This document shows positions 1-64,000 of a stretch of 64,000 bases of DNA, in pieces. A program made the position numbers and the translations under genes. The first letter of the stretch is position 1. Each line of letters starts with the position of its first letter. This DNA comes from Agrobacterium larrymoorei (lineage in GTDB: Bacteria; Pseudomonadota; Alphaproteobacteria; Rhizobiales; Rhizobiaceae): contig NZ_JAAMFB010000003.1 of NCBI RefSeq assembly GCF_013322225.1, forward strand, positions 124,001 to 188,000, written 5' to 3'. Under the pieces are notes generated by a model. That model was not told the DNA's origin and made no database searches. It saw only the letters and a program-made list of their open reading frames with translations.

Positions 1-184
1 CGATCCCGGTATCGAGATGGATCTTGCAATCGGAAGCGTAACGTTGACTGGACTTGGTCACAGTCACCTGACCAGAATACCCTCCATCAAAGTATTTGGT
101 AACAGCCAGGCTGATATTGTCCTCAATCTTTTGACGGAAAGACTCGCCCACATCCATATGTTTACCAGATACACGCACACTCAT
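1..184 (-). CDS. hpf: Ribosome hibernation promoting factor (HPF/YfiA family), partial
   Basis: The minus strand from the ATG at 184 reads MSVRVSGKHMDVGESFRQKI and continues to the window edge, about 61 residues. This is the beta-alpha N-terminal part of the HPF/RaiA family, which binds the 30S decoding centre in stationary phase and dimerises or inactivates ribosomes. The C-terminal part lies outside the window, so long and short forms cannot be told apart. Its place just downstream of rpoN on the same strand is the classic proteobacterial rpoN-hpf-ptsN arrangement. The 226-base gap after rpoN holds a candidate promoter of its own at 343-371. Confidence 0.9.
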   Translation of the reverse strand, partial: MSVRVSGKHMDVGESFRQKIEDNISLAVTKYFDGGYSGQVTVTKSSQRYASDCKIHLDTGI

Positions 185-342
185 GGAATTTTTCCTTTTT
201 CAGTGATTTGCGTATACCAGCTTACGTCAAGCTGCGCGCTCATCCAAGCATTTCGCGACCGCTTTCGGCATCATTGCCTTTTTGCGGGTCGAGCTCTTGA
301 AAACGAACCCGTCCTCAGGCCCCCTGCCTGCTGTGCGGCGAG

Positions 343-371
343 CTTCTAGCCTTGGTGCCGTTAAGAGTCAA
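343..371 (-). promoter_or_regulatory. Candidate sigma-70 promoter for hpf
   Basis: On the minus strand TTGACT (371-366) is followed after exactly 17 bases by TAGAAG (348-343). This resembles a -35/-10 pair and sits about 160 bases upstream of the hpf ATG, inside the gap after rpoN. It would let hpf be expressed independently of rpoN. It is a motif match only; no start site is known. Confidence 0.4.
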
Positions 372-410
372 TTAGGAATATTAAGTATTTGGAAACTAAG
401 ATAAATTGCG

Positions 411-1961
411 TCAGCCAGCCGCAACCCGGGCGAGTGCTTTCTTCTCGCGGCGCCTTTGCACAGATGACGGAATGTTCATCGCTTCACGATATTTTGCGAC
501 GGTGCGCCGCGCCAGATCGACACCATTTTTCTTAAGAATTTCGACGATATCATCGTCTGAAAGTACCGCTTCAGGCGCTTCCAGCGCGATCATGGTGCGA
601 ATGCGATGGCGCACGGCTTCCGCCGAGTGATTGTCTCCGCCTTCAACCGAGCCGATGGAGACGCTGAAGAAATATTTCAGCTCGAAAACGCCACGCGGTG
701 TCAGCATGTATTTCTTCGATGTGACACGGCTGACGGTCGATTCGTGCATCTTGATGGCGTCGGCAACCTGTTTGAGATTGAGCGGGCGCAGATGATCGAC
801 GCCGTGCAGCAGAAACGCATCCTGCTGGCGCACGATCTCGGTCGCCACCTTCATGATGGTCTTGGCCCGTTGGTCGAGGCTGCGGGTCAACCAGTTGGCC
901 GTCTGCATGCATTCGGTGAGGAACTCGCCGTCCTCGCCCGCGCGGGTCTTCAATTTCGAAACCTCGGCGAAATAGGTCTGGTTCACCAGCACGCGCGGCA
1001 GTGTTTCCGGGTTGAGTTCGATCAGCCAGCCGCCATCGCTGGATGGCCGCACAATGATGTCCGGGACGATGGTTTCGGAAACGCCGCCTTCGAAGCCTGC
1101 ACCGGGACGCGGGTTCAGAGTGCGGATTTCCGCCAGCATGTCGAGAAGGTCTTCCTCATCCACGCCACATAGCTTTTTAAGCGTTGCGAAGTCGCGCTTG
1201 GCCAAAAGCTCCAGATGGGCGACGAAGGCCTGCATGGCTGGGTCCAGACGGTCTTTCTGCGCAAGCTGGATGGACAGGCATTCGCTGAGCGAGCGGGCAA
1301 AGACACCGGGTGGATCAAAGCCCTGCAAAACGCATAGAATGCGTTCTGCATCCTGTTCGGCAACGGCCAGCCGCCCGGAGATATCGGACACGGCATGACA
1401 GTCGATGTAGCCGGTGTCGTCCAGATGATCGATCAATGCATCCGCAATCACCCTTTCCTGAGGGGAGGAAACGGCAAAGGGAAGCTGCTGGAGAATATGG
1501 TCACGCAACGACGGCTTGCCCGCCACGAAATCGTCCAGGTCATAGCCTTCCGAGGCGTCGCCGCCGGGCATGGACTTCCACTGACCAAGAAGCTCTGGAG
1601 CATCCGCCTTGCGCTCTGCGCCATCATCCTGAAACACATTTTCGAAATTCGTGTCCAGCCGCTCGTTCAAAGCAGGTGCATCGTCGCCGTACCAATCGTC
1701 ACGCTCTGATGCTGGTATCGCAGGTAAAAGTTCTCCCGCAACGTCCGCGAGATCGCTGCTGCCTTCGCCTGACGGAACGGCGCCGCCTAATTCGCTGTCG
1801 TTTGCCGCTATTTCAAGCAGCGGGTTTTTTTCGACTTCCTGCGCGATGAATTGTGTCAGCTCGATATGCGTCATCTGAAGCAGCTGGATGGACTGCATCA
1901 GCTGTGGTGTCATCACAAGAGATTGGTTTTGACGCAGCAAAAGGCTGGCTGACAAGGCCAT
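411..1961 (-). CDS. rpoN: RNA polymerase sigma-54 factor RpoN
   Basis: This is sigma-54, which directs RNA polymerase to -24/-12 promoters and depends on AAA+ activators; in rhizobia it controls nitrogen, dicarboxylate and other genes. The N-terminus is the Gln/Leu-rich region I (LRQNQSLVMTPQLMQSIQLL) that contacts activators. The middle holds the core-binding domain. The C-terminus has a helix-turn-helix (LNLKQVADAIKMHESTVSRV) and the diagnostic RpoN box ARRTVAKYRE near residues 484-493 of about 516. I chose ATG 1961 because family proteins begin MALSASLLLRQ; an in-frame ATG at 1994 would add 11 residues. A TTGACC-like -35 lies upstream (about 2065-2070, minus strand). Confidence 0.97.
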   Translation of the reverse strand: MALSASLLLRQNQSLVMTPQLMQSIQLLQMTHIELTQFIAQEVEKNPLLEIAANDSELGGAVPSGEGSSDLADVAGELLPAIPASERDDWYGDDAPALNERLDTNFENVFQDDGAERKADAPELLGQWKSMPGGDASEGYDLDDFVAGKPSLRDHILQQLPFAVSSPQERVIADALIDHLDDTGYIDCHAVSDISGRLAVAEQDAERILCVLQGFDPPGVFARSLSECLSIQLAQKDRLDPAMQAFVAHLELLAKRDFATLKKLCGVDEEDLLDMLAEIRTLNPRPGAGFEGGVSETIVPDIIVRPSSDGGWLIELNPETLPRVLVNQTYFAEVSKLKTRAGEDGEFLTECMQTANWLTRSLDQRAKTIMKVATEIVRQQDAFLLHGVDHLRPLNLKQVADAIKMHESTVSRVTSKKYMLTPRGVFELKYFFSVSIGSVEGGDNHSAEAVRHRIRTMIALEAPEAVLSDDDIVEILKKNGVDLARRTVAKYREAMNIPSSVQRRREKKALARVAAG

Positions 1962-2083
1962 GGCGGACGCTAAACTCCCAAAAAATCCCTTCATCGCCGA
2001 TTATTTTCACTTTTACGGCAGGATGAAGAGAACTTGGCCCAAAAATTGCTTTTTATTTTTGTTTGGTCAAGCGCAACAATGGC

Positions 2084-2133
2084 GCCAAGCGAAGAATCTT
2101 CGCTTTGGCACCCTCAGAAAGCGTGTTTCTGAG
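2084..2133 (-). repeat. Two tandem hairpins between lptB and rpoN
   Basis: Arms CTCAGAAA (2113-2120) and TTTCTGAG (2126-2133) pair perfectly around a 5-base loop. Directly beside them, GCCAAGCGAAGA (2084-2095) pairs with TCTTCGCTTTGGC (2097-2109) with one bulge. Neither is followed by a T-run in the direction of transcription, so they are not textbook terminators. They could stop or process the lptCAB transcript before rpoN. Confidence 0.45.
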
Positions 2134-2144
2134 ACGGATGAGCG

Positions 2145-2957
2145 TCACAGGCTGAAATTGTCACCCAAATAAAGACGGCGAACATCAGCATTATTGACGA
2201 TTTCGTTCGCGCGACCATGGGTAAGAACTTCACCCGCGTGGATGATGTAGGCGCGGTCGATCAGGCCCAGCGTTTCACGCACATTGTGGTCGGTGATCAA
2301 AACGCCAATGCCGCGTGCCGTCAGATGGCGCACGAGGTTCTGGATATCGCTGACGGAAATCGGATCGACGCCCGCGAATGGTTCGTCGAGCAGCATGAAT
2401 GTCGGGTCGGTTGCCAGGGCGCGGGCAATTTCCAGACGGCGGCGCTCACCACCGGACAGCGCAACGGCCGGAGACTTGCGCAGCTGGGAGATATGAAACT
2501 CTTCCAGAAGCTCGTCGAGCTTGCGGTTACGCTTCGCCTCATCCTTCTCATGAACTTCCAGAACGGCGCGGATATTCTCTTCCACCGTCAACCCGCGAAA
2601 AATAGACGCTTCCTGCGGAAGGTAACCGACGCCGAGGCGCGCACGGCGATACATGGGCATCCCGGTCACGTCATTGCCGTTGATGGCGATCTTTCCGCTA
2701 TCGACCGGCACGAGGCCCGTGATCATGTAGAAACAGGTGGTCTTGCCCGCGCCATTCGGCCCGAGCAGGCCGACGGCCTCACCGCGGCGAACCACCAGCG
2801 ACACGCCATTGACGACGCGGCGGGTGTTGTAGGTCTTCGTCAGGCCATGCGCAATCAGCGTGCCTTCGTAACGTGCCTTGTCCGCAAGCGCTGCATCGCT
2901 TTCAGCAACGCGCGGGGAGCCTGCGCCAATCAGCTTTGAGATAATGGGTATCGTCAC
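2145..2957 (-). CDS. lptB: LPS export ABC transporter ATP-binding protein LptB
   Basis: This is the cytoplasmic ATPase of the LptB2FG transporter, which extracts lipopolysaccharide from the inner membrane and pushes it along the LptC-LptA bridge. Visible motifs are Walker A GPNGAGKTT (about residues 66-74), signature LSGGERRRLEIARAL and Walker B MLLDEPFAGVDP. The start is uncertain: GTG at 2957 lies 10 bases after the lptA stop and gives 270 residues. An in-frame start at 3020 would overlap lptA by 53 bases and add a poorly conserved basic leader. The gene follows lptC and lptA as the third of the unit. Confidence 0.96.
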   Translation of the reverse strand: MTIPIISKLIGAGSPRVAESDAALADKARYEGTLIAHGLTKTYNTRRVVNGVSLVVRRGEAVGLLGPNGAGKTTCFYMITGLVPVDSGKIAINGNDVTGMPMYRRARLGVGYLPQEASIFRGLTVEENIRAVLEVHEKDEAKRNRKLDELLEEFHISQLRKSPAVALSGGERRRLEIARALATDPTFMLLDEPFAGVDPISVSDIQNLVRHLTARGIGVLITDHNVRETLGLIDRAYIIHAGEVLTHGRANEIVNNADVRRLYLGDNFSL

Positions 2958-2967
2958 GAGATGCGGC

Positions 2968-3534
2968 TTACTGCGTTTTCTGCGATTTTGGGTCGAGCAT
3001 GATGCGCACCGGTCCGCCACAGCTTTCCAGCTTTGCCTCGCCTGTGTTCATCAGAACCGTCAGCTTGCAACCGGTAAACACGTTCTTGTCCTGCGACAAG
3101 ACGACCTGCTTACCGGAAAGCGTGAAGGTCTGCGAGGTCATGTCGAACTCACCCTTGTCGGCGGTTGCCTTCTGCGTACCGGAAACCAGGTACACGGAAT
3201 TGTCGACGAAAATCTTGTCGATATCGGCGTTGCCGCTGGTGATCGAGTTGCCTTGCCCTTCGGCGCCGCCCTTATAAAGCACCGTCATCTTGCCAGCCTG
3301 AAGTGTCGTCGTTCCCTGAACCACCTTCACGTTACCGGTAAAGTAGGCCTTCTTCTCCTGGTCGCGTACTTCCAGCTGGTCGCTTTCGATGGCGATCGGC
3401 TGGTCGTTGGAAAGCTTGAGACCTTCCATGCTGCTGGTTGTGTTCTGGGCGTTGGCGGGAGCGGCGAGACAGGCCAGAAGAATGGCGGCTGCGATGCCTG
3501 GGACAAAACGTTCGGGGCGCGTGATCTGCGTCAT
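2968..3534 (-). CDS. lptA: LPS transport periplasmic protein LptA (OstA-like)
   Basis: This 188-residue periplasmic protein of the OstA/LptA family forms the beta-jellyroll bridge that carries LPS from LptC to the outer-membrane LptDE complex. The start at 3534 gives a clean signal peptide (basic MTQITRPERF, hydrophobic GIAAAILLACLAA, cleavage after ANA). Upstream in-frame starts would run back into lptC. The OstA repeats are visible as PIAIESDQLEVRDQEKKAYF and later GNVKVVQGTTTLQAGKMTVL. The gene begins 13 bases after lptC and leads directly into lptB. Confidence 0.93.
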   Translation of the reverse strand: MTQITRPERFVPGIAAAILLACLAAPANAQNTTSSMEGLKLSNDQPIAIESDQLEVRDQEKKAYFTGNVKVVQGTTTLQAGKMTVLYKGGAEGQGNSITSGNADIDKIFVDNSVYLVSGTQKATADKGEFDMTSQTFTLSGKQVVLSQDKNVFTGCKLTVLMNTGEAKLESCGGPVRIMLDPKSQKTQ

Positions 3535-3547
3535 ATGGTTCGGGCTC

Positions 3548-4213
3548 TCAATTGCCTGCGTTCTTGATGGTGGATGCAGCGATACGAGCTCGTACCTGCC
3601 CCGAGAATGTAATTGTGCGGCCATTATCCGCTATAGAAAGACTTTCTGCAACAATCGAACCTTCCTTGGTGGTGATGGAGACAGGGTCTTTGCTGTCCAT
3701 CGTTCCTGCCTTCAGGTCGACATCGGCAGATTGAAACTGCGCTTTCAGGCCGTTACTCAGATTGATGTCAAAAGGCGCGGTCATTTTCAACCGATTTGTA
3801 GCACGGTCGAAAATACCTTCCTGCGCCACAACCTGCGCGACGATATCGTTCATCGGTACTGCGGCCAAGACTTTTTCCAGCGTCATCAGGTTGGGGCTGG
3901 TGATATCCTGCAACGCCCGCTCGGCATTCATGGAATAGTCGAAGCCCTTGTTGTTGCGTCCTGCGAGCGCGGGCTTCTCCATGACGATCTTGCCATCCTC
4001 GATGGTGGCGCTTTCGAGTGAAACCTCATCCGGCATCCATGTGCGGACCAGAGAAACGCCGATGAAGACGAAAGAGATCAGTGCGGCAGCAACAGGCAGC
4101 GCCACTTTCAGCTTTTTTACGCGCGCGGAATGCCGCCGTGCCAGATCATAGGCATTGGGCAATTTGTCCGGCAGCGGAAAGCCGGGCGCTGGTTGGCTAA
4201 ATCTATCGAGCAT
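3548..4213 (-). CDS. lptC: LPS export periplasmic protein LptC
   Basis: This 221-residue protein has one N-terminal membrane anchor (VALPVAAALISFVFIGVSLV, about residues 38-57) preceded by the basic segment ARRHSARVKKLK, then a periplasmic OstA-like domain. LptC accepts LPS from LptB2FG and passes it to LptA. It is the first gene of the minus-strand lptC-lptA-lptB unit, whose order supports the call because LptC sequences are weakly conserved. The 270-base gap to the divergent sppA must hold both promoters; I see no strong -35/-10 pair there. Confidence 0.9.
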   Translation of the reverse strand: MLDRFSQPAPGFPLPDKLPNAYDLARRHSARVKKLKVALPVAAALISFVFIGVSLVRTWMPDEVSLESATIEDGKIVMEKPALAGRNNKGFDYSMNAERALQDITSPNLMTLEKVLAAVPMNDIVAQVVAQEGIFDRATNRLKMTAPFDINLSNGLKAQFQSADVDLKAGTMDSKDPVSITTKEGSIVAESLSIADNGRTITFSGQVRARIAASTIKNAGN

Positions 4214-4483
4214 TCGTCGGGTCCGGAGGCGTTGCGCACATCTTCAGGTCGTGCACGAAGGCCGCTACGTGTTCATCTCAAGTGTTTGGCACGATGGCCT
4301 TGCCCTGCCAATATGGTTTTTCTCTGAAAGAGCGCAAGAGCATCATTATTTTTAGCAAAACGGGTGTTTGGCCGTTCTTGTTCTTGCAGAAGCGCGCTAC
4401 AACGCTCATATGCGCCAGGCAAAACCGGCAGGGCGAAGGATGATGCCCCCGACCTCTCAGCGTAGTTTGAACAAGGTAGACCC

Positions 4484-5437
4484 ATGGATCAGATGGCAAT
4501 CGCAGACCGCCGACAGTTGCGCCGCAAGCTTACCTTCTGGCGCGTGGCGGTGGTTCTTCTGCTGGTGGTGGGCCTGTTCGCGCTGTATCGCTTTGCCTTT
4601 TCCGCGCCTTCGCAGAGTGCGCTGCCGCACATCGCAAGGGTGGAAATCAGCGGTCTCATTCAGGAAGATACCGAGCTTCTGGAACGTTTGCAGAAGATAG
4701 CAGAGAGCGATGCCGCCAAGGGCGTGATCGTTTCCATTTCCTCGCCCGGCGGCACGACCTATGGCGGAGAGCGCATCTTCAAGGCGATCCGCACCATTGC
4801 TGAAAAGAAGCCGGTCGTTTCAGATGTACGCACGCTGGCTGCTTCCGCCGGTTACATGATTGCGGCCGCAGGCGATACCATCGTTGCGGGCGATACCTCG
4901 ATTACCGGCTCCATCGGCGTCATTTTCCAGTATCCGCAGGTCGGTCCGCTTCTCGACAAGCTGGGCGTTTCCCTGCAGGAAATCAAATCCTCACCGATGA
5001 AGGCAGAGCCTTCGCCCTTCCACGAGCCGCCGGAAGAATCCAAGACCATGATCCGCAATATGGTCATGGACAGCTACAACTGGTTCGTCGACCTTGTAGC
5101 GGATCGTCGCAAACTTCCGCGCGAAGAGGTGCTGAAGCTCTCGGATGGATCGATCTTCACCGGCCGTCAGGCCGTCGCGGCAAAGCTGATAGATACACTT
5201 GGCGGCGAAAAGGAAATCCGCGCCTATTTCGAAACGCGCGGCGTGAATAAGGATCTGCCCATCGTCGAGTGGACGGCACCTTCGAAGCGCTCGCCCTTTT
5301 CGCTCTTTAGTGTTGCAGGAATCGCTAAAATACTCGGTTTCGATGAGTTTCTGCCGTTTGATGCCCCTCGCCAACTGGGAGCCGACAAGTTGTTTCTTGA
5401 CGGTCTTGTTTCGGTTTGGCAGGTTGGTGAACAATAA
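4484..5437 (+). CDS. sppA: Signal peptide peptidase SppA (S49 family)
   Basis: This membrane-bound serine protease degrades cleaved signal peptides. The 317-residue length is the short, single-domain S49 form, unlike the double-domain E. coli enzyme. One membrane segment is visible (VAVVLLLVVGLFALYRFAF, about 21-39). The S49 core follows, with VIVSISSPGGTTYGGE and ITGSIGVIFQYP; Ser143 in GSIGV is the likely nucleophile. An AAGG-type ribosome site lies just before ATG 4484. It is followed 26 bases later by ihfB, the usual rhizobial order. Confidence 0.93.
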   Translation: MDQMAIADRRQLRRKLTFWRVAVVLLLVVGLFALYRFAFSAPSQSALPHIARVEISGLIQEDTELLERLQKIAESDAAKGVIVSISSPGGTTYGGERIFKAIRTIAEKKPVVSDVRTLAASAGYMIAAAGDTIVAGDTSITGSIGVIFQYPQVGPLLDKLGVSLQEIKSSPMKAEPSPFHEPPEESKTMIRNMVMDSYNWFVDLVADRRKLPREEVLKLSDGSIFTGRQAVAAKLIDTLGGEKEIRAYFETRGVNKDLPIVEWTAPSKRSPFSLFSVAGIAKILGFDEFLPFDAPRQLGADKLFLDGLVSVWQVGEQ

Positions 5438-5463
5438 AAGCCTAGTTTTTTCAGGGGGCAACT

Positions 5464-5769
5464 GTGATTAAGTCCGAACTGGTGCAGATCGTTGCTGCGC
5501 GTAATCCGCATCTTTACCACCGTGACGTGGAAAATATCGTCAACGCCGTTCTCGATGAGATCACGGATGCGCTGGCGGCGGGTAATCGCGTTGAGCTGCG
5601 CGGTTTCGGTGCGTTTTCGGTCAAGAACCGCCCCTCGCGTTCCGGACGGAACCCGCGCACGGGTGAGTCTGTTTTTGTCGAGGAAAAATGGGTCCCATTC
5701 TTCAAGACCGGCAAGGAACTTCGTGAGAGACTGAACCCCGGCATGGGTGACGAGGAAGACGAAGACTAA
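5464..5769 (+). CDS. ihfB: Integration host factor subunit beta
   Basis: This 101-residue DNA-bending protein forms the IHF heterodimer with IhfA and is used by sigma-54 promoters among others. The start is GTG at 5464, giving [20 protein letters not shown]. The DNA-binding arm is visible as [20 protein letters not shown], with the intercalating proline in the GRNPRTG motif. The tail is acidic (GDEEDED). It lies 26 bases after sppA and is probably co-transcribed. Confidence 0.96.
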
Positions 5770-5852
5770 GCGCAGGGTTGAGCGAGAGCGTTCAATATCC
5801 ATGTGACGTTCACGCTGGTTGTCTGAAGGCCCCTAAGACGGAGTATCGTTGA

Positions 5853-6200
5853 ATGTCGAAGAAGATCGTCAACCTGTTGATTCTTGTGCCGCTGGCCATC
5901 GTCCTGATTATCCTGTGTGTGGCAAACCGGCAGTCGGTCACGCTGGCGCTCAATCCATTCGAGCCTTCCGACACGGTGATGGCTTTCACCGCACCGTTCT
6001 TCGTATTCCTGTTTCTCGCCGTCATCTTCGGCGTGTTTCTCGGCTCTTTCGCGACATGGGTTTCTCAAGGCAAGCATCGCAAGCGTGCGCGTACGGAAGC
6101 AAGGGAAGCCATTCGCTGGCATGATGAGGCTACGAAACAGAAAGCCGCTGCCAATGCGGTCACCGGCTCGCAGGCGTCAAACCAGATTGCTGCGCAATAA
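5853..6200 (+). CDS. LapA-domain (DUF1049) small inner-membrane protein
   Basis: This 115-residue protein has two hydrophobic segments (IVNLLILVPLAIVLIILCVA, about 5-24, and APFFVFLFLAVIFGVFLGSF, about 47-66). Between them is the short hydrophilic stretch NRQSVTLALNPF typical of LapA/YciS proteins; the tail is basic then Gln/Ala-rich. In E. coli the related LapA helps tune LPS synthesis through LapB and FtsH. Here it sits between ihfB and an RNA methyltransferase, as in related alphaproteobacteria. Function beyond the family name is not shown by the sequence. Confidence 0.85.
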   Translation: MSKKIVNLLILVPLAIVLIILCVANRQSVTLALNPFEPSDTVMAFTAPFFVFLFLAVIFGVFLGSFATWVSQGKHRKRARTEAREAIRWHDEATKQKAAANAVTGSQASNQIAAQ

Positions 6201-6280
6201 GCCACAAACTGTTCATCGCGCATTGCTCGCAGACCTTTGATAATCTTGTCGCTTGGTGATATGCGCTGATCGCAGAAGCA

Positions 6281-7441
6281 TTGTTGCGCTCAGAAAGATT
6301 TCCGTTGAAGAAAAAAGATAGCCGTGTGGGGGGCAAGTCCCGCGCCGGACAGGATAACCGGCAAAAGACTACGGCGAGACCCGCTCGCCAAAAGGATGCA
6401 GCGCCGAAAAACCGCGCGCCGGATTACGTGCGCCCTGCCGCAAACGCGACGCCCAAGGAAAAGGTGAAGGCCAGTGCGCCCGCTATGGAGCAGGTGCCGC
6501 CACGCCCGCTGAAAACCCGAGAGGGTGCGCTGCCGACAGAACAGGTTCCGGTCATTCTGGAGTCGCTCGGTGCCGGAGATTTCCACCTGATCGACAGCGG
6601 CAATGGCTTGAAGCTGGAGCAGTACGGCGAATACCGGATCGTGCGGCCCGAGGCGCAGGCGCTGTGGCGTCCAAGTCTTGCCGAGCGGGTGTGGGAAAAT
6701 GCCGACGCCCTTTTCACCGGTGATACTGACGAGGAGGGTAGTGGCCGCTGGCGCTTTCCCAAGCAGGCGCTCGGCGAAACATGGCCACTCTCGTTGCTCG
6801 GTGTCGATTTCCTTGGACGATTCACGTCCTTCCGACATGTCGGCGTGTTTCCTGAACAGATCGTTCATTGGGAATGGCTGAAGCAGACCATCGAGAAAGC
6901 TGATCGCCCCCTCAAGGTTCTCAATCTCTTCGGCTACACCGGCGTTGCCTCTCTGGTGGCCGCTGCGGCTGGTGCTGAAGTGACGCATGTGGATGCGTCC
7001 AAGAAAGCCATCGGCTGGGCGCGGGAAAACCAGCAGCTTGCCGGGCTTGACAGTGCGCCGATCCGCTGGATTTGCGAAGACGCGATGAAATTCATCCTGC
7101 GTGAAGAGCGGCGCGGCAATAGTTACGACATCGTCCTCACCGATCCGCCGAAGTTCGGTCGCGGTACCCACGGCGAGGTTTGGGATCTCTACGATCACCT
7201 ACCGCTGATGCTGGACGTGTGCCGCGAAATTCTCTCTCCGAAAGCGCTCGGTTTCGTACTGACGGCCTATTCGATCCGCGCCAGCTTCTATTCGATGCAT
7301 GAGCTGATGCGCGAAACCATGCGCGGGATGAGCGGCGAAGTCGCGTCCGGCGAACTGGTGATCCGCGAAGCGGGGCTCGATGGCAAAACGCCGGGCCGCG
7401 TGCTTTCAACCTCTCTCTTTTCCCGCTGGGTGCCGAAATGA
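6281..7441 (+). CDS. Class I SAM-dependent rRNA methyltransferase (RlmI/RlmK-like)
   Basis: This is a Rossmann-fold methyltransferase of about 386 residues. The SAM-binding motif is VLNLFGYTGVASLVAAAAGA, followed by the acidic VDASKKAIGWARENQ. The catalytic-type loop is DIVLTDPPKFGRG. These match the 23S rRNA cytosine-C5 or guanine-N2 methyltransferase group; the exact base cannot be read from sequence. The first 90 or so residues are basic and low in complexity, so the start is doubtful: TTG codons at 6281, 6284 and 6305 are all possible. The stop overlaps the next gene by four bases (ATGA), indicating coupled translation. Confidence 0.85.
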   Translation: MLRSERFPLKKKDSRVGGKSRAGQDNRQKTTARPARQKDAAPKNRAPDYVRPAANATPKEKVKASAPAMEQVPPRPLKTREGALPTEQVPVILESLGAGDFHLIDSGNGLKLEQYGEYRIVRPEAQALWRPSLAERVWENADALFTGDTDEEGSGRWRFPKQALGETWPLSLLGVDFLGRFTSFRHVGVFPEQIVHWEWLKQTIEKADRPLKVLNLFGYTGVASLVAAAAGAEVTHVDASKKAIGWARENQQLAGLDSAPIRWICEDAMKFILREERRGNSYDIVLTDPPKFGRGTHGEVWDLYDHLPLMLDVCREILSPKALGFVLTAYSIRASFYSMHELMRETMRGMSGEVASGELVIREAGLDGKTPGRVLSTSLFSRWVPK

Positions 7442-8298
7442 TCGATGATCGCCGCGAAAACAGACCGGGCCGGGTGGGGCAGGTCAAAGAGGTAACGAGC
7501 CTCGCAAACCCCATCATCAAGGACATCAAGAACCTGACGCAAAAGAAGGGCCGTGAAGAGAGCGGCACCTTCATGGCCGAAGGTCTGAAGCTCGTCATCG
7601 ACGCTCTTGAACTGGGTTGGACGATCCGGACACTGGTCTATGCAAAAAGTGCCAAGGGCAAACCGCTGGTCGAACAGGTCGCGACAAAGACGGTCGCCTC
7701 CGGCGGCCTCGTGCTGGAAGTGACGGAGAAGGTTATTTCTTCCATCACCCGTCGCGATAATCCGCAGATGGTTGTCGGCATTTTCGAACAGAAATGGAAG
7801 CCGCTGAAGGATATCGTGCCGCAGGATGGCCAGACCTATATTGCGCTGGACCGGGTGCGCGACCCCGGCAATCTCGGTACCATCATTCGCACGGCAGATG
7901 CGGCGGGCGCTTCCGGCGTCATTCTGGTGGGCGATTGCACTGACCCGTTTTCGCTGGAAACCGTACGCGCCACCATGGGCTCGGTCTTTGCCATGCCGGT
8001 TGCGCGTGCATCGGTCGATGAATTTCTGAGCTGGAAGAAGAACGCGGGCGTCAGCGTCGTCGCCACCCATCTCGCCGGTTCGGTGGATTATCGCACGATC
8101 GACTACAAAAAGAAGCCGGTCGTGCTCCTGATGGGCAACGAGCAATCCGGCCTTCCGCCGGAACTGGCATCCAAGGCGGATCAGCTGGCCCGCATTCCGC
8201 AACAGGGCAGGGCGGATTCGCTCAATCTGGCGATTGCAAGCGCGGTGATGCTGTTTGAAGCGCGTCGTCACCTTCTCGAACTCGCACCGGTGAAATAA
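7438..8298 (+). CDS. TrmH/SpoU-family RNA 2'-O-methyltransferase
   Basis: This 286-residue SPOUT enzyme methylates the 2'-O of a ribose in tRNA or rRNA. The three knot motifs are clear: [20 protein letters not shown], then [12 protein letters not shown], then [16 protein letters not shown] near the C-terminus. An N-terminal substrate-binding domain ([20 protein letters not shown]) resembles RlmB/TsnR-like proteins. It overlaps the upstream methyltransferase by four bases and the downstream lspA by one base (TAATG). The three are therefore one tightly coupled operon. The target nucleotide is unknown. Confidence 0.92.
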
Positions 8299-8804
8299 TG
8301 GCCAAGGCTGCCCTGTTCTCCAAACCCGTTCCGGCCATCGCTTTCATTCTTCTGGCGCTTTTGACCGATCAGGTCGTCAAGCTTCTGGTGGAAGACTATC
8401 TGCCCCTGCAGGAAATGGTGCCGGTCGCGCCGTTTCTGGCGCTCTACCGCACCTATAATTTCGGTGTTGCCTTCTCCATGCTATCCGACATGGAGGGCTG
8501 GTTCATCGTCACCATGCGCCTCGTCATCGTCGGTTTCGTCATCTGGCTTTGGCGCAAGACGGATAAGGACCGTACCTTCGCCCATCTTGGCTTCGCGCTG
8601 ATCATTGCCGGTGCCGCAGGTAATATCTTTGACCGTTTTCTCTATGGCCATGTCGTGGACTACATCCTGTTCCACACATCCACATGGTCGTTCGCCGTCT
8701 TCAATCTGGCGGATAGCTTCATAACCGTCGGCGCAGGTTGCGTCATTCTGGACGAGATATTGCAGGCAAGAGCTTCGCGCGGAAAGCCTCGGGCCGAGGA
8801 ATAA
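8298..8804 (+). CDS. lspA: Lipoprotein signal peptidase LspA (signal peptidase II)
   Basis: This 168-residue aspartic protease of the inner membrane removes signal peptides from diacylglyceryl-prolipoproteins. Four hydrophobic segments are present. The catalytic aspartates are in [10 protein letters not shown] and [11 protein letters not shown], and the N-terminal [10 protein letters not shown] motif is conserved. Its product is the substrate for Lnt, also in this window (29458-31047). The start overlaps the stop of the TrmH-family gene. A bulged hairpin at 8809-8833 follows the stop and may end the operon. Confidence 0.96.
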
Positions 8805-8808
8805 AGCG

Positions 8809-8833
8809 AAACCGCTAAAATTCTAGCGTTTCA
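8809..8833 (+). terminator. Hairpin after lspA, possible terminator
   Basis: GAAACCGCTA (8809-8818) pairs with TAGCGTTTC (8825-8833) with one bulge around the loop AAATTC. It sits five bases after the lspA stop and before the kinase gene. No clear T-run follows, so termination is only suggested. Confidence 0.35.
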
Positions 8834-8874
8834 GCCAAGCCATTCAAAACCGCTGCCGTGGTAATGGTTATGGC

Positions 8875-11154
8875 ATGAGCGATCTTGCGAGACTGAAAGA
8901 CCAGCTTTCCGATGCCTTCGGTTCCACCGAGGCCGTTGACGAAGCTGTGGCTGCCGAGCACATCGACCAGACTTCCAAGCACCTCCCACCGCCGCTTCCA
9001 TCGCGTCAGCCAGAACCCGCAACATCCAGTCTCCTGCATGGTTTCGCACTGCTTTCGGCTGGCGGCGCCGTCGCCTTTTTCTTTGCGAGCCTGTTGAACT
9101 ACGATGCGGTCTTCGCGCTTTTATCCGCCTTTACCGGCCTGATCGGGCTGACCGGCTTTGCCCATGCCGCATGGCGCACCTCCGTTTCGCGCGGCAGGGA
9201 CGTGCTTGAGGCAAAAACACAGGAAGAAAAGCAGAACCGCAACGCCGCCCTGATGGCCGAAATGCACGAGGCAATGGGCGATCTTGTTGTGACCCGTGAC
9301 ATGAACCGGCGCATTACTCACGCCAATGGCGTCTTTCGTGAGATGACGGGTTGTGCCGACCCCGAGGGCAAGGCTTGCGAGGATATCGGGATTGCCTTTC
9401 GCCCCGGAGGCAAACTGCATTGCTATGATTTGGAAATAGCCACACCCTTCGGGCAGCGCATTTTTAGCTGGCACGATGTCGTGACGCAGGATGTGTCCAG
9501 CAGCAAGCTGGTGATCAGCAGTATCGCGCGCGATGTGACAGACGAACGCGCAGCTCTCGTCAGCCGTGAGGAAGCGCGTGTCAAAGCGGAAAATGCCGAT
9601 GCAGCCAAAGGGCGGCTTCTGGCGACGGTCAGCCACGAAATCCGTCTGCCGCTATCCGGCATTCTCGGCATGAACCACCTTCTGTCGCAGACCAGGCTCA
9701 ATCAGGAACAGCGAAATTATCTCGATGGCATGCGCCAGTCGGGGCAGGCGCTGGTCCAGCTCGTCGAAGACCTGCTGGATTATTCGACTATGGAATCCGG
9801 ACGTTTCCGGCTCAATCCACGTGCTGAGAACCTGCGGCAACTGATCGAGAGCGTCGTAGAGATGCTTGCGCACCGCGCCCATGAAAAAGGCGTCGAGATA
9901 GCGTCCTTCGTTTCGCCGGATGTGCCCGATTATCTGGACTTCGATCCCGCGCGGCTGCGGCAGGTGCTGTTCAACCTCATCGGCAATGCGGTGAAATTTA
10001 CGGCGAATGGCGGTGTGCTGGTGCAGGCGGGAATGCGCGATGGTGAGATTTCCATTGCCGTCGAGGATACCGGCCCCGGCATGAACCGCGCTGAACAGGC
10101 CCGCATTTTCGGGGAGTTCGAGCAGGCGGGGTCGGCAAGCCAGCGCCGCGCAGGCACCGGTCTCGGTCTTGCCATTTCGGCCCGCATCGTGCGCGAATTC
10201 GGCGGCACACTGACCGTTGACAGCGAGCAGGGCAAGGGCAGCACCTTCGTTCTGAAATTTTGCCCCGAAGGCGCTGGACTGACCCAGCCAACGTCACGAA
10301 CGGATACGCTGCGACAATCCCGAGTCCTGCTCCTCTCTCCGGCAGGTGTTGCTGCCAATGCGACGCTTAGCGCGATCCGGTCGCTGGGTGGTATCTGCCA
10401 TCATTTTCCAGACGCGGCGGGTATCGAGCGACTTCTGGCCGAAGGCGCTCTTGCGGGATTGACCGATGTGATCGTGGACCATCGCGTCGCAACGGAGTTC
10501 AAGACGTTCCTGAAGGCATTGCCACCTTACCCGGCAACGCCGTTGCGGCGTATATTGCTCGTTAATCCCGAGGAGCGCGCTTCGCAGAAGCAGGACGATT
10601 TCGATGCATGGCTGATCCGGCCCTTGCGTGAGAAGTCGCTCGTGGATGTGCTGTGTGGTCGCCTGCGCGGCGTAGAACGGCGCGATGCGATCAACGACAA
10701 TTATTCCGGTTTCGGATACTCCCCGCCGGTCGCTATACCCCATGATGGTTCAGGCGCCTGCCAACTCGATGTTCTGGTGGCGGAAGACGATCCGGTGAAT
10801 GCTCGCATTATCCGTGCCGTTCTGGAGAGAGCGGGCTGCAAGGTCCGGCTGGTTTCGGATTTCAATGCGCTGTCGCAGGCGCTTTCGAATAGTGATGACC
10901 TCCCCGATCTCGTTATCTCCGACCTCAATATGCCGGGTGGTGAGGGGCTGGAGGTTCTGCCGGACATTTGCGCCTCACTAGCAAAATCCAAACCTGTGCC
11001 AGCCATCGTGCTCAGCGCAGATACGGCAGATGAAAGCCGCGCGACGTTGCTTGATTCGGGTATAGAGCTGGTATTGCCGAAGCCTGTAGAGCCGAAACGG
11101 CTTATCGAAGAAATATTGCGGCTGTTTCCGCAAAAACGCACGGGCCAGATTTAG
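8875..11154 (+). CDS. Hybrid sensor histidine kinase/response regulator with PAS and receiver domains
   Basis: The 759-residue protein has two membrane helices (about 53-72 and 78-100) and a PAS-like segment (about 135-225). A HisKA domain carries TVSHEIRLPLSGILG with phospho-acceptor His254. The ATPase domain has an N box NLIGNAVKF and G boxes EDTGPGM and GTGLGLAIS. A middle region (about 483-600) looks like a receiver fold without an acceptor Asp. A true C-terminal receiver has Asp683 in VISDLNMPGG and a lysine in LPKPVE. No response regulator or phosphotransfer gene is adjacent. The architecture resembles large alphaproteobacterial hybrid kinases; its signal is unknown. Confidence 0.9.
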   Translation: MSDLARLKDQLSDAFGSTEAVDEAVAAEHIDQTSKHLPPPLPSRQPEPATSSLLHGFALLSAGGAVAFFFASLLNYDAVFALLSAFTGLIGLTGFAHAAWRTSVSRGRDVLEAKTQEEKQNRNAALMAEMHEAMGDLVVTRDMNRRITHANGVFREMTGCADPEGKACEDIGIAFRPGGKLHCYDLEIATPFGQRIFSWHDVVTQDVSSSKLVISSIARDVTDERAALVSREEARVKAENADAAKGRLLATVSHEIRLPLSGILGMNHLLSQTRLNQEQRNYLDGMRQSGQALVQLVEDLLDYSTMESGRFRLNPRAENLRQLIESVVEMLAHRAHEKGVEIASFVSPDVPDYLDFDPARLRQVLFNLIGNAVKFTANGGVLVQAGMRDGEISIAVEDTGPGMNRAEQARIFGEFEQAGSASQRRAGTGLGLAISARIVREFGGTLTVDSEQGKGSTFVLKFCPEGAGLTQPTSRTDTLRQSRVLLLSPAGVAANATLSAIRSLGGICHHFPDAAGIERLLAEGALAGLTDVIVDHRVATEFKTFLKALPPYPATPLRRILLVNPEERASQKQDDFDAWLIRPLREKSLVDVLCGRLRGVERRDAINDNYSGFGYSPPVAIPHDGSGACQLDVLVAEDDPVNARIIRAVLERAGCKVRLVSDFNALSQALSNSDDLPDLVISDLNMPGGEGLEVLPDICASLAKSKPVPAIVLSADTADESRATLLDSGIELVLPKPVEPKRLIEEILRLFPQKRTGQI

Positions 11155-11251
11155 CGTTACCCCAGGTCATCCAGGCGGCTAACTGTCACTGTTCTGTCGT
11201 CAAGAAGTGATTTATGACAGCCAGATTCAAACGGTGGCGGGGCGATTCTCC

Positions 11252-12133
11252 ATGGTCACGGAAATTCTTGAGCGCGACGTTCGCGAACACACTCTCATCA
11301 ATAAAGCTTTGCCGGCTGTCAAAAGGCGCGAAGACGACGTTTTCGGCCGCATTGGCTCGATGGAAACGCGTCTCGCCAAAAACGAGCGCGAAGTCGACGC
11401 TGCTCAGCAGTTGCGTTTCAAGGTGTTTGTCGAGGAAATGGGTGCAAGGCTGCCGGCAGACGCGATGTGGCGTGGACGGGATATCGATGCCTTCGATGCG
11501 ATTTGCGATCATCTCCTCGTTCTGGACACCTCCATCGAAGGTGATCCGGAGGATCAGGTCGTCGGCACGTATCGCCTGCTTCGGCAGGACACGGCCTTTG
11601 CCAATAACGGTTTCTATTCTGCCAGCGAATTCGATATCGAAGGCCTGATAGCCCGCCATCCGGGCAAGCGCTTCATGGAGCTTGGCCGGTCTTGTGTGCT
11701 GCCGGAATACCGCACCAAGCGGACCATCGAGCTTCTCTGGCAAGGCAACTGGGCCTATGCCGTTAAACACAGAATGGACGCCATGATCGGCTGCGCTTCC
11801 TTTCCCGGTGTGCAGCCTGAACTCCACGCGCTCGCGCTTTCCTTCCTGCATCACAATTGCACGGTAAAGGGCGAGTGGTCGGCCAAGGCGATGCCGGAAC
11901 TCTACCGCGAAATGGATTTGATGCCGGTCGAGGCCATCAATCCGCGCAGAGCGCTCAACGCCATGCCGCCGCTCATCAAGGCCTATATGCGCATTGGCGC
12001 CATGTTCGGTTCCGGCGCTGTGGTCGATCACGCGTTCAATACCACCGACGTACTGGTGGTGCTGCCGATTTCATCCATTGCCGGTCGCTACATCAATTAT
12101 TACGGCGGCGAGGCAGAGCGCTTCAACGGGTGA
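11252..12133 (+). CDS. olsB: L-ornithine N-alpha-acyltransferase OlsB (GNAT family)
   Basis: OlsB transfers a 3-hydroxyacyl group from acyl carrier protein to ornithine, making lyso-ornithine lipid, the first step of ornithine-lipid synthesis. The GNAT/hemolysin-like fold is seen in AQQLRFKVFVEEMGARLP, VVGTYRLLRQ, and FMELGRSCVLPEYRTKRTIE. The length of 293 residues fits characterised rhizobial OlsB. ATG 11252 is preferred; a GTG at 11207 would add 15 residues, and neither has a strong ribosome site. The acyltransferase OlsA for step two lies 12 kb away at 24103-24903. Identification is by family resemblance and rhizobial context. Confidence 0.83.
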   Translation: MVTEILERDVREHTLINKALPAVKRREDDVFGRIGSMETRLAKNEREVDAAQQLRFKVFVEEMGARLPADAMWRGRDIDAFDAICDHLLVLDTSIEGDPEDQVVGTYRLLRQDTAFANNGFYSASEFDIEGLIARHPGKRFMELGRSCVLPEYRTKRTIELLWQGNWAYAVKHRMDAMIGCASFPGVQPELHALALSFLHHNCTVKGEWSAKAMPELYREMDLMPVEAINPRRALNAMPPLIKAYMRIGAMFGSGAVVDHAFNTTDVLVVLPISSIAGRYINYYGGEAERFNG

Positions 12134-12304
12134 TAGTGCCCACGATTTCCGTCATGCTCGCGTTTGTATGGATGCAAAAGCCTTGGTGGACACTCAAACA
12201 AAAGCTTCCTGTGGGCAGGCGGGTTCCGTGTGTTGTCCTTATAAGGCAGGCTCTATAGTCTCTGCGCTCGTTTCCCGTAACGCAAAGCAGATACGATCAA
12301 GCCA

Positions 12305-15019
12305 TTGACGGACGTTCATTCCACCGCCTCGCTGATTTCCGAAGAGAGCCGCGCATCGGCCACGCCGATGATGGAGCAGTATATCGAGATCAAGGCGAAC
12401 AACCCCGGTTCGCTGCTGTTCTATCGCATGGGCGATTTCTACGAACTGTTCTTCGATGATGCGGTGGAGGCTTCGCGGGCGCTGGGCATTACGCTGACCA
12501 AGCGCGGCCAGCATATGGGGCAGGATATCGCCATGTGCGGTGTGCCGATCCATGCCGCAGATGATTATCTGCAAAAGCTGATCCAGCGCGGATATCGCGT
12601 CGCCGTCTGCGAGCAGATGGAGGACCCCTCCGAGGCGAAAAAGCGCGGCTCGAAGTCCGTGGTGCGGCGCGATGTTGTGCGGCTGGTGACGCCCGGCACG
12701 CTGACCGAGGAAAAGCTGCTTTCGCCGACGGAATCCAATTACCTCATGGCGCTTGCCCGCATTCGCGGCAGCGGCGATGCGCAATTCGCGCTGGCATGGA
12801 TCGATATTTCCACCGGCGTTTTTCGCCTCGCCGAAACCACGCTGACGCGGTTGCTGGCCGATATCTGGCGCATCGATCCGCGTGAACTCATCGTTGCTGA
12901 CAGCCTGTTTCACGATGATGAGTTGCGGCCCACATTCGATGTGCTTGGTCGTGTCGCCGTACCGCAGCCTGCCGTGCTGTTCGATAGCGCCACGGCTGAA
13001 GGGCGCATTGCACGCTATTTCAATGTCTCGACGCTGGATGGCTTCGGCACCTTCTCCCGCGTCGAGCTGGCCGCCGCCGCCGCAGCCGTCGCCTACGTGG
13101 AAAAGACCCAGATTGCCGAGCGACCGCCTTTGGGCGCGCCGGAGCGGGAAAGCTCCGCCTCCACTCTGTTCATCGACCCCGCCACCCGCGCCAATCTGGA
13201 ACTGACGAAGACGCTTTCCGGGGAGCGCGATGGATCGCTGCTTCACGCTATCAATCGAACTGTGACAGGCGGCGGCGCACGGCTTCTGGCGGAGCGCTTG
13301 ATGTCGCCGCTGACCGACCCGGAAAAGATCAATGCGCGGCTGGATGCGGTTGCCTATCTCATCGATGATGTCTCTTTGACCGATGGCCTGCGCGATGCAC
13401 TGAAACATGTTGCGGACATGCCGCGGGCGCTGTCTCGTCTGGCGCTGGACCGGGGCGGCCCGCGTGATCTGGGTGCGATCCGTCAGGGACTGTCCGCCGC
13501 CGCGATGGTGGGCGATCTGCTGGATCAGGGGCTGTTGCCGGATGAACTGGCGAAAGCGCTGGCCGATTTGAAGGCGTTGCCCGTTTCGCTCGAAGCCACG
13601 CTGGCCGGGATGCTTGCCGATGAACTGCCTCTGCTGAAGCGCGATGGCGGTTTCGTGCGGGAAGGCTCGGATGCCGATCTGGACGAGGTGCGGGCGTTGC
13701 GTGACCAGTCGCGTCGCGTCATTGCCGGGCTGCAACTGCAATATTCCGAAGAGACCGGCATCAAATCGCTGAAGATCAAGCATAACAATGTGCTGGGATA
13801 TTTCATCGAAGTGACGGCGGGTAATGCCGATGTGATGACGACGGGTGATGAGGCGAAGGCCCGCTTCATCCACCGCCAGACCATGGCGGGCGCGATGCGT
13901 TTCACGACGACCGAGCTTGCCGATCTGGAAAGCCGCATCGCCAATGCCGCATCGCAGGCGCTGACCATTGAGCTGCGTGCATTCGATGACATGGTGAAGG
14001 CCGTGGTGTCCCATGCGGAAGCCATCAAGGCAGGCGCACTGGCGCTTGCTGCGATCGATGTCGCAACCAGCCTTGCCTATCTCGCCGCCGAGCAGGCCTA
14101 TTGCCGCCCAGCAGTGGATGGCTCGATGAGTTTCGCCATCAAGGGTGGACGGCACCCGGTGGTGGAACAGGCCCTGCGCCGCCAGTCCACCGGCCCGTTC
14201 ATCGCCAATGATTGCAATCTATCCGCAGCGGGTGGCAACAAGAATGGCGCAATCTGGATGCTGACCGGCCCGAACATGGGTGGTAAATCGACCTTCCTGC
14301 GCCAGAACGCGCTGATCGCCATCCTTGCCCAGATCGGCTCGTTCGTGCCAGCTGAAACGGCGCATATCGGCATCGTGGACCGGCTGTTTTCCCGCGTCGG
14401 CGCGTCCGACGATCTGGCGCGCGGGCGCTCCACCTTCATGGTGGAGATGGTCGAGACGGCTGCGATCCTCAATCAGGCGACGGATCGCTCGCTCGTCATT
14501 CTGGACGAAATCGGCCGAGGCACGGCGACCTTCGATGGTCTTTCCATCGCTTGGGCAACGGTCGAACATCTGCATGAAGCGAACCGTTGCCGCGGTCTCT
14601 TCGCCACCCATTTCCACGAACTGACCGTGCTCTCCGAAAAGCTCGGGCGTCTTTCCAACGTCACCATGAAAGTGCGTGAATGGGAGGGAGACGTGATCTT
14701 CCTGCATGAAGTCGGTCCCGGTGCGGCCGATCGTTCCTACGGTATTCAGGTCGCGAAGCTCGCCGGTCTGCCTGCCGCCGTGGTGGAGCGGGCGCGTGAG
14801 GTTCTGAACCAGCTGGAAGATGCGGACCGGAAGAACCCGGCCAGCCAGTTGATCGACGATCTGCCTCTGTTTCAGGTGGCGGTGCGACGGGAAGAAGCGC
14901 GGTCTAACGGTAACTCAAAGGTAGATGAAGCACTAAAGGCGCTGAACCCGGACGAGATGACGCCACGTGAGGCGCTGGATGCGCTTTATGCGCTCAAGAA
15001 ACAACTTGGCAACGCTTGA
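12305..15019 (+). CDS. mutS: DNA mismatch repair protein MutS
   Basis: This 904-residue ATPase recognises base mismatches and small loops and recruits MutL. The N-terminal mismatch-reading domain contains [11 protein letters not shown], whose Phe stacks on the mispair. The ATPase has Walker [10 protein letters not shown], signature-type [14 protein letters not shown] and Walker [12 protein letters not shown], followed by the His-rich TATHFHELT-like segment. The start is a TTG at 12305; an ATG at 12367 just before [11 protein letters not shown] would remove about 20 residues that are variable in the family. It sits between olsB and glnD on the same strand. Confidence 0.96.
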
Positions 15020-15161
15020 GCATTAGAGTTCTGTCCAGACCGCCTCAAAATCGCTATAGGGCTGTGACCAAGGCATGTTGCGCAAGGCCATATAACGGTT
15101 TTGCGATGAATACAGGCGGTTGGTTAGTGTAAAAGCCCGCACGGAATGGATATCGGCATCA

Positions 15162-17993
15162 ATGGCTTCCAAGGATCTGAATTTTTCCGCACTCCTGAAT
15201 GTCGCGGCATTGAAGCAGGAATGCGACCTTGTTTTTCAAGGTGACGGAAAGCGTGTCCTTGATGCGCGCTCGGAATTGTTGCCGATCTTCAAGAAGGCGA
15301 GTGCCCAAGGGCGTGAAAAGGCCCGCGAGCTGCTGGATTCCGAAGGTGGCGGCATCGACTGCGCGCGGCGGATTTCCTGGCTTCAAGATCGTCTGATAGA
15401 AGTTCTCTACGATCTTTCCTGCCAGCATGCCTATCCGAACGACGCGCCGCAGATCGCCATCACCGCTGTCGGCGGTTACGGTCGCGGGACGCTGGCTCCC
15501 GGTTCGGATATCGATCTTCTGTTCTTGCTGCCGGTGAAGAACACGCCGGAGATGCATAAGGCCATCGAATTCGTGCTTTATCTGTTGTGGGATGTCGGCT
15601 TCAAGGTCGGTCACGCCACCCGCACCGTGGATGAGTGCATAAAGCTTTCCAAGGCGGATATGACGATCCGCACCGCGATCCTCGAAATGCGCCACATTTG
15701 CGGCAAGCAGACCTTGGCGGACGAGCTGGAGCGCCGCTTCGAGGCAGAGGTCGTGACCAGCAGCAGCGGCCCGGAATTCATTGCCGCCAAGCTGGGCGAA
15801 CGCGACCAGCGCCACCGCAAGGCGGGCGACACGCGCTATCTGGTGGAGCCGAACGTCAAGGAAGGCAAGGGCGGGCTTCGCGACCTGCACACGCTGTTCT
15901 GGATCGCCAAATATTATTACCATGTGCGCGATACCGCCGAACTGGTGAAGCTCGGCGTTCTGTCCCGCAGTGAATTGAAGCTATTCGAGAAGGCCGATGA
16001 TTTTCTCTGGGCGGTACGCTGCCAGATGCATTTCATTACCGGCAAGGCGGAAGAGCGCCTGTCCTTCGATATCCAGCGGGAAATTGCCTCTGCCCTGAAT
16101 TACCAGCCACGCCCCGGCCTTTCCGCCGTCGAGCGCTTCATGAAGCACTACTTCCTCGTCGCAAAGGACGTCGGCGATCTGACGCGCATTCTCTGCGCTG
16201 CACTCGAAGACCGGCAGGCGAAGGACGTGCCCGGCCTTTCCGGCGTACTCAGCCGCTTTGCCCACCGCCTGCGCAAAATCCCCGGTTCCTCGGAATTCGT
16301 GGAAGACCGTGGCCGCATCGCGCTTGCCAATGCCGATGTGTTCCGCAACGATCCCGTCAGCCTCATCCGCCTGTTCCATGTGGCCGATATCAACAATCTC
16401 GAACTGCACCCGGATGCACTGCGCGTCGTTACGCGGTCGCTGAGCCTGATCAATCACGAACTGCGCGAGAATGAGGAGGCCAACCGGCTTTTCATTGCCA
16501 TCCTCACCTCCAAGCGCGATCCGGCGCTGACACTGCGGCGGATGAACGAGGCGGGTGTGCTTGGCAAGTTCATCCCCGATTTCGGCAAGATCGTCTCGAT
16601 GATGCAGTTCAACATGTATCACCACTACACGGTGGATGAGCATCTGATCCGCTCCGTTGCGGTCCTTTCCGAGATCGAAAAGGGGCAGGCGGTCGACACA
16701 CACCCGCTGGTCAATCAGCTGATGCCCGCCATCGAGGACCGGGAGGCGCTCTATGTGGCCGTGCTGCTGCACGATGTCGCCAAGGGCCGTCAGGAGGATC
16801 ACTCCATTGCCGGTGCGCGTGTCGCGCGAAAGCTCTGCCAGCGTTTTCGCCTGTCCAGCAAGCAGACCGAGACGGTGATGTGGCTGATCGAGCAGCATCT
16901 CTTGATGTCGATGGTGGCACAGACCCGCGATCTGCACGACCGCAAGACGATCACGGACTTTGCCGACAAGGTACAGTCTATGGAGCGACTTAAGATGCTC
17001 CTGATCCTCACCGTCTGCGATATCCGCGCCGTTGGCCCGGATGTGTGGAACGGCTGGAAGGGGCAGTTGCTGCGCACGCTCTATTACGAAACCGAACTGC
17101 TGCTTTCCGGCGGTTTCTCGGAAAGCTCCCGCAAGGAGCGCGCCAAGATTGCCCGTCAGCGTCTCTATGATGCGCTTGAGGATTGGGGCCAGAAGGCACG
17201 GCGCAAGTACAGCAACCTGCATTACGATGCCTACCTCCTGTCGGTGGATTTGCAGGACCAGATCCGCCACACCCGTTTCCTGCGCGAAGCGGACAAGCAG
17301 GAAAAGGCGCTGGCGACCATGGTGCGCACGCATTCCTTCCACGCCATAACGGAGATTACCGTTCTCGCCCCGGACCATCCGCGCCTGCTGTCCATCATCA
17401 CCGGCGCATGTTCTGCGGCGGGCGCGAACATTGCGGATGCGCAAATCTTCACCACGTCTGATGGGCGTGCGCTGGACACCATCCTCATCAACCGTGAATT
17501 CCCGATCGATGAGGATGAGACGCGCCGTGCCAACAACATCGGCAAGGTGATCGAGGAGGTTCTGGCGGGTAAGAAGCGGCTGCCGGAAATCATCGCCACG
17601 CGGACGAAAAGCCGCAAGAAGAGCAAGACCTTTAATATTCCGCCCTCCGTCACCATTTCCAACGGGCTGTCCAACAAGTTTACGGTTATCGAAGTGGAGT
17701 GCCTTGACCGGCCCGGGCTGCTCGCGGACATGACGGCGGTGCTGGCCGATCTGTCCCTGGACATCACGTCTGCCCGCATCACCACCTTCGGCGAGAAGGT
17801 GATCGATACCTTCTACGTGACCGACCTCTTCGGCCAGAAGGTGATGACCGAAAACCGCCAATCCAACATCGCCATGCGGCTAAAAGCGGTTATGGCAGAG
17901 CAGGAAGACGAACTGCGGGACCGTATGCCCTCTGGCATCATCGCGCATCCCGATGTTGCAGCACTTCCGGCTGCGCGTACCGCGAAGGCTTGA
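15162..17993 (+). CDS. glnD: [Protein-PII] uridylyltransferase/uridylyl-removing enzyme GlnD
   Basis: GlnD is the glutamine sensor that uridylylates PII proteins under nitrogen limitation and removes UMP in excess. The 943-residue protein shows the nucleotidyltransferase motif [17 protein letters not shown], an HD domain for the removing activity (LLHDVAKGR) and two C-terminal ACT domains (around [17 protein letters not shown] and [18 protein letters not shown]). ATG 15162 is the natural start; an in-frame TTG at 15120 lies upstream. murJ begins only seven bases after the stop. With rpoN in the same window this covers key parts of nitrogen control. Confidence 0.96.
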
Positions 17994-18000
17994 GAGCAGC

Positions 18001-19602
18001 ATGGGTCTGATTGCAAAATTCGCAACCGTCGGCTCCGCGACGCTTGGAAGCCGCCTGTTCGGCTTCATGCGTGAAATGCTGATGGCCGCTGCCGTAGGCA
18101 CAGGGCCGGTGGCGGATGCGTTCAACGCTGCCTTCCGCTTTCCCAATACCTTCCGCCGCCTGTTTGCCGAAGGGGCGTTCAACTCCGCCTTCGTGCCGCT
18201 ATTTGCAAAGGAAATCGAGGCCAATGGCATGGAGGGCGCTCGCCGGTTCTCCGAGGAAGTTTTCGGCGTTCTCTTCACCGTGCTGATGGCGTTGACGATC
18301 CTGATGGAACTGTCGATGCCGTTTCTGGTGCGCACCGTGATTGCGCCCGGCTTCGTGGATGATCCGACCAAGTTTGAGAACACGGTTCACCTCGCCACCA
18401 TCATGTTCCCTTATCTCGCATGTATGTCGCTGGCCGCGATGATGGGTGGCATGCTGAATTCACTTCACCGTTATTTTGCGGCGGCGATCGCGCCGGTGTT
18501 CCTGAACATCATCCTCATCGGCGTCCTGGGCTGGGCATGGTGGCAGAGCTACGATCCGCTTCAGGTCGGATACGCTCTGTCCTGGGGTGTCATGGCGGCA
18601 GGCTTCGTGCAGCTTGCCATCGTATGGGTCGCGGTGCGTCACGCAGGCATAAAGATCGGTTTTCGTCGCCCTAAATTGACGCCCAATGTCAAGCGGTTGC
18701 TGGTCCTTGCACTGCCTGCAGCCATCACCGGCGGCATCACGCAGATCAACCTCTTGATCAATACCAATATCGCTTCGGGCGGTGAGGGCGTCATTTCCTC
18801 GTTAGCCTATGCAGACCGTATCTATCAGCTACCCCTCGGTGTGGTGGGGATTGCGGTCGCCACTGTGCTGCTGCCGGAGTTGGCTCGCGCTTTGCGTGGT
18901 GGCCATCAGGTGGAAGCGGCAAATCTACAAAACCGCTCAGTAGAGTTTGTGTTATTCCTGACGCTGCCTGCCGCTGCGGCGTTGCTGGTGATGGCGGAGC
19001 CAATCGTCCGTTTTCTATACGAGCGGGGCAACTTTTCGCCGTCCGCGACGATCACCGTCGCACAAATCCTCGGCATTTACGGCCTTGGCCTTCCGGCGTT
19101 CGTGCTTATCAAGGCTTTTATTCCCGGCTTCTTTGCTCGGGAAGACACCCGCACGCCGATGATCTTCGCCGCGATTTCGGTCGTTGTGAATGTCACTTTG
19201 GCGCTCACCTTGTTTCCATCCTATGGCGGGCCGGGCATTGCAACAGCAGAAATCACAGCCGGTTGGGTCAACGCCGCCCTGCTATTCGGAATGCTTCTGT
19301 GGCGCGGTCACTGGACGATCGACATTCCGCTTTTAACACGCATTCCGCGCCTCATCCTGGCAGCAGGCATCATGGCGGTGGCGATCCACTATGCGCTTGG
19401 CTATCTGTCGCATGAACTCTCCTCCGCCTCCAATCTGGCGGTGCGCGCAGGCTCCATCCTAGGGCTCGTGTTCGGCGCGATGGTCATTTATTTTGGCGCA
19501 GCTTTTGCATCGGGAGGCGCAAGCCTCGGCATGGTCAAGCGCGGCTTGAAGCGTCGTGGAGCGAAAAAGGAAACTGAGGAAAGCCGTTCGGAAATCCCTT
19601 GA
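18001..19602 (+). CDS. murJ: Lipid II flippase MurJ (MviN)
   Basis: MurJ moves the peptidoglycan precursor lipid II across the inner membrane. The 533-residue protein is almost wholly hydrophobic, with about 14 helices. It has family motifs such as SRLFGFMREMLMAAAVGTGPVADAFNAAF (seen over residues 17-45) and ALPAAITGGITQINLLINT. ATG 18001 follows the glnD stop by seven bases; longer in-frame starts would lie inside glnD. The short basic tail (KRGLKRRGAKKE) is cytoplasmic. The glnD-murJ-trpS order is common in rhizobia. Confidence 0.95.
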   Translation: MGLIAKFATVGSATLGSRLFGFMREMLMAAAVGTGPVADAFNAAFRFPNTFRRLFAEGAFNSAFVPLFAKEIEANGMEGARRFSEEVFGVLFTVLMALTILMELSMPFLVRTVIAPGFVDDPTKFENTVHLATIMFPYLACMSLAAMMGGMLNSLHRYFAAAIAPVFLNIILIGVLGWAWWQSYDPLQVGYALSWGVMAAGFVQLAIVWVAVRHAGIKIGFRRPKLTPNVKRLLVLALPAAITGGITQINLLINTNIASGGEGVISSLAYADRIYQLPLGVVGIAVATVLLPELARALRGGHQVEAANLQNRSVEFVLFLTLPAAAALLVMAEPIVRFLYERGNFSPSATITVAQILGIYGLGLPAFVLIKAFIPGFFAREDTRTPMIFAAISVVVNVTLALTLFPSYGGPGIATAEITAGWVNAALLFGMLLWRGHWTIDIPLLTRIPRLILAAGIMAVAIHYALGYLSHELSSASNLAVRAGSILGLVFGAMVIYFGAAFASGGASLGMVKRGLKRRGAKKETEESRSEIP

Positions 19603-19696
19603 TTGCAGTGGGTTCCGGGTGCATAAGCCCCTCCAAATCTGACACCCAATTCAACACGCGGGGCAAGGCCCTCCACAAGCCTTTTCGAGGATGATC

Positions 19697-20761
19697 ATGA
19701 ACGCATTCAAGCCGCTGGTTTTCTCCGGAGTCCAGCCGACCGGAAACCTGCATCTCGGCAACTATCTCGGTGCCATCCGCAAATTCGTGGCCTTGCAGGA
19801 AGACAACGACTGCATCTATTGCGTGGTCGATATGCACGCAATCACAGCACAGCTCGTCCATTCGGACCTGAAGGCGCAGACGCGGGCAATCGCCGCAGCC
19901 TTCATCGCGTCAGGCATCGATCCGGTCAAGCACATCGTCTTCAACCAGTCCGCCGTTCCGCAGCATGCCGAGCTTGCCTGGGTTTTCAACTGCGTCGCTC
20001 GCATCGGCTGGATGGAGCGCATGACCCAGTTCAAGGATAAGTCCGGCAAGAATGCCGAACAGGTTTCTCTGGGACTACTCGCCTATCCGAGCCTGATGGC
20101 GGCCGATATTCTTGTCTATCGCGCAACGCACGTACCCGTTGGAGACGACCAGAAGCAGCATCTGGAACTCGCGCGCGATATCGCCCAGAAGTTCAACATG
20201 GACTTCAGCGACCATATCCGCAAAGCAGGTCTTGGCCTCGACATCACTGTTGGCGACGAGCCGGTTCACGCCTATTTTCCGATGGTAGAGCCCCTGATCG
20301 GCGGCCCCGCACCACGCGTCATGTCGTTGAAGGACGGCACCAAGAAGATGTCGAAGTCCGATCCATCGGACCTGTCGCGCATCAATCTCATGGACGATGT
20401 CGATGCGATCTCCAAAAAGATCAAGAAGGCAAAGACCGATCCGGATGCGCTGCCGAGCGAGGTGGACGGCTTGAAAGGCCGCGCGGAAGCTGAAAACCTC
20501 GTCGGCATTTATGCTGCACTTTCAGACAAGACGAAAGCGGATGTACTGGCCGAATTCGGTGGCCAGCAGTTCTCCACGTTTAAGCCCGCGCTGGTAGACC
20601 TCGCCGTTAACGTACTGGCTCCCATCAACGGCGAAATGCGCCGTCTGCTCGACGATGTTTCTCACATTGACGCCATCCTGAAGGACGGCGGCGAGCGTGC
20701 GGGCGCCATCGCGCAAAAAACGATGGACGAAGTACGCGATATAATCGGCTTCCTGCGGTGA
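19697..20761 (+). CDS. trpS: Tryptophanyl-tRNA synthetase
   Basis: This class I aminoacyl-tRNA synthetase charges tRNA-Trp. The HIGH-type motif is [13 protein letters not shown] and the KMSKS motif is complete (KKMSKSD). The 354-residue length is normal. Two ATG codons are close together; 19697 is favoured because CGAGG at 19686-19690 is correctly spaced for it and too close to 19691. It follows murJ after a 94-base gap and precedes a universal stress protein gene. Confidence 0.97.
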
Positions 20762-20888
20762 TCTCTTGCCGCTCCTCCCATCAGAAGGGGCGGTTTTGCA
20801 TTTCCCGAAATTGCTATAAGCTCCGCCGCGAACCGTCTGGCGCGGCGAAGCCGATCGCTCGAAAAATAGCGGAAACAGGGAGTATCGA

Positions 20889-21380
20889 ATGGTCTCAAAA
20901 CGGCTGTCGCGCATGGAAGGACACCGCCGGAAATTTCTGGCGGTCATCGATGGAACGCCGGAATGTGAAAAGGCCGTGCATTACGCTGGCCGTCGTGCGA
21001 AGAACTCCAATGGTGGTCTGGTCCTTCTGTTCGTGATCCCGGAAGGTGATTTCCAGCAATGGCTGGGCGTCGAGCAGATCATGCGCGCTGAGGCGCAGGA
21101 AGAGGCGGAAGCCTCGCTTGCCAAGGTGGCGCAGAAGGTCCGCGAGACGATGGGGATCGAGCCGGAGGCGGTGATCCGAGAAGGCAATGCCGCGGAGCAA
21201 ATCCACGGCCTGATCGAAGAGGACCGCGATATCGCCATTCTGGTGCTGGCCGCCGGGTCCACCAAGGACGGGCCTGGACCGCTGGTGTCGTCGATTGCAG
21301 GTCGCGGTGCTGCCTTCCCTATCCCCGTAACCGTACTGCCGGATACGCTGACAGACGAAGAGATCGACGCACTTTGCTGA
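20889..21380 (+). CDS. Universal stress protein (UspA family)
   Basis: This 163-residue single-domain Usp protein begins the fold with KFLAVIDGTPECEKAVHYAG. It has the central VIREGNAAEQIHGLIEEDRDIAILVLAA segment of the family (seen around residues 98-125). The usual ATP-binding G-2x-G-9x-G pattern is not clearly intact near the C-terminus (GPGPLVSSIAGRGAAFPIPV), so nucleotide binding is uncertain. It sits after trpS with a 127-base gap and before the Nfu-type gene. Its stress role is inferred from the family only. Confidence 0.88.
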   Translation: MVSKRLSRMEGHRRKFLAVIDGTPECEKAVHYAGRRAKNSNGGLVLLFVIPEGDFQQWLGVEQIMRAEAQEEAEASLAKVAQKVRETMGIEPEAVIREGNAAEQIHGLIEEDRDIAILVLAAGSTKDGPGPLVSSIAGRGAAFPIPVTVLPDTLTDEEIDALC

Positions 21381-21572
21381 CAGACCGCTTAGCCTTGTTG
21401 AAATTCATGTTCGGCACGGGCTTGGTGGATGAAAGGCAGAGTATCGGATTTCTTGAATGCGTTTATCATGTCAGGGCTTGAAGTCGTTCTTCGTCCGGCA
21501 TATTTTGGAAGAATTCTAAATTACGAGGCGCCAGACTCTTGACCTCTGGTTAGAGCCTTGAAGGAGATCGAA

Positions 21573-22136
21573 ATGTTCATTCAAACGGAATCCACGCCGA
21601 ACCCATCGACGTTGAAGTTCCTGCCCGGCAAGGTGGTTCTGGAAAGCGGGACGGCGGAATTCCTGAATGCGCAGCAGGCGCAGGCTTCGCCGCTTGCTGC
21701 CGTGCTGTTCGAAATTCCCGGCGTCACCGGCGTCTATTACGGGTTCGATTTCATCACCGTCACCAAGGACGGTGCCGAGTGGCAGCACCTGAAGCCCGCA
21801 ATCCTCGGCTCGATCATGGAACACTTCATGTCCGGCCGCCCGCTGATGGGCACCGCTGTTCATGCCGAAGTTTCGGATGAAGAAGAGGAGTTCTTCGAAG
21901 CAGGCGATGAAACAATCGTCGCGACGATCAAAGAGCTTCTCGAAACCCGCGTTCGTCCCGCCGTTGCGCAGGATGGCGGCGACATCACCTTCCGCGGTTT
22001 CCGCGATGGTACGGTGTTCCTCAACATGAAAGGCGCATGCTCCGGCTGCCCGTCTTCCACGGCGACGCTGAAGCACGGCGTGCAGAACCTGCTGCGCCAT
22101 TTCGTGCCGGAAGTGCAAGAGGTCGAGGCTGTCTGA
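21573..22136 (+). CDS. NfuA/NifU-like Fe-S cluster scaffold protein
   Basis: This 187-residue protein has an N-terminal Nfu_N domain (MFIQTESTPNPSTLKFLPGK) and a C-terminal NifU-type domain with the CxxC cluster ligand GACSGCPSSTATLK. It carries Fe-S clusters to target enzymes. ATG 21573 is supported by a strong AAGGAG ribosome site with seven bases of spacing; five extra residues upstream are unlikely. MiaB, a 4Fe-4S enzyme that often needs such a carrier, is encoded 3 kb downstream. The gene stands alone between a Usp gene and an inverted repeat. Confidence 0.93.
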   Translation: MFIQTESTPNPSTLKFLPGKVVLESGTAEFLNAQQAQASPLAAVLFEIPGVTGVYYGFDFITVTKDGAEWQHLKPAILGSIMEHFMSGRPLMGTAVHAEVSDEEEEFFEAGDETIVATIKELLETRVRPAVAQDGGDITFRGFRDGTVFLNMKGACSGCPSSTATLKHGVQNLLRHFVPEVQEVEAV

Positions 22137-22182
22137 TTTGGCGGGCGCGTTGGCAGTTTGAGCTGACGTATTACGTCGCCTT

Positions 22183-22269
22183 CGTCATGCTCGGGCTTGT
22201 CCCGAGCATCTGCTGCCGTAGCAACTGGCTCGACGTGGGCGGATCCTCGGGTCAAGCCCGAGGATGACG
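22183..22269. repeat. Intergenic inverted repeat, copy 1 of the GTCATCCTCGGG family
   Basis: The left part CGTCATGCTCGGGCTTGTCC and the right part ending GCCCGAGGATGACG are inverted copies about 30 bases apart. Each half is itself palindromic (CTCGGGCTTGTCCCGAG; CCTCGGGTCAAGCCCGAGG). The same unit recurs at 27496-27583, 42746-42828 and 60135-60214, always between genes. It resembles the REP/RIME-type palindromes of rhizobial genomes. Confidence 0.85.
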
Positions 22270-22371
22270 TGGAGTTTGGATTGGCGTTTATCCCTAATTT
22301 CCGGCCGCGTTGGCTGGATATGTCGATCCCGCCTCGCTTACATAGAACATGAATGAAATCCGGCTCTCCAA

Positions 22372-23040
22372 ATGATCGTTCTTTCCCTTGATACCTCCGG
22401 CGTCGATTGCTCCGCCTGCATCTATGACAGCACGGCAGACACGGTGCTGGGCGAAGTCACCGAAAATATCGGCAAGGGCCATGCTGAACTGCTGATGGGC
22501 ATCATCGACGGCGCACTTTCGCAAGCGGGGGTCGGGCTCGATGCTGTCGAGCGGATCGCTGTCACCATCGGTCCTGGTTCCTTCACCGGCATTCGCGTCG
22601 GCGTTGCTGCCGCCCGAGGCTTTGCGCTTTCTCTCGGCGTCGAGGCCGTGGGGATAACCACGCTGGAAACACTGGCGGCACATTATTTGCTGCAAAACCC
22701 CGGTAAAGCCGTAGCGGTTGGCCTCGATGCCAAGCGGGAGGAATGTTACCTCCAGAAATTCGCCGCGGACGGTTTACCTTTGAACGACGCGGCACTTGTT
22801 TCGCTGGAAGATGCAAAGTCCATGCTTTCCGGTTTCTATGGCGTAATAATCGGCTCCGCTGCGCCGCTTTTTGCCGGTGAAGAAACCGGCTCCGGCCCGG
22901 ATCATTTTCCGATCGCCACGGTGGCTCGTGTCGGCGCGAAAAAGCAGACGGGACAGCCCAAGCCTGCCCCGCTTTATCTACGCGGGCCGGATGCCAAGCC
23001 GCAGCACGGATTTGCACTGGAACGCCGTCCAATGGCCTGA
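22372..23040 (+). CDS. tsaB: tRNA threonylcarbamoyladenosine biosynthesis protein TsaB
   Basis: TsaB is the non-catalytic partner of TsaD in forming t6A37 on ANN-decoding tRNAs. The 222-residue protein has the ASKHA-type N-terminus MIVLSLDTSGVDCSACIYD and the family motif IGPGSFTGIRVGVAAARGFAL. The ATG at 22372 starts the conserved sequence directly. It is followed closely by rimI, the usual tsaB-rimI pair, and then by the Fur-family gene, as in other rhizobia. Confidence 0.93.
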   Translation: MIVLSLDTSGVDCSACIYDSTADTVLGEVTENIGKGHAELLMGIIDGALSQAGVGLDAVERIAVTIGPGSFTGIRVGVAAARGFALSLGVEAVGITTLETLAAHYLLQNPGKAVAVGLDAKREECYLQKFAADGLPLNDAALVSLEDAKSMLSGFYGVIIGSAAPLFAGEETGSGPDHFPIATVARVGAKKQTGQPKPAPLYLRGPDAKPQHGFALERRPMA

Positions 23041-23079
23041 TACGCCGGGTTGATATTCACGGCGGATGATTCCCTTAAA

Positions 23080-23574
23080 ATGTTCGACGACTATCTGAGC
23101 TGGAAGCCTTATTTCGAAATCCTGCCCATGGCGCATGAGGATTGCTCGGATGTCTCGGAGCTTCACGGCAACCGCTTTCCACAGCCATGGAATGACGGCG
23201 AGTTTAGCGGGCTTCTTTCGCAAAATAGCGTCTTCGGTGCCGTCGCCCGCCAGACCAATGCCTTCTTCAGCAAACCGCTCGGCGGGTTCGTGCTTTCGCG
23301 TGAGGCGGGCGGTGAGGCAGAAATATTGACGATTGCGGTCAGCGAGAAATTTGGCCGCGCCGGGCTTGGCTGGCGGCTGATGCAGGCAGCCATGCGCGAA
23401 GCACTTATGCGCGGGGCGGAGACCATGTTTCTGGAGGTGGATGGCGCCAACGCATCCGCCATCGGGCTCTATAAGAAGCTGGGCTTCGGGACGGTGGCAG
23501 AACGCAAGGCCTATTACACAGCGAAAGATGGGACAAAGTCCACGGCGCTTGTCATGCGGCGCGATCTTCGCTAA
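23080..23574 (+). CDS. rimI: Ribosomal-protein-alanine N-acetyltransferase RimI-like (GNAT)
   Basis: This GNAT acetyltransferase of about 164 residues probably acetylates the N-terminal alanine of ribosomal protein S18. The acetyl-CoA binding segment is LTIAVSEKFGRAGLGWRLMQ, followed by MFLEVDGANASAIGLYKKLG and GFGTVAERKAYY. ATG 23080 is preferred; a TTG at 23050 would add ten residues. It follows tsaB by 39 bases, the conserved tsaB-rimI arrangement, which supports the RimI name over other GNAT roles. The true substrate is not shown. Confidence 0.85.
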   Translation: MFDDYLSWKPYFEILPMAHEDCSDVSELHGNRFPQPWNDGEFSGLLSQNSVFGAVARQTNAFFSKPLGGFVLSREAGGEAEILTIAVSEKFGRAGLGWRLMQAAMREALMRGAETMFLEVDGANASAIGLYKKLGFGTVAERKAYYTAKDGTKSTALVMRRDLR

Positions 23575-23642
23575 CTCCCCTATAGTGACAATATCCGGCG
23601 TTTAGCACGCCGAACCAACGAAGCATCTGAAGGCCTGATAAC

Positions 23643-24071
23643 GTGGTAGACCTTTCGAAAACGCTTGAAGAATTATGTGCGGAGCGCGGCATGCGCATGA
23701 CCGACCAGCGGCGCGTGATCGCCCGCGTTCTTCAGGAGTCCGAGGATCATCCTGACGTGGAGGAGCTTTATCGCCGTTCTTCCGCCGTCGATCCGAAAAT
23801 ATCGATTTCAACGGTTTACCGCACCGTCAAACTGTTCGAAGACACCGGTATCATTGAACGTCATGATTTCCGTGACGGTCGTTCGCGCTATGAGACCGTG
23901 CCGGAAGAGCACCACGATCACTTGATCGATCTCAAGAACGGCGTCGTCATCGAGTTTCGCTCCGCCGAGATCGAAGCGCTTCAGGAAAAGATCGCCCGCG
24001 AACACGGGTTCAGGCTGGTGGACCATAGGCTCGAACTTTACGGCGTTCCGCTGAAACCGGAAGAGCGCTGA
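23643..24071 (+). CDS. fur: Fur-family metalloregulator (Fur/Mur)
   Basis: This 142-residue Fur-family repressor starts at a GTG (23643). The winged helix is in ERGMRMTDQRRVIARVLQES and ISTVYRTVKLFEDTGI. Metal ligands are in PEEHHDHLIDLKNGVVIEF. The CxxC structural zinc pair of E. coli Fur is absent; the only cysteine is near the N-terminus. That pattern fits the rhizobial protein called Mur or Fur, which responds mainly to manganese and regulates Mn/Fe uptake. It lies between rimI and olsA. A small hairpin (CGGCG/CGCCG) lies in its short leader. Confidence 0.9.
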   Translation: MVDLSKTLEELCAERGMRMTDQRRVIARVLQESEDHPDVEELYRRSSAVDPKISISTVYRTVKLFEDTGIIERHDFRDGRSRYETVPEEHHDHLIDLKNGVVIEFRSAEIEALQEKIAREHGFRLVDHRLELYGVPLKPEER

Positions 24072-24102
24072 AAAAGGCCGGGGTCACGGAGCGAATGATG
24101 CG

Positions 24103-24903
24103 ATGATGTGGCTTCGGATCGCCTACCTGCTGCTGGTGCTTTCAGTGCTGACATTGGTGCTGTTGCCGGTGCAGCTTCTGGGTCTTTATTTCGACTGGCC
24201 GATCCGTCGCACCTTGCCACGTCTGTGGCACAGGGTCGCCTGCCACACGCTCGGCATCCGCGTGCATGTGCATGGCGAACCGGAGCGTGCCAAGCCGCTG
24301 ATGCTGGTGTCCAACCACATTTCCTGGAAAGACATCATGGTGCTGGGCAGCGTCGCCGATGTCGCTTTCATTGCCAAGACGGAGGTGCGCGACTGGCCCG
24401 TCTTCGGCCTGCTGGCACGGCTTCAGAAGACGATTTTCGTGGCGCGGGAGCAGAGACGTAGTGCAGGGGCGCAGGTCAATGAAATTGCCGAGCGGATGGC
24501 GGGCGCTGAGATCGTCGTCCTGTTTCCCGAAGGCACCACCTCGGATGGCAACCGGCTGCTGCCGATGAAATCCTCGCTGTTCGGTGCGGCATCCAGCGCT
24601 GCAGATCAGGTGCCGGGCGGCCTTGTCTATGTCCAGCCGGTCGCCATCGCCTATACCGGCATCCACGGCACGGCCATGGGTCGCTTTCACCGGCCCGTGG
24701 TGGCATGGCCCGGCAGCATCGAACTGATCCCCTCCCTGATGGGTGTGATGAAGGCGGGCGCTATCGATGTGGACGTGACCTTCGGTGATGCGATCCCCTT
24801 CCATAAGGGCGATAATCGCAAGACGCTCAGCCTTGATACGACCATGGCTGTTCGCACCATGCTGAATTTCAGCCTGCGCGGCGGCTGGCGAAAGTCTCGA
24901 TAA
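24103..24903 (+). CDS. olsA: Lyso-ornithine lipid O-acyltransferase OlsA (PlsC family)
   Basis: This 266-residue membrane-associated acyltransferase of the 1-acylglycerol-3-phosphate family has one N-terminal hydrophobic segment (LLLVLSVLTLVLLPVQLLGL). Its catalytic HX4D box is NHISWKD and the second box is FPEGTTSDG. OlsA adds the second fatty acid to lyso-ornithine lipid; the alternative is a general PlsC making phosphatidic acid. The OlsA call is favoured by an olsB homologue 12 kb away and by the position after fur in related agrobacteria, recalled rather than aligned. ATG codons at 24103 and 24106 are both usable. Confidence 0.75.
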   Translation: MMWLRIAYLLLVLSVLTLVLLPVQLLGLYFDWPIRRTLPRLWHRVACHTLGIRVHVHGEPERAKPLMLVSNHISWKDIMVLGSVADVAFIAKTEVRDWPVFGLLARLQKTIFVAREQRRSAGAQVNEIAERMAGAEIVVLFPEGTTSDGNRLLPMKSSLFGAASSAADQVPGGLVYVQPVAIAYTGIHGTAMGRFHRPVVAWPGSIELIPSLMGVMKAGAIDVDVTFGDAIPFHKGDNRKTLSLDTTMAVRTMLNFSLRGGWRKSR

Positions 24904-24962
24904 GCCCGCATTTCTCGCATTTTTCTATTTAACTGGGCCTAGAAAATCATTAGATAACGGCC

Positions 24963-26372
<1,410 letters not shown>

Positions 26373-26419
26373 AGTTAGAGTTGGGAACCGGAACTGACCT
26401 GGGACAGGAGCCTGACCGC

Positions 26420-27475
26420 TTGAACGCACATGAATTGGTATCACCTTCATCGCGCCAGCCACGCTCAGCCGCGACCGACGCCAATCACTTCGTCCTCACG
26501 TTCGAGAATAACAGGATAGCGGGAGAGCTATTCGGTCAGTTCGATCAAAACCTGAAATTGCTGGAGCAGCGGCTCAATATCGACGCCCGCCCACGCGGCA
26601 ATTCGGTTGCGATTACGGGCGAGCTGGTGGCCACAAATCAGGCTCGCCGCGCGCTGGATTTCCTCTATGAACGCCTGCTGAAAGGCGGCACGGTCGAGCT
26701 TTCCGATGTGGAAGGCGCAATCCGCATGGCCGTTGCTGCGGATGACCAGTTGACCCTGCCGACAATGGAGCGCAAAGCCAAAGTGTCGATGGCGCAAATT
26801 TCCACCCGCAAGAAAACGATCAATGCCCGCACGCCGACGCAGGACGTCTATATGCGGGCGCTGGAACAGTCGGAACTTGTCTTCGGTGTTGGCCCTGCCG
26901 GTACGGGCAAGACCTATCTGGCCGTTGCCCATGCCGCCCAGCTTCTGGAGCGCGGCGCTGTTGATCGCATCATCCTGTCTCGCCCCGCCGTCGAAGCGGG
27001 CGAGCGTCTCGGCTTCCTGCCAGGTGACATGAAGGAAAAGGTCGATCCTTACCTTCGTCCGCTTTATGACGCGCTTTACGACATGATGCCGGGTGACAAG
27101 GTGGAACGTGCCATTCAGGCAGGCGTCATCGAAATCGCGCCGCTTGCCTTTATGCGCGGACGCACGTTGGCCAACGCCGCCGTCATTCTGGACGAGGCGC
27201 AGAACACCACGACGATGCAGATGAAGATGTTTCTGACGCGTCTTGGCGAAAACGGCCGCATGATCGTGACCGGCGACCCAAGCCAGGTGGACTTGCCGCG
27301 TGGCGTGAAGTCCGGTCTGGTCGAAGCGTTGCAAATTCTGCCAGAGGTGGAGGGCGTCTCCGTCGTCCGCTTCAAGGACGTGGATGTGGTGCGCCATCCG
27401 ATGGTTGCCCGCATCGTGCGTGCCTACGAGGCGCATACGGCGGTGCCGGATGAGAGCCTGCCAAGAGGCAATTGA
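26420..27475 (+). CDS. phoH: PhoH-like ATPase (PhoL)
   Basis: This PhoH-family NTPase of about 351 residues has Walker A GPAGTGKTYLAVAHA and Walker B VILDEAQNTT. It belongs to the ybeY-linked PhoL group, implicated in RNA metabolism and ribosome maturation. The start is likely the TTG at 26420 because ACAGGAG (26404-26410) lies nine bases before it; an in-frame TTG at 26381 lacks such a site. It follows miaB by about 47 bases and is separated from ybeY by an inverted repeat. Confidence 0.92.
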   Translation: MNAHELVSPSSRQPRSAATDANHFVLTFENNRIAGELFGQFDQNLKLLEQRLNIDARPRGNSVAITGELVATNQARRALDFLYERLLKGGTVELSDVEGAIRMAVAADDQLTLPTMERKAKVSMAQISTRKKTINARTPTQDVYMRALEQSELVFGVGPAGTGKTYLAVAHAAQLLERGAVDRIILSRPAVEAGERLGFLPGDMKEKVDPYLRPLYDALYDMMPGDKVERAIQAGVIEIAPLAFMRGRTLANAAVILDEAQNTTTMQMKMFLTRLGENGRMIVTGDPSQVDLPRGVKSGLVEALQILPEVEGVSVVRFKDVDVVRHPMVARIVRAYEAHTAVPDESLPRGN

Positions 27476-27495
27476 CGAGGGAAGTCCTTGGACTT

Positions 27496-27583
27496 CCGTC
27501 ATCCTCGGGCTTGTCCCGAGGATCCAACCACGCCGAATAAAATCAAGCCGTTGCAGATCCCCGGAACAAGCCGAGGATGACGG
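27496..27583. repeat. Intergenic inverted repeat, copy 2 of the GTCATCCTCGGG family
   Basis: Left end CCGTCATCCTCGGGCTTGTC and right end CCGAGGATGACGG are inverted copies around a 40-odd base centre. The right inner half has diverged. It lies between phoH and ybeY, two genes normally co-transcribed, so it may form a stem-loop in their shared mRNA. Confidence 0.85.
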
Positions 27584-27642
27584 AATACTGGAGAAGTCGT
27601 TCTCATCGGGACAGCGACTTCAGAGGAAACTAAAGTACAAGC

Positions 27643-28149
27643 ATGACAGCGCTGGATATTCAGATCAGTGTCGAGGCCGAAAGTTGGCCCTCGGAGGAAG
27701 AACTTTTCGCTTTCAGTAGGAAAGTCGTGGATGCGGCGGTGAGCTTTCTCAAGACAGAGGAAGACCAGCCCTTCCCAAAAATGCCGGTGGAACTGTCTCT
27801 GGTCTTCACCGACGATGCGGCCATCCGGGAAATAAATGCGGAATGGCGCGATAAGGATAAGGCGACGAATGTCCTTTCTTTTCCGGCATTTCCACTGGAA
27901 CCGGGCGGCATGCCGGGGCCGATGCTGGGCGATATCGTGATTGCGCGGGAGACAGTAGAGCGGGAAGCTCTTGATCTTGAGAGGAGTTTCGAGGATCATT
28001 TGACCCATCTTCTGGTGCATGGCTTCCTGCACCTCTTCGGTTACGACCATCTGGAAACCGATGAGGCGGAGGAAATGGAAGCGCTTGAGACTCGCATTTT
28101 GGCCACTCTTGGCCTATCTGATCCCTATGCGGATCAGGATCCGATTTGA
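27643..28149 (+). CDS. ybeY: Endoribonuclease/rRNA maturation factor YbeY
   Basis: This 168-residue metalloprotein of the UPF0054 family acts in 16S rRNA 3'-end maturation and ribosome quality control. The zinc site is the complete HGxLHLxGYDH motif in LVHGFLHLFGYDHLETDE. The upstream LSLVFTDDAAIREINAEWRD segment is also conserved. In rhizobia YbeY also affects small-RNA regulation, from published work. The next gene begins at or just after its stop, so the two are coupled. Confidence 0.96.
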   Translation: MTALDIQISVEAESWPSEEELFAFSRKVVDAAVSFLKTEEDQPFPKMPVELSLVFTDDAAIREINAEWRDKDKATNVLSFPAFPLEPGGMPGPMLGDIVIARETVEREALDLERSFEDHLTHLLVHGFLHLFGYDHLETDEAEEMEALETRILATLGLSDPYADQDPI

Positions 28150-28166
28150 TCGAACTGTTTGGAACA

Positions 28167-29303
28167 ATGAACGAAAATTCTTCACGACCGCCCCATGAGG
28201 GCAAAGACACCGGGGAACAGTCCTCATCGGAGGAGGGCAGTAGTCCGTTACGACAGGACTACAATGCCAAGCCCAAGGCTACCTTCTGGTCAAGGGTATC
28301 GCGGCTTTTGAAGCCGTCGCAAGGTGAGCGGCTCCGCGAAGAAATCACCGATGCGCTGATGACCGATACCGAAATCGGCGCGGCCTTTTCGCCCGAAGAA
28401 CGGGTAATGCTCAACAACATCCTCCGTTTTCGCGAAGTCCGCGTTGAGGACATCATGATTCCCCGCGTCGATATCGAGGGTCTTGATGAAAGCATGACCA
28501 TCGGCGAGGCGATGATCCTTTTCGAAGAAAGCGGTCGTTCCCGTATGCCGGTTTATGACGATACGCTGGATAATCCAAAGGGTATGATCCATATCCGCGA
28601 TCTTCTCTCCTATGTGGGGCGGCAGGCCCTCAACAAACGTCGCAACGTCAGTCCGATCGTTGCTGGTGAGGATGGAAAGATGTCGCGTTCCGCACCGGTG
28701 AATTTTGATCTGGCGCGGGTCGATCTCGAGAAGACGCTCGCCGAGGCGGGCGTCGTGCGTAAAATCCTCTTCGTTCCCCCATCCATGCTGGCGTCCGACT
28801 TGCTCAAGAGCATGCAGGCGCAGCGCACGCAGCTTGCGCTGGTGATCGACGAATATGGCGGCACGGATGGTCTGGTCAGCCACGAGGACATCGTGGAAAT
28901 GGTGATCGGCGATATCGATGACGAGCATGACAAGGACGAGGCGATGTTCTCGCGTCTCTCGCCCGATGTCGTTATAGCGGATGCGCGCGCGGAACTGGTC
29001 GATCTTACAGAGGCCATAGGCCCCGACTTCGACGTTCGTGAACACATCGAGGAAATCGATACTCTTGGCGGACTGATCTTCTTTGCTCTGGGCCGCATCC
29101 CGACCAAGGGCGAAGTTGTGCGTGCGGTTCCCGGTTTCGAGTTCCATATTCTCGACGCGGATTCCCGCCGTATCAAGGGCGTTCGGATCGAGCGCAGTCA
29201 TGCTTCCGAAGGCGAGGACGATCAGGCCCCTGCCGATGCCCGTGCGAACGCACTGATGGCGTTGCCGACGCCTGCCCGCAGCACGGATGGCGCTTCTGTT
29301 TGA
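28167..29303 (+). CDS. CBS-domain hemolysin-family protein (CorC/TlyC-like)
   Basis: This protein of about 378 residues has two CBS domains beginning with REVRVEDIMIPRVDIEGLDE. A C-terminal CorC_HlyC transporter-associated domain follows (around LGGLIFFALGRIPTKGEVVR). There is no DUF21 membrane domain, so it is the soluble CorC form. Such proteins are linked to Mg/Co efflux in enterobacteria; the hemolysin name is historical. Its place between ybeY and lnt is conserved. ATG 28167 is preferred; a TTG at 28146 overlaps the ybeY stop. A strong hairpin follows the gene. Confidence 0.9.
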   Translation: MNENSSRPPHEGKDTGEQSSSEEGSSPLRQDYNAKPKATFWSRVSRLLKPSQGERLREEITDALMTDTEIGAAFSPEERVMLNNILRFREVRVEDIMIPRVDIEGLDESMTIGEAMILFEESGRSRMPVYDDTLDNPKGMIHIRDLLSYVGRQALNKRRNVSPIVAGEDGKMSRSAPVNFDLARVDLEKTLAEAGVVRKILFVPPSMLASDLLKSMQAQRTQLALVIDEYGGTDGLVSHEDIVEMVIGDIDDEHDKDEAMFSRLSPDVVIADARAELVDLTEAIGPDFDVREHIEEIDTLGGLIFFALGRIPTKGEVVRAVPGFEFHILDADSRRIKGVRIERSHASEGEDDQAPADARANALMALPTPARSTDGASV

Positions 29304-29314
29304 TGGAAAATGAT

Positions 29315-29350
29315 GCGACCGCGAGAGTTTATCTCGCGGTCGCTTTCTCT
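29315..29350 (+). terminator. Rho-independent-type terminator after the CorC-like gene
   Basis: GCGACCGCGAG (29315-29325) and CTCGCGGTCGC (29333-29343) form a perfect 11-bp stem with loop AGTTTAT, followed by TTTCTCTT. It begins 11 bases after the stop codon. It would separate the miaB-to-corC run from lnt. Confidence 0.75.
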
Positions 29351-29457
29351 TCGCCTAGCGCCCTACGGTCGGCGCGGTGGACGCTGCTTTTCTTTTCCGT
29401 TAGAGCATTTGCTGTGTTTCGCAGCCTAACTGTGCCCGTCGAGGAGATCGAACATAT

Positions 29458-31047
29458 ATGGAGCGACTGGCAGGCAGGGTAATGTTGAGCAGCGGAGCGA
29501 GGCGCGCAGTCATCGCTGTTCTGGCTGGCGCAATCGGTGCTTTGGCATTGCCGCCCGTCGGCTTCTTCGCTGCATTGTTCGTCTCTTTTACCCTTCTGGT
29601 CTGGCTTCTGGACGGAACCACCGGTCACCCAGACGGGAAGGTTTTTTCGCGCTCAGCGAAAAGTTTCGCCCTTGGATGGCTGTTCGGCCTGGGATACTTC
29701 GTCGCCAGCCTGTGGTGGATGGGCAACGCGCTTCTGCTGGAGGCAGAGGAATTTGCGTGGGCCTTGCCGCTTGCAGTTCTAGGATTGCCAGCTTTTCTGG
29801 CACTGTTTTATGGCCTGGCCGTGATGCTGGCCAATATGATCTGGTCCGATGGCTGGGGCAGGATCGCAGCCCTTGCGGCAGCCTTCGGCCTTTGTGAGTG
29901 GCTGCGCAGTTTTGTTGCCACGGGCTTTCCATGGAACGCCGTCGGTTACGGCATCATGCCCATACCGCTGATGATGCAGACATCTGCCCTCATCGGCATT
30001 TTCGGCGTATCGATGCTGGCTGTCTTCGTCTTCTCAAGTCCGGCGCTGTTGGGAACCAAAAAGGGAATGGTGCCCGGCCTGCTGCTGGCCGCAGCCATGC
30101 TGTCCTTTCATCTGGGTTTTGGCGCCTACCGTCTGCATGGTGCTGTCGAACCGGCGGAAGGTGATATGTCGGTGCGCATCGTGCAGCCGGGCATCGACCA
30201 GTCCCGCAAGATGCTGAATGCGGACCGCGTCGAGATATTCAAAGAGCATCTTCGACTGACTGGCCTGCCGCCATCACCGGGGAAAAAGCGACCCGACATC
30301 ATCGTCTGGCCGGAGACCTCCGTTCCTTTCATCCTGACGCAAAACCCGGATGCGCTGGCGGAAATTGCCAGCGTGCTGGAGGACGGTCAGATTTTGCTGA
30401 CCGGCGCTGTGCGCATGGAAGATGCGGGGCCGGGCCATCCCGCACGCTATTATAATTCCGTTTATGCAGTCGACAGCCAGGGTCAGATCATTGGGGCGAC
30501 GGACAAGGTCCATCTCGTGCCATTCGGCGAATATGTCCCTTTTGAAGACACCCTGCGGCAGTTCGGCATCGAAAACCTCGTCAGCCTTCCCGGCGGCTTT
30601 TCCGCTGCGCCGACACGAATCCCCATAACCCTGCCGTCCGGCAAGAAGCTCTTCTCCTTCATCTGCTACGAGATCATTTTCCCCGATGAAGTGCCGCAGG
30701 ATATCGCTTCTGCGCAGGCCATCGTCAACGTTACCAATGATGGCTGGTTCGGCAATACACCGGGCCCTTACCAGCATTTTCAGCAGGCGCGGATACGCGC
30801 GGTCGAAACAGGCTTCCCGGTGATTCGCGCCGCCAATACGGGCATTTCAGCGGTTATCGATCCCCTGGGGCGAATTGCCGCAGGACTTGACTACGGTCAA
30901 ATCGGTATAATCGATTCTACTTTGAGTGGTGCGCTGCAAGGGCTTGCGAGTGAAGGGAATCGGCAGAAGCACTTTTGGTTGTTGTTTATAACTTTTATTG
31001 GCGTCGCGCTGATTGCAGGAAATGGTTTGCTCCGGCGTCAGAATTGA
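29458..31047 (+). CDS. lnt: Apolipoprotein N-acyltransferase
   Basis: Lnt adds the third acyl chain to lipoproteins after LspA cleavage. The 529-residue protein has several N-terminal membrane helices and then a periplasmic nitrilase-like domain. The catalytic triad is visible: Glu in IVWPETSVPF, Lys in TDKVHLVPFGEYVPF and Cys in FICYEIIFPDEV. A GAGGAGATCG ribosome site precedes ATG 29458. In Sinorhizobium the orthologue is known as actA for its role in acid tolerance, and the adjacent PhrR-type regulator is acid-induced there. Confidence 0.96.
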   Translation: MERLAGRVMLSSGARRAVIAVLAGAIGALALPPVGFFAALFVSFTLLVWLLDGTTGHPDGKVFSRSAKSFALGWLFGLGYFVASLWWMGNALLLEAEEFAWALPLAVLGLPAFLALFYGLAVMLANMIWSDGWGRIAALAAAFGLCEWLRSFVATGFPWNAVGYGIMPIPLMMQTSALIGIFGVSMLAVFVFSSPALLGTKKGMVPGLLLAAAMLSFHLGFGAYRLHGAVEPAEGDMSVRIVQPGIDQSRKMLNADRVEIFKEHLRLTGLPPSPGKKRPDIIVWPETSVPFILTQNPDALAEIASVLEDGQILLTGAVRMEDAGPGHPARYYNSVYAVDSQGQIIGATDKVHLVPFGEYVPFEDTLRQFGIENLVSLPGGFSAAPTRIPITLPSGKKLFSFICYEIIFPDEVPQDIASAQAIVNVTNDGWFGNTPGPYQHFQQARIRAVETGFPVIRAANTGISAVIDPLGRIAAGLDYGQIGIIDSTLSGALQGLASEGNRQKHFWLLFITFIGVALIAGNGLLRRQN

Positions 31048-31187
31048 CCAAAAACCCCTAAAATTGCATAGTGCGAGAGTGAGATTGCGTGACGCACATG
31101 ATCTTGGGGGCATGGCGCGTCGATTGACCTCGACGGTTTTACGCAAAAATGCAATATTGGCCGACAACAGGATGTCAGGACGAACGA

Positions 31188-31607
31188 ATGACTGAAAATA
31201 AGAAGAAGCCTAACCCGATTGACATTCACGTCGGGAGCCGCATCCGCCTACGCCGCACCATGCTGGGAATGAGCCAGGAAAAGCTCGGTGAAAGCCTCGG
31301 CATCACCTTCCAGCAAATTCAGAAATATGAAAAAGGCACGAACCGCGTCGGCGCCAGCCGGTTGCAGAACATTTCTGCCATTTTGAACGTCCCGGTTTCT
31401 TTCTTCTTCGAAGACGCGCCGGGCGATCATCCTACGTCTGCGACGGGCATGGCGGAAGCGTCCAGCTCGAACTACGTGGTAGACTTCCTGTCGTCTTCGG
31501 AAGGGCTCCAGCTCAACCGCGCCTTTGTAAAGATCAGCGATCCGAAGGTCCGTCGTCGTATCGTCGATCTGGTGAAGGCTTTGGCGGCCGAAGCGGACGT
31601 CGAGTAA
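31188..31607 (+). CDS. phrR: XRE-family transcriptional regulator, PhrR-like
   Basis: This 139-residue regulator has an N-terminal Cro/CI helix-turn-helix: MLGMSQEKLGESLGITFQQI followed by QKYEKGTNRVGASRLQNISA. A short C-terminal region follows (VDFLSSSEGLQLNRAFVKI). This form is very conserved in rhizobia and their relatives. ATG 31188 has an AGGAC ribosome site; an in-frame ATG at 31149 would add 13 unconserved residues. The position between lnt and metK matches the acid-induced phrR of Sinorhizobium, so the name is given by context. A good terminator follows at 31637. Confidence 0.82.
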   Translation: MTENKKKPNPIDIHVGSRIRLRRTMLGMSQEKLGESLGITFQQIQKYEKGTNRVGASRLQNISAILNVPVSFFFEDAPGDHPTSATGMAEASSSNYVVDFLSSSEGLQLNRAFVKISDPKVRRRIVDLVKALAAEADVE

Positions 31608-31636
31608 GCGCTTCCCTTATTGCAATGAGAATTGAA

Positions 31637-31661
31637 AACGGCTCTTCGGGGCCGTTTTTTA
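31637..31661 (+). terminator. Rho-independent terminator after phrR
   Basis: AACGGCTC (31637-31644) and GGGCCGTT (31649-31656) form an 8-bp stem with one G-T pair, closed by a TTCG tetraloop and followed by TTTT. It separates phrR from metK. Confidence 0.88.
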
Positions 31662-31780
31662 TTGCCTAATCTTTCGGTAGGAATTCCGATATAAAGATAT
31701 ATTTATGTCGTTCTGTCCTTGTTTTTCTCGTCCAAGATGATAACCAAGCCGACAGACCTGTTCTTTGAGGGGAATCCCGC

Positions 31781-33046
31781 ATGCGCGCCAATTACCTGTT
31801 CACCAGCGAATCCGTTGCTGAAGGTCATCCTGATAAGGTTTGTGACCGTATCTCCGATGAAATCGTGGATCTGATCTATCGCGAAGCCGCCAAGACCGGC
31901 GTCGATCCATGGACCGTGCGCATCGCCTGCGAAACGCTTGCCACCACCAACCGAGTCGTCATCGCTGGTGAAGTGCGCGTTCCCGATACGCTTCTGAAGA
32001 AGGACAAGGACGGCAATGTCGTGAAGGATGCTTCCGGCCATCCCGTCATCAATCCGTCGAAGTTCAAGTCTGCCGCCCGCAAGGCGATCCGCGACATCGG
32101 CTACGAGCAGGACGGTTTCCACTGGAAGACGGCGAAGATCGATGTGCTTCTGCACCCGCAGTCTGCCGATATCGCGCAAGGCGTCGATAACGCATCCGAC
32201 AAGCAGGGTGACGAAGGCGCTGGCGACCAGGGTATCATGTTCGGTTACGCCTGCAAGGAAACGCCGGACCTGATGCCGGCACCGATCTATTATTCCCACC
32301 GCATTCTCCAGCTCCTCGCAGACGCTCGCAAGAGCGGCGAGGGTGAGGCTGCAAAGCTCGGCCCCGACGCCAAGAGCCAGGTGACGGTCCGTTACGTGGA
32401 TGGCAAGGCTGCAGAAGCGGTCTCCATCGTGCTGTCCACCCAGCATCTCGACGCAAGCTGGGACTCCAAGAAAGTTCGCGCCGTCGTTGAGCCTTATATC
32501 CGCGAAGCTCTGGGCGACCTCAAGATCGCCGATGATTGCCAGTGGTACATCAACCCGACCGGCAAGTTCGTGATCGGCGGCCCGGATGGTGACGCTGGCC
32601 TGACGGGCCGCAAGATCATCGTGGACACCTATGGCGGTGCTGCCCCTCACGGTGGTGGTGCATTCTCCGGCAAGGATACGACCAAGGTCGACCGTTCGGC
32701 TGCATATGCTGCGCGCTACCTCGCCAAGAACGTTGTGGCTGCGGGTCTCGCAGAACGCTGCACGATCCAGCTTTCCTACGCCATCGGCGTCGCACAGCCG
32801 TTGTCGGTCTATGTCGACCTGCACCAGACGGGCAAGATCAGCGAAGATGAAGTCGAAGCCGCGATCCGCAAGGTCATGGACCTTTCGCCATCGGGCATCC
32901 GCCGCCACCTCGACCTCAACAAGCCGATCTACGCAAAGACCTCCTCCTACGGTCACTTCGGCCGCAAGGCTGGCCGCGACGGGTCCTTCTCCTGGGAGAA
33001 GATCGACCTTGTAAAGCCGCTCAAGGAAGCGTTGAAGGCCGCTTGA
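31781..33046 (+). CDS. metK: S-adenosylmethionine synthetase
   Basis: MetK makes SAM from methionine and ATP, the donor for the many methyltransferases in this window. The 421-residue protein shows [28 protein letters not shown], the phosphate loop [19 protein letters not shown] and a C-terminal [15 protein letters not shown]. The sequence TTTGAGGGGAATCCCGC before the ATG supplies the ribosome site. The leader from the phrR terminator is about 120 bases; I do not recognise a known SAM riboswitch in it. trmB follows after a hairpin-bearing gap. Confidence 0.97.
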
Positions 33047-33095
33047 GGCTTGCTATCAACGGTCAATTAAGAGATACGGTCTCACGAACTTTGAA

Positions 33096-33131
33096 GCCCG
33101 CGCAGTGCCGATGAAACGGTAAGGCGCGGGT
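33096..33131 (+). repeat. GC-rich inverted repeat between metK and trmB
   Basis: GCCCGCGC (33096-33103) pairs with GCGCGGGT (33124-33131), with one G-T pair. An inner CCG/CGG pair could extend it. It is followed by TTCGTCTATTTTA. It may be a weak terminator for metK or a structured leader for trmB; the 20-base loop region is large for a terminator. Confidence 0.45.
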
Positions 33132-33158
33132 TCGTCTATTTTACTAAAGTGAGAGACA

Positions 33159-33857
33159 ATGACGGAAGAGCGGCGTTCACGGTCGACGGAAGCGTTCTAT
33201 GGAAGACGCAAGGGCAAGCCCTTGCGCAGCCAGCAGGTTGTGTCCATTGAGAACCTCCTGCCGCTCTTGAAGGTGGATCTCTCCACACCGCCGCCAACGC
33301 CGCTTGCCGCGCTTTTTCCCGCCGACGTGAAGTCGATCCGCCTCGAGATCGGCTTTGGTGGTGGTGAGCATCTGGTACACCGCGCCGCCGAAAATCCCGG
33401 CACGGGTTTCATCGGCGTCGAGCCTTTCGTCAATTCCATGGCGAAGCTGTTGGGCGCTGTGCAAGAAAAAGAATTGATGAATATCCGGCTCTATGACGAC
33501 GATGCCACGCAACTGCTTGACTGGCTGCCGGATGCATCACTCGACCATATCGATCTGCTCTATCCAGATCCATGGCCGAAGAAGAAGCACTGGAAGCGTC
33601 GTTTCGTGTCGGACGTCAATCTTGCGCGCTTTCACCGGGTGCTGAAGCCTGGAGCGAAATTCTGCTTCGCCTCCGATATCGACACCTACATCAACTGGAC
33701 GCTACAGCATTGTGTCCGCCACGGCGGGTTCGAGTGGCAGGCAAAGACCTCCGCCGACTGGCTGACGCCCTACGAAAACTGGCCCGGCACGCGTTACGAG
33801 AACAAGGCGAAACGCGAAGGCCGCAGTTCCGCCTATCTGACTTTCCTGAAGGTCTAA
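33159..33857 (+). CDS. trmB: tRNA (guanine-N7-)-methyltransferase TrmB
   Basis: TrmB makes m7G46 in tRNA variable loops. The 232-residue protein has the SAM motif [20 protein letters not shown] and the family signature [18 protein letters not shown]. The C-terminal TKYE-like element appears as [13 protein letters not shown]. The start at ATG 33159 gives a basic leader ([20 protein letters not shown]) that is common in alphaproteobacteria. It follows metK and ends convergently with rbsK over a shared terminator. Confidence 0.95.
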
Positions 33858-33882
33858 AAAGCCCGACAGTCGTCAGGCTTTT
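33856..33882. terminator. Bidirectional terminator between trmB and rbsK
   Basis: AAAAAGCC (33856-33863) and GGCTTTT (33876-33882) with inner GAC/GTC form an A/T-flanked stem, so both strands end in a U-run. It overlaps the trmB stop and the last codons of rbsK. Confidence 0.75.
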
Positions 33883-34772
33883 GCGTCAACTTCCGAAGCA
33901 ACCGGAATAGATGGCTGTGCGCCTTCACGGGTACAGGCCAGCGAACCGGCAACGGCGGCGCGGCGGAGTGCTTTTTCGAAATCGAGACCGGCATCGAGAC
34001 CAGCAGCGAGATAACCGCAGAAGGTGTCGCCTGCGCCCACCGTATCCACCGGCTCTATTTTCAGCCCGGTGGTTTTGAAGACCTTGCCATTGCGGATGGC
34101 GATGACGCCTTCCGCGCCCAGCGTCACGATCAGCGTCTGGCCGGTTTCACCGTGAAGCGCGACGAGTTCCTGTTCACGCGCAGCCGATGATAATTCGCTC
34201 TTGCCGATCAGCAGTTCGAATTCCGTTTCGTTGGCAATGAGGATATCGGCCAGTTTGGACAGGCGCGACGCATCGGCAGTCAGCGGCGCGGTGTTGAAGA
34301 TCGTCGTCACGCGCTTAGCTTTGGCGGCGTTGAACGCTGCTTCGATCGCGTCTGCGGGAATCTCGATCTGGAGCATAAGAATATCGCCCGCGCTCATTTC
34401 CGAGACTGCCCGCTCCGCATCCGAAGGGGAGACGGTGCCATTGGCGGCGGGAATGACGGAGATCATATTCTCACCGCCCTCACCAATGAGGATGACAGCA
34501 GTTCCGGTCGGCTCCGCAACAGTTTTTACGAGCGAGAGGTCGGCCCTCGCATCTCGCAGCAGCGTCAGCGCAGGGGCTGCGAAACTGTCGTCACCGATGG
34601 CACCTGCCATCTTGACCTCTGCACCGGCGCGACGCGCGGCCAGCGCCTGATTGGCACCCTTGCCACCCGCCGCCGTCGAAAAGGCTTTACCGGTCACCGT
34701 TTCGCCTGGCTTAGGCAGGCGCTGCGAGATGGCGACGAGGTCCATGTTTATGGAGCCGAAAACAGTAATCAT
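33873..34772 (-). CDS. rbsK: Ribokinase (PfkB family)
   Basis: This 299-residue sugar kinase phosphorylates D-ribose at O5. The N-terminal PfkB signature is MITVFGSINMDLVAISQRLP with GGKGANQALAARRAGAEV. The catalytic signature is DTVGAGDTFCGYLAAGLD, whose second Asp is the base. ATG 34772 starts the conserved sequence; an ATG at 34814 would add 14 unconserved residues. No ribose transporter is adjacent, so it may serve general ribose salvage, perhaps with the nucleoside hydrolase at 42895-43839. Confidence 0.92.
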   Translation of the reverse strand: MITVFGSINMDLVAISQRLPKPGETVTGKAFSTAAGGKGANQALAARRAGAEVKMAGAIGDDSFAAPALTLLRDARADLSLVKTVAEPTGTAVILIGEGGENMISVIPAANGTVSPSDAERAVSEMSAGDILMLQIEIPADAIEAAFNAAKAKRVTTIFNTAPLTADASRLSKLADILIANETEFELLIGKSELSSAAREQELVALHGETGQTLIVTLGAEGVIAIRNGKVFKTTGLKIEPVDTVGAGDTFCGYLAAGLDAGLDFEKALRRAAVAGSLACTREGAQPSIPVASEVDAKA

Positions 34773-34830
34773 GCGGGCGAACTCATTGAACGACGGTTGA
34801 AAGACGGATGACATTGCTAGCGCATCATGA

Positions 34831-34854
34831 GCGAAATCGGAAATCGATTTTCGC
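34831..34854. repeat. Imperfect palindrome downstream of rmuC
   Basis: GCGAAATCG and CGATTTTCGC flank GAAAT with one bulge. Together with the neighbouring GCATCATGAG it looks like a decayed copy of a palindromic repeat common in rhizobial intergenic DNA. It could act as the rmuC terminator. Confidence 0.4.
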
Positions 34855-34880
34855 GCGTCGTCGAGTGTGCAGCGATTGCG

Positions 34881-36077
34881 CTATTCGTCGTCCACGACTC
34901 GAAGCTTTGCTGCGCCTGAACGCGCATCCGCTATGCGCCGCAGGTTTTCCGCCTCAAGGTGCTGAATATCCTTGGGCGTGGGTGAAAAATCGAGGCTTTC
35001 GATTTTCGATCCACGCGCCAGAACCTTGTCGGACGAGGTCAGCATCATGTCGATGTCTTTTTGCGCCTGCCCGAAGTGGGTTTGCAGCTTGCGCGTCCGC
35101 TCATCGAGGCGCCGCACATCGTCCATCAGAAGCGCGACTTCGCCCTGAATGAGGTGGGCCTGCTCGCGCATCCGCTGGTCCTTCAGAACCGACTGGATGA
35201 CCTGAACCGAGAGCATCAGCAGCGAGGGCGAGACGATGACGACACGAGCGCGGTGGGCACGCTGGACGAGATATTCGAAATGCTGATGTATATCGGCAAA
35301 GATCGATTCCGATGGCACGAATATGAAGGCCGTATCCTGCGTTTCGCCGGTGATCAGGTATTTTTCCGCGACATCGCGGATATGCACTTCCATATCGCGG
35401 CGAAACTGTTGGCTGGCGGCGCGCTTGGCGTCGGGCGATTCATCGGCCTTCAGTGCGTTCCAGGCTTCCAGAGGAAACTTGGCGTCGATCACCAACGGCG
35501 GCGCATTGTTGGGCATCTTGATGGTGCAGTCGGGCCGGAAGCCATTGGAAAGCGTGGGCTGCAACTGGAAAGCGCCTGCGGGCAGGGCATCTGCAATCAG
35601 CGCTTCCATGCGCGCCTGTCCGAAGGCACCACGGGTCTGCTTGTTGGAAAGGATCGCCTGAAGGCCGATCACATCCTTGGCAAGATCCTGGATATTGCCC
35701 TGCGCGGCATCGATGACGGCAAGGCGCTCCTGTAGTTTGCTGAGGTTCTCATGTGTCGAGCGCGTCTGTTCCGTCAGGGTCGTGCCAAGCCGCTGCGACA
35801 TGCCATCGAGACGTTCGTTCAGCGTCTGGCTCATCTCGTTCTGGCGGGCCGAAAACGTATCGGCCATCGCGGCGATACGGCCCTGCAACTCCGCTTGGGT
35901 TTTCAGAAGTTCGGCCAAATCGTTCCGGGATTGATCCGGAACGGCTGGTTTCCGCATTATGAAGATGGCGACGACCAGCACGATCAACACCAGCGCCAGA
36001 ATCAGCGCGCCGACCGATATGTGGACCGTTCCGAAACTGAAAGCCGTGCTGCCGAGCGCATTGAGATCGATGTTCAT
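34881..36077 (-). CDS. rmuC: DNA recombination protein RmuC
   Basis: This 398-residue protein has an N-terminal membrane helix (ALILALVLIVLVVAIFIM, about 27-44) and a coiled coil (about 60-140). The RmuC nuclease-like domain follows, with VIDAKFPLEAWNAL and DTAFIFVPSESIFADIHQHF. RmuC limits inversions between short inverted repeats in E. coli and is predicted to be a PD-(D/E)XK nuclease. It lies between rbsK and the divergent def gene. Confidence 0.93.
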   Translation of the reverse strand: MNIDLNALGSTAFSFGTVHISVGALILALVLIVLVVAIFIMRKPAVPDQSRNDLAELLKTQAELQGRIAAMADTFSARQNEMSQTLNERLDGMSQRLGTTLTEQTRSTHENLSKLQERLAVIDAAQGNIQDLAKDVIGLQAILSNKQTRGAFGQARMEALIADALPAGAFQLQPTLSNGFRPDCTIKMPNNAPPLVIDAKFPLEAWNALKADESPDAKRAASQQFRRDMEVHIRDVAEKYLITGETQDTAFIFVPSESIFADIHQHFEYLVQRAHRARVVIVSPSLLMLSVQVIQSVLKDQRMREQAHLIQGEVALLMDDVRRLDERTRKLQTHFGQAQKDIDMMLTSSDKVLARGSKIESLDFSPTPKDIQHLEAENLRRIADARSGAAKLRVVDDE

Positions 36078-36217
36078 GAGCCAATCTAACAGATTAATTC
36101 TGATTCGTACAAAACAAGAACACGTCCACGGCGAAAATGAGTCCTCGTCACAGCCTTCGTGTTGAAAAGCGTCGTGTTTTTTGTTTCCTCCGCGTTTCAG
36201 ATGCGTTATGGGAAGCC

Positions 36218-36730
36218 ATGACCATCAAGCCTCTTATCATTTTGCCCGATCCGCTGCTGCGCCAGCAATCCAAGCCCATCGAGACGGTGGATTCCGAGAT
36301 TGTGCGTCTGGCAGACGACATGCTGGAAACCATGTATGACGCGCCGGGCATCGGCTTGGCCGCGATCCAGATCGGCGTGCCGCGCCGCATGCTGGTGATC
36401 GATGTTTCGCGTGAGGACGAGGATAAAAAGCCGGTCGTCTTCATCAACCCGGAAATCCTCAAGGTTTCGGATGATGTCTCGACCTACGAAGAAGGCTGCC
36501 TTTCGATCCCGGATTACTACGCCGAAGTCGAACGCCCCGCTTCGCTGACGGTGGGTTACATCGACCGCGATGGCAAGCAGCAGACGGTTGAGGCCGACGG
36601 CCTTTTGGCAACATGTTTGCAGCACGAAATCGATCATCTGAACGGCGTCCTGTTCATCGACCATATTTCCCGCCTCAAGCGTGACATGGTCATCAAGAAA
36701 TTCACCAAGGCAGCCCGCGCCAAGATCTGA
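36218..36730 (+). CDS. def: Peptide deformylase
   Basis: Def removes the formyl group from nascent proteins. The 170-residue enzyme has all three motifs: [18 protein letters not shown] and [12 protein letters not shown], which supply the metal ligands Cys and two His. ATG 36218 gives the normal N-terminus [16 protein letters not shown]; a longer in-frame start at 36137 would add an unconserved 27 residues. It is the first gene of def-fmt-truA, pairing removal and addition of the formyl group. Confidence 0.97.
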
Positions 36731-36781
36731 TCGGGTTGGCCGCAAGGCCGTCTAGACGAACCGGCAGGGCAGGGGGCGGAC

Positions 36782-37717
36782 ATGGCTCTTCGCATCATCT
36801 TCATGGGAACGCCGGACTTTTCCGTGCCGACACTGCGCGCGCTGGTCGATGCCGGTCATCAGGTCGTGGCAGTCTACACACAGCCGCCGCGCCCCGGCGG
36901 TCGTCGCGGGCTCGATTTGCAGAAGTCGCCCGTGCATCAGGCCGCCGAACTGCTCGGCATCCCGGTCCTGACGCCGCTGAATTTCAAGGCGCAAGAAGAC
37001 CGCCAGCAGTTTATCGAATTCAACGCCGATGTGGCCGTGGTCGTCGCCTATGGCCTACTGTTGCCGGAAGCGATTTTGAACGGCACGCGGCTTGGCTGCT
37101 ATAACGGCCACGCGTCGCTGCTGCCCCGCTGGCGCGGTGCGGCCCCCATTCAGCGCGCCATCATGGCGGGCGATGCCGAGACCGGCATCATGGTGATGAA
37201 GATGGAAAAGGGGCTGGACACCGGCCCTGTGGCGTTGACGGCGAAGATCACCATCACCGAAAACATGACGGCAGGCGAGCTGCACGACGGCTTGATGCTG
37301 GCGGGTAGCCGCCTGATGCGCGAGGGCATGCAGAAGCTGGAAGACAACGATCTGCCGCTTGAGGCTCAGGCCGAAGAGGGCGTGCTTTATGCCGCCAAGA
37401 TCGACAAGGGCGAAACGCGCATCGGTTTCTCTAAGCCTTCTCAGGATGTGCACAACCACATTCGCGGCCTCTCGCCCTTTCCCGGCGCATGGTTTGAAAT
37501 GGACATCAACGGCAAGCCGGAACGTGTGAAGGTGCTGGCGAGCGAGCTTGCCACCGGCATGGGCGAGGCGGGTTCCATTCTCGATGACGCTTTGACGGTT
37601 GCCTGCGGAAGCGGCGCGGTGCGTCTCGTTCGCTTGCAGAAGGCAGGCGGAAAGCCGATGCTGGCGGCAGATTTCCTGCGGGGAACGCCTGTGCCGCCCG
37701 GCACGAGGCTCGGCTGA
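36782..37717 (+). CDS. fmt: Methionyl-tRNA formyltransferase
   Basis: Fmt formylates initiator Met-tRNA using 10-formyl-THF. The 311-residue protein starts [20 protein letters not shown]. The catalytic loop region is [20 protein letters not shown] with the conserved Asn and His. It also has the C-terminal OB-like domain ([20 protein letters not shown]). It follows def by 51 bases, and its stop overlaps the truA start (TGATG). Confidence 0.97.
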
Positions 37718-38523
37718 TGCCGCGTTTCCGCATGACCGTGGAATATGACGGCACGCCTTATTACGGCTGGCAGCGTCAGGCTGTCGGTCCCTCGGTTCAG
37801 GCCGCGCTCGAAACTGCTATTCTGTCCTTGACCAAGGAAACGGTCAGCATTCGCGGTGCGGGGCGAACGGATTCCGGCGTTCATGCCAGAGGGCAGGTGG
37901 CCCACGTCGATCTTTCGCGTGACTGGCAGCCCTATAAGCTGCGCAACGCCCTAAACGCCCATCTGGCGATGGCGGCTGAGGCTGTCTCGGTTCTGGATGT
38001 TGAAGCGGTTACCGAAGATTTCGATGCCCGCTTCTCGGCCACTCGTCGCCATTACCTCTACCGCATCATCTGCCGCCGCTCGCGCCTTGCGTTGGAACAC
38101 AAACGCGCATGGTGGGTGGCGAAGGATCTGGACCATGAGGCCATGCATGCGGCAGCGCAGATGCTGGTGGGGCGGCATGATTTTACCACCTTCCGCTCCG
38201 CCCATTGTCAGGCGAACAGCCCGGTCAGAACGTTGGACAGGCTGGATGTGACGCGCGACGGCGATCTCATCGAAATCCGCGCGACCGCCCAGAGTTTTCT
38301 GCATAACCAGATTCGGTCTTTCGCCGGTACGCTGAAAATGGCAGGCGAGGGCGCAATGACGCCGGATGATGTGCGGGCCGCCCTCGAAGCTCGGGATCGC
38401 AAGGCTTGCGGCCCGGTCGCGCCGCCGGAAGGGCTCTATTTCATGCAGGTGGATTACCCGGACGTCATACCGCCATGGCTGCCGAGAACGGAGACAGTTA
38501 ATGACGGTGACGATCTATCATAA
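37717..38523 (+). CDS. truA: tRNA pseudouridine synthase TruA
   Basis: TruA makes pseudouridine at positions 38-40 of tRNA anticodon arms. The 268-residue protein shows [19 protein letters not shown] at the N-terminus and the catalytic Asp in [33 protein letters not shown] near the C-terminus is typical. Start and fmt stop overlap by one base. Its 3' end overlaps the arsC-like gene by 23 bases. Confidence 0.97.
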
Positions 38524-38902
38524 CCCGGCCTGCGGCACCTCCCGCAACACACTCGCCATGATCCGCCAATCGGGCGTGGAGCCGGTGGTCATCGAATATC
38601 TGAAGACGCCGCCATCTCGGCAGGAGATTGTCGATCTGGCCAAGCGGATCGGCGTGCCGCTACGCGCGCTTCTGCGGGAAAAGGGGACGCCCTATGCGGA
38701 ACTGGGTCTTGCCGATGAAGCGTTGAGCGACGACGTACTTCTGGACGCCATCGAAGCCCACCCCATTCTCCTCAACCGGCCCATCGTGGTCACGGAAAAG
38801 GGTGCGCGGCTTTGCCGTCCCTCAGAAGTGGTGTTGGAGATATTGCCGAATGCGGATATCGGCAGCTTCACCAAGGAAGATGGTGAGGTCGTCTCTCGCT
38901 AA
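38501..38902 (+). CDS. arsC: ArsC-family reductase (glutaredoxin-dependent arsenate reductase-like)
   Basis: This 133-residue thioredoxin-fold protein starts [20 protein letters not shown], with the ArsC catalytic cysteine at position 11. The downstream [20 protein letters not shown] carries the conserved arginine motif. It matches the plasmid R773 ArsC type, which uses glutathione and glutaredoxin. There is no ars operon here; the gene overlaps truA by 23 bases in another frame. Arsenate may not be its everyday substrate. Confidence 0.88.
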
Positions 38903-38912
38903 TTTCTCCTCC

Positions 38913-39027
38913 CTCATCCCTGTGCCTGTCACAGGGATCCAGTCGTCGCGCGTCTGCGCAGCGCTAAGAGTCTTCCCGCCCAAAGACTTGGGCTGGCTGG
39001 ATTCCTGTGACAAGCACAGGAATGAGG
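38913..39027. repeat. Long intergenic inverted repeat (second family)
   Basis: CTCATCCCTGTGCCTGTCAC (from 38913) is mirrored by GTGACAAGCACAGGAATGAG (ending 39027), each extended inward by GGATCCAG and CTGGATT. The core of about 55 bases separates the arms. It differs in sequence from the GTCATCCTCGGG family but shares its design of palindromic ends. It lies between convergent genes and may act as a terminator. Confidence 0.75.
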
Positions 39028-39054
39028 TGAGATGCGGAGGATTGCCGTGCAAAA

Positions 39055-39651
39055 TCAGCTCGGATAAACACCCAGAAACCGCTGTAACACCTCTGACAAA
39101 ATCATGCCGGGAACGAGCAGCGTCATCACCAGCGCGGTGACGAGCAGCGGCTGGTCGCGCACGAAGAATTTGACGATGCGCGAGAAGGTGAAGACCAGCG
39201 TCAGCAGCAGCGTGAACCACAGGATCGCCACCAGCCCCTGAAGTGCGGGCAGAAGCAGCGCAATCAGGATCAGTCCCGCATAGGCATAGGAAAATGGCAG
39301 CGACAGCCAGTTCGCCACGACAACGAGTGCCGGAAACTTTTCACGCGCGTTGAAGGCGGCAAGCAGCAGTCCGATCAGGACCAGCGGCACCATCCAGCAG
39401 ATGGCCTCCACCAGCGCCAGCCGGAAAAAGAATATCCCGCCGGTGCGTGTTCCCTCGGGCAGCACGGAAACGTAGGCCTCGTGCCACCAGTACCAGGAAA
39501 GCGCCATGGACGGCAGGCACCAGAGTGCGGCATAAAACGACCGCGACATGCCGCGCGGGCTCAGATCCAGATGCTTCGCGCCTTCGGGATTGCCGAGAAA
39601 CAGCAACCAAAGGCCACGCAGATAATAGGCGACCTCACTCCGTGGCGGCAT
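39055..39651 (-). CDS. Conserved multi-pass membrane protein, function unknown
   Basis: The protein has about 198 residues and roughly five hydrophobic segments, for example [40 protein letters not shown] and [18 protein letters not shown]. The N-terminus ([20 protein letters not shown]) suggests a cytoplasmic amphipathic region. I do not recognise a catalytic motif. The start ATG 39651 lies within the last codons of dapE (17-base overlap), implying translational coupling with dapE. A tie to diaminopimelate or cell-wall synthesis is only guilt by association. Confidence 0.75.
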
Positions 39652-40831
39652 GGGCGAACCAGCGGGTGATGAAGGTCTCATAGATGCGCGTCAGTGTTTC
39701 GAGGTCTGCGACCGATACTCGCTCGTCCACCATGTGCATGGTCTGGCCGACGAGGCCGAATTCCACCACCGGGCAGTAATCCTTGATGAAGCGGGCATCC
39801 GAGGTGCCGCCGGTTGTGGAGAGCTTCGGCTCCGTGCCCGTCACTTCTGCAACCGCGCCGGAGAGCGATGAGATCAGCGCATTGTTGCGCGTCAGGAAGA
39901 CGTGGCTTGGGCGATCTGCCCAGACGATATCGTATTTCACCGGCGCGCGATCCGGGCGCAGCGCGCCGTTTGCGGCTGCCTCATCCAGACGGCGGATGAT
40001 CTCGGCGCGGACGGTTTCGGCAGTCCATGTGTCGTTGAAACGAATGTTGAAGGCGGCGCTCGCCTTGGCCGGAATGACGTTGGTTGCGGCGTTGCCGGTA
40101 TCCACGGTCGTCACTTCCAGATTGGAAGGCTGGAAGTTGTCCGTGCCATTGTCGAATGGCGGGTCCATCAGCGCATGGGTCAGCTGCAGCAGCCCGCGAA
40201 TGGGGTTGTCTGCCAGATGCGGATAGGCTGCGTGGCCCTGCACGCCATGCACGGTGATACGGCCGGATTGCGATCCGCGACGACCGATCTTGATCATGTC
40301 GCCAAGCTGGTCCGGGTTTGTCGGTTCGCCCACAAGGCATGCGTCCCACGTCTCGCCTTTGGCGGCCGCCCATTCCAAGAGCTTGGAGGTGCCGTTGATC
40401 GAGGGGCCTTCCTCGTCGCCAGTGATGAGGAAGGAGACGGAGCCTTCGGGCGCGCCATGCTTTTCGATATGGCGGGCAATGGCGGCCACGAAACAGGCGA
40501 TGCCGCCTTTCATGTCCACAGCACCGCGCCCAAACATCTCACCGCCGGAAATCTCGGCGGAAAAAGGCGGATGCGTCCACGCCGCTTCGTCACCCACGGG
40601 CACGACATCGGTATGGCCCGCAAACATCAGATGCGGACCATCGGTGCCAAGGCGGGCGTAGAGGTTCTCCACGTCCGGCGTCCCGTCTTCCGTCGCCGTC
40701 ACGCGATCCACCGTGAAGCCGAGCGGCGACAGAAGCGTATCGAGCAGCGTCAGCGCGCCACCCTCCGCAGGCGTTACCGAAGGGCAACGGATGAGGGCGG
40801 CGAGATTGGCGACGGGATCGGTAGCAGTCAT
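39635..40831 (-). CDS. dapE: Succinyl-diaminopimelate desuccinylase
   Basis: DapE hydrolyses N-succinyl-LL-diaminopimelate, a late step to lysine and peptidoglycan DAP. The 398-residue M20 metallopeptidase shows the zinc-binding [27 protein letters not shown] and [10 protein letters not shown] with the catalytic Glu. [10 protein letters not shown] and [16 protein letters not shown] near the C-terminus are typical. It follows dapD on the same strand by 15 bases and overlaps the membrane-protein gene. Confidence 0.96.
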
Positions 40832-40846
40832 GGCTTTGGCCTAATG

Positions 40847-41701
40847 TTAGTCGCGGAGCAGCTCGTTGATGCCGGTCTTGGACCGGGTCTTCTCGTCGAC
40901 GGTCTTGACGATGACGGCGCAGTAGAGGCTTGGACCCATCTCGCCGTTCGGGAACGGCTTGCCGGGCATAGCGCCTGCAACGACGACCGAGTAGGGGGGT
41001 ACTTCGCCATAGGAGATTTCGCCGGTGGCGCGGTTCACGATCTTGGTGGACTTGCCGATATAGACGCCCATGCCAAGCACGGAGCCCTCGCGGATGATGC
41101 AGCCTTCAACGACTTCCGAACGCGCGCCGATGAAGCAGTTGTCTTCGATGATGGTCGGACCAGCCTGAAGCGGCTCCAGAACGCCGCCGATGCCAACGCC
41201 GCCGGAAAGGTGAACATGCTTGCCGATCTGCGCACAGGAGCCGACGGTCGCCCATGTATCGACCATGGTGCCTTCATCGACATAAGCGCCGAGATTGACG
41301 AAGGATGGCATCAGCACCACGTTCTTGGCAACATAGGCAGAGCGGCGCACGACGGCGTTCGGCACGGCGCGGAAACCTGCGGCGCGGAACTGGTTCTCGC
41401 CCCAGTTCTCGAACTTGGAAGGCACCTTGTCCCACCATGTGGATTCGCCCGGACCGCCTGTGACGATTTCCATGTCGTTGAGGCGGAAGGACAGCAGCAC
41501 GGCCTTTTTCAGCCACTGGTTCACCGTCCAGTTCCCGTCAGCGCCCTTTTCAGCGACGCGGACCTGACCGGCGTCCAGAAGGTTCAGCGAGGTTTCGACT
41601 GCATCGCGGATTTCGCCCTTGGTGGAAAGGTTCACGCTGTCGCGATTTTCGAAGGCGGTTTCGATGATTTTTTCGAGGGAGCCAAGTTCCGAGCTGCTCA
41701 T
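40847..41701 (-). CDS. dapD: 2,3,4,5-tetrahydropyridine-2,6-dicarboxylate N-succinyltransferase
   Basis: DapD succinylates tetrahydrodipicolinate just before the DapC and DapE steps. The 284-residue protein contains the left-handed beta-helix hexapeptide repeats ([34 protein letters not shown]). It also has the family segment [20 protein letters not shown]. It is first in the dapD-dapE-membrane protein unit. The 123-base gap to the divergent LOG gene must contain its promoter. Confidence 0.97.
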
Positions 41702-41824
41702 GAGAATTCCTTAAACTTCGCTGACTATCGTCAAATGCAGGGAAACATCCGCACCGCTGGCCGGACACGGCCAATTGCTCTAAGCGAGTGTTCCAAAGGC
41801 GTCAATGTGATTTGATGCGGGCGA

Positions 41825-42700
41825 ATGAAAGGCATGGAAATGGCGAAACTTAAAAACGGCAAGCTGCGGCGCAAGGACGGCGTCTGGGACCCATTAAAGA
41901 GCAGCTCCGATGACAAGCAGCATGCCGAGGTCGTTCCGCAGACCCCGCAAACCGCCTCGCCATCCTACCGTCTCGCCTACACCGACACAGATTTCCTCTG
42001 CCGTGAAGAGCTGCGCCCTATCCGTCTCCAGCTGGAGCTTCTGAAAACGGAAATGGTGCTGTCCGAGCGCGGCATCAAATCGACAGTGGTTCTCTTCGGC
42101 GGCGCTCGTATTCCCGAACCGGGTGCGAGTGCCTGGGCGGCTCGCAACGACAGACAGAAGAAAAATCTCGAAGCCGCCTCGGTCTATTACGAGGAGGCGC
42201 GCAAATTTGCGAAAATCTGCGCTTTGGAAGCGGAAAAACACGATCACCGTGAGTATGTCGTCGTCACCGGCGGCGGGCCGGGCGTGATGGAGGCAGGAAA
42301 TCGCGGCGCTTCGGAGGCGGGCGCACCCTCTATCGGCCTCAACATCGTGCTACCGCATGAACAGGCCCCCAATCCCTATGTGACGCCGGAACTTGCCTTC
42401 AACTTCCACTATTTTGCCATCCGCAAGATGCATTTCCTGATGCGCGCCAAAGCGGTTGTGGTGTTTCCCGGCGGCTTTGGCACGATGGACGAGCTTTTTG
42501 AAACGCTGACGCTCATCCAGACCAAGCGCATGGCCCCAATCCCGCTTATCCTGTTCGGAGAGGCGTTCTGGCATTCCATCGTCAACTTCAAGGCGCTTGC
42601 CGATTTCGGCACCATCGCCCCGGAAGACATGGAGCTGCTGCACTTCGTGGAAACCGCCGACGATGCTTGGAAGATCATTGCGGACTATTATGAGCATTGA
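41825..42700 (+). CDS. LOG-family protein (TIGR00730-type nucleotide phosphoribohydrolase-like)
   Basis: This 291-residue protein carries both LOG motifs, VTGGGPGVMEAGNRGA and FPGGFGTMDELFE. These form the nucleotide 5'-monophosphate phosphoribohydrolase site known from cytokinin-activating LOG enzymes. Such proteins were often mislabelled lysine decarboxylases. The N-terminal 60 residues are basic and variable, and three in-frame ATGs (41825, 41834, 41840) are possible. In plant-associated bacteria LOG can release free cytokinin; here a housekeeping role in nucleotide metabolism is equally likely. Confidence 0.88.
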   Translation: MKGMEMAKLKNGKLRRKDGVWDPLKSSSDDKQHAEVVPQTPQTASPSYRLAYTDTDFLCREELRPIRLQLELLKTEMVLSERGIKSTVVLFGGARIPEPGASAWAARNDRQKKNLEAASVYYEEARKFAKICALEAEKHDHREYVVVTGGGPGVMEAGNRGASEAGAPSIGLNIVLPHEQAPNPYVTPELAFNFHYFAIRKMHFLMRAKAVVVFPGGFGTMDELFETLTLIQTKRMAPIPLILFGEAFWHSIVNFKALADFGTIAPEDMELLHFVETADDAWKIIADYYEH

Positions 42701-42745
42701 GTTTTCTTGGGGAGGGGAGGGCAGTGCCATAGCTACACCCACCAA

Positions 42746-42828
42746 CGTCATCCTCGGGCTTGACCCGAGGATCTACTACGATTGATTAAGGGGTTCGTTA
42801 GATCCTCGGCTCAAGGCCGAGGATGACG
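42746..42828. repeat. Intergenic inverted repeat, copy 3 of the GTCATCCTCGGG family
   Basis: CGTCATCCTCGGGCTTGACC and the inverse GGCCGAGGATGACG bound this copy, each half again palindromic. A further related half-unit, TCCCGCATCAAGTGCGGGAT, follows at 42841-42860, so the array is compound. It lies between the convergent LOG and nucleoside hydrolase genes. Confidence 0.87.
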
Positions 42829-42894
42829 ATGGAGAGGGTGTCCCGCATCAAGTGCGGGATGACGGCGTGGGTGAGGCGGCCTCTTAGGCCCACG

Positions 42895-43839
42895 TCAAAT
42901 CCGGGCAAGCCGCTCCGTCAGCAGTTCGAAGAACCCGTCCGCGTCCACATCGCGCATCACCCGCGCATTGGCCGGGCGACCCGTGACCTTCCACCAGTCC
43001 ACCACGGTCATGCCCATGGTAAGCTCGGAGTTCACCTCGATCTCGACATTGCAGTCACGGCCACCGAACAGTTCCGGTTTGATCAGATAGGCGATCACGC
43101 TCGGATCGTGCAGCGGCCCGCCATCGGAGCCATATTTTTCGATATCGAAGCGTTCGAAGAACTCGAGCATTTCGACCATGGCAATGGCGGCGGGCGTGCC
43201 GATCTCGCGGATGCGAGCGACGCGGGCCTTGGTCGTCAGAAGTTGATGGGTGACGTCGAGCGGCATCATGACGAGTGGAATACCGGAACGAAAGACGATG
43301 TCTGCTGCATGCGGATCGACATAGATGTTGAATTCCGCCGCAGGCGTGATGTTGCCTCCCTCGAAGAAGCCGCCGCCCATCAGCACCAGTTCCTTGACGC
43401 GGGGCGCTATATCCGGTGCCTTCTGAAGCGCGGTCGCAACATTGGTGAGCGCGCCGAGCGTGCAGAGCGTCACCGTGCCCGCTGGTTCGCGGCGCAGGGT
43501 CTCGATGATGAAGTCGATCGCGTTCTGCGACTGCGCTTCAAGCGTCGGCTCCGGCAGTGTCGGGCCATCAAGGCCGGTCGAACCGTGCACATGCTCGGCG
43601 GTAATCGGCGCGCGAACCAGCGGGCGCTCGCAGCCTTCGTAAACGGGAATTTCCGTGCGCTTGCACAGCTCCAGCATAATGCGGATGTTGCGGCTGGTCA
43701 GCTTCAGCGGCACGTTGCCTGCAACTGCGCAGAGGCCGAGGATTTCGATTTCCTCGGGGCTCGCCAACGCAAGCATGATGGCTGCTGCATCGTCCTGTCC
43801 CGGATCGGTGTCGATGATGATTTTTCTGCGCTCGGCCAT
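42895..43839 (-). CDS. Nucleoside hydrolase (inosine-uridine preferring family)
   Basis: This 314-residue enzyme hydrolyses the N-glycosidic bond of ribonucleosides. The calcium-binding signature is IIIDTDPGQDDAAAIMLALA. The catalytic His region is PLHDPSVIAYLI, and GALTNVATALQ is also conserved. Purine or pyrimidine preference cannot be set from the sequence. It is a single-gene unit divergent from the hsp20 promoter. Ribose released could be phosphorylated by RbsK from this same window. Confidence 0.93.
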   Translation of the reverse strand: MAERRKIIIDTDPGQDDAAAIMLALASPEEIEILGLCAVAGNVPLKLTSRNIRIMLELCKRTEIPVYEGCERPLVRAPITAEHVHGSTGLDGPTLPEPTLEAQSQNAIDFIIETLRREPAGTVTLCTLGALTNVATALQKAPDIAPRVKELVLMGGGFFEGGNITPAAEFNIYVDPHAADIVFRSGIPLVMMPLDVTHQLLTTKARVARIREIGTPAAIAMVEMLEFFERFDIEKYGSDGGPLHDPSVIAYLIKPELFGGRDCNVEIEVNSELTMGMTVVDWWKVTGRPANARVMRDVDADGFFELLTERLARI

Positions 43840-43925
43840 AGATTGATCCTGTCTTGCTTTGGTGTGTCTTTTCTGGCGGCTTTGAAGGGCTTGTCAAGCT
43901 CAAGCGCATTTCGCTCTACCATCGC

Positions 43926-43955
43926 CTTGAGTTTCAAACACCATATTACCATATG
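43926..43955 (+). promoter_or_regulatory. Candidate sigma-32 (RpoH) heat-shock promoter
   Basis: CTTGAG (43926-43931) is separated by 17 bases from CCATATG (43949-43955), close to the alphaproteobacterial RpoH pattern of CTTGAA and C-ATAT. It lies 60 bases before the Hsp20 ATG, the right strand and place for heat-shock control. Confidence 0.65.
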
Positions 43956-44014
43956 CACAAAGGCCGCCGCTTAAGGGGCTGAACAAGGTCGCTTGGATAC
44001 AAGGACAGGAAGAT

Positions 44015-44440
44015 ATGAGCCGCATGACGCCGTTCACGCACCCGCTGATGCTGGGGTTCGATGCCATGGAAAAAACGCTGGAGCGTATGGCGAAATCGAA
44101 TGACGGCTATCCTCCCTACAATATCGAACGTCTTGCGGCGGAAGGCGGAAGCCCCGAACGTTTACGCATCACCATAGCCGTTGCCGGTTTTTCCGAAGAC
44201 GATCTGGATGTAACGACAGCCGATAACCAGCTCATTATTCGCGGACGCCAGCAGGAGCAGGAAAAGCGGGATTACCTGCATCGTGGCATTGCTGCACGCC
44301 AGTTTCAACGGGTCTTCGTGCTAGCGGATGGCATGCAGGTAAACGACGCCCGGCTCAAAAACGGGCTTTTGTCGATCGAACTTATCCGTCCTGAAATGGC
44401 CAACATAGTGAAGAAAATTAACATTTCCGTCCCAGACTAG
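44015..44440 (+). CDS. Small heat-shock protein, Hsp20/IbpA class A type
   Basis: This 141-residue holdase has an alpha-crystallin domain. The N-terminus (MTPFTHPLMLGFDAMEKTLE) and YPPYNIER are typical of rhizobial class A sHsps. The conserved C-terminal motif is ARLKNGLLSIEL, here with NGLL in place of GVL. It sits behind a sigma-32-like promoter and is followed by a DUF1150 gene, a frequent alphaproteobacterial pair. I did not find an obvious ROSE thermosensor in the short leader. Confidence 0.93.
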   Translation: MSRMTPFTHPLMLGFDAMEKTLERMAKSNDGYPPYNIERLAAEGGSPERLRITIAVAGFSEDDLDVTTADNQLIIRGRQQEQEKRDYLHRGIAARQFQRVFVLADGMQVNDARLKNGLLSIELIRPEMANIVKKINISVPD

Positions 44441-44501
44441 GATTCTGGACGCTCAGGCGACGCATATCGGCGCAGCGGTCCTGGAATATGGAGGCTGGAA
44501 A

Positions 44502-44759
44502 ATGCTTTTGAAAGAAGCGCATGCGCGCCTGACGAGATCCCAGCTTGCTCACATTGGAGCAGGGGAAGTGGGATATATCCGCAAGATGCGCGCCGAGCAG
44601 GTCACGGAATGTTTCCCGGAAGCTCCTCAGATCGATCCCGGTCTCGACCTCTGGGCGCTGTTTGGCGCGGACGGCACACCGATTCTGCTAACGGACAATC
44701 GCTCCAGCACCTTCTTCAAGGCCGCCGAGGATGAGTTGCGCACCGTCAGCCTGCACTAG
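44502..44759 (+). CDS. DUF1150-family protein
   Basis: This 85-residue protein contains LTRSQLAHIGAGEVGYIRKM and LWALFGADGTPILLTDNRSS, the full DUF1150 pattern. Nothing is known of its activity from sequence. It lies 61 bases after hsp20 on the same strand and is likely expressed with it under heat shock; the linkage is widespread in rhizobia. A strong hairpin at 44815 follows. Confidence 0.88.
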   Translation: MLLKEAHARLTRSQLAHIGAGEVGYIRKMRAEQVTECFPEAPQIDPGLDLWALFGADGTPILLTDNRSSTFFKAAEDELRTVSLH

Positions 44760-44814
44760 GCGCGCTTTAATTGTCCTCTGGTTCTGGCTACAGATGCATT
44801 GCTCTGCAAGTTGA

Positions 44815-44837
44815 AAGGCCCGCAAACTGCGGGCCTT
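44815..44837. terminator. Bidirectional hairpin terminator
   Basis: AAGGCCCGCA (44815-44824) and TGCGGGCCTT (44828-44837) form a perfect 10-bp stem with a three-base loop. It lies between the convergent DUF1150 and EF-hand genes. T-runs are short on both sides. Confidence 0.7.
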
Positions 44838-44856
44838 GTCGTATATGATCTGACGC

Positions 44857-45438
44857 TTACAGGAATGGACGGTCCGGCATGTCATCGATGTTGATGGTGC
44901 CGTCATTGTTCTTGTCGAGGCGGGTGAACATCTTGTCTCCGGCCGCAGTGAATTCCGCCTTGCTGATCTGGCCATTGCCATCGGTGTCGGCCATGGCGAA
45001 CATGCCGTTCATCCTGCCTTTGCCCTTGCCCCAACCCTTGCCCTCGGCGCGGGTTTCATGGCGCTTGCCTTCATGTTTACCTGCCTTGTCGCCCTCGGCC
45101 TTTGCATTTTCTTTTTCAGGGCGAGGGTTAGCTTCGCGCCAGGCTTCCATCTTGGTCTTGCGATAATCACGCATTTCCTTCGGCGTGATCGAACCGTCCT
45201 TGTCGGCGTCGATCTCGGTGAAGAGCGCGTCCTGACGGGTGGTGAATTCTTCCTTGGTCACCTTGCCGTCCTTGTTCGTGTCAGCCGTCTTCAGCAGATA
45301 AACGAACGCCATTTCCGGGCGCATGGGAGGTCCATGCCTGTCCGGGCCACCGCGTGGTGCGGCAAATGCCATTGGTGCCGCAGCGCTGAGCAACAGGGCG
45401 CCGCCAAGAGCAGTGAGGGCGATTTTTCGTTTCATCAT
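44857..45438 (-). CDS. Secreted EF-hand calcium-binding protein
   Basis: This 193-residue protein has a Sec signal peptide (MMKRKIALTALGGALLLSAA, cleavage near AFA-AP). It has four EF-hand loops: DTNKDGKVTKEE (53-64), DADKDGSITPKE (77-88), DTDGNGQISKAE (151-162) and DKNNDGTINIDD (175-186). The last loop ends in Asp rather than the usual Glu. The two pairs are joined by a Lys/Glu/Gly-rich linker of about 50 residues. It is probably a periplasmic calcium buffer or sensor. No partner gene is adjacent. Confidence 0.9.
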   Translation of the reverse strand: MMKRKIALTALGGALLLSAAAPMAFAAPRGGPDRHGPPMRPEMAFVYLLKTADTNKDGKVTKEEFTTRQDALFTEIDADKDGSITPKEMRDYRKTKMEAWREANPRPEKENAKAEGDKAGKHEGKRHETRAEGKGWGKGKGRMNGMFAMADTDGNGQISKAEFTAAGDKMFTRLDKNNDGTINIDDMPDRPFL

Positions 45439-45544
45439 CGTCGTTACCTTTCCTTTGGTGTCCCTTTAGAGAAAGGTATGGGCCTCGACGCCATGTCGCC
45501 ACTTAAACATCCGTAAGGTGGATGAAGAATTGGTAATATATCCG

Positions 45545-46270
45545 CTAAGCTTTGTGACGCTCCTCGTTCAAAACATCGAGGAACGATGCAAGATCGTCGG
45601 TGATGTAGTCGATGTGGTCGTCTGTCTCGGCAGGGATTTCCCATCGCTCCATGACGATACCTTCAAGGTTGCGCGGCACCAGAAGAACGGTTTTCATGCC
45701 AAGTGTCTTGGGGGCAGTCAGGTTGCGCGGCAGGTCCTCGAACATCGCTGCCTTGGTCGTGTCGAGATTCTGCAGCGCCGCGAACTTTTCATATGTCTGG
45801 CTGGCAGGCTTGGGCAGGTATCCGGCAGCAACAATATCGAAGATATCCTCGAAATGATCGAGGATTCCGAGCGCACCGGCAGCCGCCTGCGCATGTTTGA
45901 CGCTGCCATTGGTCAGAATGAACTTGCGACCGGGGAGGGCCTTGATCGCCTCACCCAGTTTTGGATCTGGAAGCAGCGCCGAATAGTCGATGGCATGCGC
46001 CTTTTCCAGAAAGTCGTTGGGGTCGATGCCGTAATGGATCATCAGCCCCTGAAGCGTCGTGCCGTGCTCATGGTAATAGCGCTTTTGCAGGCTACGAGCC
46101 TCGTCCGTCTCCATCTGCAACAGCTCGGCCACATAGGCGGTCATGTTGCTATCGATCTGTGAGAAGAGGTTGATGTGGTGCGGATAGAGCGTGTTGTCGA
46201 GGTCGAAGACCCATTCGCTCACATGACTGAAGTCCGCTGCGTCCGGGCTGTTTTTCGGCTTTGTGTTCAT
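45545..46270 (-). CDS. HAD-family pyrimidine 5'-nucleotidase
   Basis: This 241-residue haloacid-dehalogenase-like hydrolase has motif I WVFDLDNTLYPHHINLFSQI, motif II as KFILTNGSVKHAQ and motif III/IV around MFEDLPRNLTAPKTLGMKT. The wording DNTLYP is typical of the SDT1/YjjG-like pyrimidine 5'-nucleotidase group. ATG 46270 is chosen because the sequence upstream in frame is unlike any HAD protein. Its neighbour argB lies about 1 kb upstream on the same strand with the EamA gene opposite. Confidence 0.9.
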   Translation of the reverse strand: MNTKPKNSPDAADFSHVSEWVFDLDNTLYPHHINLFSQIDSNMTAYVAELLQMETDEARSLQKRYYHEHGTTLQGLMIHYGIDPNDFLEKAHAIDYSALLPDPKLGEAIKALPGRKFILTNGSVKHAQAAAGALGILDHFEDIFDIVAAGYLPKPASQTYEKFAALQNLDTTKAAMFEDLPRNLTAPKTLGMKTVLLVPRNLEGIVMERWEIPAETDDHIDYITDDLASFLDVLNEERHKA

Positions 46271-46375
46271 GGCAGGCTTTATGCCTGCTTCTGCCAGTAA
46301 AGAAAATCGAAAAGGCGACGGGTTCTGTGCTTTCCGAGCTTGGGTAGGAAAACATCTGCGTGGTAGCGATGGTGT

Positions 46376-47278
46376 ATGGAACTCTGGATACCTATCACCA
46401 TCGCGGCTGCCTTCATGCAGAACCTGCGCTCTGCCTTGCAGAAACACCTGCAAGGCTCGCTCGGCACACGTGGCGCGAGCTTCGTTCGCTTCGGCTACGG
46501 CTTTCCGCTGGCGGTACTTTATGTGCTTTTCCTCCGCTATGGCGCAGGTGAAATCTTTCCATCATTCGGCCTGTCGTTTTTTATATGGGCGGTGATCGGT
46601 GGGCTGGCGCAAATTTTTGCGACCATGATGCTTGTGTATCTGTTTTCGCTGCGAAACTTCGCGGTCGGCACGGCCTATTCGAAAACGGAGCCGGTGCAGG
46701 CGGCGCTGTTTGGCTTCCTCATCCTCGGTGAAAGACTGACGACCGGTTCAATCATCGCCATCAGTGTCGGCATCGTCGGCGTCATGATCATTTCCATGGC
46801 GCGCATGCCGCTGTCGTGGCGCAGTCTACTGGTGGCCATGACAAGCCGGACAGCCCTTATCGGCATCGCGTCCGGTGGCGTCTTCGGCATTTCGGCGGTT
46901 GCCTACCGCAGCGCTTCGCTATCACTGGAGGGGGCGGGGGCGATCATGTCCGCAGCCGCCACGCTTGCCTGCGTCACCACATTTCAGACAGTGTTCATGC
47001 TGGTGTGGATGTTCTGGAAAGACAAACGGGAAATCGTGCAGGTGCTGGTGACGTGGCGCTCATCTGCTTTGGTCGGTATCGCAGGCGTCCTGGGGTCTGC
47101 TTGCTGGTTCACCGCCATGACACTGCAACAGGTCGCTTACGTGCGGGCGCTCGGGCAGATCGAACTGGTGTTCACCTTCATGGCTTCCTACTTCCTGTTC
47201 CGGGAGCGGGCGAATGCCATGGAGATTGCAGGATGCCTGCTGATCGTCACAGGCATCCTGGGGCTGTTGTTCTTTTGA
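46376..47278 (+). CDS. EamA/DMT-family transporter
   Basis: This 300-residue integral membrane protein has about ten helices in two EamA repeats. Each contains the drug/metabolite-transporter pattern, for example TAYSKTEPVQAALFGFLILG in the first and QVAYVRALGQIELVFTFMAS in the second. The substrate is unknown. The start MELWIPITIAAAFMQNLRSA follows the divergent nucleotidase gene by 105 bases. Its stop codon abuts the argB stop on the other strand with no base between. Confidence 0.9.
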   Translation: MELWIPITIAAAFMQNLRSALQKHLQGSLGTRGASFVRFGYGFPLAVLYVLFLRYGAGEIFPSFGLSFFIWAVIGGLAQIFATMMLVYLFSLRNFAVGTAYSKTEPVQAALFGFLILGERLTTGSIIAISVGIVGVMIISMARMPLSWRSLLVAMTSRTALIGIASGGVFGISAVAYRSASLSLEGAGAIMSAAATLACVTTFQTVFMLVWMFWKDKREIVQVLVTWRSSALVGIAGVLGSACWFTAMTLQQVAYVRALGQIELVFTFMASYFLFRERANAMEIAGCLLIVTGILGLLFF

Positions 47279-48163
47279 TCAGGGAACGATCAACGTTCCT
47301 GCGCCTTCGGTGAAGATTTCCAAGAGGACGGAGTGCGGCGTCTTGCCGTTGAGGATGACGACGCCCTGAACACCGGCCTGAATGGCCTCGATGCAGGTTT
47401 CGACCTTCGGGATCATCCCTCCGGAAATCGTGCCGTCCTTGATCAGCGCGCGCGCCTGAGAGACGGTCAACTCCTTGATCAATTCCTTGTTCTTGTCGAG
47501 AACGCCTTCAACATCGGTCAGGAACAGCAGGCGGCTGGCGTGCAAAGCTCCGGCGATCGCACCTGCAAAGGTATCCGCGTTGATGTTGTAGGTCGCACCA
47601 TCTCGGCCGGGCGCGACGGGAGCGATGACCGGGATCATTTCGGACTTGGCCAGAAGGTCGAGCAGCGTGCGGTCGACTTCCACGACTTCGCCCACGAAGC
47701 CAAGGTCGAGAACGCGTTCGATATTGCTGTCGGGATCGATCACGGTCTTGCGTGCCTTTTCGGCGAAGACCATGTTGCCGTCCTTGCCGCAAAGACCGAT
47801 CGCCCATTCGCCCGTCTGGTTGATGAGTGCGACGATTTCCTTGTTGATTGAACCCGCCAGTACCATCTCGACGATTTCCACGGTCTTTGCGTCGGTCACG
47901 CGCAGGCCGCCTTCGAACTTCGATTCGATACCCATCTTGGAGAGCATAGCGCCGATTTGCGGGCCGCCGCCATGAACGACGATCGGGTTGATACCGGACT
48001 GTTTCAGCAGTGCGATGTCTTCGGCAAAGGCCTTTCCGAGTGCGTGATCCCCCATGGCATGGCCGCCGTATTTCACCACGATGGTCTTGTTTTCATATTT
48101 TTGCATGAAGGGAAGGGCCTGAGCCAGAAGCCGGGCCTGCATTTCGCTTTCGGAACTTGCCAT
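47279..48163 (-). CDS. argB: Acetylglutamate kinase
   Basis: ArgB phosphorylates N-acetylglutamate, the second arginine-synthesis step and, in many bacteria, a PII-controlled step. The 294-residue protein shows [26 protein letters not shown] and the C-terminal [23 protein letters not shown] 48163 starts the conserved [15 protein letters not shown]; longer frames are unconserved. engB, yidC and rnpA lie upstream on the same strand but are separated by a divergent small gene. GlnD, which modifies PII, is also in this window. Confidence 0.96.
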
Positions 48164-48332
48164 CGAAAAAACCTCATCCTTGATTGCCGCGCTTTTAACC
48201 CATGTTTTTGACGGATGAAACAAGGATGCGGCCTACGCATCCAAGAAATTTCGAACACGTTTTTTCAAGGCCGCCCTATTTTCGTTGACATGGGGGTTCA
48301 ATCGGAACAGCTTTGTAGCGGGAGATGCGCCG

Positions 48333-48377
48333 TTTCCAGTGAGGGTTGCACTGGAAAGCCGTTACGCGAACGGTGGC
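48333..48377 (+). promoter_or_regulatory. Leader hairpins before the anti-sigma-like gene
   Basis: TTTCCAGTG (48333-48341) and CACTGGAAA (48349-48357) form a perfect 9-bp stem. It is followed at once by a second, CCGTT/AACGG stem around ACGCG. They lie within 75 bases of the ATG at 48405, in what should be the mRNA leader. No T-run follows, so a translational or stability role is more likely than termination. Confidence 0.4.
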
Positions 48378-48404
48378 GCGATGGATGTAGGAGTTCGATA
48401 ACGA

Positions 48405-48782
48405 ATGACCTTGCCGGATCGGGAGAAAAAGAGCGGCTTGAAGGATGAGGTGCTTGCGGGCGAATATGTGCTCGGCGCGCTGCCGGACGATGTGCGCGTT
48501 GAACTTGCCAAGCGCGTGAAAAGAGATCGCCAGTTTGCGGCCATGGTGCGCCGTTGGCAGGAAAATCTCGGAGAAACAGAAAGCCGTGACCGCCGCACTT
48601 TTGCGTCCTATATGGATGCATCGATGGATCACGCCTTGCGCAGACCGGATGACAGGCTTCACCGCAGCATTTACGGACGTTTCTCTATCATTTCATCATT
48701 ATGGAATTCGGCGCGCTTCTGGCGGCTGACGACACTTGCCGCGATCTTGTGGGCGATGGTGCTTCTTTTCACCATCGCCTAA
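48405..48782 (+). CDS. Small anti-sigma-factor-like membrane protein
   Basis: This 125-residue protein begins with EVLAGEYVLGALPDDVRVEL, which strongly resembles the N-terminus of RskA/ChrR-type anti-sigma factors. The middle is basic and hydrophilic. One membrane helix ends the chain (FWRLTTLAAILWAMVLLFTI), with almost no periplasmic part. Full anti-sigma factors of this class run to about 230 residues and sit beside an ECF sigma gene; neither is seen here. It could be a shortened anti-sigma factor or an orphan using the fold differently. Confidence 0.65.
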   Translation: MTLPDREKKSGLKDEVLAGEYVLGALPDDVRVELAKRVKRDRQFAAMVRRWQENLGETESRDRRTFASYMDASMDHALRRPDDRLHRSIYGRFSIISSLWNSARFWRLTTLAAILWAMVLLFTIA

Positions 48783-48849
48783 CGCATGTCTCGCAAACGT
48801 GTGCAGTGTTTTGCGTCGGAACGATGCGCTAAAACGATAAGTTGGAGCA

Positions 48850-48876
48850 CCTTCGCATTTCGAGAAAATGCGAAGG
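48850..48876. terminator. Bidirectional hairpin terminator
   Basis: CCTTCGCATTT (48850-48860) and AAATGCGAAGG (48866-48876) form a perfect 11-bp stem with loop CGAGA. It lies between the convergent anti-sigma-like gene and engB. Confidence 0.7.
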
Positions 48877-48887
48877 CACTCTCAACC

Positions 48888-49550
48888 TCAGGTCTGAGCG
48901 TAGCCGACGGTCCTGCAAACCTCGGCGCGCAATTCGTCCAGACCAGCAGATTTCTCCGAAGATGTTGCCAGGACTTCCGGGTAGGCGGCGGGGCGCTTGC
49001 GTATTTTTTCCAGCGTTTCGCTCACGAGGCGCGGAACCGCTGGTTCCTTGATCTTGTCGGTCTTGGTTAGAACGATCTGGTAGGACACAGCCGCTTTGTC
49101 GAGAAGCTTCAACACGTCCTCGTCGTTCTGCTTGATGCCGTGGCGAGAATCGATCAGCACGTAAACGCGCTTCAGGGTCGCTCGACCGCGCAGATAGTCG
49201 AAAACCAGCTTCGTCCAGTCGTCCACCTTATCCTTGGGGGCCTGAGCGTAGCCGTAGCCCGGCATATCAACCAATGCCATCGGCGGAAGATCATCACCCG
49301 CACCAGAATAGCCATCCGGAACGAAATAGTTCAGTTCCTGTGTGCGTCCAGGCGTATTGGATGTGCGCGCCAGTCCTTTGTGGCCGACCAGCGCATTGAT
49401 GAGCGACGACTTGCCGACGTTTGATCGTCCAGCGAAAGCGATTTCCGCCGGGCCTTCAGGTGGCAGGAACTTCATGGCGGGAACGCCGCGGATGAAAATC
49501 CACGGCCTTCCGAAGAGCGGCTTGTCCTGTGCGGGCTTGTCCGCCGTCAT
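48888..49550 (-). CDS. engB: Ribosome biogenesis GTP-binding protein EngB (YihA/YsxC)
   Basis: This 220-residue GTPase is needed for 50S assembly and cell division. The G1 motif is [20 protein letters not shown]3 is [10 protein letters not shown] and G4 is [13 protein letters not shown] 49550 gives the normal N-terminus; an in-frame start at 49667 would lie inside yidC. It overlaps yidC by four bases, so rpmH-rnpA-yidC-engB is a coupled chain. Confidence 0.95.
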
Positions 49551-51355
49551 TTGGATTGCACCGGCTTTCGCTTGAACAGCCCTTTCAGGTTGTCGAACAG
49601 TTCGATCTTGGCGCCATGGCGCTTCATGATGACGGCCTGCTGCGAGATGGACAGCGTGTTGTTCCAAGCCCAGTAGATAACGAGACCGGCAGGGAACGAA
49701 GCCAGCATGAAGGTGAAGATCAGCGGCATCCAGGTGAAGATCATCGCCTGGGTCGGATCTGGCGGCGTCGGGTTCATGCGCATCTGCAGGAACATGGTGA
49801 TGCCCATAATGATTGGCCAGACGCCGATCATCAGGAAGTGCGGAACGTCGTAAGGCAGAAGACCGAACAGGTTGAAGAGCGAGGTCGGGTCCGGCGCAGA
49901 CAGGTCATGAATCCAGCCAAAGAACGGCGCGTGGCGCATTTCGATGGTGACATAGATGACCTTGTAGAGCGCAAAGAAGACGGGGATCTGCAGCAGCATC
50001 GGCCAGCAGCCGGCAACCGGGTTGATCTTCTCTTCCTTATAGAGCGCCATCATCGCCTGCTGCATAGCCATGCGGTCATCGCCATGCTTTGCCTTCAGCT
50101 CTTCCATCTTCGGCTGCACGCGCTTCATGTTGGCCATGGAGGCATATTGCTTGCTGGCCAGCGGGAAGAATAGAAGCTTGACGACGATGGTGGTGAGAAG
50201 GATCGCGACGCCGAAGTTGCCAACGTGACGGAAGAAGAAGTCCATCAGTTTGAACATCGGCTTGGTGATGAAGTAGAACCAGCCCCAGTCGATCAGAAGG
50301 TCGAACTTCGGAATGGCATACTGCGTCTCGTAGCGGTCCACCAGCGGCACTTCCTTGGCACCGGCGAAGACGAGGTTCTTCAGTTCGATGGATTGGCCGG
50401 GCGCAACGGTCACGGCGTCGCCGCGATAGTCGGCCTGGTAACGAGGCTGGCCATCGGTAAAGTGCGAGAAGGTGGTTTCGACAGGAACAGCCTGCGGCGG
50501 GACGATGGCCGCTGCCCAGTATTTGTCGGTGATGCCGAGCCAGCCGCCGGTTGCCTTCGGCAACTTCATCGGTGCTTCCTCGGCCTTCTTGTAGGTCTCT
50601 TCCGAAAGACCGCCATCCGTGCCGGAAACGCCCAGGAAGCCTTCGTGAATAACGAAGACGGCAGGAGTCGTCGGCTTGTTGTTGCGGGTGATGCGACCGT
50701 AGCTCGACAGAGAGATCGGCTCCTGGCCGGGGTTCTCGATCTTATCGGTGACCGTGATCATGTAATGATCGTCGATTGCAATCGTACGGTTGAAGACGAC
50801 GCCCTTGTCGTTGGTAAAAGAGAGCGTGACCGGCGTGGATTCGGTCAGTTTCGCGCCGCTCTGAGCGGTCCAGACGGTGGTCGGGCCCGGAACGGTGCCG
50901 ACGGTCTCGCTGCCGATATAGCCGAGCTCGGTGAAATAGCCGTCGCGCGACTGGGAGGGCGAAAGGAGCGTGATGATCGGGCTCGAGTCGTCCACGGTCT
51001 CGTGGTATTCCTTGAGGCGAATGTCATCGAGACGCGCACCCGTCAGGTTGATCGAACCAGCAACCGCATTGGTGTCGATTTCGACGCGTTCGGATTTCGC
51101 GAGTGCTTCCTCACGCGACGCGCTGGCGGCCTGCTGGCCTGTTGCACCCGGAAGTGCGCCGCTCGGAGCCGCTGCTCCCGTGCCGGTCGAAGGTGAGGAG
51201 GTTTGTGTCTGTTGCGTGGCCTGCTGCGCCTGACGTGCTTCTTCGGCGCGGCGCTGCTGCTCTATCCGAGGATTCATGTAGAGAAATTGCCAGGCAAGGA
51301 CGATGACAACCGAAAGGCCGATCGCGATGAAGTAATTGCGGTTTTTTTCCATCAT
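49547..51355 (-). CDS. yidC: Membrane protein insertase YidC
   Basis: YidC inserts and folds inner-membrane proteins alone or with SecYEG. The 602-residue protein is the Gram-negative form: an N-terminal helix ([20 protein letters not shown]), a large periplasmic domain of about 330 residues, then five core helices. The core begins at [20 protein letters not shown], which contains the hydrophilic-groove arginine-equivalent region. A low-complexity Gln/Ala/Ser/Thr segment follows the first helix. It overlaps rnpA and engB by four bases each. Confidence 0.97.
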
Positions 51356-51735
51356 TCTTTCCTGGAGCGGGTCTCCCGGGAGCGTCCGGATTTCGCGCGT
51401 CCCTCGATCCGCTCTATGAGCAAGTTTTCCAGTACGGCGAATTCGGTGTTCAAGGCGTCCCTTCGGGCGACAATCACATAGTCATGTCCGGGTTTCATTG
51501 CAAACCCGGCGGAAAGCCTTACGGCCTCCCTTAAACGGCGGCGCATACGATTGCGCTCGACCGCATTTCCCTGGCGCTTGGTGACGGTAAAACCGACCCT
51601 TGGTTCGGTTTCGGGAGCCTGCCGGTCCAGCACCTCCAGAAGAAAAGTGCTGCCGCGTCTTTTCTCCCCCGCCTGCACGGCAAGGAATTCCGGCCGGTTT
51701 TTCAACCGACCGGGCATTTTCTTCTTATCTGTCAT
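51352..51735 (-). CDS. rnpA: Ribonuclease P protein component
   Basis: RnpA is the protein subunit that helps RNase P RNA bind pre-tRNA. The 127-residue basic protein carries the signature [20 protein letters not shown] with the preceding [10 protein letters not shown]. It lies between rpmH and yidC in the standard order near many bacterial origins. Its stop overlaps the yidC start by four bases. Confidence 0.96.
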
Positions 51736-51766
51736 GTGCCGCGACTTTCATCGGGCAATAGCCTGA

Positions 51767-51904
51767 TTAGGCCGACAGACGTGCACGACCGCGTGCGCGG
51801 CGAGCAGCCAGAACCTTGCGGCCACCAGCAGTAGCCATGCGGGCACGGAAGCCGTGACGACGCTTGCGAACAAGCTTGGACGGCTGAAAAGTACGCTTCG
51901 ACAT
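51767..51904 (-). CDS. rpmH: 50S ribosomal protein L34
   Basis: The minus strand from ATG 51904 encodes 45 residues, [20 protein letters not shown] followed by [20 protein letters not shown] and ending ARLSA. This is a complete L34. The very basic composition and the [21 protein letters not shown] pattern are diagnostic. It lies 31 bases before rnpA and is first in the rpmH-rnpA-yidC-engB cluster. A good promoter is at 52018-52046. Its ribosome site is weak and A/T-rich bases (TATTAAATAA) precede the start. Confidence 0.97.
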
Positions 51905-52274
51905 TTATTTAATACCGCGGGGTGCGGCCCTTCTTGGATCCGCCCTCAAAGGGGCAGGAGCGTTTCGATTATGTCCCGGCCAGCCGCGCAAGCGGCAAGA
52001 TGCCCAGACGTGCGGGCTTATAAGGGCTTAAGGGCTGCAAAGTCAATTGCCGAACCATTTTCACAGCAGGCTACATCTGAACTGCGCGCCAGAGTGGTAT
52101 AATTTGCTATTAATCAAGTTCAAACTACCTCTGGGCAAGAAGATATTTTTATTGATGACTAAAATCGGAAATTCTTTCTTAAGAGGATTTTTGTATTTGT
52201 TATAGCGACGAACGATCACATCGATTTCGTTTCTCGCTTTTTGCGAGATAAGGCGTTTTTGAGGGGAATACGCA
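51905..52274. other. Intergenic region between rpmH and the chemotaxis receptor gene
   Basis: This 370-base divergent gap has no gene that I can support. Its left part holds the rpmH promoter and a leader of about 107 bases. The right part (about 52085-52250) is AT-rich. Just before the receptor gene is a TCTCGC/GCGAGA hairpin (52232-52248) and the ribosome site GAGGGG (52261-52266). Confidence 0.7.
52018..52046 (-). promoter_or_regulatory. Candidate sigma-70 promoter for rpmH-rnpA-yidC-engB
   Basis: On the minus strand TTGACT (52046-52041) and TTATAA (52023-52018) are separated by exactly 17 bases, a near-consensus pair. It is the best sigma-70-type match I noticed in the window, as expected for a ribosomal-protein operon. 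Confidence 0.7.
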
Positions 52275-54299
52275 GTGAAAATTCGAGGCAAAATCAATCT
52301 TCTCGTCGGTTTGCTCAGTCTGGTGGCATGCACGATCGGCGGATTATCAATTTATGCGGTGAACACCTATCACCAACAAACGCTCGCGCTGGACGCCGTC
52401 GCGGACCGGGCCAGACGGGGGGAAACGCTCAACCGGCTCGCCACGGCCGTCGTCATGGAATCGCGTGGCATCTATGCCTCGACAGATACGGCAGGGGCGG
52501 CGAAGTTTGCGGATGGTATTCTGAAAAACCTGAACGACATGGCTGCCCTGCTGGTGGAATGGAAACCACATGTTCCGGCCTCGCAAGCGGCGCTGTTCAG
52601 CAATCTTGAGAAACGTTTTGCGGAATTCCGCACATTCCGGATGGAAACGGCGCGGCTCGGCCGCGACGTCAGCCCCGGTGATGCCAATGCACAGGGAAAC
52701 AACGAGGCAAACCGCGAAAACCGCAAGGCTTACCAGGCTGAGATCGACGCAATGGTGAAGGCTGATCTGGCAGAGCTTTCCGCGATCAAGGTGGGTATCG
52801 AGGATTTCGGCCAAACGATCTTCCTTGTCGTGCTTTTTGTAACAGCTGGCGGGGTGATCCTTGGTGCGGTCACCGGCCTCTACATGGGCTCGAAACAGTT
52901 GAGCGCGCCCATCCTCAATGTCTCCCGCGTCATGAACGCAGTGGCCGAGGGTAATCTTGAGGCGGACGTGCCGTACCTCGACCGCAAGGACGAGATCGGC
53001 GAAATGGCTGCTGCCGTCGAGGTCTTCAAGCGCAATGGTCTTGAAGTCCGCCGGATGAACGCGCAGGAAACGGCAATGCGCGCCAAGAGCGATGACCTTC
53101 AGGCTGGCATGGCCGAGGTCGTGAGTGCCGCCGCTGCGGGCGATTTCAGCCGCCGGATCACCAAGGATTACGGAGACGACAACCTCAACCGTTTTGCACA
53201 GAACATCAACGAACTGCTGGTCAGCGTGGACAGCGGCGTGTCCGAAACCGGCCGCGTCATGGGGAGCCTCGCCCACGGCGATCTGACGCAATCCATGAAC
53301 GGCAGATATCAGGGCGTCTTTGCCGAGTTGCAGGCCAACGTCAACGAAACCCTGTCCAAGCTGAAGGATACGATGTCTGAAGTGCGTGGAAGCACGGAAA
53401 GCATCAATGGCAATGCCAACGAGCTACGCTCTGCCGCGGACGATCTCTCCAAGCGTACCGAGCAGCAGGCTGCGGCCCTTGAACAGACCTCGGCAGCTCT
53501 CGATGAAATTACCGCCGTGGTGAAGAATTCCACGGAACGCGCCCAGGAAGCCAGCACAATGGTGTCCGAAGCCAAGGAGAAAACGGCGGAATCCGCACGG
53601 GTCGTTCGCGACGCCGTATCGGCCATGGGCCGCATCGAACAGGCATCGCGTGAAATCAGCCAGATCATCAATGTTATCGATGAGATTGCCTTCCAGACCA
53701 ACCTTCTGGCGCTGAACGCCGGCGTCGAGGCTGCGCGTGCCGGTGAGGCGGGCAAGGGCTTTGCCGTCGTGGCGCAGGAAGTGCGTGAACTGGCACAGCG
53801 TTCCGCGAATGCCGCCAAGGATATCAAGGCGCTGATCACCAAATCCGGCACCGAAGTCGGCAACGGTGTGACGCTGGTGCAGCAGACGGGTGTGGCTCTG
53901 GATGAAATCGAAACGCGCGTGCTGCGCATCAATGATCACATCCATTCGATTGCAACAGCGGCCAAAGAGCAGTCCACCGGTCTTACCGAGGTGAACACCG
54001 CCATCAACCAGATGGATCAGGTCACGCAGCGTAACGCGGCCATGGTGGAGGAAACCTCCGCTGCGACCCACAAGCTCAGCGGCGAGGCGACAAACCTTCT
54101 GTCGCTTGTGTCCCGCTTCCGCGTCGGTAGCGAAACGGCAACGGCGGTGGCTTATGCGGCACCCTCGCGTCCTGCCGCGGCATCGCCAAGGTCGGCTCCC
54201 GTCGCTTCCCCCGCCCGCAAGATGATGGGTAACGTCGCCCGCGCCTTTAACGGAAATGCGGCCGTCGCACAAAACAAGGATGACTGGGAAGAGTTCTGA
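52275..54299 (+). CDS. Methyl-accepting chemotaxis protein
   Basis: This 674-residue receptor has two membrane helices (about 7-28 and 178-202) bounding a helical periplasmic domain of about 150 residues. A HAMP domain (around PILNVSRVMNAVAEGNLEAD) and a second HAMP-like segment (about 290-350) follow, then the conserved signalling tip EIAFQTNLLALNAGVEAARAGEAGKGFAVVAQEVRELAQR (residues about 470-510). The C-terminal DDWEEF resembles the pentapeptide that tethers CheR/CheB. The start is GTG 52275, with GAGGGG eight bases before it. The ligand is unknown. Confidence 0.95.
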   Translation: MKIRGKINLLVGLLSLVACTIGGLSIYAVNTYHQQTLALDAVADRARRGETLNRLATAVVMESRGIYASTDTAGAAKFADGILKNLNDMAALLVEWKPHVPASQAALFSNLEKRFAEFRTFRMETARLGRDVSPGDANAQGNNEANRENRKAYQAEIDAMVKADLAELSAIKVGIEDFGQTIFLVVLFVTAGGVILGAVTGLYMGSKQLSAPILNVSRVMNAVAEGNLEADVPYLDRKDEIGEMAAAVEVFKRNGLEVRRMNAQETAMRAKSDDLQAGMAEVVSAAAAGDFSRRITKDYGDDNLNRFAQNINELLVSVDSGVSETGRVMGSLAHGDLTQSMNGRYQGVFAELQANVNETLSKLKDTMSEVRGSTESINGNANELRSAADDLSKRTEQQAAALEQTSAALDEITAVVKNSTERAQEASTMVSEAKEKTAESARVVRDAVSAMGRIEQASREISQIINVIDEIAFQTNLLALNAGVEAARAGEAGKGFAVVAQEVRELAQRSANAAKDIKALITKSGTEVGNGVTLVQQTGVALDEIETRVLRINDHIHSIATAAKEQSTGLTEVNTAINQMDQVTQRNAAMVEETSAATHKLSGEATNLLSLVSRFRVGSETATAVAYAAPSRPAAASPRSAPVASPARKMMGNVARAFNGNAAVAQNKDDWEEF

Positions 54300-54322
54300 G
54301 AACACGCCTCAATCGCGTATAC

Positions 54323-54350
54323 AAACGCCGCCTTCGAGGGCGGCGTTTTC
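54323..54350 (+). terminator. Rho-independent terminator after the chemotaxis receptor gene
   Basis: AAACGCCGCC (54323-54332) and GGCGGCGTTT (54339-54348) form a perfect 10-bp stem with loop TTCGAG, followed by T and then CC. It starts 24 bases after the stop codon. Confidence 0.82.
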
Positions 54351-54446
54351 CGTTTCAGCGCATCAATTCTGCCGATTTTCCTGCATCCCTTTGAAAAACA
54401 GGGTTCAAAACCTTATTATGGCTTGGAATTCGCTGGTCCCACCGAT

Positions 54447-55964
54447 ATGAAACCAGAGGCCCAAGCATCGATAGGAAAAGGCCCGGTGTTCTCGACAGTC
54501 AAAAATGTGACCGACCGTCAGCATGCGGACCCGCAAAGCGAGGTGCCGAGCCTGACGAAGGGGCTGTCGGGCCGCCTGCTGTTACTGACGGTGATCTTCG
54601 TGATGATCGCCGAAGTGCTGATTTTCGTCCCCTCTGTCGCCAATATGCGCCTGTCATGGCTGCGCGACCGCCTGAATACAGCCGCTGCCGCCGGTGTCGT
54701 GATCGACGGGCTGCAAACCGAACTGCCCAGAACCGTCCAGAACGATACCTTGCTGGCCACGGGGGCCAAGCTCATCGCGCTGAAGAAAGATGGCACTTCG
54801 ACCCTCCTTGCCGCAACCGAAGTGCCGCCCTCCGTCGATGAGCAATATGACCTCTCCGACGTCTCGCAGCTCAGCGCCGTCCGCGATGCCTTTTCCGTGA
54901 TGCTGTCCGGCGGTGACCGTGTCATCCGCGTCTTCGATGTCATTGGCGATAGTGATATGATCATCGAAATCGTCATCGGCGAGCGCAAGCTCAAAGCCGC
55001 GATGATCGCCTATGCAGGCAACGTGCTGATGATTTCGATTGCCCTGTCGCTGATCACCGCCAGCCTGATTTTCGTGTCGATCAATCGCATCCTCATCCGG
55101 CCCATCCGTCGGCTGACGGTAGGCATGCAGACCTTTTCCGAACAGCCGGACGATCCTGCGCGCGTATTCAGGCCGGAAGACGGTAGCGACGAACTGGCCG
55201 TTGCAGGCCGCCATCTGGCGGACATGCAGGCCCAGCTACAGAAGACACTGCGCCAGCAGAAGAACCTTGCCGATCTGGGCCTTGCCGTGTCCAAGATCAA
55301 CCACGACATGCGTAACATCCTGTCTTCGGCGCAATTGATGTCGGACCGGCTGGTGGATGTGGAAGATCCCATGGTGCGCAGTTTTGCGCCCAAGCTGCTC
55401 CGAACCATCGACCGCGCCGTTGGCTATACCAGCGAAGTCCTTGCTTACGGGCAGGCAACGGAAGGCGCACCAAAGCGGCGCATGATACTGCTCGACGAGC
55501 TGGTTCAGGACGTGAAAGACATCCTTGCGATCGACCCCGATGGCAGTGTCGAATTTGTGGATAGCGTACCGGCCGATCTCAGGGTGGACGCAGATGGCGA
55601 ACAGATGTTCCGCGTCCTCTACAATCTCTGTCGAAACGCGGTGCAGGCTTTACAGCAGGCAAGCCCGGAGGATTATCCGGTAAAGCGACTGACGATTGCT
55701 GCACAGCGAAGCGGTGACGTGGTCAGCATCGTCATAGACGATAACGGTCCCGGCATGCCGCAAAAGGCACGCGAAAACCTCTTCTCCGCCTTCCGCGGTT
55801 CCGCCCGTTCCGGTGGCACCGGCCTTGGCCTGGTTATCGCACGCGAACTGGTGCTGTCCCACAAGGGAACCATTGCGCTGGTCGAGAAGTCGGATCGTGG
55901 CACGCAATTCCGCATCGAGATCACCGACCGTCCGTCGACCCAGTCCGGTGCAGCCGACATCTAA
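54447..55964 (+). CDS. Orphan sensor histidine kinase with atypical H-box
   Basis: The protein has about 505 residues. Two membrane helices (about 43-62 and 188-212) enclose a periplasmic sensor domain of 125 residues. A HAMP region follows. The phosphoacceptor helix reads LGLAVSKINHDMRNILSSAQ with His286, an NHDMRN form of the H-box. The ATPase domain has N box LYNLCRNAVQAL, G1 DDNGPGM and G2 GGTGLGLVIAREL. ATG 54447 is preferred to a TTG at 54423. No response regulator gene is adjacent, so its partner is unknown. Confidence 0.88.
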   Translation: MKPEAQASIGKGPVFSTVKNVTDRQHADPQSEVPSLTKGLSGRLLLLTVIFVMIAEVLIFVPSVANMRLSWLRDRLNTAAAAGVVIDGLQTELPRTVQNDTLLATGAKLIALKKDGTSTLLAATEVPPSVDEQYDLSDVSQLSAVRDAFSVMLSGGDRVIRVFDVIGDSDMIIEIVIGERKLKAAMIAYAGNVLMISIALSLITASLIFVSINRILIRPIRRLTVGMQTFSEQPDDPARVFRPEDGSDELAVAGRHLADMQAQLQKTLRQQKNLADLGLAVSKINHDMRNILSSAQLMSDRLVDVEDPMVRSFAPKLLRTIDRAVGYTSEVLAYGQATEGAPKRRMILLDELVQDVKDILAIDPDGSVEFVDSVPADLRVDADGEQMFRVLYNLCRNAVQALQQASPEDYPVKRLTIAAQRSGDVVSIVIDDNGPGMPQKARENLFSAFRGSARSGGTGLGLVIARELVLSHKGTIALVEKSDRGTQFRIEITDRPSTQSGAADI

Positions 55965-56121
55965 TTTGTGACGGCCGATTTTGCGACGGCACTTCCGCAC
56001 AGAATTCCGTCCACGCTTTTCGCTGTCATCGGCGCGTAAAATCATCGTTCTAATTTTTATATTTAAATCAATGGCTTACAAATTTCATTGCAGCAAAATG
56101 ACAATTTTTCAGCGAAATCGC

Positions 56122-56150
56122 TTGCATTCGGAATGAGGACGTTTTAGAGG
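56122..56150 (+). promoter_or_regulatory. Candidate promoter for tRNA-Arg
   Basis: TTGCAT (56122-56127) and TAGAGG (56145-56150) lie 17 bases apart and about 34 bases upstream of the mature tRNA. The match is moderate. Confidence 0.35.
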
Positions 56151-56183
56151 ATCGCCACGCCAGCAGAACAGCTTCTGCGGCAC

Positions 56184-56260
56184 GCACCCGTAGCTCAGCT
56201 GGATAGAGCACCAGACTACGAATCTGGGGGTCAGGAGTTCGAATCTCTTCGGGTGCGCCA
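56184..56260 (+). tRNA. tRNA-Arg (anticodon ACG)
   Basis: This 77-base gene includes an encoded CCA end. The acceptor arms GCACCCG and CGGGTGC pair fully. The D-arm is AGCTCAGCTGGATAGAGC. The anticodon arm is CCAGA-CTACGAA-TCTGG with ACG at 56218-56220, read as ICG after deamination for CGN arginine codons. The T-arm contains GTTCGAATC. Sequences just 3' of tRNA genes are common integration sites, but no integrase or repeated tRNA end is seen downstream here. Confidence 0.98.
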
Positions 56261-56514
56261 TTTCTTTCTGAATAAAATTAGCAAGTTAGGTGTCTCATTC
56301 GAGCGCGATGCGCGGCGCGAGTATTATGCGTCGATTTCGGATTTCTATCGCGCGCAGAGGCATTCTCGACACACCGATCTGGAAAAGCACTCACGGATAG
56401 TCGCATGGTGGCTGGTCTGCGCAGAACCATTCTGTAATAACCGGAAGAATTGATTGCTAAGGTTTGTTCGTCCGAGCGACGCAAGAGCCTTCGCCCTGTT
56501 CCTGGAGTATCGGA

Positions 56515-57846
56515 ATGGCCGCAAGGCTTGTCGCGCTTGTCACCTTGCTTGCCTTCCTTGCCAGTTGCGGCGGGCGTCCGATCGGTGTCATGACCCCAAC
56601 GGGGCAGGTCGTGCAGGGCACGACGCCGATCAGCCTGCTGGTTGCCACGACGCGGGCGCCATCCGATGATCGGGCCATTCTTTTCGGTGGGGAACGCGGT
56701 ACGGGGCTGAAGGTCGATGCGGTCACCGTCTCCATTCCGCCGGATGCGAACCGCACGGTGGGGCAGGTTCAGTGGCCGAAGAAGCTGCCACCTAATCCGC
56801 TCAAGGACTTCTCGACCGTTTCGGTGGAGCCTATCACCAACGAGGTTGATACGCGTGGATGGATCAAGCGCCACAGCCCGAAGGACAAGCGCGTGCTGGT
56901 CTTCGTCCACGGCTTCAACAATCGCTACGAGGAATCGGTCTATCGCTTTGCGCAGATCGTTCACGATTCCCGCGCCAATGTCGTGCCGGTGGTTTTCACA
57001 TGGCCGTCTCGCGCCAGCATCTTCGATTACAACTACGACAAGGAAAGCACCAACTATTCCCGCGACGCGCTGGAAGAAATGCTGACCCGTGTCGCCAAGG
57101 ACAGTTCCGTCAGCGATGTGACCGTCATGGCGCACTCCATGGGCACGTGGCTGGCTGTCGAAGCGCTTCGTCAGATGGCCATCCGTAACGGGCGCGTTCT
57201 GCCGAAGATCAACAACGTCATTCTGGCGGCGCCCGATCTCGATGTCGACGTGTTCGGACGGCAATATGTAAGCCTTGGCAAGGATAGGCCCAAATTTACA
57301 CTGTTCGTTTCGCAGGATGATCGTGCGCTCAGCCTTTCGCGCCGCATTTCCGGCAATGTAGACCGCCTGGGTCAGATCGACCCTTCTGCCGAGCCCTATC
57401 GCAGCGAGTTGGAAAAGGCTGGGATCACTGTTCTCGATCTCACCAAGCTGCAATCCGGCGACAACCTTAATCACGGCAAATTCGCCGAAAGCCCGGAAGT
57501 TGTGCGCCTGATCGGTGACCGGCTTATCGCGGGCCAGACTGTGACGGATTCCGATGTCGGTCTTGGTGAGGCTATCGGTGCTGTCGGTATCGGTGCGGCG
57601 CAGACCGTCGGCACTGCGGCAAGCGTTGCCATCAGCGCACCGATTGCCGTTTTTGATCCGCGTACGCGGGAGAATTACGGGCGTCAGGTGGAGCGTTTGG
57701 GTCGCTCGGTGGAGAACACCGTGGGCTCTGTCGGAGACACGGCATCCAGCGTCGTCGATCCACAGGCCGCCGATGCCACGGGCGGCCGAAGGGACGATTG
57801 CTCTCTTTCCGTAAATCGGGGCAACTCCGAGTGCCGTGATCGCTGA
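56515..57846 (+). CDS. Alpha/beta-hydrolase lipoprotein (DUF900 type)
   Basis: This 443-residue protein has a lipoprotein signal (LVALVTLLAFLASCGG, with Cys18 as the lipidated residue). A DUF900-type hydrolase domain follows, with VLVFVHGFNNRYEESVYRFA and a nucleophile elbow VMAHSMGTWLAVEA carrying Ser208. The last 110 residues are unusual: a Gly/Ala-rich stretch (AIGAVGIGAAQTVGTAASVA), then VERLGRSVENTVGSVGDTAS. This could be an extra membrane-associating helix. The substrate is unknown; esterase or lipase activity is likely. ATG 56515 is required for a functional signal peptide. Confidence 0.87.
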   Translation: MAARLVALVTLLAFLASCGGRPIGVMTPTGQVVQGTTPISLLVATTRAPSDDRAILFGGERGTGLKVDAVTVSIPPDANRTVGQVQWPKKLPPNPLKDFSTVSVEPITNEVDTRGWIKRHSPKDKRVLVFVHGFNNRYEESVYRFAQIVHDSRANVVPVVFTWPSRASIFDYNYDKESTNYSRDALEEMLTRVAKDSSVSDVTVMAHSMGTWLAVEALRQMAIRNGRVLPKINNVILAAPDLDVDVFGRQYVSLGKDRPKFTLFVSQDDRALSLSRRISGNVDRLGQIDPSAEPYRSELEKAGITVLDLTKLQSGDNLNHGKFAESPEVVRLIGDRLIAGQTVTDSDVGLGEAIGAVGIGAAQTVGTAASVAISAPIAVFDPRTRENYGRQVERLGRSVENTVGSVGDTASSVVDPQAADATGGRRDDCSLSVNRGNSECRDR

Positions 57847-57913
57847 CCGCATAATATACAAACAGTATTTTCTGGTCTAAGACAGGGAAAATCTCATTTC
57901 GGAGTAGTGTCCC

Positions 57914-58966
57914 ATGCGCTGGAAACGCACCCTTCAGCTTCTCGACGTCCATTGCGAAGGCGAAATCGGTCGCGTTGCGACCGGTGGCGTTCCGAAGATA
58001 CCGGGCGCTACCGTTGCAGAACAGTTGCATTGGCTAAACACCGATCCGAAAGGCGAGGAGCTTCGCCGCTTCCTGACGCTGGAGCCACGCGGCACGCCCA
58101 TCGGTTCCGTCAACCTGCTTTTGCCGCCTAAGCACCCGGATGCGGATGCCGCCTTCGTCATTCTCCAGCCGGATCAGGCCCATGCCAGCTCCGGTTCCAA
58201 CTCCATCTGCGCCACCACCGCCCTTCTGGAAAGCGGCATGGTGGAGATGAAGGAGCCGGAAACCATCGTGATGCTGGAAACGGCGGCAGGGCTGGTGAAA
58301 GCTACCGCAACCTGCCGAGACGGGCGCTGCGAAAAGGTGAAACTCACCATGGTCCCGTCCTTCGTGCATGAGCTGGATGTCGAGATCGACACGCCCGATT
58401 GGGGCCGCATCCGCATGGATATTTCCTATGGCGGCATTTTCTATGCGCTGGTGGATGTGGGTCAGATCGGGCTTACCATCGACAAGGCCAATGCCGCAAA
58501 GCTTGTGGCGGCAGGCATGGTGCTGAAGGATATCGTCAACCGCGATATCCCCGTGGTTCATCCGGAAATCCCGGCCATCTCAGGCGTTGCCTATGTCATG
58601 TTCCGCGATACGGAGGAAGATGGCACCATCCGCACCTGCACCACCATGTGGCCGGGCAGGGCGGATCGCTCTCCCTGCGGCACCGGCAATTCCGCCAATC
58701 TGGCCACGCTGCACGCACGCGGCAAGGTGAAGGTCGGCGACACCTACAAGTCGCGCTCCATCATCGGCACGGAATTCGAGGTCGGTCTTTCGGCTGTGAC
58801 GGAAGTCGCAGGCAAGCCAGCCGTCATCCCCACCATTGCGGGGCGCGGCTTCACCTTCGGCCTGCACCAGATCGCGCTCGATCCGTTCGATCCGCTGGCT
58901 GATGGTTTCGCGATGACCGATGTCTGGGGTCCGCAGGCGGGCTCCATCGGGGATGCGAAAAAGTAG
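57914..58966 (+). CDS. Proline racemase-family protein with Ser/Cys active site
   Basis: This 350-residue protein belongs to the proline racemase, 4-hydroxyproline 2-epimerase and trans-3-hydroxyproline dehydratase family. The first catalytic position, normally Cys in a CGH motif, is Ser93 in ASSGSNSICATTAL. The second is intact, Cys255 in DRSPCGTGNSANLA. Ser/Cys members are a known minority whose activities include epimerase and dehydratase. No hydroxyproline transport or catabolic genes are adjacent; it sits between a lipoprotein gene and pyrC. Reaction not assignable from sequence. Confidence 0.88.
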   Translation: MRWKRTLQLLDVHCEGEIGRVATGGVPKIPGATVAEQLHWLNTDPKGEELRRFLTLEPRGTPIGSVNLLLPPKHPDADAAFVILQPDQAHASSGSNSICATTALLESGMVEMKEPETIVMLETAAGLVKATATCRDGRCEKVKLTMVPSFVHELDVEIDTPDWGRIRMDISYGGIFYALVDVGQIGLTIDKANAAKLVAAGMVLKDIVNRDIPVVHPEIPAISGVAYVMFRDTEEDGTIRTCTTMWPGRADRSPCGTGNSANLATLHARGKVKVGDTYKSRSIIGTEFEVGLSAVTEVAGKPAVIPTIAGRGFTFGLHQIALDPFDPLADGFAMTDVWGPQAGSIGDAKK

Positions 58967-59035
58967 CGCCGGGCGCTGTTTTCTTTGTCGGAAAGGTGCT
59001 AAGCGGGCCGAACTCCAAAAAATCCGAGGCCCACG

Positions 59036-60073
59036 ATGAAGACGATCACCCTTCGCCGCCCAGATGACTGGCACCTGCACCTGCGCGATGGCGCGATGTT
59101 GGAAGGCGTGATTGGTGATACGAGCCGCCACTTCGCGCGCGCCATCATCATGCCCAACCTCGTGCCGCCGGTCGTCACCACGGCAGATGCCCGCGCCTAT
59201 AAGGACCGCATCGTCAAGGCCATCCCGGCCGGTGATCGCTTCGAGCCGCTGATGACGCTCTATCTCACCGAGCATACCAGTGCCGATGATGTGGAAGAGG
59301 GCAAGGCAAGCGGCCTCATCACCGCCGTGAAGCTCTACCCCGCAGGCGCCACCACCAATTCCCACGGTGGCGTGCGGGATATGGACAAGGCCATGCCGGT
59401 GCTGGAACGCATGGCGAAGATCGGCCTGCCGCTCTGCGTCCACGGCGAAGTTACCACGCCGGAAGTCGATATCTTCGACCGCGAAAAGGTCTTCATCGAT
59501 ACGGTTCTGGAGCCACTGCGCGCACGTTTGCCGGAACTGAAGGTGACGATGGAGCATGTGACGACGAAGGACGGCGTGGACTACATCAAGTCTTCCAAGG
59601 CCAATCTCGCAGGCACCATCACCACGCACCACCTCATCATCAACCGCAACGCTATTCTGGTCGGCGGTATCAAGCCGCACTATTACTGCCTGCCGGTCGC
59701 CAAGCGCGAAGAGCATCGCCTGGCGCTCCGCGCCGCCGCAACATCGGGCGACGCCCGCTTCTTCCTCGGCACAGATTCCGCCCCGCATGTGGACCCGCTC
59801 AAGGAATGCGCCTGCGGTTGCGCGGGCATCTACACCTCCATCAACACCATGAGTTGCCTTGCCCATGTCTTCGAACAGGATGATGCGATGGACAAGCTTG
59901 AGGCCTTCGCCTCGCTGAACGGCCCTGCCTGGTATGGCCTTGCGCCCAACGAAGACACGATCACGCTCATCAAGCGTGACGAGTTGGTGGCATTCCCGGA
60001 AAAGATCGAAACGGGCGCTGGCCCGGTTACGGTCTTCGACCCGATGTTCCCGCTGCATTGGGACGTTGCCTGA
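59036..60073 (+). CDS. pyrC: Dihydroorotase (class II)
   Basis: PyrC closes carbamoyl-aspartate to dihydroorotate in pyrimidine synthesis. The 345-residue protein starts [20 protein letters not shown] with the HxH metal ligands. The lysine to be carboxylated lies in [15 protein letters not shown]. Further ligands are in [12 protein letters not shown] and [10 protein letters not shown], and [15 protein letters not shown] has the catalytic Asp. It is of the E. coli PyrC type. pyrE follows after an intergenic inverted repeat. Confidence 0.96.
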
Positions 60074-60134
60074 TTGCTCGGTGGCTCAAGTCGCCACCGC
60101 CAGGTTGCTGATGAAAGTGCCGCCAAAACCACGA

Positions 60135-60214
60135 CGTCATCCTCGGGCTTGACCCGAGGATCCATCACCGCCCGTCGAGGTCAATGGATCCTCGCCTCAA
60201 GGGCGAGGATGACG
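60135..60214. repeat. Intergenic inverted repeat, copy 4 of the GTCATCCTCGGG family
   Basis: CGTCATCCTCGGGCTTGACC at the left is mirrored by GGGCGAGGATGACG at the right; each half folds on itself. It lies between pyrC and pyrE, genes of one pathway on the same strand, and so may shape their joint transcript. Confidence 0.87.
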
Positions 60215-60293
60215 CCGAGAGTGTGGTGAGCTTTTGGTAGTAGATTTCAAACCGGTTCGCCCGGCCCGTTCTGTAGATGATCAAAAGAGGAAG

Positions 60294-60998
60294 ATGCCGA
60301 TGTCCCAGTTCACATTCACCGATCGCACTGTCGTGGCAGAGCTTGTCGCGAAGATGTTGTGGGAGATCAAGGCTGTCCACTTCAATTCGGAAACGCCCTA
60401 TACCTTCGCGTCCGGCATGAAAAGCCCCGTTTATATCGACATGCGCAAGCTCATCTCCTATCCACGCATCCGCTCGGCAGTGATGGACTTCGCCGCCGCC
60501 AAGATCGTCGCGGATGCGGGCTTTGAAAAGTTCGATTGCGTTGCAGGTGGTGAAACGGCGGGCATTCCCTTCGCCGCCTTCCTCGCCGAACGTCTCGGCC
60601 TGCCGATGATCTATTGCCGCAAGAAGCCGAAGGGCCATGGCCGCAATGCGCAGATCGAAGGTCATATGCCGGAAGGTGCGCGCGTGCTGGTCATTGAGGA
60701 TCTGACGACGGCAGGCGGCTCCATGTTCACCTTCGTCGATGCCATCCGTGCCGCAGGCGGCATCGTCGATCACGGCATCGCGCTCTTCTATTACGGCATC
60801 TTTCAGGAGGCCGAAGCACGTTTTGCCAACGGCAATGTGAAGCTGCATTACCTCAGCACATGGCGCAATGTGCTGGAAGCAGCGCGTAGCGAAAAGCTGT
60901 TCGATGACAAGACCTTGTCGGAAGTGGAAGCATTTCTGGACAACCCGCTGCCCTGGTCTGCCGCACGCGGCGGTGTCAGCGAATTGCCGCAATCGTAA
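60294..60998 (+). CDS. pyrE: Orotate phosphoribosyltransferase
   Basis: PyrE makes OMP from orotate and PRPP. The 234-residue protein has the PRPP-binding loop [20 protein letters not shown], with [16 protein letters not shown] as the flexible catalytic lysine loop. [20 protein letters not shown] matches the family N-terminal part. Starts at 60294 and 60300 are both possible; AAAAGAGGAAG just upstream is the ribosome site. The C-terminal extension after the core is typical of alphaproteobacterial PyrE. Confidence 0.95.
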
Positions 60999-61088
60999 TT
61001 TTGGGTAAGGTCTGATTCTGACCCGCTTGACCGGCAGAGCGATCTGCCGCTAAGCATTCTAATCGATTAAATTCTGGAGGAGAACCGG

Positions 61089-62015
61089 ATGATCCTGTGT
61101 TGTGGTGAAGCCCTTATCGACATGCTGCCCCGCGAAAGCACGAAGGGCGAGGCAGCTTTCGCGCCCTATGCGGGCGGAGCGGTCTTCAACACGGCGATAG
61201 CCCTGGGTCGCCTCGGCGTTCCCTCGGCTTTCTTCTCCGGCATTGCCGATGACATGATGGGCGAAATCCTGAAGGATACGCTCAAAGCCAGCAATGTGGA
61301 CTACAGCCTCTGCGCCTTCTCCAACCGTCCATCCACCATCGCCTTCGTGAAGCTGGTCGATGGCCACGCGACCTATGCCTTTTACGACGAAGGCACCGCA
61401 GGCCGCATGCTTGCTGAAACCGACCTGCCGAACCTCGGTGGCGATTGTGAAGCCATGCATTTCGGCGCAATCAGCCTCATCCCGGAGCCATGCGGCAGCA
61501 CCTATGAAGCGCTACTGATGCGCGAACACGAAAAACGCGTCATCTCGCTCGACCCCAACATCCGCCCGGGCTTCATCAAGGACAAGCAGAACCACCTCGA
61601 CCGGATCAACCGCATGGCGGCCAAGTCGGATATCGTCAAATTCTCGGATGAAGACCTGACATGGTTCGGCCTCGAAGGCGATGAAGACACACTCGCCCGC
61701 CACTGGCTCCACCACGGCGCCAAACTCGTCGTCGTCACCCGCGGCTCGAAAGGTGCGGTCGGCTATACCCGGCAGCTTCGCGTCGAAGTTCCGAGCGAAA
61801 AGGTCGAGGTCGTCGACACCGTCGGCGCAGGCGACACTTTCGACGCAGGCATTCTGGCCTCGCTCAAACTCCAGGGCCTCCTCACCAAGCCTCTGGTTGC
61901 TTCGCTCACCGAAGACCAGATTGCCAAGGCGCTGGCGCTGGGTGCAAAAGCTGCGGCAGTGACGGTGTCACGGGCAGGGGCAAACCCGCCTTGGGCGAGT
62001 GAGATTGGGTTGTGA
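61089..62015 (+). CDS. PfkB-family carbohydrate kinase, probable fructokinase
   Basis: This 308-residue sugar kinase starts MILCCGEALIDMLPRESTKG. It has the first PfkB signature in AGGAVFNTAIALGRLGVPSA and the catalytic signature DTVGAGDTFDAGILASLKLQ. The N-terminal CCGEALIDMLP pattern and overall length fit the rhizobial fructokinase (Frk) group; 2-keto-3-deoxygluconate kinase is the main alternative. A textbook GGAGGAG ribosome site precedes the ATG. It is the last gene with ordinary chromosomal base composition before the reverse-transcriptase segment. Confidence 0.88.
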   Translation: MILCCGEALIDMLPRESTKGEAAFAPYAGGAVFNTAIALGRLGVPSAFFSGIADDMMGEILKDTLKASNVDYSLCAFSNRPSTIAFVKLVDGHATYAFYDEGTAGRMLAETDLPNLGGDCEAMHFGAISLIPEPCGSTYEALLMREHEKRVISLDPNIRPGFIKDKQNHLDRINRMAAKSDIVKFSDEDLTWFGLEGDEDTLARHWLHHGAKLVVVTRGSKGAVGYTRQLRVEVPSEKVEVVDTVGAGDTFDAGILASLKLQGLLTKPLVASLTEDQIAKALALGAKAAAVTVSRAGANPPWASEIGL

Positions 62016-62075
62016 GATACGTGAATTCGATATACAATCAAGGGTAGTTTAAAATGAATCGGTTAGGTCCGCAAA

Positions 62076-63761
62076 TTGACTGCAAAAACGAAGTCCGACC
62101 GCCTGCGGCGGCTGGTATCACACGGATATTTTGCTCCTGAGTTACCTCCGTGTTTTGTATCGGAAGATCTCGCCAAATTTAGAAAATTTATTTTGGGTGG
62201 TATTGACGCTCTTCCCACTGTCCAAAGTAAACCCGCATTTTACAAGTACATCACGGAACCTAGCTGGTTTTACTTTCCTAGGCATAAGAAGGATGATCGG
62301 CGGCACGGCGTTCCGAATCCGATATCATATCTTCTATTAGCGAGAACAATTGCTGAGAATTACGTTGATCTTCGCCGCAAGGCGAGGAGGTCAGGAATTT
62401 CTGCATCTCCACCGATATTTGATTGGACTGGTGCGAGGGCACTAATGCGCTCAAGCGTAGACCTTCGAGACGATTTTCGTATCGATCTGTCGTCTCGTCG
62501 TGAGGAGTATGTATCTGCGGATATTCGGGCGTTTTTTCATTCAATATATACTCACGCGATTCCATGGGCTATTTACGGTAAGAATTGGGCAAAAACTAAC
62601 CGTGGTTATCAGCATTATGGCAATCTGATCGACTTGCTATTTCGGAACTGCCAAGATGGTCAAACTATAGGTCTGCCGGTAGGTCCAGATACATCAAGGT
62701 TAATCGCTGAAGTTATTGCTTCGGCGGTGGATCAAGCACTTCGAGAAAAGATAGCAATCTCATCTCAAGATGCCTCGCGCTACATCGATGATTATACGTT
62801 GAGCGCGCCTAATGGTGAGTCCGGGGATGCTCTTATTGCTGCTTTGAGACAAGCTGCATCATATTTTGAGTTAGAGCTAAATAACGACAAGTCCGCGGTA
62901 TTTTCCACCTCGTCTAGGCAGCCAGTTGGGTGGAAGCAGTCAGTCAGAGCCTCTATTCCTAAAGGCAATCCTGACTACACAGAAATGCAGCGTTTCTTCT
63001 ACGAGATAGGGCGTATGTGTGACGCGCATCCGGAGTTGAATATTGAGAAATTTGCGTTGCAGAATGCTCGCTCAGCACTTGTCCGATCAAGCGATTGGCG
63101 TCGAATTCAAAGCCATTTGGTCAACGGATATCGTCGAAACACGAGTTTAGTTTCGTTCTTGGTCGAAATATTCATTTTGAGGCAAATCGAAAAAGGTGAT
63201 GTCGATCTCGAAAGTACCAGGGAGTTTATAGAGCATAGAATCCCAGTTTTGGCTCAGGCAAATCGTACTGGTGAAATTATTTGGCTTCTGTTCCTGAGTA
63301 TTCGTCTACAAGTTACACTTTCAATTTCGTCAGTTGAACCTCTCTTCGAAATTGAAAACCCGATGATCGCTCTTCTAGTGTCCTATGCACAGTCTCGGGG
63401 GTTATTATCAGGCGCTGTCAACCATACGGTTTGGAACAGATCCCTCAACCAACTAGGTTTGCGGGGGTCGATGTGGCTGTACGCCTATGAGAGCATCGGC
63501 CTAGGCATAAATCCAAGCCAGAGTGCGACGTTTATCGAGCAAGATCAGTATTTTCGTTTCTTGCAGATGAAGAAGGTGAGATTCTTTGCAATTGAAAAGG
63601 GCTTCGCTTCAATGTCGACTACGCTTCGCAATTTAAGAGGCGAGAATAATAGGATGAGACAATTTAGGGACGATTTTTTCGACGACTTCGTGCTCGATAT
63701 GGACGAATTAGAAGAACTAGACTTAGAGGATTTGACTATGGACGACGACCTCGACTACTGA
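62076..63761 (+). CDS. Reverse transcriptase, probable UG/Abi-type defence-associated RT
   Basis: The 561-residue protein has an RT palm with motif A EYVSADIRAFFHSIYTHAIP (Asp149), motif B DGQTIGLPVGPDTSRLIAEV (about 195-213), motif C YIDDYTL (Asp238, Asp239) and motif D-like LNNDKSAVFS. About 270 helical-looking residues follow, ending in a very acidic tail (about 528-561). There is no maturase, HNH, integrase or Cas1 domain. This layout fits the UG/Abi RTs, several of which (DRT, AbiA, AbiK) abort phage infection by protein-primed or template-directed DNA synthesis. The start is TTG 62076, since TAG at 62064 closes the frame upstream and the first internal Met is at about residue 124. The DNA is AT-richer than its neighbours, which suggests transfer. 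Subclass not assignable by eye. Confidence 0.88.
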   Translation: MTAKTKSDRLRRLVSHGYFAPELPPCFVSEDLAKFRKFILGGIDALPTVQSKPAFYKYITEPSWFYFPRHKKDDRRHGVPNPISYLLLARTIAENYVDLRRKARRSGISASPPIFDWTGARALMRSSVDLRDDFRIDLSSRREEYVSADIRAFFHSIYTHAIPWAIYGKNWAKTNRGYQHYGNLIDLLFRNCQDGQTIGLPVGPDTSRLIAEVIASAVDQALREKIAISSQDASRYIDDYTLSAPNGESGDALIAALRQAASYFELELNNDKSAVFSTSSRQPVGWKQSVRASIPKGNPDYTEMQRFFYEIGRMCDAHPELNIEKFALQNARSALVRSSDWRRIQSHLVNGYRRNTSLVSFLVEIFILRQIEKGDVDLESTREFIEHRIPVLAQANRTGEIIWLLFLSIRLQVTLSISSVEPLFEIENPMIALLVSYAQSRGLLSGAVNHTVWNRSLNQLGLRGSMWLYAYESIGLGINPSQSATFIEQDQYFRFLQMKKVRFFAIEKGFASMSTTLRNLRGENNRMRQFRDDFFDDFVLDMDELEELDLEDLTMDDDLDY

Positions 63762-63956
63762 GACAACAAATCAACAAACATCATATCCAGTATAGCGCTG
63801 ACACTGAGTGGTGTAACCGTGTCTTCGTAGACGAAGCAGCGTAATGTGTTATTTTAAATATTGAAAATGCAATTATAATCGAGGTAGCAACTGCCCTTGA
63901 TTGGAGTGAACCCGCTATTTGCGTAGCGGGTTCTGCAACTCAACAAGTTGTCGATG
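63762..63956. other. AT-rich non-coding region after the reverse transcriptase, with hairpins
   Basis: No open frame is convincing here. Possible stems are GACAC/GTGTC (63799-63822) overlapping CTTCG/CGAAG (63822-63835), then an AT-rich run (TTATTTTAAATATTGAAAAT) and the strong terminator-like hairpin at 63908. Some defence RTs use a nearby non-coding RNA as template, so this is a candidate place for one; nothing proves transcription. Confidence 0.45.
63908..63933. terminator. Perfect 10-bp hairpin, probable bidirectional terminator
   Basis: GAACCCGCTA (63908-63917) and TAGCGGGTTC (63924-63933) pair perfectly around TTTGCG. It stands between the reverse-transcriptase gene and what looks like the 3' end of a minus-strand gene at 63957. 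T-runs are absent, so it may instead be part of a structured RNA. Confidence 0.55.
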
Positions 63957-64000
63957 TTATCCCGCCAACCCCGCCAGTGCCTTCACCAGACCCTGCGTCG
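63957..64000 (-). CDS. Possible 3' end of a minus-strand gene, partial
   Basis: Read on the minus strand, the last 44 bases encode TQGLVKALAGLAG followed by TAA. GC content and codon choice return to those of the chromosomal genes, unlike the AT-rich segment to the left. Only 13 residues are visible, so neither the protein nor its reality can be established. Confidence 0.35.
   Translation of the reverse strand, partial: TQGLVKALAGLAG

Follow-up and report, generated by a model that had tools for sequence, protein, structure and literature searches.

The window, a 64,000-nucleotide stretch of DNA from Agrobacterium larrymoorei, carries a reverse transcriptase (RT) gene, and the question is which class of RT it encodes, whether it works alone and how it might act. 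The preliminary description had seen in it a stand-alone enzyme of the UG/Abi lineage, probably an anti-phage system, that could not be fitted to any named DRT class and might be a new branch. We find that the window protein is a DRT6-class enzyme (the class that we take to be UG12). The class is already named; the gene is a new intact member of it, and the class itself is not new. Taken as a whole, the locus is probably best explained as a DRT6-class defence-associated RT that was acquired horizontally as a single gene.

The features of the locus are collected in Table 1. RT motifs A, B and YIDD with D238 and D239 lie, intact, where they had been described, in a reading frame of 561 codons without stop or frameshift. 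The residues D149, D238 and D239 are present in the window protein and invariant in alignments A1 (16 DRT6 proteins, also used as the query for relatives) and A2; all other invariant residues of the alignments are kept as well. RVT_1 (36.0 bits, cut-off 29.6) is the only Pfam family at E ≤ 1, so that maturase, endonuclease and integrase domains go undetected, as the earlier reading of the motifs had it. The TTG start is credible because its aligned counterpart is the ATG start of a 63%-identical plasmid gene (L041). Of the 22 tabulated loci of the sub-branch defined below, 21 start with ATG and one with GTG. A promoter scan gave four sites (shuffle mean 2.7) and a terminator scan one (shuffle mean 2.7).

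Table 1 Features of the RT locus, in positions of the window
Feature	Position	Strand	Basis and remarks
DRT6-class RT gene, 561 aa	62076-63761	+	TTG start, TGA stop; profile and AlphaFold fold
RT motif A SADIRAFFHSIYTHAIPWA, residues 147-165; contains the catalytic D149 and, in the YTH stretch, the invariant pair Y158-T159	62514-62570	+	
RT motif B QTIGLPVGPDTSR, residues 196-208	62661-62699	+	Protein alignment
RT motif C YIDD, residues 236-239	62781-62792	+	D238 and D239 invariant in alignments
Helical C-terminal domain, about residues 286-538	62931-63689	+	AlphaFold secondary structure; fold match to DRT6, DRT4 and AbiK
Acidic tail, residues 539-561, mostly pLDDT <50, last residue Tyr561	63690-63758	+	
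Fructokinase-like gene (frk), upstream neighbour, 60 bp before the RT start	61089-62015	+	Best NCBIfam match, below cut-off
3' end of pgi (glucose-6-phosphate isomerase), downstream, runs past the window	63957-64000	-	L011 3458-5083

The class assignment rests on profiles and on fold. The PADLOC Drt6 profile PDLC03748 matches residues 8-526 with 527.9 bits (profile positions 2-497 of 511), a score well above chance level; the runner-up is the best Drt4 profile (343.3 bits), and other UG classes score lower. The NCBIfam Drt4 equivalog, at 180.5 bits, stays well short of its cut-off of 450. A single-chain AlphaFold2 model, generated from the window protein and 74 relatives, has a mean pLDDT of 93.2 and a pTM of 0.91, with low confidence for residues 540-561. 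A Foldseek search of the PDB ranks 9wy8 ('Cryo-EM structure of the hexameric DRT6') first, with a TM of 0.93 by target and of 0.82 by query, an rmsd of 2.4 and 25% identity. It is followed by DRT4/UG15 (9vdo, 9vdv and 9l9s; TM about 0.76-0.82 by target), a single-gene system with the same RT-plus-helical plan and 20% identity in the fold alignment, and then by two further members of the fold family, AbiK (TM 0.60-0.66 by target) and Abi-P2 (TM 0.55-0.60 by target). Far down the ranking are the enzymes of group II introns, AbiA, DRT9 (TM 0.33-0.34 by target), retrons, DGRs and DRT2. We assign the protein to DRT6 because the Drt6 profile is the best, the NCBIfam Drt4 score stays below its cut-off and 9wy8 is the top fold match.

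The UG/Abi lineage is borne out, as is the proposed RT-plus-helical plan; the helical C-terminal domain of the model matches DRT6, DRT4 and AbiK in fold. The view that the protein fits no named DRT class is contradicted by both profile and fold. The suggestion of a new branch does not hold at the level of a class; a well-supported sub-branch does exist, but inside DRT6. Two other affiliations, which the preliminary description had set against its own, were rejected: for a group II intron, the maturase profile TIGR04416 gives 24.3 bits (cut-off 300) and Rfam yields no intron family at E ≤ 1; for a retron, the St85-family profile gives 35.2 bits (cut-off 235) and Rfam, the one route by which an msr-msd was sought, gives no family above its gathering score other than a tRNA.

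PADLOC scans covered the window, 15 DRT6 relatives with five other RTs, and ten further relatives, which is a part of the 99 DRT6-family proteins compared below. Drt6 was the best class in all 15 relatives, each of which had been found via the Drt6 profile. Among the ten further relatives, a Drt4 profile outscored Drt6 in five (L213, L199, L197, L189 and L201), all outside the sub-branch of the window gene; inside it, Drt6 was best in the four members scanned (window, L041, L152 and L141). PDLC02177 and PDLC02179, both labelled Drt4, beat PDLC03748 on some relatives including L213, yet L213 matches the 9wy8 sequence at 712 bits. Because Drt4-labelled profiles outscore Drt6 on this near relative of 9wy8, the automatic Drt4 and Drt6 labels may be mixed.

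Relatives were collected with alignment A1, which found 421 in genome contigs, the best 80 of them giving 79 loci, and 21 loci in viral contigs; the window protein alone found no relative in the genome contigs. The phage collection held no full-length relative, and nine of its records gave partial matches. The 99-sequence counts and trees comprise 91 loci (L138-L228), the window and 15 earlier DRT6 proteins, minus eight: four with internal stops (L158, L159, L175 and L207) and four near-copies (L150, L174, L214 and L225). Four rows that are partial or have an internal stop or an odd start (L022, L023, L124 and L130) were set aside, as were the plasmid copies L042-L044 and the nine short matches from viruses (L229-L237). 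The trees come from quick searches, with no bootstrap, and published reference sequences of DRT4 and DRT6 are absent from them. In the one built from 109 proteins, the window gene belongs to a clade of 23 members with an SH-aLRT of 100 and a branch of 0.8; after removal of the last 40 residues, the clade still forms one side of a branch with an SH-aLRT of 99. Besides the window gene, this sub-branch contains 20 bacterial loci, which we take to be alphaproteobacterial, and one row each from a plasmid and a viral contig; the nearest rows come from Novosphingobium (L147), Plastoroseomonas (L138), Tianweitania (L140) and Rhizobium (L153). The window protein thus shares its best profile class, its best fold match and the single-gene layout with DRT6 (9wy8), but is only 25% identical to it, belongs to a sub-branch of its own, set off by a long branch with good support, and has a different tail end.

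The company of the relatives is often defensive but not fixed. The 63%-identical gene occurs in six rhizobial plasmid records. In L041-L044, the four that were inspected, it is directly preceded by gajA and gajB, with gajA of L044 interrupted by an IS4-family transposase gene. In L041, PADLOC scores GajA at 612 bits and GajB at 584 bits, and the three proteins downstream comprise a match to PD-Lambda-2 B, a match to PD-Lambda-2 C and one protein without any match. L139 has Gabija and the downstream genes as in L041, and L151 has the Gabija genes; in all three loci, 15 bp separate the end of gajB from the RT start, a tight gajA-gajB-DRT6 arrangement shared by relatives with 82-95% DNA identity. 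Of the ten proteins scanned beside the RTs of relatives, five match defence profiles (a distantly related Gabija pair downstream of the RT gene in L147, MzaE in L153, a type III methyltransferase in L155 and an RT-associated SLATT in L160); the other five match none. The window copy has none of the defence neighbours seen beside some relatives. This speaks against the main reading, as do its TTG start in place of the ATG or GTG of the sub-branch loci, the five neighbour proteins without a defence match and the overlap of the Drt4 and Drt6 labels outside the sub-branch.

Comparison of flanking DNA suggests that the RT gene is enough by itself. Between relatives with 66-83% identity in the matched DNA (12 pairs), similarity reaches no further than 70 bp upstream of the RT start, except in L041/L151, which have a Gabija operon in common, and no further than 53 bp past the RT gene. 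Outside the sub-branch, similarity extends 84 bp upstream and 83 bp downstream in L169/L180 (86% DNA identity), and 282 bp upstream and 22 bp downstream, with a further piece to 166 bp, in L169/L171 (95%). The window flanks have no convincing match in the flanks of relatives, and across 54-64 kb a tRNA at 56184 is the only Rfam family above its gathering score. Twelve proteins encoded downstream of the relatives' RTs lack mutual similarity at E 1e-3, and tblastn with the proteins of the L041 Gabija and PD-Lambda-2 island found none beside the window gene or in 17 other DRT6 stretches. Homologues of these proteins are sparse among the 22 sub-branch loci (close Gabija in L139 and L151, the distant pair of L147 and a weak, distant helicase in L142), so a partner does not seem to be needed; with no common downstream proteins and Gabija in few loci, a two- or three-gene system is not general. 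Because the DNA similarity of diverged relatives stops near the edges of the reading frame, a single-gene system is likely. Of the two options offered earlier, a single gene or a gene with an RNA, the first probably holds and the second finds these edges against it, as far as sequence similarity can tell.

Two readings would give the gene a missing companion. In one, the enzyme is an RNA-dependent DRT of the DRT2, DRT3 or DRT9 kind whose RNA was overlooked. A short or fast-changing RNA may lie beside the gene, one that blastn could overlook, and about 195 bp behind the RT gene (63762-63956) are noncoding; but only 60 bp separate frk from the RT start and 15 bp precede it in three relatives, no conserved flanking RNA appears by sequence similarity, the flanks are unmatched and the fold match to DRT9 and DRT2 is weak. 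We rejected this candidate and give it hardly any weight. In the other, the RT is a silent remainder of what was once a larger unit, for instance Gabija-DRT6, as the gajB genes ending 15 bp ahead of the RT in the close relatives L041, L139 and L151 would suggest, together with the window copy's lack of such a partner, its TTG start and its low G+C. The open frame of 561 codons with every alignment-invariant residue kept argues against a leftover, as does the confinement of Gabija or PD-Lambda-2 homologues, within the 22 sub-branch loci examined, to L139, L151 and L147, plus the weak L142 helicase; we consider a passenger remnant highly unlikely, if somewhat less so than a missed RNA. A horizontally acquired single gene of the DRT6 class accounts better for the locus.

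The surroundings of the gene bear on how it arrived. The description of a stand-alone gene in a housekeeping region is accurate locally, for the ten neighbours from about 52 kb of the window onwards. Four of these exceed their NCBIfam cut-offs (pyrC, pyrE, glucose-6-phosphate isomerase and long-chain acyl-CoA ligase); among the matches listed, five have only matches below cut-off (chemotaxis receptor, histidine kinase, proline racemase/hydroxyproline dehydratase-like, fructokinase-like and ABC ATPase), and one has none. The RT gene has a G+C content of 45.6% (GC3 0.45) against 60.8% (GC3 0.74) for frk and 57.9% for the window. All 39 genomes of the genus, the present one included, contain frk; of the 38 congener stretches, two have frk and pgi 160-163 bp apart and 27 have them 1.9-5.9 kb apart, and in the other nine pgi was not reached. 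The frk-pgi interval (window 62016-63956; L086-L123) is thus variable in the genus, being near-empty, filled with other genes or, here, occupied by DRT6. None of the 36 congeners searched has a full-length relative, and three have weaker matches, one to Drt3b and two to Drt8. Of 397 genomes of the order, 28 have a match to the Drt6 profile at E ≤ 1e-10, and in 11 of these it covers at least 456 of 511 profile positions (including the present genome and one with an internal stop); at E ≤ 1e-60, such matches occur in six of 385 genomes of the class and four of 398 of the phylum, two samples that overlap and contain the present genome. Given the low G+C relative to the window, the variable interval and the patchy distribution, the gene looks acquired, by horizontal transfer.

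The same genome (G000) encodes a second defence RT (contig C34; L004 1156-2589, minus strand) with Drt2 as its best PADLOC match (420 bits). Two more RT-domain matches lie on contigs C6 (L001) and C20 (L002); that of L001 is best matched by a general PADLOC RT profile (231 bits). A ResT/TelK-type protelomerase is also encoded.

What such an enzyme may do is suggested by its relatives. According to two reviews, DRT4 is a single-gene, tyrosine-primed, template-independent polymerase of single-stranded DNA (ssDNA), whose product is shielded by the phage protein ORF55 and then turns toxic; DRT6 is a structural homologue of DRT4 that is likewise activated by ORF55, with a product chemistry described as less resolved or not fully characterised (PMC13213688; PMC13314766). 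By homology to DRT6, DRT4 and AbiK, the window enzyme would work as a hexamer and make untemplated ssDNA, protein-primed from a tyrosine of its own. This product would be harmless in the uninfected cell. On infection, a DNA-binding phage protein similar to ORF55 would protect the ssDNA, which would then accumulate and become toxic, stopping growth and phage replication. We infer the hexamer, the priming and the phage trigger from relatives of 20-25% identity; an anti-phage function of the gene itself is probable.

The position of the priming tyrosine differs among the relatives. It is reported to lie in an N-terminal loop of AbiK (Tyr44), in the corresponding region of Abi-P2 (Tyr61) and in a flexible linker of AbiA (Tyr298/303) (PMC9508834; PMC11077055; PMC12483538), and the priming tyrosines of DRT9 are placed in its C-terminal tail (PMC12483538). 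Here the sub-branch differs from AbiK and Abi-P2, the best-conserved tyrosine of its N-terminal loop region, Y66, being present in 17 of 23 members. Tyr561 is placed as are the reported priming tyrosines of DRT9, although DRT9 uses an ncRNA. All 23 members have a tyrosine in their last two residues. Across the 99 DRT6-family proteins, 65 have one in the last five residues (42 of the 76 outside the sub-branch); for each of the seven five-residue bins further inwards, the number is 12-23 of 99. All ten members of a sister clade whose tails are basic have a tyrosine in the last five residues. As controls, 528 other ORFs of the same loci were taken, called mechanically with a minimum length of 250 aa and not from gene annotation. 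A tyrosine stands in the last five residues of 51 of them and in the last two of 17; among 130 from the sub-branch's own loci, the numbers are 5 and 3. Both tyrosine codons and all three stop codons are in use at the terminus, which points to constraint on the residue itself, and the tail diverges around the terminal tyrosine while the remainder of the protein aligns. Of the four tyrosines invariant in the sub-branch (Y158, Y309, Y471 and Y561), Y309 and Y471 lie in helices of the model and Y158 in a confident region, so that Y561 is the only one in a low-confidence region. This makes Tyr561, at the tip of a mobile tail, a reasonable candidate priming residue and not more, and as a starting tyrosine it would be a weaker inference than priming as such.

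A more specific proposal is that the sub-branch primes DNA synthesis at the extreme C-terminal tyrosine of a long, disordered, acidic tail, which could move into the active site of the same protomer or of an adjacent one. If true, this would be a further priming site, in addition to the N-terminal region of AbiK and Abi-P2, the RT-helical linker of AbiA and the C-terminal tail of the ncRNA-dependent DRT9, and every ssDNA product would stay tied to the tip of a mobile arm. We found no description of the tail tyrosine in the literature searched, a search that ended short of the primary DRT4 and DRT6 papers. The proposal is tentative and rather doubtful: 34 of the 99 proteins have no tyrosine in the last five residues, several DRT6 members end in phenylalanine, the last-five state must have changed 16 times or more along the tree, and Y158, Y309 and Y471 are equally invariant in the sub-branch. 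Alternatively, with the gene still a DRT6, the tail could be a docking motif resembling the tip of SSB, for host proteins that bind SSB; an exonuclease among them would hold the ssDNA product low until the phage protein shields it. The end of the host SSB (NDLDDDIPF) resembles that of the RT (TMDDDLDY), and SSB-tip-like ends occur in relatives (DDDLPF in L219, DDIPY in L216, DDIPI in L192 and DDIPL in L197). The phenylalanine ends, which could not prime through a hydroxyl, would suit docking as well as tyrosine does. The likeness to SSB rests on few residues, however, the sister clade keeps its tyrosine on a basic tail, and the sub-branch keeps tyrosine, not phenylalanine, at its end; we regard docking as improbable, and as less likely than tail priming.

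The question of class is thereby answered: the gene is DRT6, whose product chemistry the reviews call less resolved or not fully characterised. In the alphaproteobacterial sub-branch, such an RT stands alone or beside Gabija, on plasmids and on chromosomes, and the conserved terminal tyrosine suggests where enzymes of this kind may begin DNA synthesis.
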